From the IMG/VR virus record IMGVR_UViG_3300034101_000324, positions 1-62,649 of that record: 62,649 nt of DNA; one strand, written 5' to 3'. A program made the translations under genes and the position numbers. Source of the stretch: a virus. This document shows, one piece after another, positions 1-62,649 of the stretch; the first letter of the stretch is position 1, and every line of letters begins with the position of its first letter. The notes under the pieces were generated by a model. That model worked only from the letters and a program-made list of their open reading frames with translations, did no database searches and was not told where the DNA came from.

Positions 1-127
1 GCATCAACACCGTGAATGGCTCGCGCCATGCAAAGGGTATCGAAGTAATAGGCAGGGGTGATGTCAAAGATGAACGAAAGAATTCCACCGTCGAACTGTG
101 CGTTATGACAGAGCAGGGCTGACGTAC
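1..127. repeat. Terminal overlap, left copy (circular join)
   Basis: These 127 bases are identical to 62523-62649. The polymerase reading frame continues through the join, so this is an overlap of a circular assembly and not a duplicated gene. A 127-base overlap equals a commonly used maximum assembly k-mer, which favours an assembly overlap over a true physical terminal repeat. Confidence 0.93.
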
Positions 128-323
128 TCCAGTCCACCTGATTCAACCAAGCCTTGATCTCGGCATGAGTACCGCTGAACCACTGCGTCTCATCGTCGTC
201 AATCTTCATCGCCACGCCGATAATTTCAAACTGTTCGCCACGGATGTACTCCTCCGTGGTCAGGTTCTTGAGGCTGAACCCCGTGCCGTAATACGTTTCA
301 AAGTCGAGCGTGACGAAACTCAT
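1..323 (-). CDS. polA: DNA polymerase I (family A), N-terminal part; continues at 62522
   Basis: This is the 5' end of the replicative DNA polymerase, whose remainder is at 60977-62522. Joined across the circle, the gene is 1869 nt and 622 aa. The ATG at 323 begins MSFVTLDFETYY, where D7 and E9 form the Exo I motif (DxE) of a DnaQ-like 3'-5' proofreading exonuclease. No 5'-3' exonuclease domain precedes it, as is usual for phage family A polymerases. The start overlaps the stop of the upstream small zinc-finger gene (ATGA), consistent with translational coupling in the leftward replication operon. Confidence 0.93.
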   Translation of the reverse strand, partial: MSFVTLDFETYYGTGFSLKNLTTEEYIRGEQFEIIGVAMKIDDDETQWFSGTHAEIKAWLNQVDWSTSALLCHNAQFDGGILSFIFDITPAYYFDTLCMARAIHGVD

Positions 324-505
324 TTCCCACCCAATTCCCTTGTGTAGATCCACCCCTTGCCTGTCTCAATAAACCCTGCCGCTGCAAGGGCTTCAACTGA
401 TCGGCAAGAGCCAAACTTGTATCGATGTGATCGGAACGATTCCGGTGTAGCGAATTGACGCTTACACTCCGTACACTTTCTTTCCTTTTTTACTACGACT
501 GTCAC
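320..505 (-). CDS. Small C2HC zinc-finger-like protein
   Basis: A 61-aa basic protein with C11-x2-C14-x12-H27-x6-C34, the spacing of a single zinc finger (CTEC ... SHRYKFGSC). It may bind nucleic acid or mediate a protein contact. The start is GTG at 505, with GGAG about 10 nt upstream; no ATG is available. The stop overlaps the DNA polymerase start by 4 bp, so the two are probably coupled. The function is unknown; the zinc site is inferred from residue spacing only. Confidence 0.72.
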   Translation of the reverse strand: MTVVVKKERKCTECKRQFATPESFRSHRYKFGSCRSVEALAAAGFIETGKGWIYTRELGGK

Positions 506-668
506 GTTCCAATCTCTCCACTTCAGCCCGTAAGTATTTAATCTCGTGGTGGCACTGCCACAACACGCTGCCCACTGTTAAGAATTTAAATTCTGTTGTT
601 GTCGATGTGTCGTTCACCTCGTTAGGTAATGCGCGAATCAGGTCTAAGATATCATCTTCTATTTCCAC
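462..668 (-). CDS. Small acidic protein with C-terminal coiled coil
   Basis: A 68-aa protein of unknown function. The N-terminus is acidic (EIEDDILDLI) and the C-terminal half is a charged helix (IKYLRAEVERLERD) likely to form a coiled coil. The start is GTG at 668 behind a GGAG site. It overlaps the following zinc-finger gene by 44 bp, and its own start lies inside the end of the preceding gene, as in tightly packed phage operons. Confidence 0.55.
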   Translation of the reverse strand: MEIEDDILDLIRALPNEVNDTSTTTEFKFLTVGSVLWQCHHEIKYLRAEVERLERDSRSKKGKKVYGV

Positions 669-867
669 GTAACAACTCCACTTCAGTCTTCAAAGTATTC
701 AATTCTAATGTAATCACTGTAGCCTCGTCGGACAGTCCCGCTCTGCGAATATTCTGCAAAGCGCGTTCTATCTGTTGCTGCTGTGTTTGTCCGTACCCCC
801 ACGGCGCGGCTTTCATTTCTTCTTTCCATGCTCCGGGCGGCGATTTGTCGTCGTATGTTACTGACAC
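652..867 (-). CDS. Small hypothetical protein, helical C-terminus
   Basis: A 71-aa protein of unknown function. It has a Gln run (QTQQQQIERAL) followed by a regular heptad-like helix (ITLELNTLKTEVELL). The start is GTG at 867 preceded by AAGGAGGAAGAGC, a strong ribosome-binding site, which makes this frame the better supported of the two overlapping frames here. It shares 185 bp with the end of the upstream frame 683-1093, an unusually long overlap. Confidence 0.55.
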   Translation of the reverse strand: MSVTYDDKSPPGAWKEEMKAAPWGYGQTQQQQIERALQNIRRAGLSDEATVITLELNTLKTEVELLRGNRR

Positions 868-1093
868 GCTCTTCCTCCTTCATGTAGTCGTCGTACTGTT
901 TAATCCCACGGTACACCGCACTAGCCATGTGGTGCTGTGCGATACCCCACTTCTCTACTAGATCCTTGTACGTCACCCGCTCGTCGAGTTCCTTGGCGCG
1001 TCTCTTGCGCTCCAACAGATACTTGTACTGATCAAGTGAGAGAACCAAATTGAACCTTGACGGCTTGGTGTAAACCTTTAAGCGCCTACCCAC
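683..1093 (-). CDS. Hypothetical basic protein with HTH-like segment; 3' end doubtful
   Basis: A 136-aa frame. Residues 1-75 look like a real protein: basic, with a helix-turn-helix-like stretch (VTYKDLVEKWGIAQHHMASAVYRGI, described here as residues 41-65). The last 60 residues are Arg/Ser/Thr-rich and lie opposite the better-supported gene 652-867. The gene may run to 683 with a 185-bp overlap, or may be interrupted near 860 by a frameshift. The start is GTG at 1093 with only a weak GGTGG ribosome site. The function is not recognised. Confidence 0.45.
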   Translation of the reverse strand: MGRRLKVYTKPSRFNLVLSLDQYKYLLERKRRAKELDERVTYKDLVEKWGIAQHHMASAVYRGIKQYDDYMKEEERVSNIRRQIAARSMERRNESRAVGVRTNTAATDRTRFAEYSQSGTVRRGYSDYIRIEYFED

Positions 1094-1170
1094 ATCGCCA
1101 CCGCATAGCCAAGTAGAAAACTACAAACACACAAGGCGATCTCTGCCAAAATTATTTCTTTACTTGTCAT
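1078..1170 (-). CDS. 30-aa single-pass membrane peptide
   Basis: ATG at 1170 to TAA at 1078. After seven polar residues the peptide is almost entirely hydrophobic (EIALCVCSFLLGYAVAMWVG), one predicted membrane helix. Its start lies 11 bp inside the end of the upstream gene, and its stop overlaps the start region of the next gene. The ribosome site is weak (GAAGAAAGA). Such peptides are common in phage early operons; no function can be assigned. Confidence 0.42.
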   Translation of the reverse strand: MTSKEIILAEIALCVCSFLLGYAVAMWVGA

Positions 1171-1420
1171 ATTCTTTCTTCAGTTGTTTGCGTACCAACA
1201 CAAGCAGTTTACAAATCACATGGGTGTGTGACTTATCTTTACCACCGCGCCCTAATGAATCGTACTCCGTGGCATACATCTCAATGATGTCCCACCGGAT
1301 AACTTCTAACTCTCCATCATCGCCAATCTTCGCCCAAACTGTGTCGGGCATGACGACCTTCTTCATGTGTTCCTCGGGAACAATCAGGTACGCATCTTCA
1401 TCGTCTTGAATATTGCTCAT
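1160..1420 (-). CDS. Hypothetical acidic protein, 86 aa
   Basis: An 86-aa protein of unknown function. It has an acidic N-terminus (NIQDDEDAYLIVPEEH), a central beta-rich segment and a basic C-terminus (VRKQLKKEYDK). The start at 1420 is preceded by AAGGAG 7-8 nt upstream. It follows the glycosyltransferase-like gene directly, separated by one base, so the two are probably co-translated. No family recognised. Confidence 0.65.
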   Translation of the reverse strand: MSNIQDDEDAYLIVPEEHMKKVVMPDTVWAKIGDDGELEVIRWDIIEMYATEYDSLGRGGKDKSHTHVICKLLVLVRKQLKKEYDK

Positions 1421-1421
1421 G

Positions 1422-2090
1422 TCATATCTCCTTGGCTATCGCCATCCATTCTTCAGCATACTCGGTGTTCTGCCATTCTTTAAACCATGGCCCACCTCGG
1501 GTGAAGTGAACGGCTTGCGGGTTTGGGCAGTCATCTTTCGTATGCCAACCTTCTAAATAGTTGTAGGCAATCGGCAAGTCACCGATGGTTGCGTCCCACA
1601 AGAATCGCAGTTGGTGCAAGTACATACCTGACTCGCGGTTTACGATCTCGGGGGTTAGTGTCTTAAGTAACGGATGCCCACAGTTCCACAGGATCATGCT
1701 GCTCCAGTTCTTTCGCGGATACTGGTGCTGAACCTTACCATCCATCTTCGTAGATTCTCTCGGCTTGTAATCGTGCTTGACCACAAGTGCCCCGTAGTAC
1801 GGATTCATATAGTCCTGCAACGCAGCAACATCTCCTCGCCAGAAAAAGTCACAGTCCATGAATACCGCCCACCCCTCATAGCCACACAAGTGCGGCACAA
1901 GGAAACGAGTGAAGGAGAACTCTGTTGATGACAGCGGGTCATGCTCTCGCCAGTACAGGTTTCTCTCGCGCATCTCCTGTTGCTTGATCGGTTGAATGTC
2001 GAGGGGAACGGATGTATGTCGGAGCAGAGACTCCTTGCACACCTGATACGCGATATCTTCGCGGCTATCCCAACCAATAAAGATTTTCAT
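1422..2090 (-). CDS. GT-A fold glycosyltransferase (family 8-like)
   Basis: A 222-aa protein resembling nucleotide-sugar glycosyltransferases with a GT-A fold. The N-terminus (MKIFIGWDSRED) fits the first strand and loop. The metal/nucleotide-binding DxD motif is D79-C-D81 inside VFMDCDFFW, and NWSSMILWNCGHP and AVHFTRGGPW resemble acceptor and C-terminal metal-binding loops. It should transfer a sugar from an activated donor; the acceptor (host surface glycan, phage DNA or virion protein) is unknown. The start overlaps the stop of the fused glycosyltransferase upstream (ATGA). It forms one cluster with that gene and a methyltransferase. Confidence 0.8.
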   Translation of the reverse strand: MKIFIGWDSREDIAYQVCKESLLRHTSVPLDIQPIKQQEMRERNLYWREHDPLSSTEFSFTRFLVPHLCGYEGWAVFMDCDFFWRGDVAALQDYMNPYYGALVVKHDYKPRESTKMDGKVQHQYPRKNWSSMILWNCGHPLLKTLTPEIVNRESGMYLHQLRFLWDATIGDLPIAYNYLEGWHTKDDCPNPQAVHFTRGGPWFKEWQNTEYAEEWMAIAKEI

Positions 2091-3943
2091 ACAGCCTCAA
2101 ACAGTTGTTTACGACTCGGCCCTTTGTAGTGAATGATCTTCGCCCCGTCGTGCTTGTGTTCTGGCAAGCATCCATATATGGACTCGGGCATCATGTCTGC
2201 CTCCGACTCGGCGTATAACTTCAACACTTCTTGATCTCCGTACCATGTGCGGTACTTCGGATCTATCTTGTCAAACATACCTAGCATGACCTGCCACGGC
2301 GCACCGTTCTTGGTTGCAGTTGCACACGCAATGAACGGATATACCTCGTCAATAGTTTTGTCCTTGTACTCATCGAACCGGACGCCGCGCTGCTCAACGT
2401 TGAATATCGCCTCACGCTGAAACTCTCGACGGCACATCACAACCTTGGAATCACCCAAAATATCTCCCACCACAACGCGATCCACAAAGATCATGTCGGT
2501 GTCAATGTACAAAGCGGGTTCGTCCAGATTACGCAACGCAAACGCCTTAACCCGTGAAAACGTCATCTCTTTCGGATCAAGATCGTAGTCGCACCGTTCC
2601 GTCACGCCCATCACATCAGGTGTATCTTTATTAGTCAGCATGATTACGTTGGCGTCAGGGTTTTGACGGAGCAAAGACTTAACCATTTTCTGTGGTGCAG
2701 AAATATCGTTACCGATGTGCATGAATACGAAATTATCTCGCACACGTTCACGTTGTCCCAAGATTACTTCCAACTCTTCCTTGACTTGCTTTAACTGCAA
2801 GTCCCATGGCGCGTTCATGTTCTCGCGTTGATAAATCTTTACCCCGCTGTACCACAGACTTTCGTTACCAAGGCGATTGTTCCAGTACCAGAGTTTGTTG
2901 GCATCAAGAAGTAGAACATCCTTACCCATCGCCCCTGCCAAATGTACGGACGCGCACGATGGAGAAATCACGATTGAACAAATGTCCATCAGAGCAGCAA
3001 CATTTTCCAAATCCAAGAATGTATCAATGTGTGTTGTGATCAGGCTCGGATGATAGTCGATGCCTTCTTTGTGGGCTTCACCATATTGAAGATTGATGAA
3101 CTTCAAGTAAGGCATATCAAGAATCGGTTTGAAGTCCGCAATCGGCACAGACTTGTGCTTACCAATTACGGGAGCCGCGCTCGTCCATGACAGCCCAACG
3201 ATGAAGTCATCCTCATGAAACCCGTACTCTTTACGCAGGGCTGCGACACGCTCGGGGTCTACCTTCATGTATGCGGTGGACACACTCGGCTGAATGTCCT
3301 GCACTGAGTTAATAAAGTATTTACCCAAAGACGCGATAGGGATATGCGAATCATGGGCACTCATCTTGACCCGCGCATTGTGCGTCAAGAACTTAACGTT
3401 CTTCGCCCTGCATCCTCGCTGTAGCAAGTTGACCAGACGCAGGTCTATGACAACCGTAACCTCTTCTACCTCACGCGCTAGGGCTTCGATCAGGGAGGCG
3501 TACAGGATCTGATCACCAATGCCTTGCTCTGTCCAAACAAGTGGACGGCGTAGCCCTTTGCCACGCTCCCATTGCGGGTGCTTGGTGTGCAACCGTGGGG
3601 ATTTAAATGTCTTGCTTCCCCATCGTCGCTCGTAACCTTTCCACCCGTTCTCAAAGTCACCCATTTGCAGGGCTAGAAGTCCAACAGTCCACCCTGCATC
3701 GTCGTTGTTTGGTTCCAGACGGGTCGCAATCTCAAAGTGTTTTCTCGCCGGTTCCCAACGGTGCATTTCCCAATGGCAACGACCGGCTTGCAGTTGTGCA
3801 GCCGTCATCACAGGGATCACTTGATTGATGTTCTCAAGAATCCCGATGGCATCGTTGTAGTTCCCTTTCTCAGCCTCTTCAAAACCTTTCTTGAAGATGA
3901 TCTGCGCGTAATCAAGCAGGGTCTTTTTGTTGTCTTCACTCAC
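2087..3943 (-). CDS. TPR plus two-domain glycosyltransferase fusion
   Basis: A 618-aa protein that appears to join three modules. Residues about 1-110 contain TPR-like helices (KGNYNDAIGILENINQ; AARKHFEIATRLEPNNDDA-type repeats). Residues about 120-400 resemble GT-B/heptosyltransferase-like domains found with TPRs (LVWTEQGIGDQILYASL; ISPSCASVHLAGAMGKDVLL). Residues about 415-618 look like a GT-A domain with DTD at 481-483 (LYIDTDMIF) and IIHYKGPSRK at the end. The start was moved to GTG at 3943, which follows GGAGGG; the longer frame to 4000 reads through the preceding gene. The start overlaps that gene's stop as GTGA. It is likely bifunctional; substrates are unknown. Confidence 0.8.
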   Translation of the reverse strand: MSEDNKKTLLDYAQIIFKKGFEEAEKGNYNDAIGILENINQVIPVMTAAQLQAGRCHWEMHRWEPARKHFEIATRLEPNNDDAGWTVGLLALQMGDFENGWKGYERRWGSKTFKSPRLHTKHPQWERGKGLRRPLVWTEQGIGDQILYASLIEALAREVEEVTVVIDLRLVNLLQRGCRAKNVKFLTHNARVKMSAHDSHIPIASLGKYFINSVQDIQPSVSTAYMKVDPERVAALRKEYGFHEDDFIVGLSWTSAAPVIGKHKSVPIADFKPILDMPYLKFINLQYGEAHKEGIDYHPSLITTHIDTFLDLENVAALMDICSIVISPSCASVHLAGAMGKDVLLLDANKLWYWNNRLGNESLWYSGVKIYQRENMNAPWDLQLKQVKEELEVILGQRERVRDNFVFMHIGNDISAPQKMVKSLLRQNPDANVIMLTNKDTPDVMGVTERCDYDLDPKEMTFSRVKAFALRNLDEPALYIDTDMIFVDRVVVGDILGDSKVVMCRREFQREAIFNVEQRGVRFDEYKDKTIDEVYPFIACATATKNGAPWQVMLGMFDKIDPKYRTWYGDQEVLKLYAESEADMMPESIYGCLPEHKHDGAKIIHYKGPSRKQLFEAV

Positions 3944-4056
3944 CAGTATTCCCTCCCACCGCGCTTGGCTCCCCATGCAGGGGGTGGCACGTGTGCCCAT
4001 TCCTGACGGCGGTACTCGTCGCGTCTCTTAAAGAAACCTAATAGCCAACGGATCAT
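3940..4056 (-). CDS. 38-aa basic/aromatic peptide between transferase genes
   Basis: ATG at 4056 to TGA at 3940. The peptide starts MIRWLLGFFKRRDEYRR, a short amphipathic or membrane-anchoring helix followed by Arg residues, then a Pro/Trp/Gly tail. It fits exactly between its neighbours with 4-bp overlaps on both sides (ATGA upstream, GTGA downstream), which strongly suggests real translation. It could anchor or couple the transferases at the membrane; that role is speculative. Confidence 0.6.
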   Translation of the reverse strand: MIRWLLGFFKRRDEYRRQEWAHVPPPAWGAKRGGREYW

Positions 4057-4694
4057 GTGGCCTCCTGCGGAACAACTTGCAGCATGGTTAGCGGGATAGA
4101 TATGGCAGTCTTCCTGCCCTCACGTGGGTAGATCAACACGCGACTGCCAGACTCCAACATCATGGCGTTAGCCACGCCTTTCTCGACGCCTTCAAAGTCA
4201 TCCATGACGAACACCGTGTTCTCGTGAATGATCTTGTTAAGTGACTCAATGTCGTCCTGCCCCAACCGCCCGTCGAGATAGACCAGATCGACCTTACGTT
4301 CCTTGTCGGCCAAGAACTTAAACATCTCATGAGATGGAGTCTTAGGGAACTGTGAGATCAATAAGTTACCCTCATGCACCGTGATGTTGTTAGATACATC
4401 GCACGTATAGATCACAGATAATTCCTGCGCGGCCTCTGACATAACTCTAGTAGACACGCCAATAAACGTACCTACCTCGGCAATGACCTTCGGCTGAAAG
4501 TGCTTAACAATAAGGAAAAGATCAATAGCGTCTTCAAGCGGCACAGATCCAGTCTTGTAATCAGCCTTCAAACGTAGATGCTGCTGCTCGTCTACGATAT
4601 TACAAATACTAATCTCCTCGTCACCGCTCTCTTCACCAATGATATTCCATACGACTTCACTTAACCGTCTACGACCGATTTGTATCGGGTTCAT
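4053..4694 (-). CDS. Class I SAM-dependent methyltransferase-like protein
   Basis: A 213-aa protein with Rossmann-type methyltransferase features. Motif I is E73-V-G75-TFIG79-V-S81 (AEVGTFIGVST), an acidic residue follows the second strand at D99 (YTCDVSNN), and DLVYLDGRLGQDD gives the next strand with its acidic residues. This arrangement matches small-molecule or sugar O-methyltransferases more than DNA methyltransferases, as no NPPY/DPPY motif is present. Lying beside two glycosyltransferases, it may methylate a transferred sugar. Both ends overlap neighbours by 4 bp. Confidence 0.75.
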   Translation of the reverse strand: MNPIQIGRRRLSEVVWNIIGEESGDEEISICNIVDEQQHLRLKADYKTGSVPLEDAIDLFLIVKHFQPKVIAEVGTFIGVSTRVMSEAAQELSVIYTCDVSNNITVHEGNLLISQFPKTPSHEMFKFLADKERKVDLVYLDGRLGQDDIESLNKIIHENTVFVMDDFEGVEKGVANAMMLESGSRVLIYPREGRKTAISIPLTMLQVVPQEAT

Positions 4695-5704
4695 GCTGCT
4701 ACCCCGCTCTCTAGTTTGTATTCTTTCTGGATCTCGCCCTTCTCACGATTGCCAACGAAACACGAACGCACGAACGTCTGAGTTCCCTTGGACAATTTAC
4801 GTAGGTGCGCCCTTCTGAAGTGATACCTCGGGGTATCGCGCTCGCCACCGGATCGACTACCCAACGTCTCTCTGACTGTGCCATATGGCAGTCTCAACAC
4901 GTGGTATTCAAACCCGCCAACGCCCTTCTTCTGGAACGTCCTGTTGCGTGTATAGGACTTCTCCTCACGCTCCTCCAACACAGCACCGACACGCAGTGCG
5001 TGACAGGCTCGGACTACTGTTTCCATGTTTGCGTGCAAAGATCTAAATATCGTCTCTACAAAGTTTCTATCTTTAGTTGGTTGACTATCGTTATCAAACA
5101 GTCCTTCTTTCGTATAGATATTACTTAAGCCAAGTTCTGTGCCGTTATTGTTAAACACAATCGGCGTATACATAGTCATGTAATAACTATTAAGACACCA
5201 CCTTACCCCATTGGTATTCTTCTTAAACCTAGAGAACGCGATTACAGAAACAGGGCTTCTGCCGGGGAGTCGTTCGTCTTTGTACCTTTCATCATCTTCA
5301 TCAAACTGCTTGAAGTCCACAGCCAAACTGACGCTTGCATCTGGAATCTCAAATTCATCTAGGTTGTCAGCGTCGTAATAGTTTTTATCCACGGCGTGTT
5401 CAAACGTAGTCAATATATGTGGCAAAGCGTGAGAAGACTCACACTCTTCCGGTGTATATCTGCTACTGGATGAAGGTACATATACTTGGCCGTTCAATGG
5501 CAGCACAATGTGTACTGCATTGCGTACCATCTCTGCCGTGTTTTTAAACGCTTCAGCCTTGGCAAATTCTTCCTTGTATATGGGATTGTCCTCACCCCAT
5601 CGTTTAAGTGCAGCATTTGCAGAGTAGCGCCATTGATCTTCCTGTACTTTCAAGTCATGCACTAACTCTGCGGCGTACTGTGGCAGGTAGTCTTTCTCTG
5701 TCAT
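4691..5704 (-). CDS. Phage hypothetical protein with basic C-terminal RxHxR motif
   Basis: A 337-aa protein, not assigned. The C-terminal 55 residues (RYHFRRAHLRKL ... TQTFVRSCFVGNREKGEIQKEY) follow a pattern seen at the ends of many phage proteins of unknown function: a His/Arg-rich turn, a short strand and a closing Gly-x-Ile-x-Lys-x-Tyr. The N-terminal two thirds are acidic and predicted alpha/beta. It is flanked by ATGA-type overlaps on both sides, so it is part of the same translation unit as the methyltransferase. Confidence 0.7.
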   Translation of the reverse strand: MTEKDYLPQYAAELVHDLKVQEDQWRYSANAALKRWGEDNPIYKEEFAKAEAFKNTAEMVRNAVHIVLPLNGQVYVPSSSSRYTPEECESSHALPHILTTFEHAVDKNYYDADNLDEFEIPDASVSLAVDFKQFDEDDERYKDERLPGRSPVSVIAFSRFKKNTNGVRWCLNSYYMTMYTPIVFNNNGTELGLSNIYTKEGLFDNDSQPTKDRNFVETIFRSLHANMETVVRACHALRVGAVLEEREEKSYTRNRTFQKKGVGGFEYHVLRLPYGTVRETLGSRSGGERDTPRYHFRRAHLRKLSKGTQTFVRSCFVGNREKGEIQKEYKLESGVAA

Positions 5705-5988
5705 GCGTCATCTCTCGCACCATTGGGGCGACTCATCTTCAAAACGTAACCCATGAGGGCTGCGCTTTTCTCGTCCCCAGTTTCGATAAAGTCTTTTCCG
5801 GCCACCCGACAGGAATCCAAAAATAGTGTATGCAACTGCTTTATGAGTTCTTCCCACTTATCTGGGACTGCAATTCCACCATCAATGTTCATCTGCCTAA
5901 TGGCTCGCAGAAAAGTAAGCGTTAATGAAAGTGACAGCGCGAGACTGAATGCAATCTCTTGTGAGCCTACGGTTTCCTTGGTGTTCAT
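5701..5988 (-). CDS. Hypothetical protein, 95 aa
   Basis: A 95-aa protein of unknown function. Residues 10-32 are hydrophobic with many Leu, Ser and Thr (IAFSLALSLSLTLTFLRAI) and could be a membrane helix or signal anchor. The rest is soluble-looking. ATGA overlaps occur at both ends (5985-5988 and 5701-5704), placing it firmly in the operon. Confidence 0.65.
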   Translation of the reverse strand: MNTKETVGSQEIAFSLALSLSLTLTFLRAIRQMNIDGGIAVPDKWEELIKQLHTLFLDSCRVAGKDFIETGDEKSAALMGYVLKMSRPNGARDDA

Positions 5989-6536
5989 GCGTTCTTTCTC
6001 CGCGCAATCTCACGCTTGAGGTAGAACTCTGCCTTCTCAAGATCCTGCACAGGATCTACCCCTAGCTTCTTACCCGCTCGGGAGATGTACTTAACAACAT
6101 TAAATAGATAGGCGTTCTCGGTCAGTCCCTTGGCCTCGGCGTAGTCGAGGAAGTCGATGCCGCCTTTTGTGTAATGCGGGGGGTGATTGACTAGATCGGT
6201 TTCGGTTGCTTGCATTCTGTGCTTTGGTCTGCCTGTCGGGGGATTAGTAGCAGGATCGATGGCAGCGAGTAATTTCATGGCTGCGTGTTCGTACTGGGGT
6301 TGTACGAGCAACTTCGTCGGCTTGCTCTCAACCGCATCCATCGCCTTTCGCATCTCAAACAAATCATTAACCAGACGCGAGCGGGGACTTTTAAATTGTG
6401 CTTTGTTCTTTGACTTCTTTTTGGCTGCGTGTCTTACAAAATATACATAGGCCGCAGAGGTTTTTAGTTTCTTAGCAATCTCCCCTGCTGTTAATCCCTT
6501 ATTAGTTAACTCCAATACTTGCTTTGATTTCGACAT
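5985..6536 (-). CDS. HTH plus DUF3310-like protein
   Basis: A 183-aa protein with two parts. Residues 5-45 look like a homeodomain-like HTH (VLELTNKGLTAGEIAKKLKTS). Residues about 116-180 carry the DUF3310 pattern: HPPHYTKGGIDFLDY, then NVVKYISRAGKK, then DLEKAEFYLKREI. DUF3310 occurs in many phages beside replication genes, and its biochemical role is not established. A strong AAGGAG site precedes the ATG at 6536. Fusion of a DNA-binding segment to this domain suggests a DNA-related role (inference). Confidence 0.78.
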   Translation of the reverse strand: MSKSKQVLELTNKGLTAGEIAKKLKTSAAYVYFVRHAAKKKSKNKAQFKSPRSRLVNDLFEMRKAMDAVESKPTKLLVQPQYEHAAMKLLAAIDPATNPPTGRPKHRMQATETDLVNHPPHYTKGGIDFLDYAEAKGLTENAYLFNVVKYISRAGKKLGVDPVQDLEKAEFYLKREIARRKNA

Positions 6537-6813
6537 GACTTAGCTCCTTGCGTAGGTTCTCTACGTTTGTTTCATCTACTACTAATGCGATGCCACCTGC
6601 TTTGCGAATGTCATCGATATGCTTCAACTGAAGCGCGGTAGGCTTATTACCGTTTGCCTTGCACTCTATAGCATAGAACAACCCTCCTATGCAAATAAGA
6701 AAATCGGGAACGCCAGAGTTCCCGAAACCAGTTCCCATTGGCATTGCGTAGTACGCACCCATTTCATTGAGAATCTTTTTTACCTTTGCTTTGACCTTCG
6801 CTTCCGGCGTCAT
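6502..6813 (-). CDS. VRR-NUC domain nuclease
   Basis: A 103-aa stand-alone VRR-NUC nuclease of the PD-(D/E)XK superfamily. The catalytic pattern is visible: G34-V-P-D37-F, then E50-C-K52, then Q62 on the following helix. Short phage VRR-NUC proteins act on branched DNA such as Holliday junctions, so this is a candidate resolvase or debranching enzyme for replication intermediates before packaging. The ATG at 6813 gives the usual family N-terminus; it overlaps the preceding gene by 50 bp and the following one by 35 bp. Confidence 0.85.
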   Translation of the reverse strand: MTPEAKVKAKVKKILNEMGAYYAMPMGTGFGNSGVPDFLICIGGLFYAIECKANGNKPTALQLKHIDDIRKAGGIALVVDETNVENLRKELSHVEIKASIGVN

Positions 6814-6955
6814 GACTATTCACCTGTTTCACGTACCAGTTGTAATAGTCATCTTGCCACGGTCGGCCAGTCAACATCTTGTAAAACTCCAACACCTTAT
6901 CCATGTCCTGCTTCGACTTAGCCGTTACCACGTAGTCGAGCGTACTCATGAACAT
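6764..6955 (-). CDS. Hypothetical protein, 63 aa
   Basis: A 63-aa protein of unknown function. A helical, charged N-terminus (YVVTAKSKQDMDKVLEFYKML) is followed by an aromatic stretch (DDYYNWYVKQV) and a Gly/Lys tail. ATG at 6955 is chosen because longer frames read through the palindrome at 6968-6984 into the upstream gene; ATG at 6949 is also possible. The AGGAG at the end of the palindrome is the only plausible ribosome site, about 11 nt from the ATG. Confidence 0.6.
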   Translation of the reverse strand: MFMSTLDYVVTAKSKQDMDKVLEFYKMLTGRPWQDDYYNWYVKQVNSHDAGSEGQSKGKKDSQ

Positions 6956-6967
6956 TCTCTGTTCATC

Positions 6968-6984
6968 TCCTGACAATGTCAGGA
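6968..6984. promoter_or_regulatory. Palindrome TCCTGAC-AAT-GTCAGGA, site 1
   Basis: A perfect 7-bp-arm copy. On the minus strand its TCCTGA supplies the TGA stop of gene 6979-7365, and its other arm supplies the ribosome-site-like AGGAG in front of gene 6764-6955. Confidence 0.85.
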
Positions 6985-7365
6985 CTGTGGTTGTCCCTTG
7001 ATAGTCAGAAAGACTTCCATTGATAGAGTTATTGCGTATCTGTTCCTCACTCTCCACCCGATCTCTCGCAGTATCTCGGGGCAATAGTTCTTGTACGTCC
7101 ATAGGATTTCCTCGTAGTCCTCTGTCGTGTGGTGCATCCAAGGCTTCATCGTCACAGGGGGTTGCCCATTGCCTAGCGTGTTTGATCGGTGTAACTCGTC
7201 CCAGTCAAAACTGTTAATGAAACCAAGGGCTGTCTTGATCTCATCAGGCAATGTCTCGTCTGTGAAACGCCTCTTCATACCCTGTCCCATATACAACTCA
7301 TACACATCGCCGTTGTGTTCACACAGCACACGTATACGGTTGTCCTTCAAGTTCAACGGCTCCAT
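6979..7365 (-). CDS. Hypothetical protein, 128 aa
   Basis: A 128-aa soluble protein of unknown function. ATG at 7365 was chosen because it lies 8 nt after the upstream stop; the frame extends to 7428 only by overlapping the preceding gene. The protein has a beta-rich start (IRVLCEHNGDVYELYMG), an aromatic middle and a basic C-terminus (GWRVRNRYAITLSMEVFL). Its stop codon lies inside palindrome site 1. It lies downstream of the AAA+/VWA module and may belong to that transcription unit. Confidence 0.65.
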   Translation of the reverse strand: MEPLNLKDNRIRVLCEHNGDVYELYMGQGMKRRFTDETLPDEIKTALGFINSFDWDELHRSNTLGNGQPPVTMKPWMHHTTEDYEEILWTYKNYCPEILREIGWRVRNRYAITLSMEVFLTIKGQPQS

Positions 7366-7372
7366 GACCGCA

Positions 7373-8401
7373 TCACTTCGACAGGATGTAGAGCGGAGTC
7401 CTACCGATTCGGTAGTGCTGTAGGCCAATCGCTTCGATGCTCTCCCAGTATCTCGGCTCGCTCACGTCGGGCATATCTGCTTGTGTATTGGTGTGCGCCT
7501 TGAGCATGGTCAGAGCAATGTTCAGTTCAGAGGAAATGTCGTCGGGTATGTCGTTCATAGTCTTGTATCGCTTGAATGGCACGACAGGTACGCCGTAATT
7601 GAATTCAGTCTCTGATGGCATACTGCCTGTCTTGCGATAGGTGTCTATTGCTACTTGAATAGCATGGTAAGAGACCGCGCCAAGTGTCACCCCGCCAAGG
7701 GAGTTCGGGATGAGTAGCCACTTGTCCGTAGTAAAGTACGCAGCGACACGATCCATTATGTCGTTAAACTTCCGTACCTCTCCCATGTGATCAAGGTATA
7801 CACCACGCAGACGTTGAGCCTGCGCTGGCGGGATCTCGTATTTGTCCTCGCTGAATTGCGCCAAGATCAATTCGGTAATAAGTTCCCGATCCACACTTGC
7901 CTCGGGTTTAGCCATCGCTTGCCATCCACCGGCAAAGTTTTCGAGCATCAGGGAAAGCACACTGCGAAATATGTCGCTAGGTGCGGTCTGTGCCCTACGT
8001 AGGTCACTCATCAGCGATGCCTTTGCATCATGCCTAGAATCAGGACGCAAGTTATTAGCCAGATATCGCGGATTGACACTCTCCATACGGTTTGAATAGT
8101 GATATGTAGTAGTGGCGTCCATACCAACTAAGAAATTATCCGCCGACATGAATCTGTATTCATCGCCAACACCATTCTTGACGATGGCGCAAACACTAAA
8201 GCCCCCGTCAGTCATCATGTGAATGAGTTTCTCACCTCCGTTATGAAACGCACCAACCTTGGCCTTTCGCTCAGTAGTTGCATACGCAGCCAGAACAACC
8301 GGCCACATCTCTGACTTGATAACTGCTGTTCGCTCTGCCGGATCAACCGTGTCCAAGAACACATCGTTGACATCGACTTGAATCTTTACTCGCTTAGCCA
8401 T
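7373..8401 (-). CDS. Hypothetical protein downstream of MoxR/VWA pair, 342 aa
   Basis: A 342-aa protein, not recognised. It is predicted mixed alpha/beta with no membrane segment; there is a Gly-rich loop near residue 235 (LIPNSLGGVTLGAV). The start at 8401 is preceded by AAGGAGG. Its 45-bp leader contains palindrome site 2. Its position directly after the zincin-VWA gene suggests it is a substrate, adaptor or effector for the AAA+/VWA machinery (inference from context only). Confidence 0.7.
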   Translation of the reverse strand: MAKRVKIQVDVNDVFLDTVDPAERTAVIKSEMWPVVLAAYATTERKAKVGAFHNGGEKLIHMMTDGGFSVCAIVKNGVGDEYRFMSADNFLVGMDATTTYHYSNRMESVNPRYLANNLRPDSRHDAKASLMSDLRRAQTAPSDIFRSVLSLMLENFAGGWQAMAKPEASVDRELITELILAQFSEDKYEIPPAQAQRLRGVYLDHMGEVRKFNDIMDRVAAYFTTDKWLLIPNSLGGVTLGAVSYHAIQVAIDTYRKTGSMPSETEFNYGVPVVPFKRYKTMNDIPDDISSELNIALTMLKAHTNTQADMPDVSEPRYWESIEAIGLQHYRIGRTPLYILSK

Positions 8402-8429
8402 GACTTATGCCTCCTTAGTTTTATCGACT

Positions 8430-8446
8430 TCCTGACATTGTCAGGA
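8430..8446. promoter_or_regulatory. Palindrome TCCTGAC-ATT-GTCAGGA, site 2
   Basis: A perfect copy in the 45-bp gap between genes. It begins at the base immediately after the TAA stop of gene 8447-9706 and ends 29 nt before the start codon of gene 7373-8401. Confidence 0.85.
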
Positions 8447-9706
8447 TTATTCTTTGACCATCACCTTGCGACCATGCGGCGGGGTGAACCCACGGCTCTG
8501 CGTTACAAGCCACAGCGTCGGGCAAGCAACGTCCCACTTAACATTCGGCTCCACGTGGCCGTCCGTGAACACGATCACACCGTCTGCATCAATGTGTCGC
8601 TCGTTCATGTACTCGCTCACACAAGAGACGCGAGTGCCGCCACCACCCACAGGCTTGAGCAACGTGGCGATGTTGGCGTAGTTCTCAATCTCAAACCGCT
8701 GCTCTGCGTGAACGCGAGTGTCCCACCACAGCACGATGACCGACTCTGGTGGATACAACTCACACAGGTTGGAGATACGCGCTGCAACGCGGGCGATCTG
8801 CTTATCGTCGATGCTGCCTGACGTGTCGATGGCAAACACCATGCGACCCACCGTCTCGCTGTACGGGGACGGCAGATACAAGTCATCAGCCAAGCGGCGA
8901 CGATTCAGACGCGAGTACGTGTACTCGTCCACGCCACGCATGACGCCAGACCAGAAGTCATCAAGCACATCAGACCATGCGATCTCCGGCTCCATCTGAT
9001 CCTTGATTACGCGAGGGATGTCTACACCAAACTTCCCTGCCAAGAGGCCGCCCTGCTGCAAGCCTTCGTTGATCTTGCGCTCCAGTTCGCGCTGCTGATC
9101 TGGCGTGAGTTTGTTACCACCCTTGCCATCCTTGCCGTCCTGACCCTCGTAGTCGTGCTTGTCGAGCGGCTGACCACGCTGCTGCGTACCCTTGTTACCC
9201 GACTTCTTGGGCAGACCCGGATCGCTCGGCTGATTTTTCGGCTGCTTCTCACGCTCCTGCCAGAGATAGTCAAAGACTTGTCTCACCGACCAGTCATGGA
9301 ACATCGGATCATACAGACCACCGTCCGGCAACTTGGCTAGTGTCTTGTCCTTGAGATTCATGATCACATCGTTGACCACGAAATCCATCGCTACGTTGGC
9401 TAACATCGGATCCTTTGACGCCAAGTCCTTGTGACGTGGGATATGCTTGAGCAACTTGTGCAGATTCTCATGCAGCACAAGGCCACACGTCTCTTCAAGT
9501 GTCAGGCCATTCAAAAACTCCCTGCCGTAGTACGTGTTCAGCCCATCGGTACAGGCCGTAGGTATGTTGTCATCTCCATCGACGATCTTGGTATCGCCTA
9601 GAAGAATGATGCCCGAATACAGGCACGTCTCGGGATGACGCATCAATCGGATGTGCGCCTTCTTCAACTTCAACTCTGCATCCATAACTTGAACTGCTGC
9701 GTTCAT
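8447..9706 (-). CDS. Zincin-like metallopeptidase plus VWA domain protein
   Basis: A 419-aa protein with two modules. Residues 1-150 contain H79-E80-N-L-H83 (LVLHENLHKLL), a zinc-peptidase HExxH site, in a context resembling the DUF2201 putative metallopeptidase domain. Residues 155-200 are a Gly/Lys/Gln linker. Residues 285-419 are VWA-like with a MIDAS D294-T-S-G-S298 (VFAIDTSGSID), a later Thr (GGGGTRVS) and Asp (VIVFTDGH). Such proteins pair with MoxR AAA+ ATPases, which remodel or insert metals into client proteins. The AAA+ partner is two genes upstream. The client in the infected cell is unknown. Confidence 0.85.
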   Translation of the reverse strand: MNAAVQVMDAELKLKKAHIRLMRHPETCLYSGIILLGDTKIVDGDDNIPTACTDGLNTYYGREFLNGLTLEETCGLVLHENLHKLLKHIPRHKDLASKDPMLANVAMDFVVNDVIMNLKDKTLAKLPDGGLYDPMFHDWSVRQVFDYLWQEREKQPKNQPSDPGLPKKSGNKGTQQRGQPLDKHDYEGQDGKDGKGGNKLTPDQQRELERKINEGLQQGGLLAGKFGVDIPRVIKDQMEPEIAWSDVLDDFWSGVMRGVDEYTYSRLNRRRLADDLYLPSPYSETVGRMVFAIDTSGSIDDKQIARVAARISNLCELYPPESVIVLWWDTRVHAEQRFEIENYANIATLLKPVGGGGTRVSCVSEYMNERHIDADGVIVFTDGHVEPNVKWDVACPTLWLVTQSRGFTPPHGRKVMVKE

Positions 9707-9882
9707 ATCACTAACTCCTCTTGCTTAACATCCACAGTAATACCCATTTCCTTGATGCGCTTCAGATGCCCAATGTCAAACGTCATCCGTCCCATCAGGT
9801 TGGCAAACTGCTGCGCCAGTAGATTCACGGGATAGAATCGCACCGTCCCGTATAAGTTTTTCTGTTCAACTACCATTTCCAT
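9703..9882 (-). CDS. 59-aa hypothetical between MoxR and VWA genes
   Basis: ATG at 9882 behind a strong GGAGGTG site, TGA at 9703. The protein is 59 aa, starting MEMVVEQKNLYGTVRFYPVN, with a compact predicted beta then alpha arrangement and no membrane helix. It overlaps the zincin-VWA start by ATGA and lies 12 bp after the AAA+ gene, so it is embedded in the module and is probably a small subunit or adaptor of it (inference). Confidence 0.7.
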   Translation of the reverse strand: MEMVVEQKNLYGTVRFYPVNLLAQQFANLMGRMTFDIGHLKRIKEMGITVDVKQEELVI

Positions 9883-9894
9883 GACTCACCTCCG

Positions 9895-10986
9895 TTAGAT
9901 CAACAACTCATAGTTGGACTTCGCCCAGTCCTTGATCTCGTTATTCTTGATAGCCAACTTGCTCACCCGCTTGGACTGCAAGGCCATCGTGAAGAACACG
10001 CTCTGCACCTCTGCGCTGTTAATGCGCTTAACGAACTTCATGAACGCTGCGAGATCGTCCTGCGTATCGATAGTGTCGATTGCATTGAACATCATCATGA
10101 ACAACGCTGCGGGTTTCTCTGGAATCCTGACGTTGTCAGGATCAGCAATAACATTCTTAATCGCTACCAACTCACCCGACAGAGACATGACTGCCGTCAT
10201 CAACTCAGCCGCAGCCGCACCGATAGTACCGGCGAGTGATGCCTGTGTGAGATTGACACCCAACCGCTCACGTTTGGTCACGATGTTGTGACACTTGGCG
10301 AGACTGCGCGGCGAGACGAACGACAACGCCTTGCGATTCGGATTGAAGATGTACGGATTGTCTTCCTGCCCACCGTCCAAGTAACTCGCAAGCATCCGTG
10401 GGTGCATCGCCACACAAGCACGAATCTCGGCAGCGATGTTGTTATCAGACGCCCATGCGTTCCACTCGGTAGCATTCGGCTTACGCAAGTTATAGATGGT
10501 GACGCGATTACCTGCGTGCGCCAACATACTGTCACCCACACCGTCGCTTGCATTGTTACTTGTTGCAAAGATGATTGAGCCAGGATGTGTCTTGTCCAGA
10601 TCCTTGTCACCCACGCAATGCTCAAGCATCAAGCGAGTCCACATTGTCTGGAGCAACTTCGGAGTCTTCATAAACTCGTCGAGCATGATGACCTTCGGCT
10701 TCGGGCTGTCGAGCATGAACAAGTCAGAGACGATCTGTAGTAACTTCGTCCTGTCATTGTCAGGAACACTCATCGCCGTGTCGCCAATGTCTTTAACAGG
10801 ACAGTCCACGTAGATGTAGTCGTACCCATCACCTAGTTCAGCCTTAAGAGCCTTGAGCAATGTCGACTTGCCGCAGCCCGGCTCGCCCTTGATGACAGCG
10901 GTGTTAGTCGTACCCAATTCCAAGATGGCGGTCATCGCCTCTTTCAATGAGATGGGGTTGTTGAATTCGATTGTGTTAGTAGCCAT
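9895..10986 (-). CDS. MoxR-like AAA+ ATPase
   Basis: A 363-aa AAA+ ATPase. Walker A is G34-EPGCGK-S-T42, Walker B is V99-IMLDE104 (VIMLDEF), and sensor 1 is the polar FATSNN near residue 140. The GNRVTIYNL segment after it fits the arginine-finger region of MoxR/CbbQ-type proteins. These ATPases work with VWA partners to remodel target complexes. Here the zincin-VWA partner is downstream, with a 59-aa protein between. The ATG at 10986 has GAGGT about 11 nt upstream. Two palindrome copies, one perfect and one near-perfect, lie inside the coding sequence. Confidence 0.88.
   Translation of the reverse strand: MATNTIEFNNPISLKEAMTAILELGTTNTAVIKGEPGCGKSTLLKALKAELGDGYDYIYVDCPVKDIGDTAMSVPDNDRTKLLQIVSDLFMLDSPKPKVIMLDEFMKTPKLLQTMWTRLMLEHCVGDKDLDKTHPGSIIFATSNNASDGVGDSMLAHAGNRVTIYNLRKPNATEWNAWASDNNIAAEIRACVAMHPRMLASYLDGGQEDNPYIFNPNRKALSFVSPRSLAKCHNIVTKRERLGVNLTQASLAGTIGAAAAELMTAVMSLSGELVAIKNVIADPDNVRIPEKPAALFMMMFNAIDTIDTQDDLAAFMKFVKRINSAEVQSVFFTMALQSKRVSKLAIKNNEIKDWAKSNYELLI
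10125..10141. promoter_or_regulatory. Palindrome TCCTGAC-GTT-GTCAGGA, site 3 (intragenic)
   Basis: A perfect copy inside the AAA+ gene. On the coding strand it encodes the PDNVR portion of the protein. Confidence 0.8.
10749..10765. promoter_or_regulatory. Near-perfect palindrome TCCTGTC-ATT-GTCAGGA (intragenic)
   Basis: One mismatch in 14 arm positions (T for A at position 6). It is inside the AAA+ gene, where it encodes PDNDR on the coding strand. Confidence 0.6.
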
Positions 10987-11013
10987 GACTTTGCTTTACC
11001 TCTGTTGTTGAAA

Positions 11014-11916
11014 TTACAGACCAAACTTCGACAGGATGTCGTCCACGCCTTCCTTCACAACGGTACGCTTGGTATCGCTGTTACGCAGTTGGTCGATGGT
11101 GACTCCGTCCAATACTCGTAGCAGATCACGCCGCGCATCCTCCAAGCGCGTGTCGTTAGTCAGGTTGAACTCGGCAAACGTGTTGCATAACTCCATCGCG
11201 TCAGTCAGCGTCGACTCGTACATCTTGCGCCGCTTGACCTTGATCTCACCGTCCTCCATGACCGTCTCGCTGTCGCAGCAATGTGAGAACGACTGCAATA
11301 CCTTGATCAACTGATCCTGCTGCTTGCTGTGAATCTCGTTGATGATGTCGCGTGTCTGCTGCTCGAAGTTGTTACGCAAGTCATCGGCCAGATCGTTGGC
11401 GATAGTCACTCGGTAGTCGCCCTCTGGGATGTTCATTGTCTGGATGATGACTTTGAATCTGCTCCTGACCTCGTCAGGAGTCGGGTAATCGTCCTTGTTG
11501 AACATATCGCCCTGCACGAACGCCTCGTTGCTGATCGCGCTTGGCATGACGGTAATAAACTTCTCTAGTAACTCTTCAGATCGCGCCTTGCGATCTTGGA
11601 TCTCGCCCATGACTGGAGCGATGCGCGGCGTGGGCAGATAGCCCCACTCGCCGTCCCACGGATAGGTAATACGTTGTACAAAGTTGTACCAAGTCTGCCT
11701 GTCGTTCAGGAGTGCGCGCAATTCGGGTACGTCGGCAAAGAGTTGCTTGGTGTATCTCCCTGCGTTGCGAGCGGCCTTCTTGTTGGCCGTGACCTCATCG
11801 CTGATGTCACGATCCTGCTTCGTCGCAGTCCAGACCTTGACCTTGGCGCGGAGCAAGATACCGCCCGTTGCCAGCGATGTGATGTGTTCGGGTTGCTTTA
11901 ACAAATTAGATTCCAT
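11014..11916 (-). CDS. First gene of the MoxR/VWA transcription unit, 300 aa
   Basis: A 300-aa predominantly alpha-helical, charged protein. It may belong to the DUF3150 group often found beside phage MoxR/VWA genes; that is recollection and not demonstrated. There is no catalytic motif. The start at 11916 follows CGGAG. Its promoter lies at 11979-12007, with palindrome site 5 in the leader and site 4 inside the gene. As the first gene under a strong promoter it is likely abundant early in infection (inference). Confidence 0.72.
   Translation of the reverse strand: MESNLLKQPEHITSLATGGILLRAKVKVWTATKQDRDISDEVTANKKAARNAGRYTKQLFADVPELRALLNDRQTWYNFVQRITYPWDGEWGYLPTPRIAPVMGEIQDRKARSEELLEKFITVMPSAISNEAFVQGDMFNKDDYPTPDEVRSRFKVIIQTMNIPEGDYRVTIANDLADDLRNNFEQQTRDIINEIHSKQQDQLIKVLQSFSHCCDSETVMEDGEIKVKRRKMYESTLTDAMELCNTFAEFNLTNDTRLEDARRDLLRVLDGVTIDQLRNSDTKRTVVKEGVDDILSKFGL
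11463..11479. promoter_or_regulatory. Palindrome TCCTGAC-CTC-GTCAGGA, site 4 (intragenic)
   Basis: Perfect arms, extended to 8 bp each by flanking C and G. It is the only one of the 12 copies whose spacer is not RNY. It encodes PDEVR within gene 11014-11916. Confidence 0.78.
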
Positions 11917-11938
11917 GACAGTCTCCGTTAGTAAGTTG

Positions 11939-11955
11939 TCCTGACAATGTCAGGA
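11939..11955. promoter_or_regulatory. Palindrome TCCTGAC-AAT-GTCAGGA, site 5
   Basis: A perfect copy in the leader of gene 11014-11916, about +17 to +33 from the predicted transcription start of the 11979-12007 promoter and 22 nt before the ATG. This is a classical position for a roadblock operator. Confidence 0.87.
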
Positions 11956-11978
11956 GTGAATTCCCACTCTACATACAT

Positions 11979-12007
11979 ATTATAACATAAGTTGCTATTT
12001 AAGTCAA
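11979..12007 (-). promoter_or_regulatory. Sigma-70 type promoter P3 (leftward)
   Basis: On the minus strand, -35 TTGACT (12007-12002), a 17-nt spacer and -10 TATAAT (11984-11979), with an extended TGTTATAAT. The predicted start is near 11972. The -35 begins just after the stop of gene 12012-12296. It is very similar to the promoter at 13280-13308, including AGTGG(A/G)AATT downstream. Confidence 0.85.
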
Positions 12008-12011
12008 CAGT

Positions 12012-12296
12012 TCAAGCAAACAAAAAGAACAACACCGCACCCGTAAGTGCGGTAACGAACCCATAGGCAAAGCCTAGTTTGAACACCTTCTTACCGAACT
12101 TGACCGCAGCCTCGTCAATCTCGGGCTTGATGCTGTTGGTGAATTCCTCCACCACCTCGTCCATTAACTCACGCTTGATCGCTGCACGCATCGACTGCTC
12201 ACGCAACAGGCGTAACTCTTCCTCGTCACGCTGTTGATCCGCGTGCCACTGGGCTTGATCGTCGGTAAACCATTCTTCGTCTCTTGTTTTAGCCAT
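12012..12296 (-). CDS. C-terminally membrane-anchored protein, 94 aa
   Basis: A 94-aa protein. Residues 1-60 are highly charged and helical (EEELRLLREQSMRAAIKREL). Residues about 70-94 form a hydrophobic tail anchor (AYGFVTALTGAVLFFLFA). The topology suggests an inner-membrane protein with a cytoplasmic N-domain. The start at 12296 follows AAGGAGGTGTGAC. It ends the short operon begun by the 13280-13308 promoter. The function is unknown. Confidence 0.72.
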   Translation of the reverse strand: MAKTRDEEWFTDDQAQWHADQQRDEEELRLLREQSMRAAIKRELMDEVVEEFTNSIKPEIDEAAVKFGKKVFKLGFAYGFVTALTGAVLFFLFA

Positions 12297-12297
12297 G

Positions 12298-12426
12298 TCA
12301 CACCTCCTTAATCGTCCACTTGATTCGCGGGTTCATACGCTTGCGCCCCGTCCAATACGGCACAGCCCACTCGGTATCTGTCTCCACACAAATCAGCCGC
12401 TTGCCCAAATACACTTCCATCCTCAT
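12298..12426 (-). CDS. 42-aa basic hypothetical protein
   Basis: ATG at 12426 behind GGAGGG, TGA at 12298. The peptide begins MRMEVYLGKRLICVETDTEW and ends RMNPRIKWTIKEV; it is small, basic and predicted beta-rich. It overlaps the upstream zinc-ribbon gene by ATGA and lies 1 nt from the next start, so translation is well supported by context. No family recognised. Confidence 0.62.
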   Translation of the reverse strand: MRMEVYLGKRLICVETDTEWAVPYWTGRKRMNPRIKWTIKEV

Positions 12427-12644
12427 CGGTAAAACCCTCCCTTGTTGTTGATACCTTTCAAGTCCTCAAGGTTAGTCACCTTGATGTAGTTGCTCTTGTG
12501 CATCGGCACGACCGTATGTTTGACCTGACGGGCATACTCCTGCCCGCAAGGTAGGCACGAACCGAATCCCGCCATGACCCTGCGTGGATCAACTGGGGTG
12601 TACATACCTTTGGTCACGCACGCTCGGCAAAAATAGGTACTCAT
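12423..12644 (-). CDS. Small zinc-ribbon protein, 73 aa
   Basis: A 73-aa protein with two CxxC knuckles, C6-x2-C9 and C30-x2-C33 (YFCRACVTKG; FGSCLPCGQEY), the pattern of a four-cysteine zinc ribbon, followed by a basic region. It may bind nucleic acid or RNA polymerase. The ATG at 12644 is selected by the adjacent AGGAAGGAGG; the frame runs back to 12695 only through palindrome site 6. It is the first gene after the long structured leader. Confidence 0.72.
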   Translation of the reverse strand: MSTYFCRACVTKGMYTPVDPRRVMAGFGSCLPCGQEYARQVKHTVVPMHKSNYIKVTNLEDLKGINNKGGFYR

Positions 12645-12655
12645 CCAAGCCTCCT

Positions 12656-12672
12656 TCCTGACGCTGTCAGGA
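12656..12672. promoter_or_regulatory. Palindrome TCCTGAC-GCT-GTCAGGA, site 6
   Basis: A perfect copy. On the minus strand its end (AGGA) merges with the AGGAGG ribosome-binding site of the zinc-ribbon gene, 12 nt before the ATG. If it folds in RNA or binds protein it could occlude the ribosome site. Confidence 0.85.
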
Positions 12673-12789
12673 CTATCGTTGATACAACTAAACACCCACG
12701 CGACCTCGGGGTTACCAAGGCCGCTAGGCTGCTCACTCGCTCATCGCGGCTCACAACTTTGTAGGCAGATACTCGGAGCTACACGACAG

Positions 12790-12806
12790 TCCTGACGTTG
12801 TCAGGA
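12790..12806. promoter_or_regulatory. Palindrome TCCTGAC-GTT-GTCAGGA, site 7
   Basis: A perfect copy, extended to 8-bp arms by G and C. It is inside the long leader between the 13280-13308 promoter and the zinc-ribbon gene. Confidence 0.84.
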
Positions 12807-13217
12807 CAAGTTATGGTTCACACTCCTACCGCTGCCGGACATACATTGCCTGTCCGTACCGGCTATGGATCGCGGGTCTAGCCTTTCGCCGCTCTGACCG
12901 TACTCTGCACTTCACCTACGGTTTTACACTCCGCACAGGACTATCCGTGTCCTTACCGCTTGGCTTCGCAGTCGCCCATCCGTCACCGCCCCACCTCGCT
13001 CGTAATAAATACGGTCAACATGGGATTGATATGGCTGACAGAATTTACAGGCCGCAAACTACTCAACGACTTGTCACCTAGGCGATCCTATGTGCAGTCT
13101 CGTACTGCACCACGACCCCGATTGATACTCGGAGCACCGCTGTTTGTCAGACAGCGTCACGGCTCTGCCACCGCGCCTTCACCTACTATCGGCTTACGAC
13201 TTGTAGGATCGTTGTTG

Positions 13218-13234
13218 TCCTGACACCGTCAGGA
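13218..13234. promoter_or_regulatory. Palindrome TCCTGAC-ACC-GTCAGGA, site 8
   Basis: A perfect copy, extended to 8-bp arms. It lies about +39 to +55 from the predicted transcription start of the 13280-13308 promoter, directly after the nested hairpin at 13238-13269. Confidence 0.86.
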
Positions 13235-13279
13235 CTCGTGGAACCCGCCTCGTTTGGCGAAATTTCCACTATAGACTAT

Positions 13280-13308
13280 ATTATAACAAATGTAGTCTTT
13301 TAAGTCAA
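13280..13308 (-). promoter_or_regulatory. Sigma-70 type promoter P2 (leftward)
   Basis: On the minus strand, -35 TTGACT (13308-13303), a 17-nt spacer and -10 TATAAT (13285-13280), with extended TGTTATAAT. The predicted start is near 13273. It drives the structured leader and the three small genes down to 12012, with read-through towards the MoxR unit possible. Confidence 0.85.
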
Positions 13309-13368
13309 GTAATAAGCAAATTATTTTGTCTGGGCACGATGGACTGGGGGTGCGTGGTTTATACGTTG

Positions 13369-13385
13369 TCCTGACAATGTCAGGA
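13369..13385. promoter_or_regulatory. Palindrome TCCTGAC-AAT-GTCAGGA, site 9
   Basis: A perfect copy in non-coding DNA upstream of the 13280-13308 promoter (about 60 bp before its -35) and just before the iteron-like cluster. Confidence 0.85.
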
Positions 13386-13458
13386 AATGCGCGGTTTTTC
13401 GGCAGCGTACACGCTAAGTGCTTGATTAGGTTAGGGATAATTGGAAAGTGGTAATATG

Positions 13459-13865
13459 TTGTACGCTTTGTACGCAAAATGAAAGTTGTAATAACGTACA
13501 AGATTTTGGGTTTTGAGGCAGAGGAGTGGTTCTGTAAGTTATTGATTTTATTATTATTATTATTATTTATTTATAAGAAGAAGAGGTAAAAAGAGGAGTT
13601 TGTACGCTTGTACGCTGTTTTTTGAGGGAGGACGGCCGGTAAAAAATTTTCCAAGTTTTTTAAAAAATTTTGCGCTTGCCGAAGAAGACAAACTGGCTCC
13701 TCCGTCCCCTAGGTGCGAACAAGCGTACAAGCGTACAAATCGACACTTTTCCCTTTAAGATCAAAGGCTTGGCTTGTTCCCGTCAACTTAAGTGTGAGTA
13801 CAAGCCAAAAATGTAAGTCATTGATTTTTAAGGAAACGCGAAAAATTTTGTACGCTATTGCAACT
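13459..13865. repeat. Iteron-like TTGTACGC octamer cluster
   Basis: TTGTACGC occurs at 13459-13466, 13468-13475, 13600-13607, 13608-13615 and 13858-13865. The inverse GCGTACAA occurs at 13723-13730 and 13731-13738, preceded by a degenerate unit GCGAACAA at 13715-13722. Pairs are spaced 8 or 9 bp start to start. A related GCGTACAC lies at 13405-13412. I did not notice comparable clusters elsewhere in the window. Confidence 0.78.
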
Positions 13866-13884
13866 TTCAAAGTGCAACTTAGCG

Positions 13885-14073
13885 CATGGGCTAGGGCTAG
13901 AAAACTGGTATCGCGTCATCTAAGCAAACCGATTCTGATCCTGACACTGTCAGGAAGCAGGCGAGTCTTGGCGTGGGCTAAGCAAACCGATTCTGATGTC
14001 GTCAAACTTTGGGTCACGCACAAGAAGAGCGGTGTAGACGCATGGCCTGTAACTTGTACATGGGCTAGGGCTA
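13885..14073. repeat. 15-bp and 20-bp direct repeats
   Basis: CATGGGCTAGGGCTA is at 13885-13899 and 14059-14073. CTAAGCAAACCGATTCTGAT is at 13920-13939 and 13978-13997. The first 20-mer ends at the first base of palindrome site 10. Short GAACTGG repeats follow at about 14108-14150. Confidence 0.85.
13939..13955. promoter_or_regulatory. Palindrome TCCTGAC-ACT-GTCAGGA, site 10
   Basis: A perfect copy in the repeat-rich non-coding region. It abuts the first 20-bp direct repeat but is absent after the second copy of that repeat. Confidence 0.85.
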
Positions 14074-14165
14074 AGGCTTTGGGCTCGGGCTTAGGCTTGG
14101 CCTAGCAAGAACTGGTCTCATATAGAACTGGTATCCGTGGAACTGGCTTCGCGGAGCGCAGACGC

Positions 14166-14200
14166 AAAAAAGCCCCGCCAAGCATGAGCCTGACGGGGCT
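14166..14200 (-). terminator. Intrinsic terminator (leftward)
   Basis: On the minus strand, AGCCCCG (14200-14194) pairs with CGGGGCT (14177-14171), followed directly by TTTTTT (14171-14166). It ends the transcription unit started by the promoter at 15211-15239. Confidence 0.88.
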
Positions 14201-14204
14201 GTGG

Positions 14205-14243
14205 TTAGAACGGGAATTCCAACTGTTCGGGTTCAGCGCACAT
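14205..14243 (-). CDS. 12-aa peptide MCAEPEQLEFPF
   Basis: A tiny frame with a strong GGAGG site 6 nt before ATG 14243 and TAA just before the terminator. The ending EQLEFPF loosely resembles the QLxLF-type sliding-clamp-binding motif. Translation is suggested only by the ribosome site and position; it could equally be fortuitous. Confidence 0.32.
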   Translation of the reverse strand: MCAEPEQLEFPF

Positions 14244-14296
14244 GGCAACCTCCGTTGAAGTTATAGATGAGGGGCGGCTCGCGCCGCCCCCCGTAG

Positions 14297-14313
14297 TCCT
14301 GACAGTGTCAGGA
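14297..14313. promoter_or_regulatory. Palindrome TCCTGAC-AGT-GTCAGGA, site 11
   Basis: A perfect copy at the end of gene 14308-15135. On the minus strand its TCCTGA supplies the final Ser codon and the TGA stop. Confidence 0.85.
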
Positions 14314-15135
14314 ACCCGCCCGATCAGCCGCCGCGATGATTTCATCGGCCAGAGCAGGATCAAACGCCGCCTCCAACATGATGGAACAAAGTGCCGTCCA
14401 TTGACCCTCAGACACCACCGAATCGTCGCCGTTGTCCTTGGCATATCGCGCGCGCTTCTTGGTTCCCGCCTTGTGCAGACCGTTGAGCAGATCGGCGAAA
14501 TCCTGTTTCGCACCACCCGCACGACCCGACGCATCGGCTTTCCAACCGCGAGACAACGCCTGATCAACATCATTGTTGATCCAGTCGCGCATACCCTGAC
14601 CCTTGCCATCCGGCCGCTCACCAACCGCCGTGCCGCGCATCCAAGCCTTGACACCGTTCGGCTTTTCAGCAACCGACGCGAGAGTCTTGAGATCGACGCC
14701 TAGCGCGAATGCCGCCGTGAAAGTGTGATTCACAGGCAAAGCAGACTCGACCGGTGTCCACTTTTTAGCCAGGCGAGACCACACGCGAACCGGCAGATAC
14801 TTGTCGTCGTCGCCCACCTTGTGCACCTCGACCGAATAGTGCGCGCGAGTCTTGGCCGAATCGGTAGCCATGGTCTTGAGCACCGCGTGCAACGCCTTAC
14901 CGATTTCGGACTCACGATCGAACCGCTCGACCCCGTCGCGCTTGATCACCGGAACACCCGCCGCGAGGCAGAGCGCCGCGAAATCAGACTGAAACGACTC
15001 GGTGTCGACCGACGTAGAAATCTGAACGTCGATAGCCTTGACCGCGACCGCCTCAGCCTTGGCGAGAATATCGGCAGCCATTGACGGGTTGACCGACTTC
15101 GAGACCGCGACAGCAACTTTGTTTGACTTAGCCAT
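14308..15135 (-). CDS. Hypothetical protein in its own promoter-terminator unit, 275 aa
   Basis: A 275-aa soluble protein, not recognised. It starts MAKSNKVAVAVSKSVNP and has a charged, helical N-terminus; a central segment (YLPVRVWSRLAKKW), a Gly/Lys-rich stretch (GERPDGKGQGMRDW) and an acidic C-terminus follow. ATG at 15135 is preferred over the longer frame to 15195, which includes palindrome site 12 in the leader. It is essentially the only gene between a strong promoter and a strong terminator, next to the origin-like region. That suggests a highly expressed early protein, perhaps a DNA-binding or regulatory factor (inference). Confidence 0.72.
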   Translation of the reverse strand: MAKSNKVAVAVSKSVNPSMAADILAKAEAVAVKAIDVQISTSVDTESFQSDFAALCLAAGVPVIKRDGVERFDRESEIGKALHAVLKTMATDSAKTRAHYSVEVHKVGDDDKYLPVRVWSRLAKKWTPVESALPVNHTFTAAFALGVDLKTLASVAEKPNGVKAWMRGTAVGERPDGKGQGMRDWINNDVDQALSRGWKADASGRAGGAKQDFADLLNGLHKAGTKKRARYAKDNGDDSVVSEGQWTALCSIMLEAAFDPALADEIIAAADRAGS

Positions 15136-15164
15136 GATATGTATAACTCCACTAGATGATGTAT

Positions 15165-15181
15165 TCCTGACATTGTCAGGA
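15165..15181. promoter_or_regulatory. Palindrome TCCTGAC-ATT-GTCAGGA, site 12
   Basis: A perfect copy at about +23 to +39 from the predicted start of the promoter at 15211-15239, and 29 nt before the ATG of gene 14308-15135. Confidence 0.87.
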
Positions 15182-15210
15182 GTCAGCGAGAACACCCCGC
15201 CGACGATTCT

Positions 15211-15239
15211 ATTATACCACTTCTGTTATACTTTGTCCA
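15211..15239 (-). promoter_or_regulatory. Sigma-70 type promoter P1 (leftward)
   Basis: On the minus strand, -35 TGGACA (15239-15234), a 17-nt spacer and -10 TATAAT (15216-15211), with extended TGGTATAAT. The predicted start is near 15204. It drives gene 14308-15135. Confidence 0.82.
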
Positions 15240-15554
15240 GTCGACGGCAGGCAGACGCAGCGGATTTTTGGGCGCGTAAACTCAAGCCCATTACGTCGTC
15301 TAGGGTTTAGCAAAATCAAACTCAAGCCCACACAATGTGCAAATCGTTGGCGTTGTCACCCCACCGTACCGCCACCCTCCGCGCTGCGTTTAACTTCCCG
15401 TCAGCGAACTAATACACTCGAACTCTCACAAATCCTCACTACATTTCCAAAACTCGGCTAGGCAGACCCCACCCCCTCGTATACAGAACCCCCCCGGTAT
15501 CTCGTTTGGTACCATGCTGTTTTTTTATATATTTATTTTGTACTATCCACACCC
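15240..15554. other. Divergent intergenic region upstream of terminase genes
   Basis: A 315-bp non-coding stretch between the leftward and rightward blocks. AAACTCAAGCCCA is directly repeated at 15278-15290 and 15318-15330. A C-rich tract is followed by a T/A-rich tract (about 15520-15540) just before the first late gene. The A+T-rich end could hold a weak late promoter, but no good -35/-10 pair is visible. A packaging recognition site would be expected here or in the next gene; none can be shown. Confidence 0.5.
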
Positions 15555-16124
15555 ATGACTGATACGGCGCTTGTTCCAGAGATCGACGAGAACATCCCGC
15601 TGCCCGCTAACGCGGCTGAAGCCTTGCCTGAATTGTCTGCCGAGGCAGAGATCCAGATGCGGGCCCGCACCATAAAGTTGATCTCAGATTTAACAGGTAT
15701 ACCCCTTGTCCCAACTGAGCAGGACAAGGACGAAGCCGAGAAGTTGGCTCGTCAGATGATCGAAGATCCTAAGAAGCGCATTGAGTTTAGTAAGTATCCG
15801 AACGAAACAATGGCATGGCTAGCCGGTATGGTGCAGCAAAGCAACTGTTCGCTCGTAGATGACCTTTCTGAATACAAAAATTACGTGATTAATAGGCTTG
15901 TTTCTGAGATTGAAACGACAGCCGATGCCAAAATTCGTGTGCAAGCCCTCACAAAGCTTGGCGAAGTAGACGGTGTGGACGCATTTAAGAAGCGTACAGA
16001 GACCACACACATTATTAAGCCCATCGAAGAGGTCGAAAAAGAGCTTTTGTCGGTACTAGAAGGCATTGAATACAAGGTTTTGGAAGATAAAACCGAAATA
16101 CCCGTGCAGAATCAATGCAATTAA
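15555..16124 (+). CDS. terS: Probable terminase small subunit
   Basis: A 189-aa acidic, helical protein immediately upstream of the large terminase and overlapping it by 10 bp, the usual place of the DNA-recognition small subunit. The C-terminus contains HIIKPIEEVEKELLSVLEGIEYKVL, counted here as residues 150-174, which could form the oligomerisation or large-subunit contact. No clear HTH is seen. There is no Shine-Dalgarno sequence before ATG 15555, only an A/T-rich tract, so translation may be from a short or nearly leaderless transcript. Confidence 0.65.
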   Translation: MTDTALVPEIDENIPLPANAAEALPELSAEAEIQMRARTIKLISDLTGIPLVPTEQDKDEAEKLARQMIEDPKKRIEFSKYPNETMAWLAGMVQQSNCSLVDDLSEYKNYVINRLVSEIETTADAKIRVQALTKLGEVDGVDAFKKRTETTHIIKPIEEVEKELLSVLEGIEYKVLEDKTEIPVQNQCN

Positions 16125-17623
16125 CTGCTGAAAATCTGCAAAAGCTGAAGCTGGCGCTGCCAAATATGCCGGATAAGGACAAACGGCGTGTGGCGGAGCT
16201 ACTAAAACAGTATCAGAACCAGATAACGCAGAAATTAGGTAAGGATTCGTTCTTAGATTTCATTAATCACGTCTATCCGGGGTACAAAGTAGGTCCCCAC
16301 CACCGCAAATTAGCTCGGATTTTCGAGGAGATTGCGGCAGGTAAGAAGAAACGTGTGATCGTGAACATCGCTCCCCGTCACGGTAAGAGCGAGATGATCA
16401 GCTACCTAGCGCCAGCGTGGTTTTTGGGGAAATACCCGCATAAAAAGGTCATTATGGCGTCTCACACCGCCGACCTCGCCGTTAATTTCGGCAGACGTGT
16501 GCGTAACTTAGTGGGGGCGGAGAATTACCGTGACATCTTTCCTAATGTCGAACTTCAAGCAGACTCTAAAAGTGCTAGCCGTTGGGGTACTAACTTTAAT
16601 GGCGAGTATTTTGCTATCGGTGTTGGCGGTGCTCTGGCTGGTCGTGGTGCTGATCTCTTTATTATTGACGATCCTCATTCCGAGCAAGAGGCTAAGCAAG
16701 GCCGCGCAGACGTATTTGAACCGGCGTGGGAGTGGTTCCAGTCGGGCCCTGTACAACGACTGATGCCGGGTGGCGCGATCATCGTGGTGATGACGCGATG
16801 GAGTAAGCAGGATCTGACCGGGAAGATTGTTGACCACATGACCCGCGAAGAAGAGGCGGATCAGTGGGAAGTGGTGGAATTTCCCGCCATTTTGAATGAT
16901 AACCCCCTCTGGCCTGAGTTCTGGGGTATTGATGAGTTGCTGGCTAAAAAGGCCAGTATGGATGTGCGGTATTGGCAAGCCCAGTACATGCAACAGCCCA
17001 CGTCCGAAGAAGGTGCGCTTATCAAGCGCGAGTGGTGGCAGACATGGTCGGCTGAAAGTCCTCCGCCATGTGAACACATCATTATGTCGCTCGACACCGC
17101 GCAAGAGAAATCCAATCGGTCGGACTACAACGCCCTCCTCACATGGGGTGTCTTCTTTAATGAAGAGGTCAAGAACTACAACATTATTCTGCTCAACAGT
17201 ATCCGCGAGCGACTTGAGTTTCCGGAGCTAAAAGAGCTTGTTCTTGAGCAGTACAAAGAGTGGAACCCAGACACATTTATTGTTGAGAAGAAGTCCAACG
17301 GCGCGGCTCTTTATCAGGAGATGCGGCGTATGGGCGTGCCCATATCCGAGTTCACGCCGGGTAAAGGGCAGGACAAGATATCGCGTGTAAATGCAGTATC
17401 CGATCTGTTCTCTTCCGGTATAGTCTGGGTGCCTGATCGACGTTGGGCTTGGGAAGTCGTGGAGGAATGCAATGATTTCCCATCCGGCACCCACGATGAC
17501 TTGGTGGACGCCACCACCCTAGCCCTCCTCCGATTCAGGCAAGGCGGGTTCATTAGGCTCCCATCCGACGAGCCGGAACCAACTAAGTGGTTTAAGAGCC
17601 ACAAGCGCGAAGGCTATTACTAG
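16115..17623 (+). CDS. terL: Terminase large subunit
   Basis: The 502-aa DNA-packaging motor. The ATPase domain has an atypical Walker A, A86-PRHGKSE93, and Walker B, L181-FIIDD186, followed by the coupling-motif region VVMTRWS near 223-231. The C-terminal RNase H-like nuclease has D327 (MSLDTAQEKS), E391 (FIVEKKSNG) and the D461-D462 pair (GTHDDLVDA). It cuts concatemeric DNA and drives it into the prohead through the portal encoded next. It overlaps the small subunit gene by 10 bp. Confidence 0.95.
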   Translation: MQLTAENLQKLKLALPNMPDKDKRRVAELLKQYQNQITQKLGKDSFLDFINHVYPGYKVGPHHRKLARIFEEIAAGKKKRVIVNIAPRHGKSEMISYLAPAWFLGKYPHKKVIMASHTADLAVNFGRRVRNLVGAENYRDIFPNVELQADSKSASRWGTNFNGEYFAIGVGGALAGRGADLFIIDDPHSEQEAKQGRADVFEPAWEWFQSGPVQRLMPGGAIIVVMTRWSKQDLTGKIVDHMTREEEADQWEVVEFPAILNDNPLWPEFWGIDELLAKKASMDVRYWQAQYMQQPTSEEGALIKREWWQTWSAESPPPCEHIIMSLDTAQEKSNRSDYNALLTWGVFFNEEVKNYNIILLNSIRERLEFPELKELVLEQYKEWNPDTFIVEKKSNGAALYQEMRRMGVPISEFTPGKGQDKISRVNAVSDLFSSGIVWVPDRRWAWEVVEECNDFPSGTHDDLVDATTLALLRFRQGGFIRLPSDEPEPTKWFKSHKREGYY

Positions 17624-17633
17624 GAGAATTTAG

Positions 17634-20174
17634 ATGGCCGTCGATAAAAGTTTGATGCAGGCCCCTCTGGGATTGGAAGCTCTCGCGGCTGAAGAGCCTG
17701 CGATTGAGATCATGGTTGAAGACCCGGAGAGCATGTCTATCGGTATTGATGGCATGGTCATTGAGATGGTCAAAGACGAGCCTCGTGCAGAGGATCATGA
17801 CGCCAACCTCGCGGAATATATGGGCGAGAACGAGTTGCAGAGCTTGGCTTCTGAACTCATCGGAGACTATGAGCAGGATCTTGCTTCACGCAAGGACTGG
17901 TTGGATACCTACGTCAAAGGTTTGAAAATCCTTGGTATCCGATACGAAGAGCGTACTGAACCGTGGCCGGGTGCGTGTGGTGTGTTCCATCCGCTGCTGA
18001 TGGAGAGCGCAGTCAAGTTCCAGTCCGAGACAATTATTGAGACGTTCCCGGCGATGGGGCCGGTCAAGACCAAGATCATTGGTAAAGAGACACCGGAGAA
18101 AAAAGACTCCGCAACTCGTGTCGCTGATGACATGAATTATCAACTGACTGAGAAGATGAAGGAGTACCGCCCGGAGCATGAGCGCCTGCTACTTTCGCTC
18201 GCCTTGGCAGGTAACGCCTTTAAGAAGGTGTATTTCGACCCGTCACTCGGTCGTCAGACTGCGGTTTACATTCCAGCCGAAGACATCATCGTGCCCTATG
18301 GCGCGGCAAATTTGGACACGGCTGACCGTGTTACGCACCGTATGCGTAAGACCAAGAACGAGGTTAAGAAACTTCAATACGCAGGGTTCTATCGGGATGT
18401 AGATCTTGGTGAGCCGATGCGTGTGATGGACGAGGTGGAGAAGCAGAAGGCTGAAGATCAAGGCTTCAGTGCGTCAATGGACGACCGTTTCCAACTCCTC
18501 GAAATGCACGCCAATATAGAGCTTCCGGGGTATCCAGATGTCGACAAAGATAACAACGAAACGGGAATTGCTTTACCGTACGTCGTCACGATTGAGAAAG
18601 GAACAGGGACAATCCTTGCCATACGCAGGAATTGGCGCGAAGACGATAAGCTTAAAGAAAAGCGACAGCACTTCGTCCACTACGGATACATACCCGGATT
18701 TGGATTTTACTACTTCGGCCTTATTCACCTTATCGGGGGACATAGTAAGGCTGCAACGTCCCTCCTTCGTCAACTCATTGATGCAGGAACTCTCTCAAAC
18801 CTCCCCGGAGGACTTAAGTCTAGAGGATTGCGAATTAAGGGAGACGATACTCCGATTGCGCCGGGAGAGTTCCGAGACGTAGATATTCCGTCAGGCGCGA
18901 TCCGCGACAACATTCTCCCCCTTCCCTATAAAGAGCCAAGTCAAACTCTGGCTACCCTAATGGATCGGGTGGTCGAAGAAGGCCGCAGATTTGCTGCGGT
19001 GTCGGATCTCAAAGTTTCCGATATGTCTTCGCAGGCTCCGGTCGGTACGACACTTGCCGTGCTTGAGCGTGTGCTAAAGGTGATGACGGCGGTGCAGGCT
19101 CGCGTGTACTACGCGATGAAGCAGGAGTTCAAACTCCTTGCCACCATTATTCGTGATAACACCCCGGATGAATATTCGTACGAGCCGGAAGTTGGTGATC
19201 GCAAAGCGAAGAAGGCTGACTACGACGATGTTGATGTCATCCCGGTCAGCGATCCAAATGCGTCGACGATGTCGCAGAAGGTGGTGCAGTACCAAGCCGT
19301 ATTGCAGTTAAGTCAGACCGCGCCGCAACTCTACGATCTTCCGTATCTTCATCGTCAGATGATTGAAGTGCTCGGCATTAAGAACGCAGATAAGTTGGTG
19401 CCGTTGGCCGCTGACGCCAAGCCGCGTGATCCCATCACTGAGAACATGGACGTGATGACGGGCAAGCCCGTGAAGGCGTTTATGTATCAAGATCACGAGG
19501 CGCACATCGCTGTGCACATGGCGCTTGGTCAAGATCCGAAGATTGCCCAGCAGATTGGTCAGAACCCGATGGCACAGCAGATCACGGCTTCGCTTCAGGC
19601 ACACATCATGGAGCACGTGGCGTTCCAGTACCGCCGCGAGATTGAGAAACAGCTTGGCGCGGCGCTCCCGCCCTTGCCGCAAGATGATCGTGAAGAGTAC
19701 GACCTGCCGCCTGAATTTGAGGCGCAGTTGTCGCAGTTGGCAGCAGCCGCTGCCGCACGTGTCCTTCAGAAGGATCAGGCCGAAGCGCAGATGCAACAGG
19801 CCGCACAACAGGCACAAGACCCGCTTGTTCAGATGCAGATGATGGACTTGCAGATCAAACAACTTCAGGCGCAAACCAAGGCGCAGCAGTTGCAGATGGA
19901 GGCCCAGATTCAACAGGCCGAGGTTGCACGCAAACAGCAGAAAGACGTTATGGATGCTGTTACCAAGGCCGACGAGTTGGAGCTTCGCAAAGCAGAGATT
20001 TCTGGTCGTCAGCAGCTTGAGGCAGCGCGTCTCGGCGTGGACATTCAGAAAGACAAAGCCGCTATTTCTGCCAAACAGCAGATTGAAGGCGTACGTCTTG
20101 GCCTAGAAATAGGCAAGGCGCGTGATGAATCAGAAATGAGAAAACAGGTTACACCACCTGCACCAAAGGAGTAA
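17634..20174 (+). CDS. Portal protein
   Basis: An 846-aa protein directly after the large terminase and preceded by TAGGAGAATTTAG. It is long for a portal, as in P22-like and other podovirus-type portals. The conserved portal-like core is visible (WPGACGVFHPLLMESAVKFQ; PAEDIIVPYGA; residues about 100-230). Residues about 650-846 are a Gln/Ala-rich helical extension (QMQQAAQQAQDPLVQMQMMD) consistent with the barrel found in P22-type portals. It forms the dodecameric DNA channel at the capsid vertex and docks the packaging motor. Confidence 0.9.
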   Translation: MAVDKSLMQAPLGLEALAAEEPAIEIMVEDPESMSIGIDGMVIEMVKDEPRAEDHDANLAEYMGENELQSLASELIGDYEQDLASRKDWLDTYVKGLKILGIRYEERTEPWPGACGVFHPLLMESAVKFQSETIIETFPAMGPVKTKIIGKETPEKKDSATRVADDMNYQLTEKMKEYRPEHERLLLSLALAGNAFKKVYFDPSLGRQTAVYIPAEDIIVPYGAANLDTADRVTHRMRKTKNEVKKLQYAGFYRDVDLGEPMRVMDEVEKQKAEDQGFSASMDDRFQLLEMHANIELPGYPDVDKDNNETGIALPYVVTIEKGTGTILAIRRNWREDDKLKEKRQHFVHYGYIPGFGFYYFGLIHLIGGHSKAATSLLRQLIDAGTLSNLPGGLKSRGLRIKGDDTPIAPGEFRDVDIPSGAIRDNILPLPYKEPSQTLATLMDRVVEEGRRFAAVSDLKVSDMSSQAPVGTTLAVLERVLKVMTAVQARVYYAMKQEFKLLATIIRDNTPDEYSYEPEVGDRKAKKADYDDVDVIPVSDPNASTMSQKVVQYQAVLQLSQTAPQLYDLPYLHRQMIEVLGIKNADKLVPLAADAKPRDPITENMDVMTGKPVKAFMYQDHEAHIAVHMALGQDPKIAQQIGQNPMAQQITASLQAHIMEHVAFQYRREIEKQLGAALPPLPQDDREEYDLPPEFEAQLSQLAAAAAARVLQKDQAEAQMQQAAQQAQDPLVQMQMMDLQIKQLQAQTKAQQLQMEAQIQQAEVARKQQKDVMDAVTKADELELRKAEISGRQQLEAARLGVDIQKDKAAISAKQQIEGVRLGLEIGKARDESEMRKQVTPPAPKE

Positions 20175-20177
20175 TGA

Positions 20178-20366
20178 ATGAGTTATTCAAACGCTCTGGA
20201 ATACCTTGAATCAAAACTCAAGGACGAGCGCACATTAATTGTAGAAAACCTCATCCAAGGCAAATTGGACGAAGGTGAATACAAACGCCTATGCGGGGCG
20301 TTACAGGGTCTCGACCTCGCAATGGGATACATCAAAGACCTTGCAAAGCGTATAGAGGAAACATGA
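20178..20366 (+). CDS. Small helical protein, 62 aa
   Basis: A 62-aa all-helical acidic/basic protein (ALEYLESKLKDERTLIVENLI) of unknown function. It follows the portal by 3 nt and overlaps the co-chaperonin start by ATGA, so it is translated as part of the head operon. It may be a minor head-assembly factor. Confidence 0.68.
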   Translation: MSYSNALEYLESKLKDERTLIVENLIQGKLDEGEYKRLCGALQGLDLAMGYIKDLAKRIEET

Positions 20367-20740
20367 GTAATATCGATGTTGAAAGAACGCAAGACGAAGT
20401 TAAGAAAGCTAGCCTACTGCCCGCACCCCGAGGATATCGAATCCTTTGTGCTGTACCGCACGTGGAAGAAGAGTTTGAGGGAGGCATTATTAAGTCCGAC
20501 GACACCAAGCGTGTTGAAGAGCAGACAACTGTAGTTCTGTTCGTCGTCAAGCTAGGCGATCTTTGCTACAAGGACGAGGCACGGTTTCCTACCGGCCCGT
20601 GGTGCAAAGAAGGTGATTTTGTTCTTACCCGTCCGTACACGGGCACTCGCGTGGTCATCCACGGCCGAGAGTTCCGCATCATCAACGACGACAACGTGGA
20701 AGCGGTGGTCGATGACCCCCGTGGAATCCGTCGCGCATAA
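20363..20740 (+). CDS. GroES-like co-chaperonin
   Basis: A 125-aa protein resembling phage GroES-type co-chaperonins. Features are PAPRGYRILCAVP at the start, GGIIKSDDTKRVEEQT as the likely mobile loop, then VVKLGD, GPWCKEGDFVLTRPYTGTRV and FRIINDDNVEAVVDDPRGI. T4 gp31 is the precedent: it replaces host GroES so that GroEL can fold the capsid protein. The start is set at ATG 20363 after GAGGAAAC; a longer frame from 20291 overlaps the preceding gene. It lies just upstream of the scaffold and capsid genes, as expected for a capsid-folding role. Confidence 0.82.
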   Translation: MSNIDVERTQDEVKKASLLPAPRGYRILCAVPHVEEEFEGGIIKSDDTKRVEEQTTVVLFVVKLGDLCYKDEARFPTGPWCKEGDFVLTRPYTGTRVVIHGREFRIINDDNVEAVVDDPRGIRRA

Positions 20741-20750
20741 GGAGTGATTT

Positions 20751-21701
20751 ATGGCTAATGAAGAGTATAAATTTCCGGACGAAGTAGAGGCAAAAACCGA
20801 AGCCGCTCCGGAACCAGAATTCAATATTCAGATTGAAGACGATACCCCGGCTGAAGATCGGGGCCGGACTCCGCTGCCTAAAGAGGTAGTTGACGAGCTA
20901 GACAAGGACGACCTTGAGGAATATTCCGACAAGGTTAAGAAGCGTCTCTCTCAGATGAAGAAAGTCTGGCACGACGAGCGTCGTGAAAAGGAGCGTGCTT
21001 TCCGTGAACGGGAAGAAGCCCTACGGTTTGCTCAGATTCGTGAACAAGAGATTAAACAGCTTAAGAGCCGTCTTGGTAATGGTGAGAAGGCTTACATCCA
21101 CGAAGTTACTAAGTCAGCTAATAACGAGTTAGTATCAGCTAAAGATAAACTTAAGCAGGCATATGAATCCGGAGACCCCGGTCTTATTGCTGATGCTCAA
21201 GAGATGCTGACTGACGCTAAGCTTAAGGTTAAGCAATACGAAAATTTCCGGCCCTCTTTACAAGAAGAGGAATCAGTAGTACAACCAAATCTACAGTACC
21301 AAGTACCTCAAGCATCTCAACCCGTCGCGGACCCAAAAGCCGAGGCGTGGAAAGAAAAAAATGCTTGGTTCGGTACAGACGAGGAGATGACCGCCCTCGC
21401 TTTGGGACTGCACGAAAAATTGGTCCGGTCTGGAGTCGATCCGCGTAGCGACGATTACTACGACCGAGTTAACGCGACGATGAGAAAGCGATTCCCCGAT
21501 TATTTCGAGGATGAGCCAACTCAAACGAGGGAGGCCGAAAAGCCTACTCGCACAAAACCAGCCAACGTAGTGGCTCCGGTCACGCGGTCATCCGCGCCAC
21601 GTCAGATTCGTCTGACGCCGACACAGGTCATGCTTGCTAAAAAGCTTGGTCTGAGTAATGAGCAGTATGCCCGTGAACTTATGAAATTGGAGAGCAACTA
21701 A
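20751..21701 (+). CDS. Scaffold-like protein
   Basis: A 316-aa highly charged protein between portal and capsid genes, the normal place of the scaffolding protein. The N-terminus is acidic and disordered. Residues about 65-170 form long charged helices (RLSQMKKVWHDERREKERAF). The C-terminus is basic (KPTRTKPANVV ... IRLTPTQVMLAKKLGLS), as needed to contact the coat protein. Expected to guide prohead assembly and then exit. Assigned on position and composition. Confidence 0.72.
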   Translation: MANEEYKFPDEVEAKTEAAPEPEFNIQIEDDTPAEDRGRTPLPKEVVDELDKDDLEEYSDKVKKRLSQMKKVWHDERREKERAFREREEALRFAQIREQEIKQLKSRLGNGEKAYIHEVTKSANNELVSAKDKLKQAYESGDPGLIADAQEMLTDAKLKVKQYENFRPSLQEEESVVQPNLQYQVPQASQPVADPKAEAWKEKNAWFGTDEEMTALALGLHEKLVRSGVDPRSDDYYDRVNATMRKRFPDYFEDEPTQTREAEKPTRTKPANVVAPVTRSSAPRQIRLTPTQVMLAKKLGLSNEQYARELMKLESN

Positions 21702-21702
21702 A

Positions 21703-22152
21703 ATGGCTGAAAATAGACTCGCACGCGAACTCGAAAATCGGGAATCAGCGCAGCGCACAAAGACTTGGACTCCTCCCCAAACGCTTCCGGCTCCAAATCC
21801 GCAAGCAGGGTGGGTGTTTAGGTATATCCGGACTAGTACTATGGGTCAGGCCGATCCACAGAATACTTCCGCAAAATTCCGTGAAGGTTGGGAGCCTGTA
21901 AAGGCCGAAGATCATCCGGAGTTGATGCACCACACCGATCCGAATTCCAAATTTAAAGGGAACATCGAAATCGGTGGATTGTTGTTATGTAAGGCACCGG
22001 AAGAGCTAATGAAGCAGCGTGATGATTATTACGCCCAGCAAGCAAAGGCTCAGATCCAGTCCGTAGATAACAACTTCATGAGGCTGAACGATGAGCGTAT
22101 GCCACTCTTCAATGAGAAGAAGACAACGGTCTCGTTCGGTAAGGGTAAATAA
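21703..22152 (+). CDS. Hypothetical head-region protein, 149 aa
   Basis: A 149-aa soluble protein of unknown function, 1 nt after the scaffold-like gene. There is a central aromatic/Gly segment (GWVFRYIRTSTMGQADPQN) and a helical, charged C-terminus. Similar-sized proteins at this place in related phages are uncharacterised head-operon proteins. It is likely a virion or assembly component by position only. Confidence 0.65.
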   Translation: MAENRLARELENRESAQRTKTWTPPQTLPAPNPQAGWVFRYIRTSTMGQADPQNTSAKFREGWEPVKAEDHPELMHHTDPNSKFKGNIEIGGLLLCKAPEELMKQRDDYYAQQAKAQIQSVDNNFMRLNDERMPLFNEKKTTVSFGKGK

Positions 22153-22175
22153 ATTCATCTTTTTTGGAGTAATCA

Positions 22176-22841
22176 ATGGCATATCCTACTGTTGACAAGC
22201 CGTATGGCTTGAAGCCGATCAATCTGATCGGCGGGCAGGTGTTTGCCGGTTCAACTCGCCAGCGTCGTATTGCTTCCGGTGCCGCAAGCATCGGTTACGG
22301 CGACCCGGTTCTGTTGACCACCAGCGGCACCATTACTGTCTCCACGGAAACGACTGCTCCCCCCGATGCTGGCTTTGCTGGCGTGTTTCTGGGCTGCTCG
22401 TTTGTGTCCACCGTGACGGGTCAGCCGACCTACTCGCAGGCTTGGATTTCGGGTACGGCGGTGAAGTCTGGTACGTACATTACGGCGTATGTGGCTGACG
22501 ATCCGAACACCCTGTTCAAGGTTGTCGGTGTGACGGCTTCGCTTGTGGTTTCGACCACGGGCGGTTTCGTGTATGAGGATGTTGGTACCAACGTCGAGTT
22601 GGTTGCCAATACGCTTAACACGACAACTAATGACTCGCAGCAAGGCGTTCGTGTTGGTTCCGTGGCGACGACTCGTTCACTGCCAATGCGTATCGTCGAT
22701 GTGGTCGAAGACACGGCGTTTGTTTCGAGCGGAACTACCTACTACCCCGAAGTCATTGTTAAGTTCAATGCCCCGTATACCACGGGTGTTTCGGGTGTCG
22801 TCGTTGGTGGTCACGCTTACAACACCCCGCTCGGCATTTAA
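22176..22841 (+). CDS. Probable capsid decoration/stabilising protein
   Basis: A 221-aa Gly/Thr/Val-rich protein predicted to be nearly all beta-strand (GYGDPVLLTTSGTITVSTET). It is immediately upstream of the major capsid gene with a 16-nt spacer. Small beta-rich proteins in this position commonly decorate the capsid surface. There is no lysine-rich tail or signal peptide. Assignment is by composition and context. Confidence 0.62.
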   Translation: MAYPTVDKPYGLKPINLIGGQVFAGSTRQRRIASGAASIGYGDPVLLTTSGTITVSTETTAPPDAGFAGVFLGCSFVSTVTGQPTYSQAWISGTAVKSGTYITAYVADDPNTLFKVVGVTASLVVSTTGGFVYEDVGTNVELVANTLNTTTNDSQQGVRVGSVATTRSLPMRIVDVVEDTAFVSSGTTYYPEVIVKFNAPYTTGVSGVVVGGHAYNTPLGI

Positions 22842-22857
22842 TAGGGAGTTCTAAGAC

Positions 22858-23766
22858 ATGGCTATTTCACGCGCACAATTACTTAAGGAACTCCTGCCGG
22901 GCTTGAATGCCCTGTTCGGCCTTGAGTACAAGACCTATGGCGAAGAGCACAAAGAGATCTACGAAACTGAGACCTCTGAGCGTTCTTTTGAAGAAGAGAC
23001 GAAGCTGAGCGGATTCTCCGCTGCCCCGGTTAAGGCCGAAGGTGCCGCCATTGCGTATGACAACGCGCAGGAAGCTTGGACGGCTCGTTACAACCACGAG
23101 ACCATCGCTCTCGGCTTCTCCATCACGGAAGAAGCGGTTGAAGACAACCTGTACGATTCGCTTTCCAAGCGATATACCAAGGCGCTTGCTCGCGCCATGG
23201 CGTACACGAAGCAGGTCAAGGCGGCGTCTGTTCTGAACAATGGCTTCTCGTCCAGCTACGCTGGTGGCGACGGTCAGGCTCTGTTCAGCGCAAACCACCC
23301 GCTTGTCTCGGGCGGTGTCAACAGCAACCGTTTGACGGCCTCGGATCTCAACGAAACCTCGTTGGAAGCGGCTGTCATTCAGATTGCTGGTTGGACGGAC
23401 GAGCGTGGTCTCTTGATTGCGGCGAAGCCCGGTAAGCTCATCGTTCCCCCGGCTTTGATGTTCACTGCCAAGCGCCTCCTCGACACGGAACTCCGTGTTG
23501 CGACCGCTGACAACGACATCAACGCTCTCAAGGCGATGGGTTCGATTCCGGGTGGCTACACCGTGAACCACTTCTTGACCGACACGAACGCTTGGTTCTT
23601 GACGACCGACGTTCCGAACGGCATGAAGCACTTCGTCCGTACCCCGCTGCAAAACAGCATGGACGGCGACTTCGACACGGGCAACGTGCGGTATAAGAGC
23701 CGCGAGCGTTACTCGTTCGGTTGGTCGGATCCGCTGGGCATGTTTGCCTCGCCGGGTTCGTCCTGA
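22858..23766 (+). CDS. Major capsid protein
   Basis: A 302-aa probable HK97-fold coat protein, resembling the Mu gpT-type head subunits. It has an N-terminal helix rich in acidic residues (LEYKTYGEEHKEIYETE), an ALFSANHPLVSGG segment, a spine-helix-like central part and a C-terminal FGWSDPLGMFASPG. Codon use is even and GC-rich third positions are common, as in a highly expressed gene. It is followed by the strongest terminator in the late block, which would set its high transcript level relative to downstream genes. Confidence 0.87.
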   Translation: MAISRAQLLKELLPGLNALFGLEYKTYGEEHKEIYETETSERSFEEETKLSGFSAAPVKAEGAAIAYDNAQEAWTARYNHETIALGFSITEEAVEDNLYDSLSKRYTKALARAMAYTKQVKAASVLNNGFSSSYAGGDGQALFSANHPLVSGGVNSNRLTASDLNETSLEAAVIQIAGWTDERGLLIAAKPGKLIVPPALMFTAKRLLDTELRVATADNDINALKAMGSIPGGYTVNHFLTDTNAWFLTTDVPNGMKHFVRTPLQNSMDGDFDTGNVRYKSRERYSFGWSDPLGMFASPGSS

Positions 23767-23794
23767 TAGCTTTCTCCTGTAGAGGGTAAGCACT

Positions 23795-23836
23795 GAGGGG
23801 TTACAAGTTCCTAGAGGCTTGTAGCCCCTCTTTTTT
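23795..23836 (+). terminator. Strong intrinsic terminator after capsid gene
   Basis: A 13-position stem pairs 23795-23807 (GAGGGGTTACAAG) with 23818-23830 (CTTGTAGCCCCTC) with one G-U/mismatch position, followed by TTTTTT (23831-23836). It should reduce transcription beyond the capsid gene. Confidence 0.92.
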
Positions 23837-23866
23837 AGTGATATACAGTCGTTCATCGGGAAAAAT

Positions 23867-23911
23867 TGCTTATCAGACAGCCCCGACTGACGACATGCAG
23901 ACTGATAAGCA
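23867..23911. promoter_or_regulatory. 10-bp inverted repeat after capsid terminator
   Basis: TGCTTATCAG (23867-23876) and CTGATAAGCA (23902-23911) are perfect inverse copies separated by 25 nt. It sits between the terminator and the next gene, in a place where an RNA-processing hairpin or operator would control the genes downstream. Confidence 0.6.
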
Positions 23912-23934
23912 CAACTCGCATGTGAGGATTTGAA

Positions 23935-24168
23935 ATGGCACGTACAACTTTTAGCGGCCCGGTTGCTTCCGACAATGGTTTTATTGGCGTTATTGCTTCC
24001 GACTCTGCCGTTGTTACTAACCTTCTTTGCACGACTCTGACGATTGGCAGCACCAAGCTGACCACGGGTTCAGTATCGGGCACGGTATCGGTTCAGGCCG
24101 GTCGCATCCCGGTTCTCATCGGCAGCACGACGCTCTACATCGGTCTGTACGCCAGTCTCGTCCCGTAA
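23935..24168 (+). CDS. Small beta-rich virion-type protein, 77 aa
   Basis: A 77-aa Ser/Thr/Gly/Val-rich protein with alternating hydrophobic residues (TTLTIGSTKLTTGSVSGTVS), predicted beta. It follows the capsid gene and resembles small surface or decoration proteins of aquatic phages in composition. No family recognised. The start at 23935 follows GAGGATTTGAA. Confidence 0.65.
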   Translation: MARTTFSGPVASDNGFIGVIASDSAVVTNLLCTTLTIGSTKLTTGSVSGTVSVQAGRIPVLIGSTTLYIGLYASLVP

Positions 24169-24217
24169 GATTTCGTGGGGGGCGTAAGCCCCCTTCATCC
24201 ATTACAGGAGACGGAGA

Positions 24218-24523
24218 ATGGGTATGCAAACAGATGTCTTAGCCAGTAAAGTCGCTGTGGCTGCTGGCAATCTATTGGATCAAAATAGCCTTGTAATTGG
24301 ACGTTCTCGCGTAAAAGCGATTTATATCGTCCCTGATTCGGGTGCTGGCACGGTGACTTTTCGTGACGGTGGCGCAAGTGGCCCGGTCAAAATCGCGGTT
24401 GATACGAAAGCAAGTTCTACCGCACCGGATTACATCCTGATGCCGGGTGAAGGACTGCTCTTCCAAACGAGCGTCTACATCGTTCCGTCAGCCGTAATCT
24501 CGACGATGGTCATTTATGGCTAA
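24218..24523 (+). CDS. Small beta-rich virion-type protein, 101 aa
   Basis: A 101-aa protein predicted to be a small beta-sandwich (VKAIYIVPDSGAGTVTFRDG ... YILMPGEGLLFQTSVYI). It is probably a minor structural protein by position. The start follows AGGAGACGGAGA. A GC-rich hairpin (GGGGGC-GTAA-GCCCCC, 24177-24192) lies in the 49-nt gap before it, without a clear U tract. It overlaps the next gene by 8 bp. Confidence 0.65.
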   Translation: MGMQTDVLASKVAVAAGNLLDQNSLVIGRSRVKAIYIVPDSGAGTVTFRDGGASGPVKIAVDTKASSTAPDYILMPGEGLLFQTSVYIVPSAVISTMVIYG

Positions 24524-24770
24524 GTCACCGGCTTGGCAACGTAAGGAAGGCAAAAACCCCGCTGGCGGTTTAAATGCTAAAGGCAGGGCTTCCTACAACC
24601 GGGCTAACCCCGGCAAGCCGGGACTCAAGGCTCCGCAGCCTGAAGGCGGTTCTCGTAAGAAATCCTTCTGTGCCCGGATGTCTGGGATGAAGAAGAAACT
24701 GACGAGCGCCAAGACTGCGAATGACCCGAACTCCCGTATCAACAAGTCCTTACGTGCATGGAAGTGCTGA
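24516..24770 (+). CDS. Basic SPAWxRKEGKNP-type protein, 84 aa
   Basis: An 84-aa strongly basic protein. The start SPAWQRKEGKNPAGGLNAKG and the later KKSFCARMSGM belong to a recurring phage protein type of unknown function that I recall as DUF6321-like (recollection, not checked). The charge suggests DNA or RNA contact, possibly packaged with the genome. It overlaps the preceding gene by 8 bp. Confidence 0.68.
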   Translation: MAKSPAWQRKEGKNPAGGLNAKGRASYNRANPGKPGLKAPQPEGGSRKKSFCARMSGMKKKLTSAKTANDPNSRINKSLRAWKC

Positions 24771-24773
24771 GTC

Positions 24774-25010
24774 ATGGAAATGCTTGTTTGGAACATGGTT
24801 CTGACGGGAATCGTGGCAGTTTTAGGTTTTGTGGTTAAGGAAAAGTTTGCCGAGCTACAAAGACTCGGCATTCTGCTAAATAGGACTCGGGAAGAGGTTG
24901 CGCGTGACCACATCACCCGCGCTGAAGTCCGAGAAGATATGCGTCAACTGATTGACAGATTGGAGAAGTTGGATCAGAAAATTGACCAACTGATTAAAAA
25001 TGCCAAGTAA
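24774..25010 (+). CDS. Membrane-anchored coiled-coil protein, 78 aa
   Basis: A 78-aa protein with one N-terminal membrane helix (residues about 4-22, VWNMVLTGIVAVLGFVV) and a charged coiled-coil C-terminus (MRQLIDRLEKLDQKIDQLI). The layout resembles XhlA-type holin accessory proteins or small spanins, but it lies far from the lysozyme gene. Role uncertain. Confidence 0.62.
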   Translation: MEMLVWNMVLTGIVAVLGFVVKEKFAELQRLGILLNRTREEVARDHITRAEVREDMRQLIDRLEKLDQKIDQLIKNAK

Positions 25011-25149
25011 ATCAGGTAAACAGCATCGTTTGATGGCAGCGGTGGCTAATAACAAAGCCTTCGCTAAAAAGGTCGGCGTCCCGCAGTCCGTGGGGCGTGA
25101 ATACGTTAAGGCCGACAAAGGCCGTAAATTTAAAGGTAAATCCAAATGA
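25000..25149 (+). CDS. 49-aa basic protein
   Basis: ATG 25000 to TGA 25147-25149. The sequence begins MPSKSGKQHRLMAAVANNKA and ends GRKFKGKSK. It overlaps the preceding gene by 11 bp and the next by 4 bp (ATGA). It is one of a run of small basic proteins in this region, probably associated with the packaged DNA or virion (inference). Confidence 0.66.
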   Translation: MPSKSGKQHRLMAAVANNKAFAKKVGVPQSVGREYVKADKGRKFKGKSK

Positions 25150-25364
25150 AAGAGTCCAAGGGAATGATGAAGAAGGAAGTGGCTTTCATGAAGAAGAAAG
25201 GCGCTCCGAAGTCCATGATCCGCCACGAAATGAAAGAGGCGGGCATGAAGAAGGGCGGTATGGCTAAGTCTGGCGGTTCGTTCCGCAAGGCCGCTGATGG
25301 CGTTGCCAGCAAGGGCAAGACCAAGGCGAAGATGGTCAAGATGAACAAGGGCGGGTACTGCTAA
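25146..25364 (+). CDS. Small Lys/Gly/Met-rich protein with RADG-like tail, 72 aa
   Basis: A 72-aa very basic protein (KGMMKKEVAFMKKKGAPKSM). Residues 46-64 (FRKAADGVASKGKTKAKMV) match a motif repeated in the next two genes. No enzyme motif. It probably binds DNA or another virion component. Four-base overlap upstream; the last base of its stop is the first base of the next start. Confidence 0.68.
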   Translation: MKESKGMMKKEVAFMKKKGAPKSMIRHEMKEAGMKKGGMAKSGGSFRKAADGVASKGKTKAKMVKMNKGGYC

Positions 25365-25729
25365 TGAGCAGCGGACCAAAAACCAGAGGGTCATACGGTC
25401 CCACTAGTCCCCGTGGTCAGGCTGCGGCTCAAAAGCAGGCTGCTGCTATGCAGGCTGTCAAAGACCAAGACATGACCAAGAAAATGCGCGATGCTTACGA
25501 GAACTTCCAAAAGAGCCCCGAGGCCGACACTATCGGTATGAATAAAGGCGGTATGCCTGATCTTACCGGTGACGGTAAGGTAACTCGTGCTGATGTCCTC
25601 AAAGGGCGTGGCGTGTTTAAGCATGGCGGTAGCGTTAAGAAAATGGCTGGCGGTGGTATGGCCTCTTCTGTTTCTAAGCGTGCTGACGGTATCGCCAAGA
25701 AAGGCAAGACCCGCTGCAAAATGGTGTAA
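25364..25729 (+). CDS. Basic protein with EF-hand-like loop and RADG tail, 121 aa
   Basis: A 121-aa basic protein. Residues about 66-78 (DLTGDGKVTRADV) match a Ca2+-binding EF-hand/dockerin loop. The C-terminus, SVSKRADGIAKKGKTRCKMV, is the clearest copy of the shared tail seen in three consecutive genes. A repeated KHGG/AGGGM element precedes it. Function unknown; a virion-associated role is likely from its neighbours. Confidence 0.68.
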   Translation: MSSGPKTRGSYGPTSPRGQAAAQKQAAAMQAVKDQDMTKKMRDAYENFQKSPEADTIGMNKGGMPDLTGDGKVTRADVLKGRGVFKHGGSVKKMAGGGMASSVSKRADGIAKKGKTRCKMV

Positions 25730-25731
25730 CT

Positions 25732-26769
25732 ATGAAGCGCCGTAGACGTTTCGCTGAAGGGGACTTGGTCGAAGAGGGGTTGGGGGCTTTTGACTCTGAC
25801 ACCGCTAGTTATGCCCGTCGTGCGCCGCAGAATCGCACGATTGACGATATGTCGTTCAGCGAAGCGTTTAAAGCCAAGCGTAAAGAGCTTGGCGAAGGCA
25901 AGACCTTTACTTGGCGCGGTGAGAAGTACACGACTTCTACCAAGAAGCCTGAAGCAAAAGTTGAGTCTAAACCCGCTACCACTAAGCCTGCTCCCAAGGC
26001 TGTTACTAAACCGCTTACTCCAAAGCAAGAAAAAACAGTTGGGCGACAGATTGATAAATCTGTTTCAAGATTGCCGTCTTTGCCCGGTGATAGAGCCACG
26101 GATTATGGAGGCGCAGATAAACCAGAGGATCGGCAAAGACTTAAAGACAGCGCCATTGGTGTTATAGAAAAAGGCATGAAAGCGGCGAATGTCCCGCTGC
26201 ATTACCGTGCTTTTGCGGGCACCATGTTAGGCAGCAAAGGTAAAATTACGGAAGATTATTTAACTAAAGACGAATTAGCTAAGTTAAAAAGCCGTACTGA
26301 AAAAGCCGCATCTGAAGGCAAATCTAGTATTGATTACGGTAAAAATAAAGAAAATATCAATCCCGTATTAAACGAAGATGCTCAATTCGGCAGAGAAAAA
26401 GATATCGAACTTACTTTCGGTAGGGCCGGATTTAAGAAAGATAAGGACAAAACTGTTCTTAGAGATAAATACGAATTTAATAATCCCGAACGTAGAAAAG
26501 AATTAGACCGCCTTAAAGAAGTTAGAAAAAAAGGTGGTAAGTCTGCTGTCGTAAAAGACGTAGCGGAAAAAACATTAAAGGATTACAAAAAAGAAGGATT
26601 CAAAACCGCTTTTAACAGACTTCCTAGCCGTCTTGGTAATGCTTTTATCGGCGAAGATGGCCGTGAAGTCGAGATTGCCATGCGCCGTGGTGGTCGCGTT
26701 AAAGAAGAACGTGTTCGCGGCTACGGCATTGCTCAGAAAGGCCGTGGCCGTGGGAGATTCGTACGATGA
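25732..26769 (+). CDS. Basic virion-region protein, 345 aa
   Basis: A 345-aa Lys-rich protein. Residues about 60-110 are Lys/Pro/Thr-rich and probably disordered. Residues about 110-330 are helical and very basic, with several Lys-Glu clusters. The end (RGYGIAQKGRGRGRFVR) is a divergent version of the RADG tail. A+T content and AAA/GAA codon use rise between about 26050 and 26620, compared with its neighbours. It could be a DNA-condensing or internal protein; there is no recognised family. Confidence 0.65.
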   Translation: MKRRRRFAEGDLVEEGLGAFDSDTASYARRAPQNRTIDDMSFSEAFKAKRKELGEGKTFTWRGEKYTTSTKKPEAKVESKPATTKPAPKAVTKPLTPKQEKTVGRQIDKSVSRLPSLPGDRATDYGGADKPEDRQRLKDSAIGVIEKGMKAANVPLHYRAFAGTMLGSKGKITEDYLTKDELAKLKSRTEKAASEGKSSIDYGKNKENINPVLNEDAQFGREKDIELTFGRAGFKKDKDKTVLRDKYEFNNPERRKELDRLKEVRKKGGKSAVVKDVAEKTLKDYKKEGFKTAFNRLPSRLGNAFIGEDGREVEIAMRRGGRVKEERVRGYGIAQKGRGRGRFVR

Positions 26770-27062
26770 TGGCTTCTCGTGGCATGGGTGCGATTAGCCC
26801 GAAAAAGATCCCCCGTGCAAAGCGCCGTGGGGATAATAAGCCTGTTATTGGCACAGACAAACCAATCAAGACTTTCAGCAAGGGCGGAGAGTCCAAGGTC
26901 AATCAGGCTGGTAACTACACCAAGCCCGGTATGCGTAAGAAGTTATTTGAGTCCATCAAGGCTTCGGCAACGCAAGGTACCGGTGCAGGCCAGTGGTCGG
27001 CTCGCAAGGCGCAGTTGTTAGCCAAGCGGTACAAGGAGAAGGGCGGTGGATACCGGGACTGA
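26766..27062 (+). CDS. Small basic GQWSARKAQLLAK-type protein, 98 aa
   Basis: A 98-aa basic protein. The C-terminal half (GNYTKPGMRKKLFESIKASA then GAGQWSARKAQLLAKRYK, ending KGGGYRD) is a conserved element seen in many phages of aquatic bacteria, always small and of unknown function. It overlaps both neighbours (4 bp upstream, 17 bp downstream). A DNA- or lipid-associated virion role is possible. Confidence 0.7.
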   Translation: MMASRGMGAISPKKIPRAKRRGDNKPVIGTDKPIKTFSKGGESKVNQAGNYTKPGMRKKLFESIKASATQGTGAGQWSARKAQLLAKRYKEKGGGYRD

Positions 27063-27459
27063 CATTGAACTTTTCAAAGCGCAGGTTCAGGCCGAACTCA
27101 ATCGGCTTGAGGCCAAGGCGTCTGCTAAGACTGTTGCTGGTAAGGCTATCGGCAAGGATGGTCTCAAGTACATTACAGCCATCGTCGTGATCGGTGTCGT
27201 CTCTAGCCTCTTTTTGGATAACGACAAGATTGCTGCCGTGATGGGGCTGCTTGGTGCGTCTCTGACTGCTTTGATCTCTATGCTTAACGGCATTGCAGGT
27301 ACGGTCGAGAAGGAAGAGAAGCCCGAGTACGCGGTCATCAAGGAACTCATCGCCAAGTTGGATCGGCTGGATCGCAAGGAAATGCCCATGAGGGTCGATG
27401 TCGAGGGCGACCACGTGGTTGTCACCAAGGGTGACGATGTGGTGAAGGCAAGCCGATGA
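27046..27459 (+). CDS. Two-helix membrane protein, holin-like
   Basis: A 137-aa protein. Hydrophobic segments at residues about 44-62 (YITAIVVIGVVSSLFL) and 66-85 (IAAVMGLLGASLTALISML) are flanked by charged coiled-coil ends. Size and topology are holin-like, but the lysis genes proper are at 36.2-37.2 kb, so it may be a structural or accessory membrane protein. The ATG at 27046 lies inside the end of the previous gene. Confidence 0.6.
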   Translation: MDTGTDIELFKAQVQAELNRLEAKASAKTVAGKAIGKDGLKYITAIVVIGVVSSLFLDNDKIAAVMGLLGASLTALISMLNGIAGTVEKEEKPEYAVIKELIAKLDRLDRKEMPMRVDVEGDHVVVTKGDDVVKASR

Positions 27460-27701
27460 AGTCCCCGCAGCAATCCTTAAAGGCTTGGGGCGACCAGAAG
27501 TGGAGAACGAAGAGTGGTAAACGATCTTCTGACACGGGCGAAAGGTATCTTCCAGAGGCTGCGATTAAAGCTCTCAGCCCTGCTGAGTACGCCCGAACCA
27601 CTGCCGCCAAGCGCCGAGGAAAAGCCCAAGGCAAGCAGTTCGTCGCGCAGCCCAAGGGTATATCGCAAAAAACCCGTGCGTATCGTCAAAAAGGTAAGTA
27701 A
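27456..27701 (+). CDS. Small basic protein KSPQQSLKAW-type, 81 aa
   Basis: An 81-aa basic protein (WRTKSGKRSSDTGERYLPEA; GKQFVAQPKGISQKTRAYR). The pattern recurs in many phage genomes beside head-tail adaptor genes, with no known function. It overlaps the preceding stop by ATGA and stops just before the adaptor gene. An overlapping +1 frame (27514-27705) is judged a shadow. Confidence 0.68.
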   Translation: MKSPQQSLKAWGDQKWRTKSGKRSSDTGERYLPEAAIKALSPAEYARTTAAKRRGKAQGKQFVAQPKGISQKTRAYRQKGK

Positions 27702-28427
27702 ATGACCTACAAGACTACAGCAACGACGGACTTCAACCTTGATCTCAACACGATCATCGAAGAATCTTTTGAGCGTTGTGGTGCTGAGTTGCGGACGGGT
27801 TACGACTTCCGTACCGCCAAGCGCAGTCTTGGTCTATTGCTCATGGACTGGGCAAACCGTGGTATTAACCTCTGGACGCTGGAGACCGGTACCCAAACTC
27901 TGACGTACAACGTAGGTACGTATGACTTGCCGGTAGATACGGTTGACCTGCTTGACCATGTAATCCGTACTGGGTCTGGCACGACTCAGCAAGACATCAA
28001 CATTTCTCGTATCTCGTCCAGCACCTACGTGTCGATTCCGAACAAGAATGCGACGGGTCGCCCGATCCAGATCTGGATTAACCGACGTACAGGTGCTACG
28101 GATGCGGCTAATACGATTATTTACCCGCAGTTCACAGTGTGGCCGAAGCCAGACAATACGACGACTTGGACGCTGTTCTATACCCGTCTGGTGCGTATGA
28201 CTGATCCCGGTACGGGTGTGAACGGTCAGGACATCCCGTTCCGTGCATTACCTTGCATGGTGGCAGGTTTGGCCTACATGATGTCGATGAAGATTCCCGG
28301 CGCTATGGAGCGTACGGCTATGTTAAAAGCCCAGTATGACGAGGCTTGGGATCTGATGGCGGGTGAAGACCGTGAAAAGGCGGCAGTGCGGTTTGTGCCA
28401 CGTGAGAGCTTCTTGGGTGGATACTAA
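27702..28427 (+). CDS. Head-tail adaptor (tail tube A / gp4-like)
   Basis: A 241-aa protein resembling podovirus head-completion or tail-tubular A proteins that seat under the portal. It has a helical start (DLNTIIEESFERCGAELRTG), then LLLMDWANRGINLWTLETGT, a beta-rich central section and a helical C-terminus. Such proteins extend the DNA channel. ATG 27702 follows GGTAAGTAA. Confidence 0.78.
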   Translation: MTYKTTATTDFNLDLNTIIEESFERCGAELRTGYDFRTAKRSLGLLLMDWANRGINLWTLETGTQTLTYNVGTYDLPVDTVDLLDHVIRTGSGTTQQDINISRISSSTYVSIPNKNATGRPIQIWINRRTGATDAANTIIYPQFTVWPKPDNTTTWTLFYTRLVRMTDPGTGVNGQDIPFRALPCMVAGLAYMMSMKIPGAMERTAMLKAQYDEAWDLMAGEDREKAAVRFVPRESFLGGY

Positions 28428-28801
28428 TGCCAAACAGGTTTGCAAGTGGCAAGCACGCGATTGCGGAGTGCGACCGGTGTGGATTCCGGTTCAAACTTCG
28501 CCAGTTGAAGTCTTTGGTGATCAAGACCAAGAATGTAAATATCTTGGTCTGTCCGGAGTGTTGGGAGCCTGATCAGCCGCAGTTGTCGCTGGGTCTGTAC
28601 CCGGTTGATGACCCGCAGGCGTTGAGGAACCCAAGACCAGATTTGAGCTACTTTGAGGTTGGCAATGACGGTGCCACCGGTAGTCGTGAGATACAATGGG
28701 GCTGGGCACCGGTTGGCGGGGCCAGAGCAGATGACGCAGGATTGACCCCGAACGATCTTGCACCGATTGGACAGATTGGCACGGTCACGGTAGTGACCTA
28801 G
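28427..28801 (+). CDS. Zinc-ribbon virion-region protein, 124 aa
   Basis: A 124-aa protein with a four-Cys zinc ribbon, C15-x2-C18 and C42-x2-C45 (ECDRCGFRF; LVCPECWEPD), followed by a Pro/Asp-rich and disordered C-terminal half. The two parts recur together in phages just after adaptor genes. Role unknown; perhaps a structural plug or a contact with the adaptor ring. Confidence 0.7.
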   Translation: MPNRFASGKHAIAECDRCGFRFKLRQLKSLVIKTKNVNILVCPECWEPDQPQLSLGLYPVDDPQALRNPRPDLSYFEVGNDGATGSREIQWGWAPVGGARADDAGLTPNDLAPIGQIGTVTVVT

Positions 28802-28810
28802 GAGACTGAA

Positions 28811-28993
28811 ATGAGCGTTAAAGATATGCTGAAGGCGCACATGAAGAAGGGTAAGGGTGCCCACCCTGATCCGGCTGTCAAAAAGATGCGTGCTGGTGGT
28901 AAGACCAACAGCGAGATGAAGAAGTACGGTCGTGGTATGGCGAAGGTGATGAACCAACGCAGCCCGATGCGCGGCTCCAGCGGCCCGAGGTAA
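28811..28993 (+). CDS. 60-aa basic GGKTNSEMKKYGRGMAK-type protein
   Basis: A 60-aa basic protein, starting MSVKDMLKAHMKKGKG, with the segment GGKTNSEMKKYGRGMAKVMN common in phage structural regions. No known function; likely a minor virion component. Preceded by TAGGAGACTGAA. Confidence 0.68.
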   Translation: MSVKDMLKAHMKKGKGAHPDPAVKKMRAGGKTNSEMKKYGRGMAKVMNQRSPMRGSSGPR

Positions 28994-28998
28994 TTGCC

Positions 28999-29190
28999 AT
29001 GAAAGATATGGGCAAGATCCAAAAGAACACCGAATCGACGGGGCGTAATGGCTACCCGGAGAAGGATGTGAATAAGGGCGTCACCCACATGGACATGAAG
29101 GGTGCTGGTGCTGCGACCAAGGGTAAGAAGTTCGTATCGCAGATCAACCTTGAAACCAACATGAAGTACAGGTCTGGCTGGTCGCCGTGA
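28999..29190 (+). CDS. 63-aa hypothetical protein
   Basis: A 63-aa basic, low-complexity protein of unknown function, 5 nt after the previous gene. The C-terminus (GKKFVSQINLETNMKYRSGW) is predicted beta. It overlaps the next gene as GTGA. Confidence 0.62.
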   Translation: MKDMGKIQKNTESTGRNGYPEKDVNKGVTHMDMKGAGAATKGKKFVSQINLETNMKYRSGWSP

Positions 29191-29825
29191 ACTACACGCA
29201 GCTTTCACAACTGATTCAGGACTATTGTGAGTCCACGGAGCAAAGCTTCGTGGCTAATATCCCGACTTTTGTGCAGCTTGCTGAAGAGCGGATTTATAAC
29301 TCCGTTCAGATCCCAGCTATCCGTAAGAATGTGACTGGTACGGCTACCATCAATTACCAGTATCTTGAATTGCCGACCGACTGGCTTTCTACGTTCTCGC
29401 TAGCAGTGATTGACCCGACAACGGGTGAGTACGAATACCTGCTGAATAAGGATGTGAACTACATTCGTGCGGCATATCCGCCTCCCAACTCGTACGGCAA
29501 GCCAGCGTATTACGCGATATTTGACGATACAACTATGTTGCTAGGCCCAACTCCTGACAATACGTATTCAATGGAGTTGCACTACTACTATTACCCAGCG
29601 TCGATTGTGAACGTGAATACCACGTGGCTCGGTAATAATTTTGAGTCTGTCCTGCTTTATGGCTCGTTGCGCGAAGCCTACACTTACTTGAAGGGGGAGC
29701 AGGACATGATGCAATACTACGAGCAAAAGTATCAGGAAGCGTTGGCTCTCCTCAAACGCCTTGGCGACGGTTTGGATCGTCAGGATGCGTACCGTTCCGG
29801 CCAAGCTAGGGTTGCAGTGACATGA
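29187..29825 (+). CDS. Second adaptor / tail connector protein
   Basis: A 212-aa protein resembling phage adaptor proteins. It opens with a helix (LSQLIQDYCESTEQSFVANI), then LAEERIYNSVQIPAIRKNVT, a beta-rich middle with PTDWLS, and a C-terminal helix pair. It probably builds the ring between the 27702-28427 adaptor and the tail. The start is GTG at 29187, overlapping the previous stop. Confidence 0.75.
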   Translation: MNYTQLSQLIQDYCESTEQSFVANIPTFVQLAEERIYNSVQIPAIRKNVTGTATINYQYLELPTDWLSTFSLAVIDPTTGEYEYLLNKDVNYIRAAYPPPNSYGKPAYYAIFDDTTMLLGPTPDNTYSMELHYYYYPASIVNVNTTWLGNNFESVLLYGSLREAYTYLKGEQDMMQYYEQKYQEALALLKRLGDGLDRQDAYRSGQARVAVT

Positions 29826-30067
29826 GTTTTTTAGGTGGAACAGAGATTGGGCATGTATTTGTCCAGACTACAAACAACCGTGAGCATACGGTTGAAGAGA
29901 TTGCAGAGCGTGCGGTAAATCGTGCGCTTCGCGTTGAAACCCAAGAAGGGTTAAAACAGGTACTTATTAAATACCTGCAAGAAGCGCAGAATTCAGCTTT
30001 GAACGATGCGCGACGTAAGTTAGTTGAAAATGGTTTTAACGACGCGGCAGCGTATTTAGGAGATTAA
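29822..30067 (+). CDS. 81-aa helical structural-type protein
   Basis: An 81-aa protein with a short beta start (GGTEIGHVFVQTT) followed by two or three helices (VEEIAERAVNRALRVETQEG). ATGA overlap with the adaptor gene. Unknown function; a minor tail component by position. Confidence 0.66.
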   Translation: MSFLGGTEIGHVFVQTTNNREHTVEEIAERAVNRALRVETQEGLKQVLIKYLQEAQNSALNDARRKLVENGFNDAAAYLGD

Positions 30068-30068
30068 A

Positions 30069-30524
30069 ATGGCTATTACTCAGGCAATGGCAACGTCATT
30101 CAAGGTTGAGATCCTTGATGGCATCCATAACTTTGGTACCGGCGTTATCCGTGCGGCTACTACGGCGGATGTGTTTAAGCTGGCTTTGTTCACTTCTTCG
30201 GCTACGCTGAGCGCGGCTACGACTGCGTACAGCACTTCGGATGAGGTGTCTTCGTCTGGCACGAACTACCCGGCTGGTGGGTTGACGCTCACGATCTCGC
30301 AGGTGCCGACTTCTAGTGGTACAACGGCTTTCATCGACTTTGATGATTTGACGTTCCCGAGCGCCACGATTACGGCCAACGGTGCGTTGATCTACAACGC
30401 GACTCAGAGCAACAAGGCTGTTGCGGTTCTGGCGTTCGGTGGTGACAAGACCTCGACGGCTGGTAACTTCACCATCCAGTTCCCGGCTGCTGCTGCTTCA
30501 ACTGCGATCCTCCGAATCGCTTAA
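30069..30524 (+). CDS. Beta-rich tail/fibre-region protein, 151 aa
   Basis: A 151-aa Ser/Thr/Ala-rich, beta-predicted protein (FKLALFTSSATLSAATTAYS; GGLTLTISQVPTSS). Similar compact proteins are found at the head of fibre clusters in many aquatic phages, with no assigned function. No signal peptide. Probably a structural protein of the tail tip. Confidence 0.68.
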   Translation: MAITQAMATSFKVEILDGIHNFGTGVIRAATTADVFKLALFTSSATLSAATTAYSTSDEVSSSGTNYPAGGLTLTISQVPTSSGTTAFIDFDDLTFPSATITANGALIYNATQSNKAVAVLAFGGDKTSTAGNFTIQFPAAAASTAILRIA

Positions 30525-30537
30525 TTAGGCAACAGCC

Positions 30538-31302
30538 GTGGCAGGCGTAATTGTCGCCTTCGACGGTTGGAACGCTTCTGGCGTAGGCTGGGGCGAACAA
30601 GGTTGGGGCGAAGGTGTTGGCAATCTTACTGCTACAGGTGCGGTAGGAAATGTCACGGTTACAATTCTTGTAGAAGTAACCGGAGTTGAAGCCCAAGCCA
30701 TCCTCAGCGATGAAGTTGTTGTTGGCGATGCTGTTGTTATTGAAGATGGCGTAGTAGGCACGGGCGAGATTGGGGATGCTACGGTATTCCTTGAACTCAT
30801 CGTCCCGGTCTCAGGCGTTTCGGCATCGGGGCAAGTTGGCACTGTTTCTCTCAGCACTGAACAGATTTTGTCGGTTACGGGGGTTCAGGGCACATTTGCC
30901 ATTGGCAATTACGTCATTATTGCTGGACACACCGAGCTTGTTACGGGGGTTCAGGCAGCAGGGCAAATTGGTGACGAGGTTATCGTTGCCACCGCTGTTG
31001 TCATTGAAGACGGTGTACAGGGTACTGGTGAAATAGGCACTGTTTCATTTGTCCTTGATTGTATTTTCTCGGTAACAGGCGTTGCAGGCACTAGCGAGCT
31101 TGGCATCGCAGAGCAGTTCTCGAAATATGAAGTTACCGGGGTATCCGCTACGGGTGCCTTGGGTACGGTTACGGTCGAATCTCGGTATTTTGTGACTGGG
31201 GTATCCGCTACGGGTAATATTGGTTCGCAATCACCCGCAGTGAATGTTTGGGGATTAATCGATACTGATCAGAACGCGAACTGGACACAAATCGCGGCGT
31301 GA
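30538..31302 (+). CDS. VTGV-repeat fibre-like protein, 254 aa
   Basis: A 254-aa protein built from about eight imperfect units of 25-30 residues, each with V(T/S)GVxAxGxxG followed by a Val/Ile-rich strand. The regularity suggests a beta-helix or stacked beta fibre. The N-terminus has aromatic/Gly residues (GWNASGVGWGEQGWGEGVG) and the C-terminus ends WGLIDTDQNANWTQIAA. The start is GTG at 30538 with only a weak ribosome site. Likely a tail fibre or adhesin segment. Confidence 0.68.
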   Translation: MAGVIVAFDGWNASGVGWGEQGWGEGVGNLTATGAVGNVTVTILVEVTGVEAQAILSDEVVVGDAVVIEDGVVGTGEIGDATVFLELIVPVSGVSASGQVGTVSLSTEQILSVTGVQGTFAIGNYVIIAGHTELVTGVQAAGQIGDEVIVATAVVIEDGVQGTGEIGTVSFVLDCIFSVTGVAGTSELGIAEQFSKYEVTGVSATGALGTVTVESRYFVTGVSATGNIGSQSPAVNVWGLIDTDQNANWTQIAA

Positions 31303-31313
31303 GGTAATTAAAA

Positions 31314-32294
31314 ATGGCTAGCACTTTTAGTACTAATTTGGCCCTTGAACTGATCGGTACAGGCGATCAGGCAGGTACGTGGGGTAACACCACAAATACC
31401 AATCTTGGCACGCTGATTGAGCAGGCCATTTCGGGCTACGTCACGCAGGCCATGACGACGGGGAATACCACCTCCATCACAATTCCAGATGGTGCGTCAG
31501 GTGTTGCTCGTAACATGTACCTTGAACTGACGGGTACGGGCGGTGCTAGCACGGTGCTCGCAGTCCCCTCAAACAAGAAACTCTACTTCGTCTTCAACAA
31601 CACGACTGGTGCTGTAACGGTCAAAGTTGGTGCGGGTACAGGGGTTTCAGTAGGCGCTGCTGAAAAGAAGATTCTGGTCAGCAATGGCACTGACATTGTT
31701 GAAGCCACGAGTTATCTGACGGCAGTGGGTAACAGCCTCAATCTGACAACGCTTACCGCTACGTCAGCCAACATCACGACGCTGACGGGTACGAGCGCCA
31801 ACATCACGACGTTCACGGCCACTTCGTCAAACATCACGACGCTGACCGGAACCAGCATGAACGTCACGACGGCGACTCATGCTTCGGCCAACATTACGAC
31901 GCTAGGTTCAACCTCTGCCAACATCACGACGCTGACCGGCACTTCAGCTACGATCACAACGATTTTGGATGGCGTGGGCAACGTCCGTAACATCCCGTCA
32001 GTCGGTGCTGCTAAAACTTCCGCCTATACGTTGGCAATTACCGATATTGGTGAGTTCGTCACACTGGGTACCAGCGGTGCGATTGTTGTGCCGAATGACA
32101 TCTTTTCTGCTGGTAACGCCATATCAATCTTCAATAACACCACAGGCAATGCGGTAATCAGCCTGACCATTACGACGGCTTATATTGGTGGCACAGACAC
32201 CGACAAGGCTTCGGTTACGTTGGCTACTCGCGGTCTTGCCACTATCTTGTTCGTCAATCCTTCGCTCTGCGTAATGAGCGGTAACTTGAGCTAA
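31314..32294 (+). CDS. Tail fibre with 10-residue SANITTLTGT repeats
   Basis: A 326-aa protein. Residues 1-140 look like a virion-attachment domain (LALELIGTGDQAGTWGNTTN). Residues about 145-214 contain seven tandem decapeptides of the form TLTGTSANIT. Residues 220-326 form a compact beta C-domain that may bind a receptor or trimerise. Decapeptide periodicity fits a beta-prism or beta-helical shaft. The DNA under the repeats is itself about 30-bp periodic, so repeat number could change by recombination. Confidence 0.72.
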   Translation: MASTFSTNLALELIGTGDQAGTWGNTTNTNLGTLIEQAISGYVTQAMTTGNTTSITIPDGASGVARNMYLELTGTGGASTVLAVPSNKKLYFVFNNTTGAVTVKVGAGTGVSVGAAEKKILVSNGTDIVEATSYLTAVGNSLNLTTLTATSANITTLTGTSANITTFTATSSNITTLTGTSMNVTTATHASANITTLGSTSANITTLTGTSATITTILDGVGNVRNIPSVGAAKTSAYTLAITDIGEFVTLGTSGAIVVPNDIFSAGNAISIFNNTTGNAVISLTITTAYIGGTDTDKASVTLATRGLATILFVNPSLCVMSGNLS

Positions 32295-32298
32295 ATCC

Positions 32299-34011
32299 AT
32301 GTCCGGAATTATTCAAATACTGCTTGCTGGCGTTCTTGTTAAAAGATCGTTTGATGTCGTTCTGACTTTTGACGGCAGTACGGTATGGACTGCGCCATCC
32401 GATGTTAGCTCCGTTGACTACCTTGTAGTTGGCGCGGGCGGGGGCGGCGGGCATGGAGAGTACAGTTTCTTTAGCCCCGGTGCATATGATGTTGGGCGAA
32501 ACGCTTTTGGCGGCGGCGGTGGCGCTGGCGGGCTAAGAGTTGGCTCTGCTTATCCTGTTACTGGTGGAACTTCTTACACCATCACAGTTGGTGCTGGTGG
32601 CACGGGCGCTGGAAATAATCAGAGTCCTCCGGGAGGTCCCACGGGAACCTCTGGTGGTTTATCTGCGTTCGGTTCTATTGAAGGTGCTGGCGGTGGGTTT
32701 GGCGGACGATCTGGGCCAGCGACTAATAATGGTGCCGCTGGTGGTTCTGGCGGCGGCGGTTGGTATGATCGTCAATATAGTACTGACCCCAACAACCCAT
32801 ATGACAGCATAATCACTAGCCCAGGCGGCGCAGGCAATACGCCGTCTGTAAGTCCTTCGCAAGGTAACTCCGGTGTTTCCGGGGCAACTGACCGTGGCGG
32901 TGGCGGCGGCGGTGCTAGCGCCGCTGCATCGGGTGCTAATGGTGGCAACGGTACTGTCAGCAGCATTACTAACGTCTCTGTAACTTACGCCGGTGGTGGC
33001 GGCGCAGGGATATCTGCTACTACAGCAGGACCTGGTGGTACCGGTGGGGGAGGTAATGGAGGCTATTTTTATGGCTCTGCCACAGACGGCACTGCTAATT
33101 TAGGTGGCGGAGGTGGAGGAGGGTTCCGAGATGGAGATCCATCTTGGCCTAACCAAAAAGGCGGTAATGGCGGGAGTGGCCGCGTTATTTTGAAATACAC
33201 CACGGCGTCTTCCAGCGTTCAGATCTTTACAGGTTCTGGTTTTTTCGTCGCAGACCGAAGTGGTACGGCTTCGTATCTTGTTGTTGGCGGCGGTGGCGGC
33301 GCAAAAGAGTCGCTTGGCGCAGGTGGTGGCGGGGCTGGCGGCTTCCGAACTGGGTCTGGCTTTAGTGTCACAGCAGGATCTACTTACACGATTACGGTTG
33401 GTGCCGGTGGAGCTAGAAGTAGAAGCACTGGACCAAATGACTCAGAGGCAGGTAATAGCGGAAGTTCTTCTGCTTTCTCAACCACTACGTCAGCGGGCGG
33501 CGGTGGCGGTGGGTTTACCATGTCTATCGGCGCTGCTGCTGGTAGAAGCGGCGGGTCTGGCGGTGGCGGTGCAGGCGGTGCTGTGTCGTCAAGTAACGGA
33601 GGAACAGGAAATGTTCCATCAGTAAGTCCATCTCAAGGCAGTAACGGCGGAAACGGACTGTTAGTTGGAAGTGTCGGTTATTCAGGCGGTGGCGGCGGTG
33701 GCGCAAGTGCTGCTGGTTCAAATGCTGTTGGTGCTCCTGCATTTCCAGCCGGTAAAGCAGGTGACGGTGGTAATGGTGCTGTGTCGGCCATCACTGGTGT
33801 GTCAGTGACTTATGCTGGTGGCGGTGGTGGTGGAACTGCGTTTGGTTCAAACGCTGGTACGGGTGGAACAGGCGGTGGCGGTAATGGCGCTATAAGTAAC
33901 GATCCTGCCCAAAGTGGTGTTGGCGGACTTGGTGGCGGTGGCGGTGGAGCAAACGCCCCCAATGCTGCGGGTAGCGGCGGCGCTGGTGTAGTTATTATTT
34001 CTATTGCGTGA
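32299..34011 (+). CDS. Glycine-rich receptor-binding fibre, duplicated domain
   Basis: A 570-aa protein with very high glycine content. Residues about 45-300 and 325-570 are two copies of one module, each starting DYLVV/SYLVVGGGGG, then GGAGGLRVGS/GGAGGFRTGS and a TYTITVGAGG strand, then PSVSPSQG and SVTYAGGGG. Poly-Gly segments can pack as polyglycine II helices, as in the T4-like gp38 adhesins that decide host range. The short N-terminus has a hydrophobic segment (IIQILLAGVLV). It is the best candidate for host recognition. Confidence 0.75.
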   Translation: MSGIIQILLAGVLVKRSFDVVLTFDGSTVWTAPSDVSSVDYLVVGAGGGGGHGEYSFFSPGAYDVGRNAFGGGGGAGGLRVGSAYPVTGGTSYTITVGAGGTGAGNNQSPPGGPTGTSGGLSAFGSIEGAGGGFGGRSGPATNNGAAGGSGGGGWYDRQYSTDPNNPYDSIITSPGGAGNTPSVSPSQGNSGVSGATDRGGGGGGASAAASGANGGNGTVSSITNVSVTYAGGGGAGISATTAGPGGTGGGGNGGYFYGSATDGTANLGGGGGGGFRDGDPSWPNQKGGNGGSGRVILKYTTASSSVQIFTGSGFFVADRSGTASYLVVGGGGGAKESLGAGGGGAGGFRTGSGFSVTAGSTYTITVGAGGARSRSTGPNDSEAGNSGSSSAFSTTTSAGGGGGGFTMSIGAAAGRSGGSGGGGAGGAVSSSNGGTGNVPSVSPSQGSNGGNGLLVGSVGYSGGGGGGASAAGSNAVGAPAFPAGKAGDGGNGAVSAITGVSVTYAGGGGGGTAFGSNAGTGGTGGGGNGAISNDPAQSGVGGLGGGGGGANAPNAAGSGGAGVVIISIA

Positions 34012-34014
34012 TTT

Positions 34015-34257
34015 ATGAAAGCATATCAATTAGTTGGAATTGAAGTTGCGATGCAGTTAATTCGTCCCGGTGCTAGGTGGGAGATATCCAACCGCCAGTT
34101 CACGATATGGGACGACCCACGTCCTTGCCCGACTTGGGAAGAAGTTATGGACGTAGTTGAGAAACTGAAAGCGTTTGAAGATTCAATTACGCCCGTTTTG
34201 TTGCCTGAACAGCAGGCAGAGATTGAGCGCCGTTTGAAGTTGATCGAGGCTGCTTAA
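34015..34257 (+). CDS. Small fibre-associated protein, 80 aa
   Basis: An 80-aa protein. YQLVGIEVAMQLIRPGARWE, then TIWDDPRPCPTWEEVMDVVE resembles short tail-fibre assembly or chaperone-type proteins downstream of fibre genes. The C-terminal helix is charged (LPEQQAEIERRLKLIEAA). It follows the glycine-rich fibre by 3 nt and touches the oxygenase gene at its stop. Confidence 0.66.
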   Translation: MKAYQLVGIEVAMQLIRPGARWEISNRQFTIWDDPRPCPTWEEVMDVVEKLKAFEDSITPVLLPEQQAEIERRLKLIEAA

Positions 34258-34862
34258 TGTCGGTTACTGTTCACAATATTTTTCCAACGCCTGTCGGTCA
34301 ATTTAGTTTGAACCGGGAAGTGACGGCGGAGGAAATCGCGTTTGCAGAAGCACAAACCGCGCACCGTAATATGGGTAATTCCACTAGCGATAACAGGTAT
34401 GTGTTGAAAGACCCGGCACTTGCGGATATATCCAAGTTTATCGAAGAGTCTGTTGCTGCTTATTTTAAGGCAATCTACGTTCCCAAAAATGAAGTTAGCC
34501 TCAGAGTTACTCAATCTTGGCTGAACTATAGCAAACCGGAAGAATGGCACCACAGACATGCTCATGCTAATTCTTTCGTATCTGGTGTGTTTTATATCAA
34601 AGCCGCCAATGCCGAAGACCGTATTTATTTCCACAAAGACGGGTATGCCCAGATACAGGTAACTACCAAAGAATACAATTTGTGCAATAGCACATCTTGG
34701 TGGTTTTCCGTAAATACTGGAATGCTTCTGCTATTTCCGTCTGGACTTACTCATTCTGTTGATCCAGTCAAAGGCGACAATGTTCGCGTTAGCTTGGCCT
34801 TTAACACGTTCCCCGTGGGATATGTTGGCGAAGAAGATAATCTAACGGCGCTGCATTTATGA
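34257..34862 (+). CDS. 2-oxoglutarate/Fe(II) oxygenase-like protein (TIGR02466-type)
   Basis: A 201-aa double-stranded beta-helix protein. The putative iron site is W97-HHRHAHANS106, with the distal H166 (SGLTHSVDP), and the 2-oxoglutarate-binding Arg may be R177 (NVRVSLAFN). The IFPTPVGQF start and SGVFYIKA strand fit the TIGR02466-type group of putative oxygenases. It could hydroxylate a protein or small molecule. It lies in the fibre cluster next to a second oxygenase, which suggests action on virion or host-surface components (inference). Confidence 0.8.
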   Translation: MSVTVHNIFPTPVGQFSLNREVTAEEIAFAEAQTAHRNMGNSTSDNRYVLKDPALADISKFIEESVAAYFKAIYVPKNEVSLRVTQSWLNYSKPEEWHHRHAHANSFVSGVFYIKAANAEDRIYFHKDGYAQIQVTTKEYNLCNSTSWWFSVNTGMLLLFPSGLTHSVDPVKGDNVRVSLAFNTFPVGYVGEEDNLTALHL

Positions 34863-35425
34863 TGTCTTTTAATGTCAAAGACTATTTGAGGGTATACGAG
34901 GGGATATTTGACCCATCTTTCTGCAATCAAGTCGTTGAAGAATTACAGCCGTCTAATTGGCACACTCATTCATTTTACGACGAACAGAATAAAAAAGCCG
35001 TCATGCACTCAAATGAGTTTCAGATGACGCATGAAAAAGGTATACACCGTCAACAGATACAAGATGGCTTGTGGAATGTAATTGATAAATATCTTCGGCA
35101 CGATATTAACAACGAAACCTATTCAAATTGGAATGGGTACTCAGCAGTACGCTTTAACAAGTATGAGACTGGTACAGAGATGCACGAGCATTGTGACCAC
35201 ATTCATACTATGTTTGATGGAACCCGCAGGGGTATACCCATTCTGAGTATTCTTGGCGCTTTGAATGACGATTACGAAGGTGGCGAGCTAATCTTCTGGG
35301 GAGACCAGAAAATACATTTACCTGCTGGGGCTGTGATGGTATTCCCTAGCAATTTTATGTATCCCCACAAGGTCAAATTGGTTACGAAGGGTACCCGGTA
35401 TAGTTACGTTTCTTGGGTATGGTAA
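34859..35425 (+). CDS. Prolyl 4-hydroxylase-like 2-oxoglutarate/Fe(II) oxygenase
   Basis: A 188-aa protein with the P4H fold pattern. H111-C-D113 (MHEHCDHIH) gives the HxD iron ligands, H170 (MYPHKV) is the distal His, and R180 (KGTRYSYVSW) binds 2-oxoglutarate. ILSILGALNDDYEGGELIFW is the typical core strand-loop. Phage members of this family are usually of unknown target. ATGA-type overlap with the preceding oxygenase suggests co-translation, so the two may modify the same substrate. Confidence 0.85.
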   Translation: MMSFNVKDYLRVYEGIFDPSFCNQVVEELQPSNWHTHSFYDEQNKKAVMHSNEFQMTHEKGIHRQQIQDGLWNVIDKYLRHDINNETYSNWNGYSAVRFNKYETGTEMHEHCDHIHTMFDGTRRGIPILSILGALNDDYEGGELIFWGDQKIHLPAGAVMVFPSNFMYPHKVKLVTKGTRYSYVSWVW

Positions 35426-35799
35426 GACTGTTAAAGGCAGTAAATAACGAATTTCCACACTTTTATGCGGAGTATGCGATTAATGATCTAGGAGTATTCA
35501 TGGATAAACTACCGGTAAAGTTTTTGCCGGTCATCAAGGCAGATATAGAGAAGCGAGGGATGGTACATCCCATCATTATTTTCTCGCCTTGGCCTGAATA
35601 CCAAACAGATCCGAATCCAGAACTGCCAGCAAAAGAAAGTGTGAAGAAGGAGATTTTAAGGGTTTACATGGGGCATAAAAGGATATGGGTTGCTAAAGAG
35701 TTAGGATATACCCACATCTCTGCGTACCATGTAAGAACAGATGAAGACGCAAGATTTTTGTGTGGTAAGACAACCATTCGGGAATTTTGTCCAAATTGA
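35419..35799 (+). CDS. ParB/Srx-like small protein, 126 aa
   Basis: A 126-aa protein whose C-terminal half (EILRVYMGHKRIWVAKELGY, then THISAYHVRTDEDA) resembles the ParB-like core with a G-H-x-R signature, and PIIIFSPWPEY precedes it. Some ParB-like domains bind CTP or are nucleases. There is no HTH, so it is not a partition protein. ATG at 35419 overlaps the oxygenase stop; TTG 35413 is an alternative. The role beside the oxygenases is unknown. Confidence 0.6.
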   Translation: MVRLLKAVNNEFPHFYAEYAINDLGVFMDKLPVKFLPVIKADIEKRGMVHPIIIFSPWPEYQTDPNPELPAKESVKKEILRVYMGHKRIWVAKELGYTHISAYHVRTDEDARFLCGKTTIREFCPN

Positions 35800-35808
35800 G
35801 GTTTAGAT

Positions 35809-36192
35809 ATGGCTCACTTTGCAGAACTTGATGGAAACAATGTCGTGCTTCGCGTAGTCGTTGTGGCTAACAAGAACACAGCAGACGCTAACGGTGTTGA
35901 AAAGGAATACATCGGGCAGGCGTATTGCGAACGACTGTTTGGTGGTACGTGGAAGCAAACTTCCTACAACGCCAACTTCCGCAAAAATTACGCGGGTATT
36001 GGCTACACCTACCATGAAGACATTGACGCTTTTGCTCCGCCGCAGCCGTTCCCGTCTTGGACGTTGAACCCGGATACGGCTATGTGGGAGGCACCAATCC
36101 CAATGCCGGTGTCTGAAGACGGCACGATCTACCTGTGGAACGAAACTACCCAGTCGTGGGATGTGTATACGCCGCCGGAGTCCACGCCATGA
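35809..36192 (+). CDS. Conserved aquatic-phage tail-fibre-region protein, 127 aa
   Basis: A 127-aa beta-rich protein. AHFAELDGNNVVLRVVVVAN, then FGGTWKQTSYNANFRKNYAG, GIGYTYHEDIDAF and PPQPFPSWTLNP form a pattern I recall from many cyanophage and other aquatic phage genomes, often annotated as a fibre or structural protein. It presumably sits at a fibre tip. The stop overlaps the holin start (ATGA). Confidence 0.75.
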   Translation: MAHFAELDGNNVVLRVVVVANKNTADANGVEKEYIGQAYCERLFGGTWKQTSYNANFRKNYAGIGYTYHEDIDAFAPPQPFPSWTLNPDTAMWEAPIPMPVSEDGTIYLWNETTQSWDVYTPPESTP

Positions 36193-36677
36193 TGACCCTA
36201 GTCAGTACGTTTCTGTCTTTCCTTGCGGGTGGACTGCCCAAAATCTTGTCGATCTTCCAAGACCGGCAGGATAAGAAGCATGAGTTGGCCCTTGTCGCTG
36301 CCCAGAAAGAACGTGAGTTGGCTTTGGCCGAGCGCGGCTTTATCGCGCAGGCAAGGGTCGAAGAAATCAAGTTGGATCAGATCCAGACTCAGACCGCTGC
36401 CGAGGAACGTCAGGCGCTCTACCAACACGATGTCGAAATTGGCAAGGGTGCGTCTCAATGGATGATCAATCTTCGCGCTTCGGTGCGTCCGGTCGTGACT
36501 TACATCTTCGTACTGGAACTCGTGGCGCTGAATGTCGCCGGGGTTTGGTATGCGTACACCACGGGCATCCCGTTTGCGATTGCAATGGAGAATGTCTTCT
36601 CGGACGACGAGATGTTGATTCTAAGTTCAATTATCGCCTTCTGGTTCGGGACGCAAGCATTCCAGAAAAAGGGATAA
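36189..36677 (+). CDS. Holin-like membrane protein (3-TM GTA-type)
   Basis: A 162-aa protein. An N-terminal hydrophobic segment (MMTLVSTFLSFLAGGLPKIL) is followed by a long charged coiled coil (residues 25-85) and two membrane helices, about 103-125 (VVTYIFVLELVALNVAGVWY) and 140-157 (ILSSIIAFWFGTQAF). SQWMINLRASVRPVVTY is typical of the 3-TM holin group named from gene transfer agents. Directly upstream of lysozyme, it should form the membrane lesion for lysis. ATG 36189 overlaps the previous stop. Confidence 0.75.
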   Translation: MMTLVSTFLSFLAGGLPKILSIFQDRQDKKHELALVAAQKERELALAERGFIAQARVEEIKLDQIQTQTAAEERQALYQHDVEIGKGASQWMINLRASVRPVVTYIFVLELVALNVAGVWYAYTTGIPFAIAMENVFSDDEMLILSSIIAFWFGTQAFQKKG

Positions 36678-36680
36678 GCG

Positions 36681-37169
36681 GTGAAGGTCAGCCCCGCCGC
36701 CATCGACATGATCAAACACCACGAGGGGGTAAGGAATAAGCCTTACCGCTGCCCTGCCCTCTTGTGGACTGTTGGTGTCGGCCATGTGATTGACCCTACC
36801 CACGCGGCAGTAAAGTATGAGGAGCGCAAGAATCTACCGATACCCCAAGGCTGGGATCGCATCCTTACGATGGGAGAGGTGGATACTATTCTTGCTGAAG
36901 ACCTTCGCAGGTTTGAGCGTGGTGTTCTTCGACTTTGCCCTGCTTCTGCTGGCAATCAGGGAGTCTTCGATGCTCTCGTATCTTTTGCCTTCAACGTGGG
37001 TCTTGGCAATTTGCAGCGTAGTTCGCTGCGGATGAAGACCAACCGGGGCGACCTTGACGAAGCCGCTGACGAGTTCCTGAAATGGACGAAGGCTGGTGGT
37101 AGAGTACTGCCGGGATTGGTAAAAAGGCGCAACGACGAACGTGCGTTGTATCTGTCAGGAGTTGCCTAG
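36681..37169 (+). CDS. Endolysin, GH24 lysozyme
   Basis: A 162-aa T4-type (GH24) muramidase that cuts the glycan backbone of peptidoglycan. The catalytic triad pattern E15-x8-C24-x5-T30 is intact in its Cys version, as in some other phage endolysins. WTVGVGHV and ALVSFAFNVGLGNL are the usual conserved segments. No signal peptide or SAR helix is visible, so release depends on the holin just upstream. GTG start at 36681, 3 nt after the holin stop. No separate spanin was recognised. Confidence 0.9.
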   Translation: MKVSPAAIDMIKHHEGVRNKPYRCPALLWTVGVGHVIDPTHAAVKYEERKNLPIPQGWDRILTMGEVDTILAEDLRRFERGVLRLCPASAGNQGVFDALVSFAFNVGLGNLQRSSLRMKTNRGDLDEAADEFLKWTKAGGRVLPGLVKRRNDERALYLSGVA

Positions 37170-39464
37170 ATGCCCTTACAGAAACTGGAACTGCGCCCCG
37201 GCGTAAACCGTGAATCGACTAGCTATGCCAACGAGGGCGGCTTCTTTGCTGGTGACAAGATTCGGTTTCGCTCTGGTTACGCTGAAAAACTCGGCGGCTG
37301 GCAGTCTATTAATGTTAACGGCAGTACGTTTAAAGGCGTGTGCCGAATGCTGTGGAATTGGATATCCACACTCAGCCAAAACTTGTTGGGGCTTGGCACC
37401 AACCAGAAAGTCTATGTGGAACTCGGTGGTCAATACCATGACATCACCCCACTGGGTAACTCGCTAAACCTTTCACAAAACCCTTTCTCGGTGACTTCGG
37501 GAAGCCGCCTTGTAACAGTAACGGCTTCTATACATGGGTCGTCAATTGGCACTTACGTTGATCTTTCCGGAGCCACTGCGGTTGCCAGTCTGACGTTGAA
37601 TGGGCAGTACGAGATTCAGTCGGTACCTACTGCAAACACGTTCATCATTTACGCTTCAGCCACAGCGAGTTCCACTACAACAGGTGGCGGGTCGCTGGTT
37701 ATAGCTAAGTTTGATATCAATGCCGGTGTGGATGTTTTTACCACTACGGTGGGTTGGGGTGGTCCGCCTTGGGGTGCCGGTGAGTGGGGCGCGGCTTCTG
37801 GCGGTGGGGGCGAGTCCATGCGCCTCTGGTCCATGTTTAACTACGGTGACGACCTCCTTTTTGCCCAGCGTAACGGTGAGATTTATTTCTGGACGTTGAA
37901 CACGACTTCGTGGCCCCGTGCAGTTACGCTTGAAGAAAAGACCAATACCGTTACCAAGACTATTACTACGGCTACTGCGGCTTCTGGTGCATTGACGCTT
38001 GTCGTTGCGGATGCAACCGGTATTAATACTGGATCGGTTATTTATGGTAGTGGCGTGGTCTCGGGCACCTATGTCACTACGGCTTGGACAGGCGGGGTCA
38101 CGGTCAATATTTCTCAAGCCACGACAAGTTCTTTGACGGCTACCTCTGTTGCATTTAGCTATTCAGGGCGGCAAGTACCTAATGAAGTGGCGATGATTAT
38201 TGACTCGCCAGTTAGTGACTTTGTGCTTTGTTGCGGCTCTACGCCCTACAACCCAATTAATTTTAGCACCGCATTTAATCCGTTGCTGGTGCGTTGGTCA
38301 GATCAGGGCAACGTTTATGAATGGGTGCCGGAAGTTACTAATCAGTCCGGTGAACAGACTCTTTCGCACGGTTCATACATTGTTACAGCCATCAATACTC
38401 GTCAGGAAATCCTGATCTGGACAGATACGGCTATATTCTCTACGCAGTACGTTGGTCCGCCGTTTGTGTGGAATTTCAGTCTGCTAGACCAAGATATATC
38501 AATTGCTTCGCAAAACTCGGCGTTGACCGTGAACAACGTGGTCTACTGGATGGGCCGCGATAAGTTCTTTATGTACTCAGGGCGCGTTGAGACGCTGCCT
38601 TGCACACTTCGCCAGTTTGTCTATAACGATATCAACTACGATCAGTTGGATCAGGTTGTGGCGGGGGCTAACGAGGGCTTCAATGAAGTCTGGTGGTTCT
38701 ACCCGTCTGCTAATAGCCTGATCAATAACCGATATGTGATCTACAACTACCTTGAGCGCATTTGGTATTACGGCAACATCAATCGTTCATTCTGGTCAGA
38801 GCATTCGCAACGCAATTACCCGTTGGCGGCTTTTGGAATTCAAGCGGCGTTTCTTGCTACCGCGATCAATTCAACAGTCACTACGATTGCTTTGACTAAC
38901 GCAGACTCTTACCCAGAGTCCGGCATCATACAGATTGATTCTGAAAAGATTAGTTACACGGCCAAATCTGGTAACACTCTGACAGGTTGTGTTCGTGGGG
39001 CAGCCGCTACAACAGCCGCTTCTCATGAACAATATACTGCCGTGCCGTTTAATACTCCCAATCAAGTCATGCTGCACGAAGTGGGTAACGACGATGCGTC
39101 GGTCAGTCCCCCTGTACCTATTGAAGCATTCATCGAAACTTCAGATTTCGATATTCAGGATGGGCAGAATTTTGGTTACGTCTGGCGTATGTTGCCTGAC
39201 CTTAACTTCACGGGTTCATCTGCTAGCAGTCCGACAGTTACTCTGACAGTCAAGCCGAGGCAAAACTCAGGTAGTAATTACACGGCGGCAGATGCACCGA
39301 CCGTAACTCGTACATCTGTTATCCCGATTCAGCAGTATACGGGGCAGGTATATACAAGAGTTCGGGGTCGTCAAATGGCGTTCCGCGTGGATTCAACTGA
39401 CCTTGGCGTTGCATGGCAGATGGGTATGATGCGTATTGATGTCCGTCCGGATGGGCGTCGGTAA
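37170..39464 (+). CDS. Tail stabilisation / tail tubular B-like protein
   Basis: A 764-aa beta-rich protein. It opens with PLQKLELRPGVNRESTSYAN and FFAGDKIRFRSGYAEKLGGW, the signature of the P22 gp10-like stabilisation / tail hub group of podoviruses. Later segments (YWMGRDKFFMYSGRVETLPC; NRYVIYNYLERIWYYGNINR) fit the same family. Residues 110-170 and 255-325 contain extra beta inserts. It likely forms the tail nozzle that extends the channel and anchors fibres. Confidence 0.83.
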   Translation: MPLQKLELRPGVNRESTSYANEGGFFAGDKIRFRSGYAEKLGGWQSINVNGSTFKGVCRMLWNWISTLSQNLLGLGTNQKVYVELGGQYHDITPLGNSLNLSQNPFSVTSGSRLVTVTASIHGSSIGTYVDLSGATAVASLTLNGQYEIQSVPTANTFIIYASATASSTTTGGGSLVIAKFDINAGVDVFTTTVGWGGPPWGAGEWGAASGGGGESMRLWSMFNYGDDLLFAQRNGEIYFWTLNTTSWPRAVTLEEKTNTVTKTITTATAASGALTLVVADATGINTGSVIYGSGVVSGTYVTTAWTGGVTVNISQATTSSLTATSVAFSYSGRQVPNEVAMIIDSPVSDFVLCCGSTPYNPINFSTAFNPLLVRWSDQGNVYEWVPEVTNQSGEQTLSHGSYIVTAINTRQEILIWTDTAIFSTQYVGPPFVWNFSLLDQDISIASQNSALTVNNVVYWMGRDKFFMYSGRVETLPCTLRQFVYNDINYDQLDQVVAGANEGFNEVWWFYPSANSLINNRYVIYNYLERIWYYGNINRSFWSEHSQRNYPLAAFGIQAAFLATAINSTVTTIALTNADSYPESGIIQIDSEKISYTAKSGNTLTGCVRGAAATTAASHEQYTAVPFNTPNQVMLHEVGNDDASVSPPVPIEAFIETSDFDIQDGQNFGYVWRMLPDLNFTGSSASSPTVTLTVKPRQNSGSNYTAADAPTVTRTSVIPIQQYTGQVYTRVRGRQMAFRVDSTDLGVAWQMGMMRIDVRPDGRR

Positions 39465-40078
39465 TGACTACTCCACGCGGCGTTGTCGCTCCGAATCTTC
39501 CAATCGCCCCAGCTACATGGGACCAGCGATATCAAGATCAGTTCATGAACGTCCTGCGTCTTTACTTCAACCAAATATCAAACCGGATCAATGCACCGAC
39601 TCCGCACGCTTCCTATTTTGATACGACGACACAAACTAATCCGGTTGCCGATGCAGTCAATCTTTTTATGTACAACTCGGTAGTTTCGGATTACGAAGTT
39701 ACTCGCGGTACGCCAACCTCCAAGATTTTTGTTGCCAATACTGGGGTCTATAACTTTCAGTTCTCGGCGCAGTTGGACAAGACCGGTGGTTCGGCAAGCG
39801 CGGTTTATATATGGCCTCGGGTCAACGGAGTAAATCTTCCAGACTCGGCTACCAAGATTGTCATTGACGGTCCGAATAACGAGATCGTGGCTGCTTGGAA
39901 CTTTGTATTGGTTTTAAAAGCTAACGACTACTTTGAGTTGGCTTGGGAGTCTTCAGACACTAATGTGGTCATCCCATACGTAGCCGCAACCGGTAACATC
40001 CCGGCCATCCCGTCCATTATCCTGACGGTCTCGTGGGTGTCGAACTATGGCTCGGCTATTTATCAGGCCGCCACGTGA
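39464..40078 (+). CDS. C1q/TNF-like beta-sandwich tail protein
   Basis: A 204-aa protein. Residues 75-204 look like a C1q/TNF-type jelly roll (VANTGVYNFQFSAQLDKTGG; YIWPRVNGVNLPDSAT; WNFVLVLKANDYFELAWESS). This is a domain that trimerises and often binds surface ligands in phage fibres. The N-terminus (PNLPIAPATWDQRYQDQFMN) probably docks to the nozzle protein encoded just upstream, which it overlaps by 1 bp. Confidence 0.72.
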   Translation: MTTPRGVVAPNLPIAPATWDQRYQDQFMNVLRLYFNQISNRINAPTPHASYFDTTTQTNPVADAVNLFMYNSVVSDYEVTRGTPTSKIFVANTGVYNFQFSAQLDKTGGSASAVYIWPRVNGVNLPDSATKIVIDGPNNEIVAAWNFVLVLKANDYFELAWESSDTNVVIPYVAATGNIPAIPSIILTVSWVSNYGSAIYQAAT

Positions 40079-40113
40079 TACTATTTAGGCTAACTTGACC
40101 CCGTGGGGGAAGT

Positions 40114-42915
40114 ATGTACAACAACGACCCGAAATACATGAATCCTCCCGAGGCAGGACTTGCCTCCCTTCTGTCCTCTCGTGGCCGGAACGGAGATTCT
40201 GTGCTCGTTCACATGGCTCCCGAAGAGGTTCAGGGCTTACAGAAACTTGCCTTGGCCCACGGTGGTAGCCTGACGATTAACCCGGAAACGGGTCTGTACG
40301 AAGCCTCGTTCCTTAAGAAACTGCTTCCCACCATTATTGGTGCCATCCTGCCGGGCGTGCCGGGACTAGGTGAGTTTGCCAAAACTATCGGGTTTGGTAG
40401 TCAGGCGCTGGGTACGGCGTTTCTTGTTGGCGGGGCTACTAGCCTTATTGAAGGTGACCTGAAGAAGGGCTTGATGGCGGGTCTTGGCGCGTATGGTGGT
40501 GCCAACCTTGCCCAGTCGTTGCAGCAGGCAAATATTGCCGCCGATGTTCCCCGTGTTTCCGCTGATGAACTTGCTAAAACCAATCAGGCTATGGAGGCTG
40601 CAAAAGCCACAATTGGTGCCAAACCAGTTTACAACCCGACTGGTACTGAGACTGATGGGCTTGACTTCTTTAAGTCGGCTAATGCGTTTAAGGGCGCACC
40701 GACTGCTGGCGATCTGGCTATTGGTAGGCAGGCCATAGCCTCGGGTGCTACGACACCGGACCAAATTCTTAACTACGTTCAGCCGACCAGTGCGTTTAGG
40801 GGTACTCCGACCCCTGCGGATCTTAGCGCCGGTCGTTCAGCCATTGCTGCTGATACAGGTATTGCTGGCATACTTGGTGGTGCTCAACGGCTTGTTTCGT
40901 CTCCCGGCGCGCGAACAGCGTTTGGTGAAGGCTTGGGCGGCGGCTTCCAGTCCCCGATGGCTCAGAACTTGTCCCGCTATGCCACCTTTGCTGGCGTAGC
41001 TGATGCCTTTACACCCGAAGTTGAAGTACCGGGTAGTAACCCTGATGACGATCTGGTGTACATGGCTGGCGACTTTAACCCCATGTATGGATACGGGCGT
41101 GAATACTCGTATTTAACTCCGGGTAAGTACTACAAGAAGACCAAGAAAGGTCTTGTTCCGTACAACCCTTACGCGATGGCTCCGGGTGTTGTTGGTGCCG
41201 CTGGCGGCGGTTTGATGCAAGCTGCACTCCCGCACGAATACCAGCCGATTCCTAATCCAAACCAAAACTATCCGTTATCAACAGTAACGCGATCAAATTA
41301 CTCTGCAAATTCTCCGCAGCCTCGTGAAGTGGTTGGCGGCTATGAGCCGAAGATTGATCCGTTTACAGGCGAAGAAAAGTTTGCAGAGGGCGGCCCAACT
41401 ACAAGTGGTGGGCGGGGTCCACTGGATGACCCGACTAATTATCCTCCTGTAGGCGTTGCTCCTCCCAAGGGGCTTCCGCTTGTAGAGCGTCCTTCTCCTA
41501 CAACTCCGTTGCCTACAGAACCGCCTGTTGGCCCTCCGCCTATAATCCTGCCCCCTGACAACCCGTTTGATCCGGCGCGTCAGCGGTACATGAATATGGT
41601 GAATGCTCCGCCCAAGCCTCCGGTTGATACGAAGGCTGTCATGGACTATGTGGCGGATTTAAATCGTCGTGCCAAGAACCCTGAGTTCATCGCATTCCCG
41701 CCGGGCGGGGGCGGTGGCGGCACGGGCACAGATCCAACTAAACCGCCTCCGGAAAAACCTGATCCTGACTGTCCGGCGGGCTATACGTATGACCGTGTTG
41801 CTGGCGCGTGCGTGCCTATTAAGGACGTAACTAATCCGCCTCCTCCGCCGCCAAGCCCACCGGGGCCGCCGGGGACTACGATTACGCCTCCTCCACCCAC
41901 CAAACCTCCTCCTAAAAAGAAGGATGAGCCTAAGAAGGATGAGCCTAAAAAGGACGAGCCTGCGAAGGACATTGATGACAACGAAAAGGATTTAATAGAA
42001 AAAATTACTGACTTCGGTCAGCAAACCCTGATAAACATGGGTTTGTCCTCTATTAATCCTTATCTTGGCCTTGCGTATTCCGCTTACCGGATGTTCCCGA
42101 AGGCTACGCAGAACAGGATTAAGAAGTTCTTTGGTCTCAAAGTTACAGACGAAAACGGTAATCCAATACCGGATTTGACTGAGGAAGAAAAAGCCGAAGA
42201 GAAAGCCAAACTTGAGGCCGAGATTAAGGCTGCGGCAGCCAAGGCTGAAGCAAACAAAACGCAGCCCCCTCCGTCAGGAGGCAGGGGTGGTGTGGGTATC
42301 CCCGGCGGTGGCCCCGGCGGTGGTCGTCCTGTCGGCGGTGGTCCTATTGCTGGCGGCGGGCGCTCTGGTCGAGTTGGCGTGGGCGGCGGTATTGGCGCAG
42401 CAAAGTATTACCGAAACCCGGATGGTACTTACGAGGACGAAGATGGCAATCCGGTAGACGAGAACGGGATGCCTATTCAAGATGCCCGCGTTGCCGCTAG
42501 ATCCGGTGGCCGTATCCGCGCTATGCAGGCTGGTGGCATGACCATGCCTCGTTCGCCGTTGCCGGAACCACAAAATCCGTACGGCGCTGCTGTCGGTGAG
42601 GACTACAACTTTGGGTTCTCAGGCGGTGGTGAAATGCCAACTGAGTACTTGGCTGGCGGTAAGTTGCTTGAAGGCGAAGGCGATGGGATGTCGGACAGCA
42701 TCCCTGCTGTGATTCGTGGTAAGGGTGTACAACGTGCTGCATTGGCTGACGGTGAATTCGTCGTACCGGCTGATGTTGTATCGCATCTCGGTAATGGCTC
42801 TACCAAAGCGGGAGCCAAGAAACTTTACAAAATGATGGATCGGATACGCGAGGCTAGGACTGGCAGAACACGCCAAGCCCCTGAAGTAAAGCCCGAGCGT
42901 TATCTGCCTGCCTAA
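40114..42915 (+). CDS. Large internal/ejection-type protein, 933 aa
   Basis: A 933-aa multi-part protein. Residues 60-150 include hydrophobic, Gly-rich helices (LLPTIIGAILPGVPGLGEFA; FLVGGATSLIEG). Residues 430-640 are Pro-rich with repeated KKDEPKKDEPKKDEP. Residues 755-810 are Gly-rich. The C-terminal 75 residues (GEGDGMSDSIPAVIRGKGVQ; LADGEFVVPADVVSHLGNGS) are a strongly conserved end seen in many aquatic phages. Probably a virion protein released into the host envelope at infection (inference from order and membrane segments). Confidence 0.72.
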   Translation: MYNNDPKYMNPPEAGLASLLSSRGRNGDSVLVHMAPEEVQGLQKLALAHGGSLTINPETGLYEASFLKKLLPTIIGAILPGVPGLGEFAKTIGFGSQALGTAFLVGGATSLIEGDLKKGLMAGLGAYGGANLAQSLQQANIAADVPRVSADELAKTNQAMEAAKATIGAKPVYNPTGTETDGLDFFKSANAFKGAPTAGDLAIGRQAIASGATTPDQILNYVQPTSAFRGTPTPADLSAGRSAIAADTGIAGILGGAQRLVSSPGARTAFGEGLGGGFQSPMAQNLSRYATFAGVADAFTPEVEVPGSNPDDDLVYMAGDFNPMYGYGREYSYLTPGKYYKKTKKGLVPYNPYAMAPGVVGAAGGGLMQAALPHEYQPIPNPNQNYPLSTVTRSNYSANSPQPREVVGGYEPKIDPFTGEEKFAEGGPTTSGGRGPLDDPTNYPPVGVAPPKGLPLVERPSPTTPLPTEPPVGPPPIILPPDNPFDPARQRYMNMVNAPPKPPVDTKAVMDYVADLNRRAKNPEFIAFPPGGGGGGTGTDPTKPPPEKPDPDCPAGYTYDRVAGACVPIKDVTNPPPPPPSPPGPPGTTITPPPPTKPPPKKKDEPKKDEPKKDEPAKDIDDNEKDLIEKITDFGQQTLINMGLSSINPYLGLAYSAYRMFPKATQNRIKKFFGLKVTDENGNPIPDLTEEEKAEEKAKLEAEIKAAAAKAEANKTQPPPSGGRGGVGIPGGGPGGGRPVGGGPIAGGGRSGRVGVGGGIGAAKYYRNPDGTYEDEDGNPVDENGMPIQDARVAARSGGRIRAMQAGGMTMPRSPLPEPQNPYGAAVGEDYNFGFSGGGEMPTEYLAGGKLLEGEGDGMSDSIPAVIRGKGVQRAALADGEFVVPADVVSHLGNGSTKAGAKKLYKMMDRIREARTGRTRQAPEVKPERYLPA

Positions 42916-42927
42916 TCGGGAGCGATC

Positions 42928-45072
42928 ATGGCCGAACCTACTGAACAAACACAAACAAATATTCCTAGCTGGCTTAAGGAGGCAATGCTTAAGCTTGTAG
43001 GAGACGCTCAGCGAATCTCCGGTCAGGGCTATCAGCCTTACGCTAGGCCGCGACTAGACGCGCAAGGCAAGCCGGTGTTGGATGCACAAGGTAAGCCGAT
43101 ACTTGATCCTATTCAGCGCGTTGAAGGGTTTAATCCGCTTCAAGAACAGGCGTTCCGTCAAATTGCTGGAATGCAGACTGCGGATCAGCTTACTCAAGCC
43201 ACGGGGCTTGCTGGTCTTGCCGGTGTAGATGCCCGAAGACTCAGTCAATACGATCCTGCCGCCGCTCAAAACTTTTATAACTCTCCTGAATTTCGGGAGA
43301 TGCAGACTCAATTTGAGCGAGTTGGCGCTGCCCCCTCGACGCAGTTTCAAATGCAGAGCCCGCAAGATGTTGCGGCTCAGCAGGTTGCTGCTGGTCGTAT
43401 GGGGCCAGTGCGAGACGTAGCAGCACAGCAATTTACTGCCCCGCAAATGGGGGCTTTTGAGCGTGTTGCTTCTGCATACGACTACACGCCGGAAAGAGTC
43501 TCGGGACCAGATCGTTATGAAATTGAACGCGCCAAAGGATATGAGTACGCCCAGTTAGGAATGACTCCGGCGGAGCGTGTTCGCGCCGCTAATCTTCGTG
43601 AATACCGAATGGGTCCAGCCGAGCGAGTCGGTACTGAACGCTTTGGTTTAGGCGCGATGCAGGAGTACATGACGCCCTATATGCAGAGCGTCGTGGATCG
43701 GCAAAAGCGAGCAGCCGTTCAAGATTACATGCGGGGTCTTCCTGCGTTAGGTGCGGCTGCTGCTCGTGCTGGTGGCCGTGGCGGTACTCGTGAGGCACTA
43801 CTTCAGTCTGAAGCTCAGCGTAATCTTGCTAATCAATTAGGTGATATTGAAGCAAAGGGTAGTCAGCAAGCGTACGAGCAAGCCTCTGGTCAGTTTGAAC
43901 GTGACCGTGCCGCAGCAATGCAGGCGGCTTTGGCTAATCAAGCGGCCACTCAAGATGTCGCCCGTCAAAATCTTCAGGCCGCGATGGGCATTCAGTCCTT
44001 GGGTGCTGGGCAGTCGCTTGAAGCGCAGCGTCTCAATCAGGCGATGGGGCTTACGGTTGGTCAGCAGAATCTTGCTGCCGAACAGTCTCGTCAACAGTTC
44101 ATGGGAACTCAGTCCCTTCAGGCGCAACTTGCTAATCAGCAAGCGGCTCAGCGTGAGGCTGATTTCTACAGAGCCAAGACAATGGAAGCAGCCTTGGCTA
44201 ACCAAGCGGCGTTCCAGCGTTCTGCGGAGTTTGGCGCTCAGCAAGCGATGCAAGCATCCTTGGCTAATCAGCAGGCTGGGTTAACTACTAATCAGCAAAA
44301 TCTGGCGGCACAACTTCAGACGCAAGGACTAACGGCGCAGCAAGCGATGGACGCTGCACGACTCAATCAAGCGGCTGATCTTACGATTGGGCAGCAAAAC
44401 TTGTCGGCAGAGCAGCAGGCGCGTCTGGCTAATCAGCAGTACGGAATGCAAGCAGCCCTTGCCAACCAGCAGATGGGTTACAACGTCGGTCAGCAGAACT
44501 TGCAATCACTGATCAACCAGTCGCAGTTTGGTGCGGGTCAGGGTCTCCAAGCCCAGCAGATGAATCAGTCTGCACAACTTCAGGCTCAGCAGCAGGCTCT
44601 GGCTCAGTTGGCTCAGGCCAATCAGTTCAGTCAGCAGAATGCCGCACAGCGTGCCCAGTATGGTCTGGCCGGTGCAAACCTTGCTGAACAGTCCCGTCAG
44701 TTTGGTGCTGGCCTTGGTATGCAAGGTCTTCAGCAGCAGTTGGCTGCGGCGGGTATGTTGGGCAACTTGGGTCAACAGCAGTATCAGCAACAGATGGGCA
44801 TTAACGCTGCTCAACTGGGCGCTGGTGGTCAGCAGCAGGCTCTCGGCCAAGAGTTGCTTAACATACAGTACCAAGACTTTATGAACCAACAGCAGCAGCC
44901 GTACAAACAGTTGGAGTTCATGTCAGGTATCCTGCGTGGACTTCCGGCGACCGGACAGACGCAGACGATGTATCAAGCGCCGGGTAGTTTGTTTGGACAG
45001 ATTGCTGGCGTAGGATTGGGACTTGGTAGCCTGTTTGGTGGCTTTGGTCAGACCACGGGCACGGGGAGATAA
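42928..45072 (+). CDS. Gln/Ala-rich internal virion protein, 714 aa
   Basis: A 714-aa protein dominated by long helices rich in Gln and Ala. Residues about 300-600 are imperfect repeats around LANQQ and NLAAEQ/TVGQQNL, probably one extended coiled coil. The C-terminus (IQYQDFMNQQQQPYKQLEFM, then SGILRGLP and GLGLGSLFGG) is a recurring ending that may span a membrane. Composition and place fit podovirus ejection proteins that form a transenvelope conduit. Confidence 0.73.
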   Translation: MAEPTEQTQTNIPSWLKEAMLKLVGDAQRISGQGYQPYARPRLDAQGKPVLDAQGKPILDPIQRVEGFNPLQEQAFRQIAGMQTADQLTQATGLAGLAGVDARRLSQYDPAAAQNFYNSPEFREMQTQFERVGAAPSTQFQMQSPQDVAAQQVAAGRMGPVRDVAAQQFTAPQMGAFERVASAYDYTPERVSGPDRYEIERAKGYEYAQLGMTPAERVRAANLREYRMGPAERVGTERFGLGAMQEYMTPYMQSVVDRQKRAAVQDYMRGLPALGAAAARAGGRGGTREALLQSEAQRNLANQLGDIEAKGSQQAYEQASGQFERDRAAAMQAALANQAATQDVARQNLQAAMGIQSLGAGQSLEAQRLNQAMGLTVGQQNLAAEQSRQQFMGTQSLQAQLANQQAAQREADFYRAKTMEAALANQAAFQRSAEFGAQQAMQASLANQQAGLTTNQQNLAAQLQTQGLTAQQAMDAARLNQAADLTIGQQNLSAEQQARLANQQYGMQAALANQQMGYNVGQQNLQSLINQSQFGAGQGLQAQQMNQSAQLQAQQQALAQLAQANQFSQQNAAQRAQYGLAGANLAEQSRQFGAGLGMQGLQQQLAAAGMLGNLGQQQYQQQMGINAAQLGAGGQQQALGQELLNIQYQDFMNQQQQPYKQLEFMSGILRGLPATGQTQTMYQAPGSLFGQIAGVGLGLGSLFGGFGQTTGTGR

Positions 45073-45074
45073 AC

Positions 45075-46661
45075 ATGGGTCCAGTTAGCGGCACGGGTCG
45101 AGCAATGATGGCTTCGCTTCAGCAGGCTATCAGCAAAGGTATGCCTCCCGATCAGGCTATTCAGTACGTCAAAGGCATGGCTACGCAGGGCGTGGCTCCC
45201 CTTACTGATTTGTACTCCATGATGAATCAGTTCCAACGACTGAAACAGCAACAGGTCAAGCCTCCGCAGACCCCGCCTACGATCAAAGATCAGTTGAATA
45301 TGCTGGATCAACAGCAGCAGATGCAGCCTCAACAAGGCAATATCCAACAGATGCAGGCAGGGGCACCGGCTCCTCAACCGATGGATCGTGGCCTTGGTGC
45401 TATCGACGCTGGCCGTATGGAGTATCCGCAGTTTGCCGGTGGTGGGATTGTTGCGTTTGAAGATGGTGGCACGGTGCGTATGGCTAACGGTACGCCGCCA
45501 TCTGTATTTGAAACTTCTGGAGCCCCCGTATCTATTTTTACAGATATATCTGAAGGGGAGTTTTTGTCAGATTCTGAAGAACAAGAACTCGGTAAGTTAT
45601 TAGAGTTGCGACGTAATGTTTTCTCGTCTCCATTTGTCGATCCGTCTTCGCTTGATTTATTGAAGCGTAGTGAAGGGCGATACAAAGAACTGATTGCAAA
45701 ACGAGAAGCAAGCAAGCGAAAAGATATTGAGTCTAGACAAGCGGCGGGAGTTGCTGCTGAAGCTCAACGTCGCGGCATAACTCTTCCTGCTACACCTGCT
45801 CCTCCTGCCGCTGGTGCAGGAACTAAACCTCCTGCTACAGGTGGTCAACGTCCTTCTGGTGGTGTTCAGTTAGGCGGTGGAGACTACGGCGACTTTGGTA
45901 GAGGCCGTAAAATACTGTCTGACATTGAAACTCAACTTAAGCCTGAAGCCGAAAAGACCCTTGAGCAGCGCCTTGCTGAGATAGATGCAATACAGGCAAA
46001 ACAAGGTATTGGCGAAGCCTCTCGTAAGCAGGGCGAGTACCTGACTAAGCGTGAAGCAGAAGCCGCAAAAGATCTGGCGGGTGACAAGCGCATGGCATTG
46101 GCACAGGCTGGTTTCGCTATGGCCGAGGCTGCATCACGTCGTGGCCGTGAGCGTACTGGGTTCTTGGGCGCTGCCGCTATTGGTGGAACCACGGGCACCA
46201 AGTTGTATCAGGCCGCACTTAAAGAGAACCGTGCGCTTAAGGACAGCATTGCCCAGAATCGGTTTGCCCTTGAGCAGGCAAATGAGTTACGCAAGACAGG
46301 TAACATTAGAGACGCGAACGCTTTGGAGAAAGAAGCCAAGAGCAATCTTCGCTCTCTTAACCTCGCTCGTGCTCAAAACGAGACGGCGATTGCTGAGTTC
46401 CAAGGCCGTGAGCGTGGGGCTGATCGTAGACTTGGAGCACAACTTGGTGCACAAGAAAAGAGATACGCTCAAGCTGCACAGATTGCTCAATCAAAACTTA
46501 TGCAGGGCGTTCTTGAACAAGCCCCAATACTTATACCGGGATTTGGTAAATTAAGCGTTGACGAGCAAGCAGCAGCATTGCAAAAACTTCTTGGCGCTTT
46601 GGCTGGCGGTTCTGGCGCTATGACTGGGTTGGGGACCATTGAAGGTATTGAGGAAGAATAA
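45075..46661 (+). CDS. Internal virion protein, 528 aa
   Basis: A 528-aa protein. The N-terminus is Gln-rich and helical (LQQAISKGMPPDQAIQYVKG). FAGGGIVAFEDGGTVRMANG at residues 117-136 is a short element common in phage internal proteins. The middle is helical, and residues 355-490 are a long charged coiled coil (LKENRALKDSIAQNRFALEQ). Between two other large internal-type genes and 2-3 nt from each, it is presumably part of the same ejected complex. Confidence 0.7.
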   Translation: MGPVSGTGRAMMASLQQAISKGMPPDQAIQYVKGMATQGVAPLTDLYSMMNQFQRLKQQQVKPPQTPPTIKDQLNMLDQQQQMQPQQGNIQQMQAGAPAPQPMDRGLGAIDAGRMEYPQFAGGGIVAFEDGGTVRMANGTPPSVFETSGAPVSIFTDISEGEFLSDSEEQELGKLLELRRNVFSSPFVDPSSLDLLKRSEGRYKELIAKREASKRKDIESRQAAGVAAEAQRRGITLPATPAPPAAGAGTKPPATGGQRPSGGVQLGGGDYGDFGRGRKILSDIETQLKPEAEKTLEQRLAEIDAIQAKQGIGEASRKQGEYLTKREAEAAKDLAGDKRMALAQAGFAMAEAASRRGRERTGFLGAAAIGGTTGTKLYQAALKENRALKDSIAQNRFALEQANELRKTGNIRDANALEKEAKSNLRSLNLARAQNETAIAEFQGRERGADRRLGAQLGAQEKRYAQAAQIAQSKLMQGVLEQAPILIPGFGKLSVDEQAAALQKLLGALAGGSGAMTGLGTIEGIEEE

Positions 46662-46664
46662 CCC

Positions 46665-49600
46665 ATGCCGGTTTACAAAATCCGTGGACCGGACGGTAAA
46701 CTTTATAGATACCGAGTAGACGCCCAAGATGTTGACCAAGAAGACGTATTAAAGTCTTTTAATCAACAGTTTTCTATTCGGTCTGCGCTTAGTGCTTTTG
46801 AACCCCCCAAGGAACAGGCGGGGTTTATTGGCTCGTTTAAGGATGCCGTTACTTCTCTTGGTCTGGCTGATGAAGCAGCGGCTTATGCTGCCAATCCTAC
46901 GGAAGAAAATCGCCAAGAGTTCCTTAAGAAAGCCGAGTCCAAGTACAAGTCCGTTGGCGGATTTGGTAAGGGCGATAACTGGGAAGCCTTTAAGGAACTG
47001 CTCGGTGGTTCACTCGGTGCGCTCGTTGCTCCTATCGTAGGTGGTGTAGCCGGTGCTGCTGCTGGCCCACTCGGTGGTATTGCTGGCTTCGCTGGTACAA
47101 GTGCTAGTCAATACAGTATCGCTAATCTCCGCCGTCAGGCTGAGCAACAACAAGCCGCTGCTGAAGCGGGTGAAGTTGTACCTGAATTGTCTCTGGGCAA
47201 AGCCGCCGCTGCATCGCTGGCACAAGCAGGACTTGATGTTGTCCCCGGTGCATTGATCTTAAAGGGTTTGAGTAAGTTCCCTGTCGCTCAGCGTTTGCTT
47301 ACCAAAGACGAGACATCAAGCAAAGCCGCACAGGTTCTTATTGATGCTTTTAATAAGGGCAACCTTTCTCTCAAGGGCAACGTAGTTAAGGGCGTGGGTC
47401 TTGGCGTTGCATTTGAAGTCCCGCAAGAAATTGCTCAGCAAGCCTTGGAGCGTTGGCAGGCAGGCTTGCCGTTGGATGACGATGAGGCCAAGGAAGAGTT
47501 CAAACAGGCTGCGATTGGTGCAGCACTCCTTGGTGGCGGATTTGGCGCGATTGGTGGGGCTGCTACGTATCGCGGAGAGCAGGCAGAAAAAGCCAGAGCA
47601 GCAGAAGCAGAGGCTGCTTCACGGCAAGAGGAAGAAATTGCGCCTCCTCCACCTCCGCCTATCACTTCTGAAGAACCGGTTACAACTGAAGATCCCGCGT
47701 TTCAACTGCAAGAACAACTGGCAGGGCTTGACCAACTACGTCAGCAAATAGACGAGGAAAGGCGGCAAGCCGAAGAAAGGCAGCAAGCTGAACAAATAGC
47801 ACAGCCCGAGCGTCGTCAATACAGTGCCCAGACGTTGCGTGAAGCAGCCGAGGCAGAGGCTCTTGCACCGCGTGATGAAGACGAACCTCCTCTATACACG
47901 CCTCCTACACGGGACGAAGAAGAACGAGTAATCCCCACTCCGTCTCGTACACCGGAGGAAGAGGCTGAATTAACTGAAGACATGTTTGCTGACGCTCGTG
48001 AATACGATGCGGAACGCGCTGCTACTGCGGGGGTCATGGAAGGTCTGGGTGCGCCCACGGAGGGTGGCATCCCTGCGGAGATGTTTGAGGTTCCGGCTGT
48101 TACTCCTGTTGAGCCAGCCACGCCTGCTCCGCGCGAGATTGCGCTTGAAGTTATCAAAACGACCCCGACTATCAAGGCTGTTGCTGAAGCAACAGGACTT
48201 AACCAACCCCAAGCCGCTGCATTGATGCGGCAATTTGTTGACGAGGGGCTGCTTGAACGAAAAGGAAGCAAGTTTAAGTTCGTTACTCCCGAACTTACCG
48301 CTCAGCCGGAGGCTACCGATGTATCAGGCGCAACAGTTACTACTACAGAGACTGACGGTGGAGCAGGTCGAGGAAGCCCTGACCTGTTTACATTGGGACC
48401 GCCAGCCGGAGAACTCGGTGCTCCGCCAACTAGAGGCGCAGGACTGGCTGCTACTGGCGACGTTACTGAACGGGTTGATGACCGAGAAAGAGATGTATCC
48501 CCTACACTAGAGGCTGACCTTGAGGGTCTTGGCCTTGAAGGGTTTGGTGCGCCTACCGATACCGGTTTGCCTCCTCGTAAACTTGAGGGCTACCTTGCTG
48601 AAAGGCAGAAAGTCCGCGATCTTAAAGATCGTGCCGTTGCTTTCATCCGCGAGACTGGTAAGGGTTCAGCCACGGAACTTCAAGCGGCGCTTAGTATCCC
48701 GCTCAGTCAGGCCAAGTCGTTGCGTAGTGCGCTCCTTGGTAGCGGTCAGGTAGTACAGAAAACCAACGTCAAGGCTGCAAAAACTGCCGGTCGCAGTTAC
48801 TTCGTCGTTGAAGGGGATTACACACCATCTGGTCAATTTGCTCCCCGCGAGGCGGCTGTAACTGAAACACGCCGAGAGCCTGTTGCAGAGACGGGTCTTG
48901 AAGAACTTGGTCTTGAGGGCGCACCCGCCGAGGCTGGTCTACCGCCCCAGATGCTTGATAGTTACTTCGCTGAACAACGTCTTGAAGAGGCACGGCAGCG
49001 TGCCACAGGTAGATTGCTTGGCGAAGGCACTGTATCTGAGACCGAACGTATTCAGCGTGAGGCAGATAAGGCTGCTGAACTTGCTCCTGAACCTAAACTT
49101 AAGCCGACTTGGAAAGGTACGCCAAAAGAAGTTTTGGCCGAAGAAACTCGCCGTGCATTTGCCGATCTTGAAGCAGCGCAGGCAGCGGCCAAGAGAAAGC
49201 CGGAAGCAGCAGGGCAGCAAGGTCTTGATCTTGTGGGTGGCAAGGGCCGTCCCACGCTCAGCGATGCAGAGAAGCGCATTGTTGCAGACATAAAGTCGGC
49301 GGCAGAATTTCTTGTTCAGACAGGAAAAATGTCTGTTGATCAAGTTGATAAATTCAATGCCGAAATGCGTAAGCCTGCCCCTGATGTAGGCAAGTTACGG
49401 AAGATGGTTGATGACATATCAACCAAAGAGACAGACATTGAAGTTGAAGAACAGCAGGATCTTGATGAGTCAGGATTCATCATCTCTGAAAACTTCAAAG
49501 AAGACGCTGATAACTCAAGTGCGCTTAGTGATGAGCGCGGTGCGGGAGAAACAGGACGGCCACGAGCAGGGCGTCCGCTAGACTTTAACGAGCAGATTAT

Positions 49601-52600
49601 TTACTTCCGCAACAAGGCGCTCAATAGGTTCAAGAAGCGTAAGAGTCTGACGAAGGGATTAAAGGCTGACACTGTCAGGTCGTTGATTGGCAAGTTCACG
49701 GCTGGCTGGAAGAATCCGCCCAACTTTATTGTTGTGCAGTCGCACCTTGATCTGCCGCAAGAACTTGATTCCGAGACTAACGAAGACAGTATGGGTTTGG
49801 CGAGTGGTAATGATGTTTACATCATTGCAGACAACATCGGTCTGCCGTCTGATCTGAAGGCTGTGGTATTCCACGAATCACTCGGTCACTACGGTCTTGA
49901 GCAGTTGTTTGGGGAGAGACTTCTCCAGACTATGCTGGATATCTACAACACGAACAATCGTGTTCGTGCCGATGCCGATGCGTGGCTTGAAGAGAACCCG
50001 AACGTATATCCGGAGAGCGAGTTCACACAGGATGAGCGCAGAGCGGCGGCAGCGGAAGAAGTCTTTGCCGAGATGTCAGAAGGTGGCCCGATTGCCAACT
50101 CGCAGTATCGCGCTGCGTTCAACCGTGTTGCTGCCCTGATTCGTAAGTTCGCCCGTGCCTTGAGCCAACTGGTTGGCCGAGACGTTGCTTACAGCAACCG
50201 CGAAATCCAAGACATCATCACGCAGGCTCACAACAAGGTTATCAGCGGAAAGACCCGCTTTGTACCGCGTTACAACAACATCCGGTACATGAAGAAGTGG
50301 TACAACCGCACGCTGACTAATGCAATGGGGCAAGCCCAGAACGCACCGGAAGCAACCCGAGAGATACTAACTGGCACGGTCGACTCGCTCAGTAATGTGC
50401 CTAACTCGTTGCGTAACGCGAAGCTGGCTACGTTCTCAATGCACCATATGATGCAGTTATTTGAGAAGTACGCACCGGCTTTCCGTGCCCTGAACAACTT
50501 GGTCGAAAGAAAAGCCTACGACTCCACAAGAGAGATGGTGGAGTTCACCAAGCAGGCAAGTAAGTACCGAGAGGTTCTGCGTAACAACAGTCAGTTCGTG
50601 GATGAGTTCAACAAGATCGCGCACCTAATTAACCTGTCTCAGGCTCCGGTGCTTGAGGAACAGTTGAACGCGAACGGAGACTTTGAGCGTTTCGTCCCGA
50701 ACGTAGCAGCGCAGCGGATGCGTAATATCCCTGCGAATAGCGCGGCGTATAGCGCCCTGACACCTGATGAGAAAGTTCTGCACGAAGCAGTCAATCGGTT
50801 CTATGCGTTGCCGACTGATGTTCAGCAGGTAATTGCTGACATATACACCGATTACAGGAACTACAGCGACAATGCGTTCAAGATTAAACTGACGCAGTTG
50901 ATGAACAGGCTCCCTGCCAACATCATTGCAGGCATTAAGGCCAACTTCCAGAACAACCGGTTGAAGTTCTATCTGCCCCTGCCACGCGAGGGTATGTACA
51001 AACTTGTCTATTTGGATAACAACGGCACGCGAGTCAGTCAGTTGTTTGACAGTATGGCTGGGCGGGATAACGCCGAGAGGCAGGTGCGTGCTCAAGGCAT
51101 GACTGTCCTTGATGAACCCAAGGTGCTGCGCCAGAGAAATTATGGCGACTCTAATTTGCCGCCGGGATTGCTCAAGGAACTTCTTGAGAACGTGCAGGAC
51201 TCCCTGACTAGAGCCGGTGTAGCCACTGCCGATATTGAGAACGCCAAAGAGACGGTGTTTGATACGTTCGTCGAGTTCATGCCGGGTGCTTACGGCAACG
51301 ATCTGCGCCAAGAAATAAGCTCGCGTAAGACTTTCATGCTCAACAATACGATGTATTACGGACGCCTTGGTTACGATGAAGATGTCATGGCTGCGTATGA
51401 GAAGCGCATTCCGGGCATCATTTATCAAATCAACAATCTTAAGTACACGATGCCCTTTGAGAAGGTCAGGAAACTAATCAAGGAGCAGTTGAACACGTAT
51501 CGCGCCAACAAGGGCGCACCTGCTTATGCAGGGTTGCCGGATCTAGATGATCCGTACCTTGAGTCGCTGCGTGAGGACTTGGATTCTCGAGTCACGTTTG
51601 CCAAGAAGTTGCAGCAATACTCGCCGTACGTTTACACCATCTCCAAGGCTAACTACATCTACAGTATTGCGCTGAACATCTCTTCAGCCCTGATTAACAC
51701 GACCATTCTTCCCATGATGGCGTGGCCGACACTCGCCGCCAAGTATGGCCCTGTTAATGCTTCGCGTGCCGTGGGGCAGGCAATTCAGTTGTTCTTCAAG
51801 CACTCGTACCGCGATCCGCAAACCGGTAGGTTGAGCTTTGACTACAAGCGTTTGGCCGATATGCCCGCCTCGTTTGGTGGCGACAATATGCCTGCTGCTT
51901 ACGCGCAGACGGCGCACGGACGTGAGTTCAATCGCTTCTTCCGTACGTTGTTGGCTAGATCTGTAGTGGGAACTGCTGCTGAACAAGAACTGATTCAGGC
52001 AGAGAACATTACTGTTCCGGGCTATGAGGGATTGAGTGCCAAGGTGAACTTGGCAATGAGCTACGTGTTCCGTAGTTCAGAGCGTATGAACCGTGAAGTC
52101 ACGGCGCTCGCTGCCTATATGCTGGCTCGTAACATCGACGTAGATGGGCAGGCATTTGATCCAAACAGGCAGGGGGTAAGTGTAGGCAAAGCATCGGAAG
52201 AGGCGATTCGTCTTAACTACGATGTCAACGGAGCCACCACGCCTGAGACGAACAGCCGGTTGTACCAGACGGACATTGGTCGTATCGCTCTTACGTTCAG
52301 AACTCACGCTCTGAACATGATCTTGAACCTTGCCTTCTCGTTCAATCAGGCGATTGAGACTATTAATGCGGGTCAGCCGAACGAAGCCGAACGTAGATTA
52401 GTGCGCTCTGTCGCACGCAAGAAATTGCTGTACATCTTTGGCTCTACGTATATGTTGGCAGGCATCAAGGGTCTGCCCCTCTTTGGCGCTGCCGAAGTAC
52501 TTGCATCTCTCATAATGGGCGATGACGACGAACCGTATGATCTTGAACAAATGGTGTTGGATTCAGTAGGCACGTTGGGATTGAACGGCCCGGTCAACGA

Positions 52601-53273
52601 GTTGTTGAACGTGGATATTGCTTCTAGAACTGGTTTCTATGGCCTTCTGTGGCGCGATGATCCGAAGCGATTGGCAGAGGTAGGTGTACCTGTGTACATC
52701 TTGGAGCGTCTGGCAGGGCCGACCTACGGACTGGTTGAAGCCGCTCGTCGTGGGTTTAACGATCTTGCTGACGGAGAACTAGTCCGTGCAAGCGAGGCGC
52801 TAACGCCTGCCCCCATACGTAACATGATTAAGGGTATGCGTTACGGTATTGAAGGCGCTCAGACCCGCGATGGTTTGCCCATCGTTGAAGACGTTAATGC
52901 GTATAACTCAATGATGCAGATTTTGGGTTTTGCCCCGGCAGATTTGGCGGTGGCGCAGGCGCAGAGAGGTGCGACCTATCAGGTTAGTGAAAAATTGAAG
53001 AATCGTCGTGTCGCCCTTTTGACGAATCTTTATGCCGCACGAAAGGCGGGTAATGCAGAGGGGATGGAGAAGGCGCTTGAAGATATTCAAGCATTTAACG
53101 AAGCCAATCCGTCTTACAGAATTACGGGTGACACCATCACGAAGTCGTACAGCGAACGTGAACGCAGAGCAAGAGAAGCACTTATGGGCGTCTACCAGCC
53201 AAGAAATCTGCGTATCGCTACGTCTCAGTATGTAACGGATCTTAATGCAGAGGACGAAGACGCCTTCTTCTAG
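46665..53273 (+). CDS. 2202-aa polyvalent virion protein with metallopeptidase motif
   Basis: The largest gene. Residues about 100-155 and 225-305 are Gly/Ala-rich hydrophobic segments that may insert in membranes. Residues 310-480 are acidic, Pro/Glu-rich. Two winged-helix-like stretches occur at about 490-540 and 650-720. H1070-ESLGH1075 (VVFHESLGHYGL) is the zincin-like signature found in phage polyvalent proteins. Residues 1200-1600 are helical, and 1780-2202 resemble large polyvalent protein-associated domains of the LPD38 kind. Likely injected with the DNA to protect or remodel early infection. Family names are recollection. Confidence 0.78.
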   Translation: MPVYKIRGPDGKLYRYRVDAQDVDQEDVLKSFNQQFSIRSALSAFEPPKEQAGFIGSFKDAVTSLGLADEAAAYAANPTEENRQEFLKKAESKYKSVGGFGKGDNWEAFKELLGGSLGALVAPIVGGVAGAAAGPLGGIAGFAGTSASQYSIANLRRQAEQQQAAAEAGEVVPELSLGKAAAASLAQAGLDVVPGALILKGLSKFPVAQRLLTKDETSSKAAQVLIDAFNKGNLSLKGNVVKGVGLGVAFEVPQEIAQQALERWQAGLPLDDDEAKEEFKQAAIGAALLGGGFGAIGGAATYRGEQAEKARAAEAEAASRQEEEIAPPPPPPITSEEPVTTEDPAFQLQEQLAGLDQLRQQIDEERRQAEERQQAEQIAQPERRQYSAQTLREAAEAEALAPRDEDEPPLYTPPTRDEEERVIPTPSRTPEEEAELTEDMFADAREYDAERAATAGVMEGLGAPTEGGIPAEMFEVPAVTPVEPATPAPREIALEVIKTTPTIKAVAEATGLNQPQAAALMRQFVDEGLLERKGSKFKFVTPELTAQPEATDVSGATVTTTETDGGAGRGSPDLFTLGPPAGELGAPPTRGAGLAATGDVTERVDDRERDVSPTLEADLEGLGLEGFGAPTDTGLPPRKLEGYLAERQKVRDLKDRAVAFIRETGKGSATELQAALSIPLSQAKSLRSALLGSGQVVQKTNVKAAKTAGRSYFVVEGDYTPSGQFAPREAAVTETRREPVAETGLEELGLEGAPAEAGLPPQMLDSYFAEQRLEEARQRATGRLLGEGTVSETERIQREADKAAELAPEPKLKPTWKGTPKEVLAEETRRAFADLEAAQAAAKRKPEAAGQQGLDLVGGKGRPTLSDAEKRIVADIKSAAEFLVQTGKMSVDQVDKFNAEMRKPAPDVGKLRKMVDDISTKETDIEVEEQQDLDESGFIISENFKEDADNSSALSDERGAGETGRPRAGRPLDFNEQIIYFRNKALNRFKKRKSLTKGLKADTVRSLIGKFTAGWKNPPNFIVVQSHLDLPQELDSETNEDSMGLASGNDVYIIADNIGLPSDLKAVVFHESLGHYGLEQLFGERLLQTMLDIYNTNNRVRADADAWLEENPNVYPESEFTQDERRAAAAEEVFAEMSEGGPIANSQYRAAFNRVAALIRKFARALSQLVGRDVAYSNREIQDIITQAHNKVISGKTRFVPRYNNIRYMKKWYNRTLTNAMGQAQNAPEATREILTGTVDSLSNVPNSLRNAKLATFSMHHMMQLFEKYAPAFRALNNLVERKAYDSTREMVEFTKQASKYREVLRNNSQFVDEFNKIAHLINLSQAPVLEEQLNANGDFERFVPNVAAQRMRNIPANSAAYSALTPDEKVLHEAVNRFYALPTDVQQVIADIYTDYRNYSDNAFKIKLTQLMNRLPANIIAGIKANFQNNRLKFYLPLPREGMYKLVYLDNNGTRVSQLFDSMAGRDNAERQVRAQGMTVLDEPKVLRQRNYGDSNLPPGLLKELLENVQDSLTRAGVATADIENAKETVFDTFVEFMPGAYGNDLRQEISSRKTFMLNNTMYYGRLGYDEDVMAAYEKRIPGIIYQINNLKYTMPFEKVRKLIKEQLNTYRANKGAPAYAGLPDLDDPYLESLREDLDSRVTFAKKLQQYSPYVYTISKANYIYSIALNISSALINTTILPMMAWPTLAAKYGPVNASRAVGQAIQLFFKHSYRDPQTGRLSFDYKRLADMPASFGGDNMPAAYAQTAHGREFNRFFRTLLARSVVGTAAEQELIQAENITVPGYEGLSAKVNLAMSYVFRSSERMNREVTALAAYMLARNIDVDGQAFDPNRQGVSVGKASEEAIRLNYDVNGATTPETNSRLYQTDIGRIALTFRTHALNMILNLAFSFNQAIETINAGQPNEAERRLVRSVARKKLLYIFGSTYMLAGIKGLPLFGAAEVLASLIMGDDDEPYDLEQMVLDSVGTLGLNGPVNELLNVDIASRTGFYGLLWRDDPKRLAEVGVPVYILERLAGPTYGLVEAARRGFNDLADGELVRASEALTPAPIRNMIKGMRYGIEGAQTRDGLPIVEDVNAYNSMMQILGFAPADLAVAQAQRGATYQVSEKLKNRRVALLTNLYAARKAGNAEGMEKALEDIQAFNEANPSYRITGDTITKSYSERERRAREALMGVYQPRNLRIATSQYVTDLNAEDEDAFF
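49664..49680. promoter_or_regulatory. Degenerate palindrome GGCTGAC-ACT-GTCAGGT (intragenic)
   Basis: 11 of 14 arm positions match the palindrome; the inner CTGAC-ACT-GTCAG is perfect. It is in the late polyvalent-protein gene, far from the other copies, and may be fortuitous. Confidence 0.3.
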
Positions 53274-53482
53274 GCTACGCGCCAAACCCTCACGCCAAGG
53301 TGTCCATCCTTGGACATGGTAAAGGCTTTCACCTTGATACCATAAACCTTGGCGCGAGAGTCGACGACGTAAATCAAAGCCGCAGGTCTAACCGTAGGGA
53401 TGAAGAATGAATCCCCGACCTCCATGCCTTGAAATGGGAAGATCCATTCAGGCTCCGTGAGACTTTGATTTTGATTCTGCAA
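53270..53482 (-). CDS. Small conserved phage protein, 70 aa
   Basis: A 70-aa protein (FPFQGMEVGDSFFIPTVRPA; GHLGVRVWRVA). The EVGDSFF start and GVRVWR end recur in phage proteins near replication genes; function unknown. The start is TTG at 53482, with GGAG 7 nt upstream, overlapping the primase-helicase end by 35 bp; ATG at 53425 is the alternative. Its TAG stop overlaps the TAG stop of the opposing 2202-aa gene within the four bases CTAG. It is the last gene of the leftward block. Confidence 0.68.
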   Translation of the reverse strand: MQNQNQSLTEPEWIFPFQGMEVGDSFFIPTVRPAALIYVVDSRAKVYGIKVKAFTMSKDGHLGVRVWRVA

Positions 53483-56297
53483 TCAGTTTCTCCATCTGCT
53501 CTTTAGATGTATCTATCTTAAATGAGTAGCACTTAATGCCATTGAGAGTGCCGCCCTTCCATCCCGTAGACAGGCGCTTCTTCTCTTCAATGCCAAGGAA
53601 GATACCCTTTTTAGTTAGAACCTGTTGCATCTCAGCGGTGCTTACTTTGCAGGTCTGAATCAAGAAGTCATCAAAACTCTGTTTGGGGATAAAGAAGTGT
53701 CCAGTATCCAACTCAAGCCGTCCTTTCAACGGGCCGTAAATCTCCGTAGTGCTCACGCCACCATTGAAGATCAAAATGCCACGGTGGTACTCGTTGAAGA
53801 ACTCGGTTACCAAACCCTCGTAGTCTACGAACTGCTCTTTGACAGTCTTATCACGGATCATGATCGACCGAAGCATGACTTCATCAAACACACGGTCTAG
53901 ATCGTACTCTACAATATCAAAGTTACGTGCCAACTCTAGTGCTGCGAAGGTGGCAGCGGTAGCGTTCTCGAAGAAGCGGAACGTAATGTTCCTACCAAAC
54001 TTGGAATTAAAGATACGCTCACGCCACTTTTTTATCAGGAACTCAATATCTGCATCGGGCGTAACTATCAGATTCTTGGCAAAATCTCGCCCTGCCCATC
54101 CGTAGTTACTATTAAATGGGTCGAACACTTGCTCACCCCAACTCGGGTTCTCTTCCAAGTAGGCCGGTCTTGGTATCCGGTACTCCATGTAACGAGCCAT
54201 CTCACCGGTTGGGTTTCGCTTTGCTGCGTATAACTTATCAACCATTGATTCGTTTGAAGTCCATAAAGATATCTGTGCTGCCGATAGTTCTTGCTCACGT
54301 TCTGCATTGACGCTTGCCTGCATACGTACCTTTCCCTTGCCTTGGGAAATGGTGTGAATAAGGTTAGATAACTCTTTCGGATCTTTATCCTTAACTTCGT
54401 CGATGCCTAGCAGGATGTTCTTAAAGTTAAGGGAACGCATGACAAAGCCGTTGTCAGTGGCCTTGAACACACTTGCGTCCATAGGCGAGGCGAACACGCT
54501 GACCGCTGCAATCAACGCGCCTGTCTTCGCGCTACCGGTGTTACCCGTAAAGCAGAACGTCATGCCCTTCGTCTTGCAGAACCGCATTAACGGAGAGCCA
54601 AACGCCATACCTACAGCGAAGGCGTGCATCTCAAACTCAGGCCGGTTGAGAGCGTTCGCGCACTCCTTCCACTTCTCGTAACTGCCTCGCGGCTCCATCA
54701 TCTTGGCAACGCCGCGCACCAAGGGAGACGTAGCAGACTTACGCTCAATGCCGTTCCTGTCGTACTCAACAGAGCCAATGATGAATGCAGAGTTGTCCTC
54801 AGACCAACCCATCTGCCCACGGATCAAGTCAGCAGCAGACTGTGACTGTAAGTAATGTGCCCATTTAGTCATATAGTCCACCAACATCGGCCATAGTTTC
54901 TGGTTCGGCGGGGCGATACCCTCCTTACCCAGAACCTTTTTAAATGCGTCGAGTGAGTTGAATGCCTCCATCGACATATCAAACTCACGGATTTCATGCG
55001 GCATGACCGCACGTATAACGTATATCTCACCCGCCCCCGGACTGTACTTGCGCTTAATCGGGAAGAAGTCGCACATCGAAAGCATTACAGGAGGCGACTG
55101 TACCTTCTGCCCATCCTCGTCTATTTCTGGCGGGGGAAGGTAGTAGATTCCTCCGTTCTGTCCTCGGACAAACGGCTTGAGGAATGCGGGAAAGATCGGA
55201 ACTTCTTGGGGATTCGCTTCGATCCGAACTGCGTCCTCTTCACTAATCGTTTCGGTTGTCGGGGCTTCAATGAGTCGTCTTCCAAGACCAAGGGGGTTTG
55301 TGATCCGTCCTTTGAATGGGCATCCATCGCATCCGCCGGGGTTGAGGTCGTTGAACTTGTCGCACGAAAACGGTTTACCAAACGCTTGATTAGCCTTTCT
55401 AATAGTTGTTTCATGGTTATACTCCGGGTGATCTTCGGACATCAGGTGGATGGCGGTTTCCCAATCGGTGCAGTGCCGTGCAATCGACAGCCCTGCGTAC
55501 CACATGGGTTCTTCCAAGGTCGCTGCATTAATCAAGATGTGCTTGATCTGGGCACAGCCGTTATCGGTAACGCTCTTCTCAGCGATGTCTTGGAATGAAG
55601 TCTCGTAGTTATCAAGCCGCGCAATCTTGCGGGTATCCTCGTCCAAGCCCTTGGGCAGTGTGTCGAAGATAGTCAGTTCAACGTCGTCCTTGGTGTGTCC
55701 AAGGTAATTCTTAAATTCTTCGTACGACCATTCTTGGAAATCCGTGTCCAGAAGTTTGGTCGGCGTGGGGGGATTACGCTTGTAGTTAAGGCTGTCTGGG
55801 CAACGCAAGATACGGGCAGAGTCTGCCGTTACCGCAGGATCAATCTTCAAGTGATCAAGACATAACTTTTTGAATTTGGATGCGTAGGTTTTCCACTCCG
55901 CACTTGGTACGTCTTGATCCAGAATCCAATAGGCATGAACACCACCGCCCGAATCTACACGGACTGGTGGAGGCAGTTCAGTTACCTTTAAGAAGTCTTC
56001 TATTGCAGAGAGCGCCTCGTCCTTGCTGGCGTACTTCTTCGGGTTCTCTGGATCAACGTCCAGATCAATAAAGAAGGTTCTGCAATACTCAGCGCACTCG
56101 GCTTTCCGGCTACGCTGGCTAAACGTGTGCAGTGCTACGAATACATTTAGTTCACCTTCTTGCAGTTCGTTAACAAAGTTTTCCAGTTCGCTGAGCGACT
56201 CTGCAAACCGATGGTAGGTTCGACCGTCACGGTCGATCCCGGCTGCACAGTACAAACCCTGCGACGGTAATGCTTTCTCGTAAAATTCTTTTCGCAT
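53448..56297 (-). CDS. Primase-helicase (AEP primase plus ATPase)
   Basis: A 949-aa replication protein. Residues 1-180 are an archaeo-eukaryotic-type primase: F76-IDLDVD82 (metal-binding DLD), DSGGGVHAYW at 115-124 and RILRCPDSLNYK at 162-173. A Cys cluster near 320-335 (SCDKFNDLNPGGCDGCPFKG) may bind zinc. The C-terminal part has Walker A GNTGSAKT near 585 and Walker B LLGIDEV near 632, like D5/DUF927-type helicases. It should prime and unwind at the fork. A terminator lies just ahead of its start, hinting at attenuated expression. Confidence 0.85.
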   Translation of the reverse strand: MRKEFYEKALPSQGLYCAAGIDRDGRTYHRFAESLSELENFVNELQEGELNVFVALHTFSQRSRKAECAEYCRTFFIDLDVDPENPKKYASKDEALSAIEDFLKVTELPPPVRVDSGGGVHAYWILDQDVPSAEWKTYASKFKKLCLDHLKIDPAVTADSARILRCPDSLNYKRNPPTPTKLLDTDFQEWSYEEFKNYLGHTKDDVELTIFDTLPKGLDEDTRKIARLDNYETSFQDIAEKSVTDNGCAQIKHILINAATLEEPMWYAGLSIARHCTDWETAIHLMSEDHPEYNHETTIRKANQAFGKPFSCDKFNDLNPGGCDGCPFKGRITNPLGLGRRLIEAPTTETISEEDAVRIEANPQEVPIFPAFLKPFVRGQNGGIYYLPPPEIDEDGQKVQSPPVMLSMCDFFPIKRKYSPGAGEIYVIRAVMPHEIREFDMSMEAFNSLDAFKKVLGKEGIAPPNQKLWPMLVDYMTKWAHYLQSQSAADLIRGQMGWSEDNSAFIIGSVEYDRNGIERKSATSPLVRGVAKMMEPRGSYEKWKECANALNRPEFEMHAFAVGMAFGSPLMRFCKTKGMTFCFTGNTGSAKTGALIAAVSVFASPMDASVFKATDNGFVMRSLNFKNILLGIDEVKDKDPKELSNLIHTISQGKGKVRMQASVNAEREQELSAAQISLWTSNESMVDKLYAAKRNPTGEMARYMEYRIPRPAYLEENPSWGEQVFDPFNSNYGWAGRDFAKNLIVTPDADIEFLIKKWRERIFNSKFGRNITFRFFENATAATFAALELARNFDIVEYDLDRVFDEVMLRSIMIRDKTVKEQFVDYEGLVTEFFNEYHRGILIFNGGVSTTEIYGPLKGRLELDTGHFFIPKQSFDDFLIQTCKVSTAEMQQVLTKKGIFLGIEEKKRLSTGWKGGTLNGIKCYSFKIDTSKEQMEKLIAESKSKSHGA

Positions 56298-56311
56298 ACG
56301 CGCCTACAGAT

Positions 56312-56340
56312 AAAAAAGGCGGGGCGACGGCCACCCCGCC
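56312..56340 (-). terminator. Intrinsic terminator ahead of primase-helicase
   Basis: On the minus strand, GGCGGGG (56340-56334) pairs with CCCCGCC (56324-56318), followed by TTTTTT (56317-56312). It lies 15 nt before the primase start, after the HTH gene. The position suggests attenuation of the primase or separation of two transcription units. Confidence 0.88.
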
Positions 56341-56364
56341 AAACAAAGAATCGAGACCGTTAGA

Positions 56365-56673
56365 TCAAATCGATTCTCCTACCATGCTTGAGAGGTACAT
56401 CCTCGCATCAATAGCACTTTTGGCAGGGAGAGTACCTGCCTCCATGTCCTTACCGACGAGATTGATGAACGCTTCCACAGTCCTACGGTTGGACTCTCGG
56501 ATGTACTGCCCACGAAACCATTCGTAAACAGTTGTCTTCGATACCTTCAGTACCTTGGCAACGTACAAAGCCGGGAGATTGGCATCGACACACAACCTAC
56601 CCAGTTGAACGCCCAAGCGCGTAGGATCAGCGTCTCTAAGTTCCAGAAGAAACTTCTGACCGTAAGACCGCAT
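56365..56673 (-). CDS. HTH DNA-binding protein, 102 aa
   Basis: A 102-aa basic/acidic helical protein. Residues about 32-60 (DANLPALYVAKVLKVSKTTV, then YEWFRGQYI) form a Cro/CI-type helix-turn-helix. It is a candidate regulator, possibly of the palindrome sites. ATG 56673 follows AAGGAG. It lies between the possible DNA-binding protein and the primase, and is followed by an inverted repeat (GAATCGA at 56348-56354 with TCGATTC at 56370-56376) and the terminator. Confidence 0.72.
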   Translation of the reverse strand: MRSYGQKFLLELRDADPTRLGVQLGRLCVDANLPALYVAKVLKVSKTTVYEWFRGQYIRESNRRTVEAFINLVGKDMEAGTLPAKSAIDARMYLSSMVGESI

Positions 56674-56682
56674 AACGACTCC

Positions 56683-57537
56683 TTACTTCTTCGCCCACTT
56701 CTTGACAACGTCAGTCACGTCACCGGCAGGGGCGGCATCGCTCGCCTTCTTCGATTCACGCAACTTCGGCTCTTCAAGAGCAGCGGGGCCAGTAACAATC
56801 GGGCCGTTAACCTGACCTTCATCCGTCTGGAACACGCTCAGTTTGATAGCGGTTTCTGCTGCCGCAGATTCACGCTGCTTCATGATCGTGTCGATGTCGC
56901 CTTCAGGTACAACACCAACAGGCGAGAACAGCAACTTCGGTACAGGCGACTTGGTATCGAACTGCATCTTAGTGATGACGCGACCCGCGCTGATGTCGTT
57001 GTCAGCGAGTTTCTGGATGTACGGACGGAACGGCCACTTGCCGCCCTCTTCCTTACCAAAGCAGGACGTAGCAGGCAGAACCAACTGCATAACATCGCCA
57101 CTCGGATCGTTCGGAAGAACAACAGCAGTACGCCACGACAGACGGCAGGCAGTGCCGCTACCACCCTGACCGGAGCCTTTCACAGACCACGGACACTTGT
57201 CGCAAGCCTCGGCTTGTGGGGACTTAACTTCCTTGTCAGGAACCTTGGAGTCCGTTGACCAACAGGCAGGGGCGATCTTCTCGCCTTCCTTGTACGCGCC
57301 AGAGTAATACTGGCGGCTCGCCGTGTGAGCCATACGAACGAAGATCACGTTCATGTGCCGATCTTCAATAGCACCGATTTCTTTACCACCTGCCATCTTG
57401 CGGAAAACGCCGCCCTTGATGGAGATGCGCTTGGCGAAGTTACCACCTGACCCTGCTACTGCACGGGTGTCGTCATCAACACCTCGCGGGATGTTCGCAA
57501 GTTCGCTCTTCAGACTAGCAATAATATCGTTACTCAT
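56683..57537 (-). CDS. Possible ssDNA-binding / replication accessory protein, 284 aa
   Basis: A 284-aa protein. The N-terminal part is beta-rich (GGNFAKRISIKGGVFRKMAG), with a zinc-type Cys set (EACDKCPWSV then TACRLSW) in the middle and an acidic, disordered C-terminal tail ending VVKKWAKK. Similar proteins occur next to phage primases and helicases and could coat or handle single-stranded DNA, but no defining motif is present. Start ATG 57537 after GGAGTAACCC. Confidence 0.6.
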   Translation of the reverse strand: MSNDIIASLKSELANIPRGVDDDTRAVAGSGGNFAKRISIKGGVFRKMAGGKEIGAIEDRHMNVIFVRMAHTASRQYYSGAYKEGEKIAPACWSTDSKVPDKEVKSPQAEACDKCPWSVKGSGQGGSGTACRLSWRTAVVLPNDPSGDVMQLVLPATSCFGKEEGGKWPFRPYIQKLADNDISAGRVITKMQFDTKSPVPKLLFSPVGVVPEGDIDTIMKQRESAAAETAIKLSVFQTDEGQVNGPIVTGPAALEEPKLRESKKASDAAPAGDVTDVVKKWAKK

Positions 57538-57540
57538 GGG

Positions 57541-57939
57541 TTACTCCCTACTGGTTGCTTTACGTACTGATACACCATACTCCCGCATCACGTTGACCCC
57601 CGGCGGGAGACCATCGCCCTCAATCTCTTTCAAGTGTTCTCTGAAATTTGATTGGTGAATGCGGCGCTCTAACAACTGAACTGCTTCATTATCTAGAACA
57701 TACTTGTAGAAGTTGTCCCAGTCTTGGCAGAAGAAACGCTCGTTCAATTTACGCATGACTGTGCCATGCGCGGTCTTGATACTGTCAGCGTTAACTGTGT
57801 TGCAGATATCAAGCAATGACTTTTCTAACAAAGCCATTTCATCCTGCAACTTCTTATCTTCCGCTTCGTACTGCGTAAGCAACTTCTCACGTGCGTTACG
57901 TAGATTGATATACGCTTCGACTAACTCTTCTGTATTCAC
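57541..57939 (-). CDS. Coiled-coil replication-region protein, 132 aa
   Basis: A 132-aa protein. Residues 1-50 form a coiled coil (LVEAYINLRNAREKLLTQYE), followed by IKTAHGTVMRKLNERFF, CQDWDNFYKYVL and GDGLPPGVNVMREYGVSVRK. This pattern is common in phage replication regions with unknown role. The GTG start at 57939 behind GGAGGTACA overlaps the helicase stop (GTGA). Confidence 0.7.
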   Translation of the reverse strand: MNTEELVEAYINLRNAREKLLTQYEAEDKKLQDEMALLEKSLLDICNTVNADSIKTAHGTVMRKLNERFFCQDWDNFYKYVLDNEAVQLLERRIHQSNFREHLKEIEGDGLPPGVNVMREYGVSVRKATSRE

Positions 57940-59531
57940 TGTACCTCCACTTCATCCAACTCTTGTTTGTACAGATCTACTATCCTTTGATGACTGTCTA
58001 CCTTTCCTTGCAGCATCGTATACATCTTCTTCTCAACCTCAGAACCTTGAAGGTGAACCACCGTCATAGCGTTCTTCTGGCCTACACGTTCGATGCGTCC
58101 AATACACTGCAAATATGTCTCAACACTCATCACAGGCGACCAGAACACAATCGTATCGGCAGCGGTCAAAGTAATACCGTGTGCCGCAGACTGTGGCTGA
58201 ATCACTAACACTCTTGGATCAGGTAGTTTCTGAAACTGATCAATAATTGTTGATCGTTCCTTCGCGCCAACCGAGCCTTGAATCACTGCATTCGTCACGC
58301 CTTCCTTGTCGAGGAACTTCGTGAGAACGTCGATAGTATGCAGGTACGGAACGAATACTACAACCTTATTTGTAGTTTCATCTAAAACTTCTTGCAAGGC
58401 GTTTAAGCGCGGCTTGATGTCGAACTCCACTACTTGCTGTTTGTCCGTATACACTGCACCGCCGCTGATCTGTAATAGTTTCTGTAACGACGCCGCTGCG
58501 TTGACAGCAGAGATCTGCGCTCCGGCTGCTTCTATCAGCAGTTGTTTCTTTAACTCGTTGTAATACTTAGCAACTTGCGGAGTAAGCGGCACAATGCGTG
58601 TCTGATAAGTAAGTTCTGGCAGATCAAGACACTCTTTCTTTGTGTATCTAACCGCAGGTTGTAGCGCGTAAAACACATCTTCCTTATAGGTGTATTTTGG
58701 AAGCCACTTAAATCGGCTCACCGGATACATGACCTTGTCGCGCCAAGCAGTCGTGAACTTCGGAACTCGCCCCGGACTAACCAACTTAGCCAGACCAAAC
58801 GCATCCAACGGTGACTGCGATGCCGGTGTGCCAGTCATCATCCAGAGCCACGTGGTTGGCTCAATCATCTTAGCAAGATTCTTCCAACGCTTTGTGTTGA
58901 CGGTCTTGTATGCGTTAGCCTCGTCAACGATGATCAAGTCAAACTTCGCTTGTTGAAGTTCTGGCAGAACAACGCCTGTGCCGTCGTAGTTGATGATCGT
59001 AAAATCGTAGTTCTCGCTTAATACTTTCTTACGCTTTGACGCAGAGCCATGTGCGACACCGCACGTTCTGTGAATTGCAGTTCTGAAGATGTCTGCTTGC
59101 CATGCCGAATACATGATCGACAAAGGGCAGATAACTAGCACCTTCTTAATTAACCTCTGCTTCATCAAGTAGTCAGCCGCCCAGATAGCAGCCGAGGTCT
59201 TGCCTGTCCCTGCCTCGTTGAAGCAGAACGCTCGCTGACGTAGCGAGAGGAATGACGCCGTATCACGTTGGTGATCAAACGGTTTGTAGATCCCCGGCCA
59301 GTCGTAGTCCTTCAAAATGGGCGATGGGATCTTAGGCAGCGTCACGTTAGGCTGCATCTCATCAAGTATGGTGGCAGCGATTCGCGCCTCGTTGTGACCC
59401 CAGTACAGAATCAATTCTTTAGCGTCTGCCCAGACGTTCGTGACTTCGCATTTCTCAACGCTCTGGTAGATTGTGTCTGCTAATTTTGCAGGAATACTGA
59501 ACTTTAACGCTGTGTCTTCGACTATCTGCAT
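57936..59531 (-). CDS. SNF2-type helicase (SF2)
   Basis: A 531-aa two-lobed SF2 ATPase. Walker A E106-AGTGKT112, DEAN box 203-206, TGTP 233-236, QPQSAAHGITL and QCIGRIERVGQ near residue 475 (motif VI) are all present and intact. Phage SNF2-like proteins remodel DNA structures or displace proteins at the fork. It lies between a small membrane protein gene and the coiled-coil gene in the replication operon. ATG 59531. Confidence 0.88.
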   Translation of the reverse strand: MQIVEDTALKFSIPAKLADTIYQSVEKCEVTNVWADAKELILYWGHNEARIAATILDEMQPNVTLPKIPSPILKDYDWPGIYKPFDHQRDTASFLSLRQRAFCFNEAGTGKTSAAIWAADYLMKQRLIKKVLVICPLSIMYSAWQADIFRTAIHRTCGVAHGSASKRKKVLSENYDFTIINYDGTGVVLPELQQAKFDLIIVDEANAYKTVNTKRWKNLAKMIEPTTWLWMMTGTPASQSPLDAFGLAKLVSPGRVPKFTTAWRDKVMYPVSRFKWLPKYTYKEDVFYALQPAVRYTKKECLDLPELTYQTRIVPLTPQVAKYYNELKKQLLIEAAGAQISAVNAAASLQKLLQISGGAVYTDKQQVVEFDIKPRLNALQEVLDETTNKVVVFVPYLHTIDVLTKFLDKEGVTNAVIQGSVGAKERSTIIDQFQKLPDPRVLVIQPQSAAHGITLTAADTIVFWSPVMSVETYLQCIGRIERVGQKNAMTVVHLQGSEVEKKMYTMLQGKVDSHQRIVDLYKQELDEVEVQ

Positions 59532-59539
59532 AACTAAAC

Positions 59540-59710
59540 CTACTTGGATTTACGCAGCAGCAATGCCGCGATCAGGAAAGACTGGATAACTATGATAGCC
59601 GGAGTAAGAACGACGAAGAGGTATACATTGATTTCCTCATAGGTCATCCCAAGCTGGGCGGCCCAGTACTCTAGGAAGTCAACGCACCAGTAAAAAACTG
59701 CATCAATCAT
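59540..59710 (-). CDS. 56-aa membrane protein
   Basis: ATG 59710 after TTTGGAGTAAAT, stop TAG at 59540. It begins MIDAVFYWCVDFLEYWAAQL, then has a hydrophobic helix (INVYLFVVLTPAIIVIQSFL) and a basic end RKSK. It is a single-pass membrane protein of the early operon, function unknown; possibly a host-membrane effector. The gap upstream of it is structured. Confidence 0.68.
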   Translation of the reverse strand: MIDAVFYWCVDFLEYWAAQLGMTYEEINVYLFVVLTPAIIVIQSFLIAALLLRKSK

Positions 59711-59880
59711 ATTTACTCCAAAAAGCCCGTCACGTGGGCCAGACGGTTAACGCTCAAGGTGGAGGCTGTACTGATTTAGGTAGTACGCTTGGGCTTGCCG
59801 TTAACTGACGTGGTTTGCGGTGTCATGGATGGGTAGTCCGCCGCAGGTCGCCCTTACTCTCACACTCACGCCTTATGGAG
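59711..59880. promoter_or_regulatory. Structured gap with nested inverted repeat and weak terminator
   Basis: 170 non-coding bp. GTTAACG (59746-59752) is inverse to CGTTAAC (59799-59805), enclosing GTACT (59768-59772) and AGTAC (59782-59786). Just before the 56-aa gene, GCCC-N7-GGGC followed by five T on the minus strand (59740-59720) is a weak terminator whose T tract adjoins the ribosome site. Confidence 0.5.
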
Positions 59881-60162
59881 TTACTTAATCGAACCGTCTG
59901 GGTTACGACGGAACGACCGATTCCTTTTTACAGACTGAATCGTGTAACCATCTTTGTTGGTTCCACCTTTCGATAACGCTTTCTTGTGAGCAATATCCTT
60001 GCCTTCACGACGATCAGCCTTACCGTTACCGTTCTTATCCGCGCCGGTCTTGTCTACCTTGCGACGTGCGCGTTGACGCTCCATGCGATCAGGATGCTCC
60101 TCGCGCTTTTTCTGCATTTGATATTCGTGCTTGTACGGTCTGGGTTTATTCACGTACGGCAT
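59881..60162 (-). CDS. Basic protein with EF-hand-like loop, 93 aa
   Basis: A 93-aa basic protein. YQMQKKREEHPDRMERQRAR, then VDKTGADKNGNGKADRREGK gives a canonical Ca2+-type loop (DKNGNGKADRRE) at residues 42-53, and KKALSKGGTNKDGYTIQSVK follows. It recurs in phages as an unknown protein. Possibly a DNA-binding protein stabilised by metal. ATG 60162, with the ribosome site GGGAGAAAT overlapping the preceding stop. Confidence 0.7.
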   Translation of the reverse strand: MPYVNKPRPYKHEYQMQKKREEHPDRMERQRARRKVDKTGADKNGNGKADRREGKDIAHKKALSKGGTNKDGYTIQSVKRNRSFRRNPDGSIK

Positions 60163-60163
60163 T

Positions 60164-60817
60164 TCATTTCTCCCGGTAGAACCTGCAAGTATTTACTGGA
60201 CACCATCCGCACAAACCTGTCGGCATCGGAGGCCATGAGTCATTCTCATACGCCAATCTTAACCGCTCAAGACTCGGTGTGAACTCTGCCCACAATCTGC
60301 CGATGTCGCTACGTTCGTACTCTTCTGGCACGAACACATTCTTGGTGATGAACAACAACCCTGCTTTGATACTGACAATGTCAGGAAAGTGGGCATAAGC
60401 CATCAACGCCATCAACTTCAACTGCTTCGGGTCAGCGTACTTATTACTACCTGTCTTGTAATCCACAATGTATGCGGACTTGCCGTCAACAATCAAGAGG
60501 TCGACAACACCGCGCACCCATCTTTTTTCATCCCCAAAATCGCACGGTATTTTGTCATGGGACAGCGCCATCTTATGTTCGGGATAGCGTGTACCTTGTA
60601 TTTCCATCAGCGCATCTAGAGGGCCCTGAAATCTCTGGTAGTTCTTAGCTAATGGAGTTCCATCCCTTACGTAGTCTTCCAAAGCCTTGTGGACTTCGGT
60701 TCCGTAGAGCATCTGCTCGGTGGCTTTCTTCTCGTAGTCCTGCTTTACCTTTAGGTGGTAATACTGCTTCGGACAGTTCGTGAATTCCTTGAGACTACTA
60801 TATGACCAAGTAAACAC
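60164..60817 (-). CDS. PD-(D/E)XK nuclease with Fe-S-type cysteines (Cas4/AddB-like)
   Basis: A 217-aa RecB-family nuclease. H43 (GTEVHKAL), D106 (VRGVVDLL), D119-Y-K121 (YIVDYKTG) and Q132 are the catalytic set. C15 plus the C-terminal CGWCPVNTC supply four cysteines, as in the 4Fe-4S cluster of Cas4 and AddB. It is expected to resect DNA ends during recombination-dependent replication. GTG start at 60817. A near-perfect palindrome lies inside the gene. Confidence 0.86.
   Translation of the reverse strand: MFTWSYSSLKEFTNCPKQYYHLKVKQDYEKKATEQMLYGTEVHKALEDYVRDGTPLAKNYQRFQGPLDALMEIQGTRYPEHKMALSHDKIPCDFGDEKRWVRGVVDLLIVDGKSAYIVDYKTGSNKYADPKQLKLMALMAYAHFPDIVSIKAGLLFITKNVFVPEEYERSDIGRLWAEFTPSLERLRLAYENDSWPPMPTGLCGWCPVNTCRFYREK
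60370..60386. promoter_or_regulatory. Near-perfect palindrome TACTGAC-AAT-GTCAGGA (intragenic)
   Basis: 13 of 14 arm positions match. It is inside the Cas4/AddB-like nuclease gene, the only close copy outside 6.9-15.2 kb. Confidence 0.5.
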
Positions 60818-61005
60818 TACAACCCCAACTCTTGTAACTTCTTACGTATGGCGGCTACTTCGCGCCATGTCCCTGCGTAGTTCTGAGAAAGCGTCTTCGC
60901 ATATATCTGTAAAGAGCGCACCTCTTCACGCAGTGCCTCAATCTCTGTGGGAGGGTCGGGTATGTCCCAGTCCTCATCAGTTACAGTCTCCGTAGGATCT
61001 TCCAT
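60817..61005 (-). CDS. Coiled-coil protein, 62 aa
   Basis: A 62-aa protein. The acidic, Pro-containing start (MEDPTETVTDEDWDIPDPPT) is followed by a coiled coil (EIEALREEVRSLQIYAKTLS). ATG 61005 after GAGGCGAAGT; a longer frame to 61017 is less likely. It overlaps the DNA polymerase end by 29 bp. The tail may bind polymerase or nuclease (inference). Confidence 0.68.
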   Translation of the reverse strand: MEDPTETVTDEDWDIPDPPTEIEALREEVRSLQIYAKTLSQNYAGTWREVAAIRKKLQELGL

Positions 61006-62649
61006 ACTTCGCCTCACACGCTACTGGTAGCCCAACCGCCCACTTGGGAGGAGTAGACATTACTTGTGTTATGAACGCAAGTGCTTCTTCGATATCGTTT
61101 TCTGGCACGATCACAACCGCTGCGTCATGCACGGTCAGCACTGGCCGATACCTTTCTTTGACCGTAAGCATCTGCTCGCCCACGATAATTCTGGCTAGTG
61201 CTTGCACTACGTTCTCAACAACCGACCCACCCCACAGAGTCACCACACCTTTGCGGGACTTGTAAGCAATCTTGTTGTCCTCGTTCATGTGTAGGCCGGG
61301 GTATCGGATATACAAATCATTAGGGAGTTTGATACCGATCCGGTTCACACGCAGTGCGTCATGCTCGCCCAACGAATACTCCATCATCTCAGCATCGTCC
61401 CATCTGAGGATGTCTTTGACAGCGTTGTTGGCCGCAGTCCAAAGTTTAGGAATCTTGTCGTTGGTATCCCGATACAGATCGACTATGCCCTTGCAGGTGT
61501 CTTCGTCCAGATCAGCACCGGGCGGCTGCGTCTTTAATGTATGACGCAGTTTGGCAGCACCTGTGCCGTAACCCAGTCCAAGAATGCAGGTCTTGCCCAC
61601 GAACCTTTCAACTGGATCTTTCTTACTGATCGGACGCTCGTAGATCTTGCTGGCGAATACGCTGTACACGTCCTCGCCTTTCTTAAACTGCTCGACCAAA
61701 TCATCCTGACCTGCAAGCCACGCCAGCACACGCGCCTCAATCTGTGAACTGTCACAATTAATAACCAAGTGCCCATCGGGAGCTACGACCGACTTCTTCA
61801 GTGCTTTCTTCTGGGCATCACGGCTTGGCAGATTCTGAAAATTAACCGCATCCGAACCCGCCCAACGACCTGTATGAGCGCCGTAATATTTAAGCGGGAT
61901 AGGAAGCCGGCCACGATTCCGAGAGCCAATACCAATAAATCGCTCAATGCGTGACTCCTCTATCGTGGACTTAGTACCCAGACGAACCGCGCAAAGTTGC
62001 TGCACGACAGGGTCTTCGTGATTCTGAAGTTCGATGAACCCCACATCGTTCTTGGCGAGAGCAAACGTCTCCTTACCTGTCGTTAAAGATTTCTTCATCG
62101 GAACGTCTATGCCCAAATCTTTCAACACGGCAGCAAACTGCGGGTTGCTCGCCAACTTTTTACGCACTTCCTCCTCGTCACCCACTTGCAGGGTGTCCAT
62201 CAGCCCACGCAACAAAGTGCTCTTCTCCTGCTTGATCTCGTCAAGTCGGTCACGGAGCAGTGTGGGGTTCACACGGAGTACGGGCTGCGTATACATCCGC
62301 AGCGTCATGTCGATCAGATCTAGTTCTTTTTGCGGGAAATATTCAGCCATTATCGCATTGAACAACTTAAAGGTCAGTTCAACATCGTTTATGCAATATC
62401 CTGCATACCGGGCAAGTTCTTCAGCCGTAAAGTCTTTACGGTGCTTGTTGGCTGCGTTACTAACCTCTGTACCTTTCTTACCCAACGCATACCTTTCGAC
62501 AAGCGCAGATAATGATCCACCGGCATCAACACCGTGAATGGCTCGCGCCATGCAAAGGGTATCGAAGTAATAGGCAGGGGTGATGTCAAAGATGAACGAA
62601 AGAATTCCACCGTCGAACTGTGCGTTATGACAGAGCAGGGCTGACGTAC
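60977..62649 (-). CDS. polA: DNA polymerase I (family A), main part; begins at 323
   Basis: Residues from about 66 to 622 of the polymerase, continuing the 1-323 segment across the circular join (bases after 62522 duplicate 1-127). The Exo III motif is Y150-x3-D154 (YCINDV). The polymerase has motif A D365-SSQIEAR (LVINCDSSQIEARVLAW), motif B near 417-429 (GKTCILGLGYGTG) and motif C H572-D573 (VLTVHDAAVV). All key residues are present. It replicates the phage genome with proofreading. Its stop overlaps the next coiled-coil gene. Confidence 0.95.
   Translation of the reverse strand, partial: TSALLCHNAQFDGGILSFIFDITPAYYFDTLCMARAIHGVDAGGSLSALVERYALGKKGTEVSNAANKHRKDFTAEELARYAGYCINDVELTFKLFNAIMAEYFPQKELDLIDMTLRMYTQPVLRVNPTLLRDRLDEIKQEKSTLLRGLMDTLQVGDEEEVRKKLASNPQFAAVLKDLGIDVPMKKSLTTGKETFALAKNDVGFIELQNHEDPVVQQLCAVRLGTKSTIEESRIERFIGIGSRNRGRLPIPLKYYGAHTGRWAGSDAVNFQNLPSRDAQKKALKKSVVAPDGHLVINCDSSQIEARVLAWLAGQDDLVEQFKKGEDVYSVFASKIYERPISKKDPVERFVGKTCILGLGYGTGAAKLRHTLKTQPPGADLDEDTCKGIVDLYRDTNDKIPKLWTAANNAVKDILRWDDAEMMEYSLGEHDALRVNRIGIKLPNDLYIRYPGLHMNEDNKIAYKSRKGVVTLWGGSVVENVVQALARIIVGEQMLTVKERYRPVLTVHDAAVVIVPENDIEEALAFITQVMSTPPKWAVGLPVACEAKYGRSYGDCN
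62523..62649. repeat. Terminal overlap, right copy (circular join)
   Basis: Identical to 1-127. See the left copy; the unique genome ends at 62522. Confidence 0.93.

Follow-up and report, generated by a model that had tools for sequence, protein, structure and literature searches.

Few RNA classes of the size and complexity of GOLLD, ROOL and OLE are known in bacteria and phages, and the functions of these three remain poorly understood; homo-oligomeric RNA assembly is a feature of all of them, and GOLLD and ROOL are often located near phage tRNA genes. GOLLD is a large, phage-borne structured RNA of unknown function with conserved domain(s) and a variable part, while ROOL, about 600 nt long and found in phages or prophages, adopts a complex multibranched fold and has no known protein partner (PMC12286853). 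OLE, again about 600 nt, has highly conserved nucleotides between its helices (PMC9723947). In phage ICP1, an ORF-less region between gp139 and gp140 yields an abundant transcript of about 800 nt, seen by RNA-seq and likened to GOLLD and ROOL (PMC7567579).

A large RNA locus beside the terminase genes

The 62.6-kb phage record analysed here (the window, meaning this whole stretch of 62,649 nucleotides) has a rightward terminase/portal operon starting at 15555 and leftward early-type operons below 15200. Reading leftward, a promoter is followed by about 600 nt without a conserved ORF and by three small genes. A terminator-like hairpin comes next, then a second promoter for an operon made up of a 300-aa gene and the genes of an AAA ATPase and of a VWA/DUF2201 protein. 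The initial annotation of this DNA had described a near-consensus promoter ahead of a hairpin-rich leader lacking any credible ORF; the promoter holds up, with 11 of 12 consensus matches at 13308-13280 and a TG ahead of its -10 box, and we infer a predicted transcript start near 13273. The RNA region, on the minus strand from 13273 to about 12689, is GC-rich and without a conserved ORF. The elements of the locus are:

13280-13308, minus strand: sigma70-type promoter TTGACT-17-TATAAT with extended -10, driving the RNA; the type recurs at 12007-11979
13238-13269, minus strand: nested hairpin at the 5' end of the transcript (GTGGAA..TTCCAC), in the minimum-energy fold; lineage-specific
13218-13234, no strand assigned: copy of the palindrome TCCTGAC-N3-GTCAGGA, within the transcript and outside the conserved core
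12689-13212, minus strand: core of the large structured RNA, from the CGA box to GUGUUUA; 524 nt in the window, 406-589 nt in homologues
13064-13212, minus strand: 5' conserved domain, comprising helices P2-P6 together with the 5' strands of P7 and P8 (A1 alignment and fold, model R1)
12867-13088, minus strand: long-range stem P7 (13088-13084 with 12871-12867), supported by compensatory pairs, plus P8, closing the variable domain
12878-13065, minus strand: internal variable domain, 85-188 nt across members, carrying lineage-specific palindromes in several of them
12689-12868, minus strand: 3' conserved domain with helices P9-P13 and the invariant GAGUAUCUGCCUA and GAGUGARCARCCUAG (A2 alignment and fold, model R2)
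12790-12806, no strand assigned: copy of the same palindrome in a variable loop of the 3' domain
12656-12672, no strand assigned: copy of the same palindrome between the RNA and the first gene
12423-12644, minus strand: gene for a small CxxC...CxxC protein, first after the RNA in this phage (ORF list)
12298-12426, minus strand: 42-aa ORF (ORF list)
12012-12296, minus strand: gene for a 94-aa protein with a hydrophobic C-terminus, closing the small-gene unit (ORF list)
12033-12054, minus strand: terminator-like hairpin with a T-rich tail at the end of the RNA/small-gene unit (from sequence)
11979-12007, minus strand: second promoter, of the same type as the first, serving the operon of the 300-aa gene, AAA ATPase and VWA protein (from sequence)

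The CxxC protein has no match in PHROGs or Pfam. The protein encoded at 8447-9706, beside the AAA ATPase, has HNH endonuclease as the name of its PHROG match (phrog_1314), a name that looks wrong: Pfam assigns it a DUF2201 metallopeptidase-like and a VWA domain.

The new RNA shares with GOLLD its size, phage location, structured nature, unknown function and mixture of conserved and variable parts; it differs in lacking both a covariance match (at E up to 10) and a tRNA neighbourhood, in placing its 5' and 3' conserved domains on either side of an internal insert, and in heading an early-type operon beside the terminase genes. Its length of about 600 nt, phage setting, complex fold and absence of a known protein partner recall ROOL, from which it is set apart by the absence of a covariance match and of a tRNA island and by its other conserved motifs. 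Length and conserved nucleotides between helices are also shared with OLE, which however is bacterial, mostly from Bacillota, and has protein partners, and again there is no covariance match. The ICP1 transcript is comparable as a long ORF-less phage region, although it belongs to another phage and another position and has been seen by RNA-seq; this likeness does not involve a sequence comparison.

Could covariance models nevertheless have missed a divergent member of GOLLD, ROOL, OLE or HEARO, or a self-splicing intron? In favour are the comparable size, the location in a phage and the ornate fold, as well as the conserved domains around a variable linker, an architecture that recalls GOLLD and ROOL (PMC12286853). 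However, cmscan against Rfam 15 found nothing at gathering thresholds in the window and 16 homologue loci, and only unrelated chance matches at E up to 10 in three divergent members (the window, L124 and L126); the GOLLD, ROOL and OLE models, the first two of which had been suggested as precedents at the outset, gave no match, and membership of these families is not supported. There are no tRNA genes in the window or in 17 homologue-bearing loci, and group I and II introns and the other listed ribozymes have no Rfam match here, the RNA being intergenic with no interrupted gene. Membership of a known class is thus already disfavoured, and we regard it as very unlikely. We propose instead, at a probability of roughly two in three, that the locus specifies a large structured noncoding RNA of a new class, carried by an uncultured group of tailed phages and acting in trans during infection, with the proviso that trans action and a discrete transcript are inferred in the absence of expression data. 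That it would belong to no existing family and stand as a class of its own among the known kind of large structured RNAs from phages is strongly supported at the level of sequence because homologues, compensatory base changes and the lack of an Rfam match even at E up to 10 concur, which favours the new class that the initial annotation had ventured. The RNA has the characteristics of the kind, being several hundred nucleotides long, non-coding, phage-encoded and of covarying structure, and we found no earlier description of it in the literature, our coverage of which was partial.

Homologues, absence of coding and a conserved fold

Homologues of the RNA are present in 33 IMG/VR contigs at 60-90% identity over 400-590 nt, and pattern scans seeded with several conserved blocks all converge on these same 33. 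Some distant loci fetched through neighbouring proteins carry the noncoding region at 64-71% identity. A profile search recovered 43 loci, 23 of them nonredundant (one partial), and 22 nonredundant sequences make up the covariation alignment. All share a core architecture in which a variable insert of 85-188 nt separates a 5' from a 3' domain, 406-589 nt in total, with the conserved stretches AAGGCG..TGG..AGAG, GACAAGTCG, AGCCG.TACGG, CCGGCAGCG, GAGTATCTGCCTA and GAGTGARCARCCTAG. The search covered IMG/VR, cultured phages, plasmids and GTDB genomes, larger metagenome contig sets lying outside the scan. Direct DNA similarity to cultured phages and plasmids was limited to chance matches or none, and of two pattern scans of GTDB genomes one was empty and the other gave nine matches, all rejected by the profile. 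Covariance models R1 and R2 detected no remote versions in 80 related early-operon loci and none in two isolate relatives. Weak R1 scores in four loci (L170, L165, L180 and L179; E of about 0.05-0.1) are taken as chance: the pattern that retrieved these loci had itself come from the R1 region, and none is significant with the sequence profile. All carriers of the RNA belong to one phage group. Judged by terminase, the nearest isolates are phages from lakes, marine phages and phages of Pelagibacter, at about 50% identity.

The region does not code for protein: every one of the six frames is interrupted in 22 of 22 homologues, mismatches among homologues follow no codon phase, and the majority of indels have lengths not divisible by three. 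The claim that no credible ORF is present holds across these homologues, and codon-periodic conservation, which would have refuted a structural RNA, is not seen in the mismatches.

What is conserved is the fold. The window had been described as rich in short stems, in agreement with which its minus strand, flanks included, folds better than 20 of 20 shuffles (z -5.5) and more stably than the plus strand (z -2.6); palindromes add to the first score, the conserved core alone giving a weaker -2.8. In each of the 12 homologues tested, the fold of the sense strand is more stable than that of the antisense strand. The consensus fold of the 22 sequences has 66 pairs in 13 helices with 97.9% of cells paired, and in 40 of these pairs double compensatory changes occurred with pairing kept, as opposed to 4-8 double-change pairs and 33-45% pairing in a control in which partners were slid by 1-3 columns. 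Since this alignment had itself yielded the fold, we also simulated 40 null alignments, preserving the tree and the per-column substitution count, and refolded each one: these contained 4.5 +/- 2.3 double-change pairs (maximum 12) versus the 40 observed, with energies of -26.9 +/- 3.3 versus -84.4. The covariation among collected leaders that the initial annotation had named as a check is thus present, and in a separate R-scape-like test with a phylogenetic null, the strongest covarying pairs are pairs of the fold. Taken separately, the 5' domain has double changes in 17 of 32 pairs (A1 fold) and the 3' domain in 16 of 29 (A2 fold). P7, which spans the variable insert, has them in 4 of 5 pairs with 99% of cells paired; the insert itself could not be aligned reliably and is excluded from all claims. 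Base pairing is therefore under purifying selection, as the computation shows. After the last helix, most members become U-rich (the first 10 nt are 64% T, versus 17-25% further on), which would fit a 3' end with partial read-through; the signal is weak in the window. Along with the promoter, it lends no more than indirect support to the accumulation of a discrete transcript.

These data also bear on a DNA-level explanation, namely that the region is an operator array or a replication origin whose palindromes merely give apparent hairpins. The phage does contain 12 exact copies of TCCTGAC-N3-GTCAGGA (between 6968 and 15181), two of them inside the region, but palindromes lie outside the conserved core or in variable loops and their sequences differ between lineages, while strand-specific folding, long-range helices and compensatory changes that include G-U pairs would not be expected from a function of the DNA itself. 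Covariation already contradicts this explanation, to which we give almost no credence.

Genomic slot, promoters and mode of action

In every member with flanking sequence, the RNA occupies one slot, with the divergent TerS/TerL genes on one side and the CxxC gene on the other, and has the orientation of the leftward operon; the CxxC gene is near in every member whose locus reaches far enough downstream. Members differ in which sequence and which first gene come after the RNA, and the spacing between RNA and CxxC gene lies anywhere between about -40 and 430 nt. The promoters are not constant either: in the clade of the window, sigma70-type promoters precede both the RNA and the next operon, and a large RNA-bearing clade, in which the RNA core is kept, has GGAAC-N18-TCTAA in both places instead, at constant spacing. 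Shuffling predicts 0.8 matches to this pattern in total over seven loci, most of which have 2-3, all leftward. In its sequence the motif resembles sigma-E/ECF-type promoters, the -35 element being GGAACTT in E. coli and the -10 element CGTCTAAH in Neisseria (PMC2893595). No sigma-factor domain was found in eight phage records of this clade, suggesting that a host ECF sigma factor may be used. The motif stands at positions 2621, 4026 and 5415 of locus L109, with equivalents in about 25 RNA-bearing loci, before the RNA and usually before the next leftward operon. A conserved GGGAAC...TCTAAC block upstream of the RNA had been considered as part of it and is now read as a promoter, because it recurs with exact spacing before other operons.

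Close relatives (proteins about 84% identical) lack the RNA and keep the promoter and operon with a short leader, using sigma70-type promoters at both places. In a tree of the AAA protein, the RNA is present in 12 of 12 members of one clade and in a pair (the window and L010) nested among RNA-less phages, which implies at least two gains or losses; the tree cannot decide between gain and loss.

The rival to be weighed here is a long cis-acting 5' leader that would control the CxxC, 42-aa and 94-aa genes, whether through antitermination, by sensing a ligand or by processing of the RNA. The RNA is always upstream of and co-oriented with the same operon, for which reason a cis leader is not excluded; it shares a promoter with that operon, and in the window no clear intrinsic terminator, let alone a strong one, separates it from the first gene. 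Yet the downstream sequence and the distance to the CxxC gene vary, relatives carry the same operon without the RNA, no expression platform is conserved near the start codon, and a terminator-like hairpin and second promoter precede the main operon, so that antitermination would reach only the three small genes. Constant association with one gene together with a conserved expression platform, as required of a cis leader or riboswitch, is not met. The regulation of three small genes that had been envisaged for the leader is accordingly disfavoured, and we consider a cis-acting leader unlikely. Computation establishes the homology, the non-coding nature and the fixed position of the RNA, and that it is tied to no single promoter or downstream gene; a portable, self-contained, probably trans-acting RNA is the favoured account, its function being inferred without transcript data.

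We propose that transcription runs leftward, with the RNA at the head of an early-type operon. Its 5' and 3' conserved domains are bridged by the long-range stem enclosing the variable insert, and we infer that a discrete RNA of about 520-600 nt would be released or read through. It could then act in trans during infection, as a folded RNA or an RNP scaffold, as proposed for GOLLD and ROOL. Trans action is inferred because the sequence behind the RNA and its distance to the CxxC gene vary, relatives keep the operon in its absence, the RNA is kept under two promoter types and the next operon has its own promoter. There are reservations: (i), without a clear terminator before the first gene of the window, the RNA may be mainly a 5' leader; (ii), since only one phage group carries it, a constraint on operon expression could mimic independence; (iii), it is invariably co-oriented with one operon and no protein or RNA partner has been identified. 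On balance we lean, if only slightly, towards an undescribed trans-acting phage RNA class with two conserved domains around an exchangeable insert, expressed from a sigma70 or sigma-E-like promoter and possibly forming an RNA-only or RNA-protein assembly in host takeover. As an independent class, its fixed slot, natural presence and absence in close relatives and switch of promoter type would provide a comparative system for function, and the RNA is a sizeable new target for structure prediction and cryo-EM.

Lineage-specific elements

Several features first noticed in the window are real, but not properties of the family. The nested stem at 13238-13269 does appear in the minimum-energy fold; its sequence differs in L010 and L115 and its position is outside the family-wide core. 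The 12-mer GATACTCGGAGC is indeed found twice, at 12768-12779 and 13124-13135, the exact repeat being restricted to the lineage of the window. One copy falls in P5 of the 5' domain and the other in the invariant GAGUAUC region of the 3' domain, two sites that are alike only in that lineage, other members having CCCCAUAUCAA in the 5' domain. The two palindromic hairpins reported within the region (12790-12806 and 13218-13234) exist as well, only they belong to the 12-copy set, are not specific to the RNA and lie outside the conserved helices.

The RNA-less loci L012 (4026-4110), L009 (751-835) and L006 (4275-4356) share another short element in the leader position, AAGGTT/GAGGTTT..GGGTTTCGTAG, flanked by complementary arms and without an Rfam match, possibly a second small structured RNA.

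Each lineage looked at (the window, L109, L117, L131, L127, L126, L010 and L012) has its own palindrome of 16-17 bp, which occurs 4-13 times in the early region and in which the arms are invariant while the 2-3 nt at the centre vary; CGTATTA-N2-TAATACG, CGTATCA-N2-TGATACG, GCCACTA-N2-TAGTGGC and GCCATTA-N2-TAATGGC occur at similar places in relatives. These palindromes resemble the operators or stoperators of a dimeric regulator whose specificity differs from lineage to lineage.
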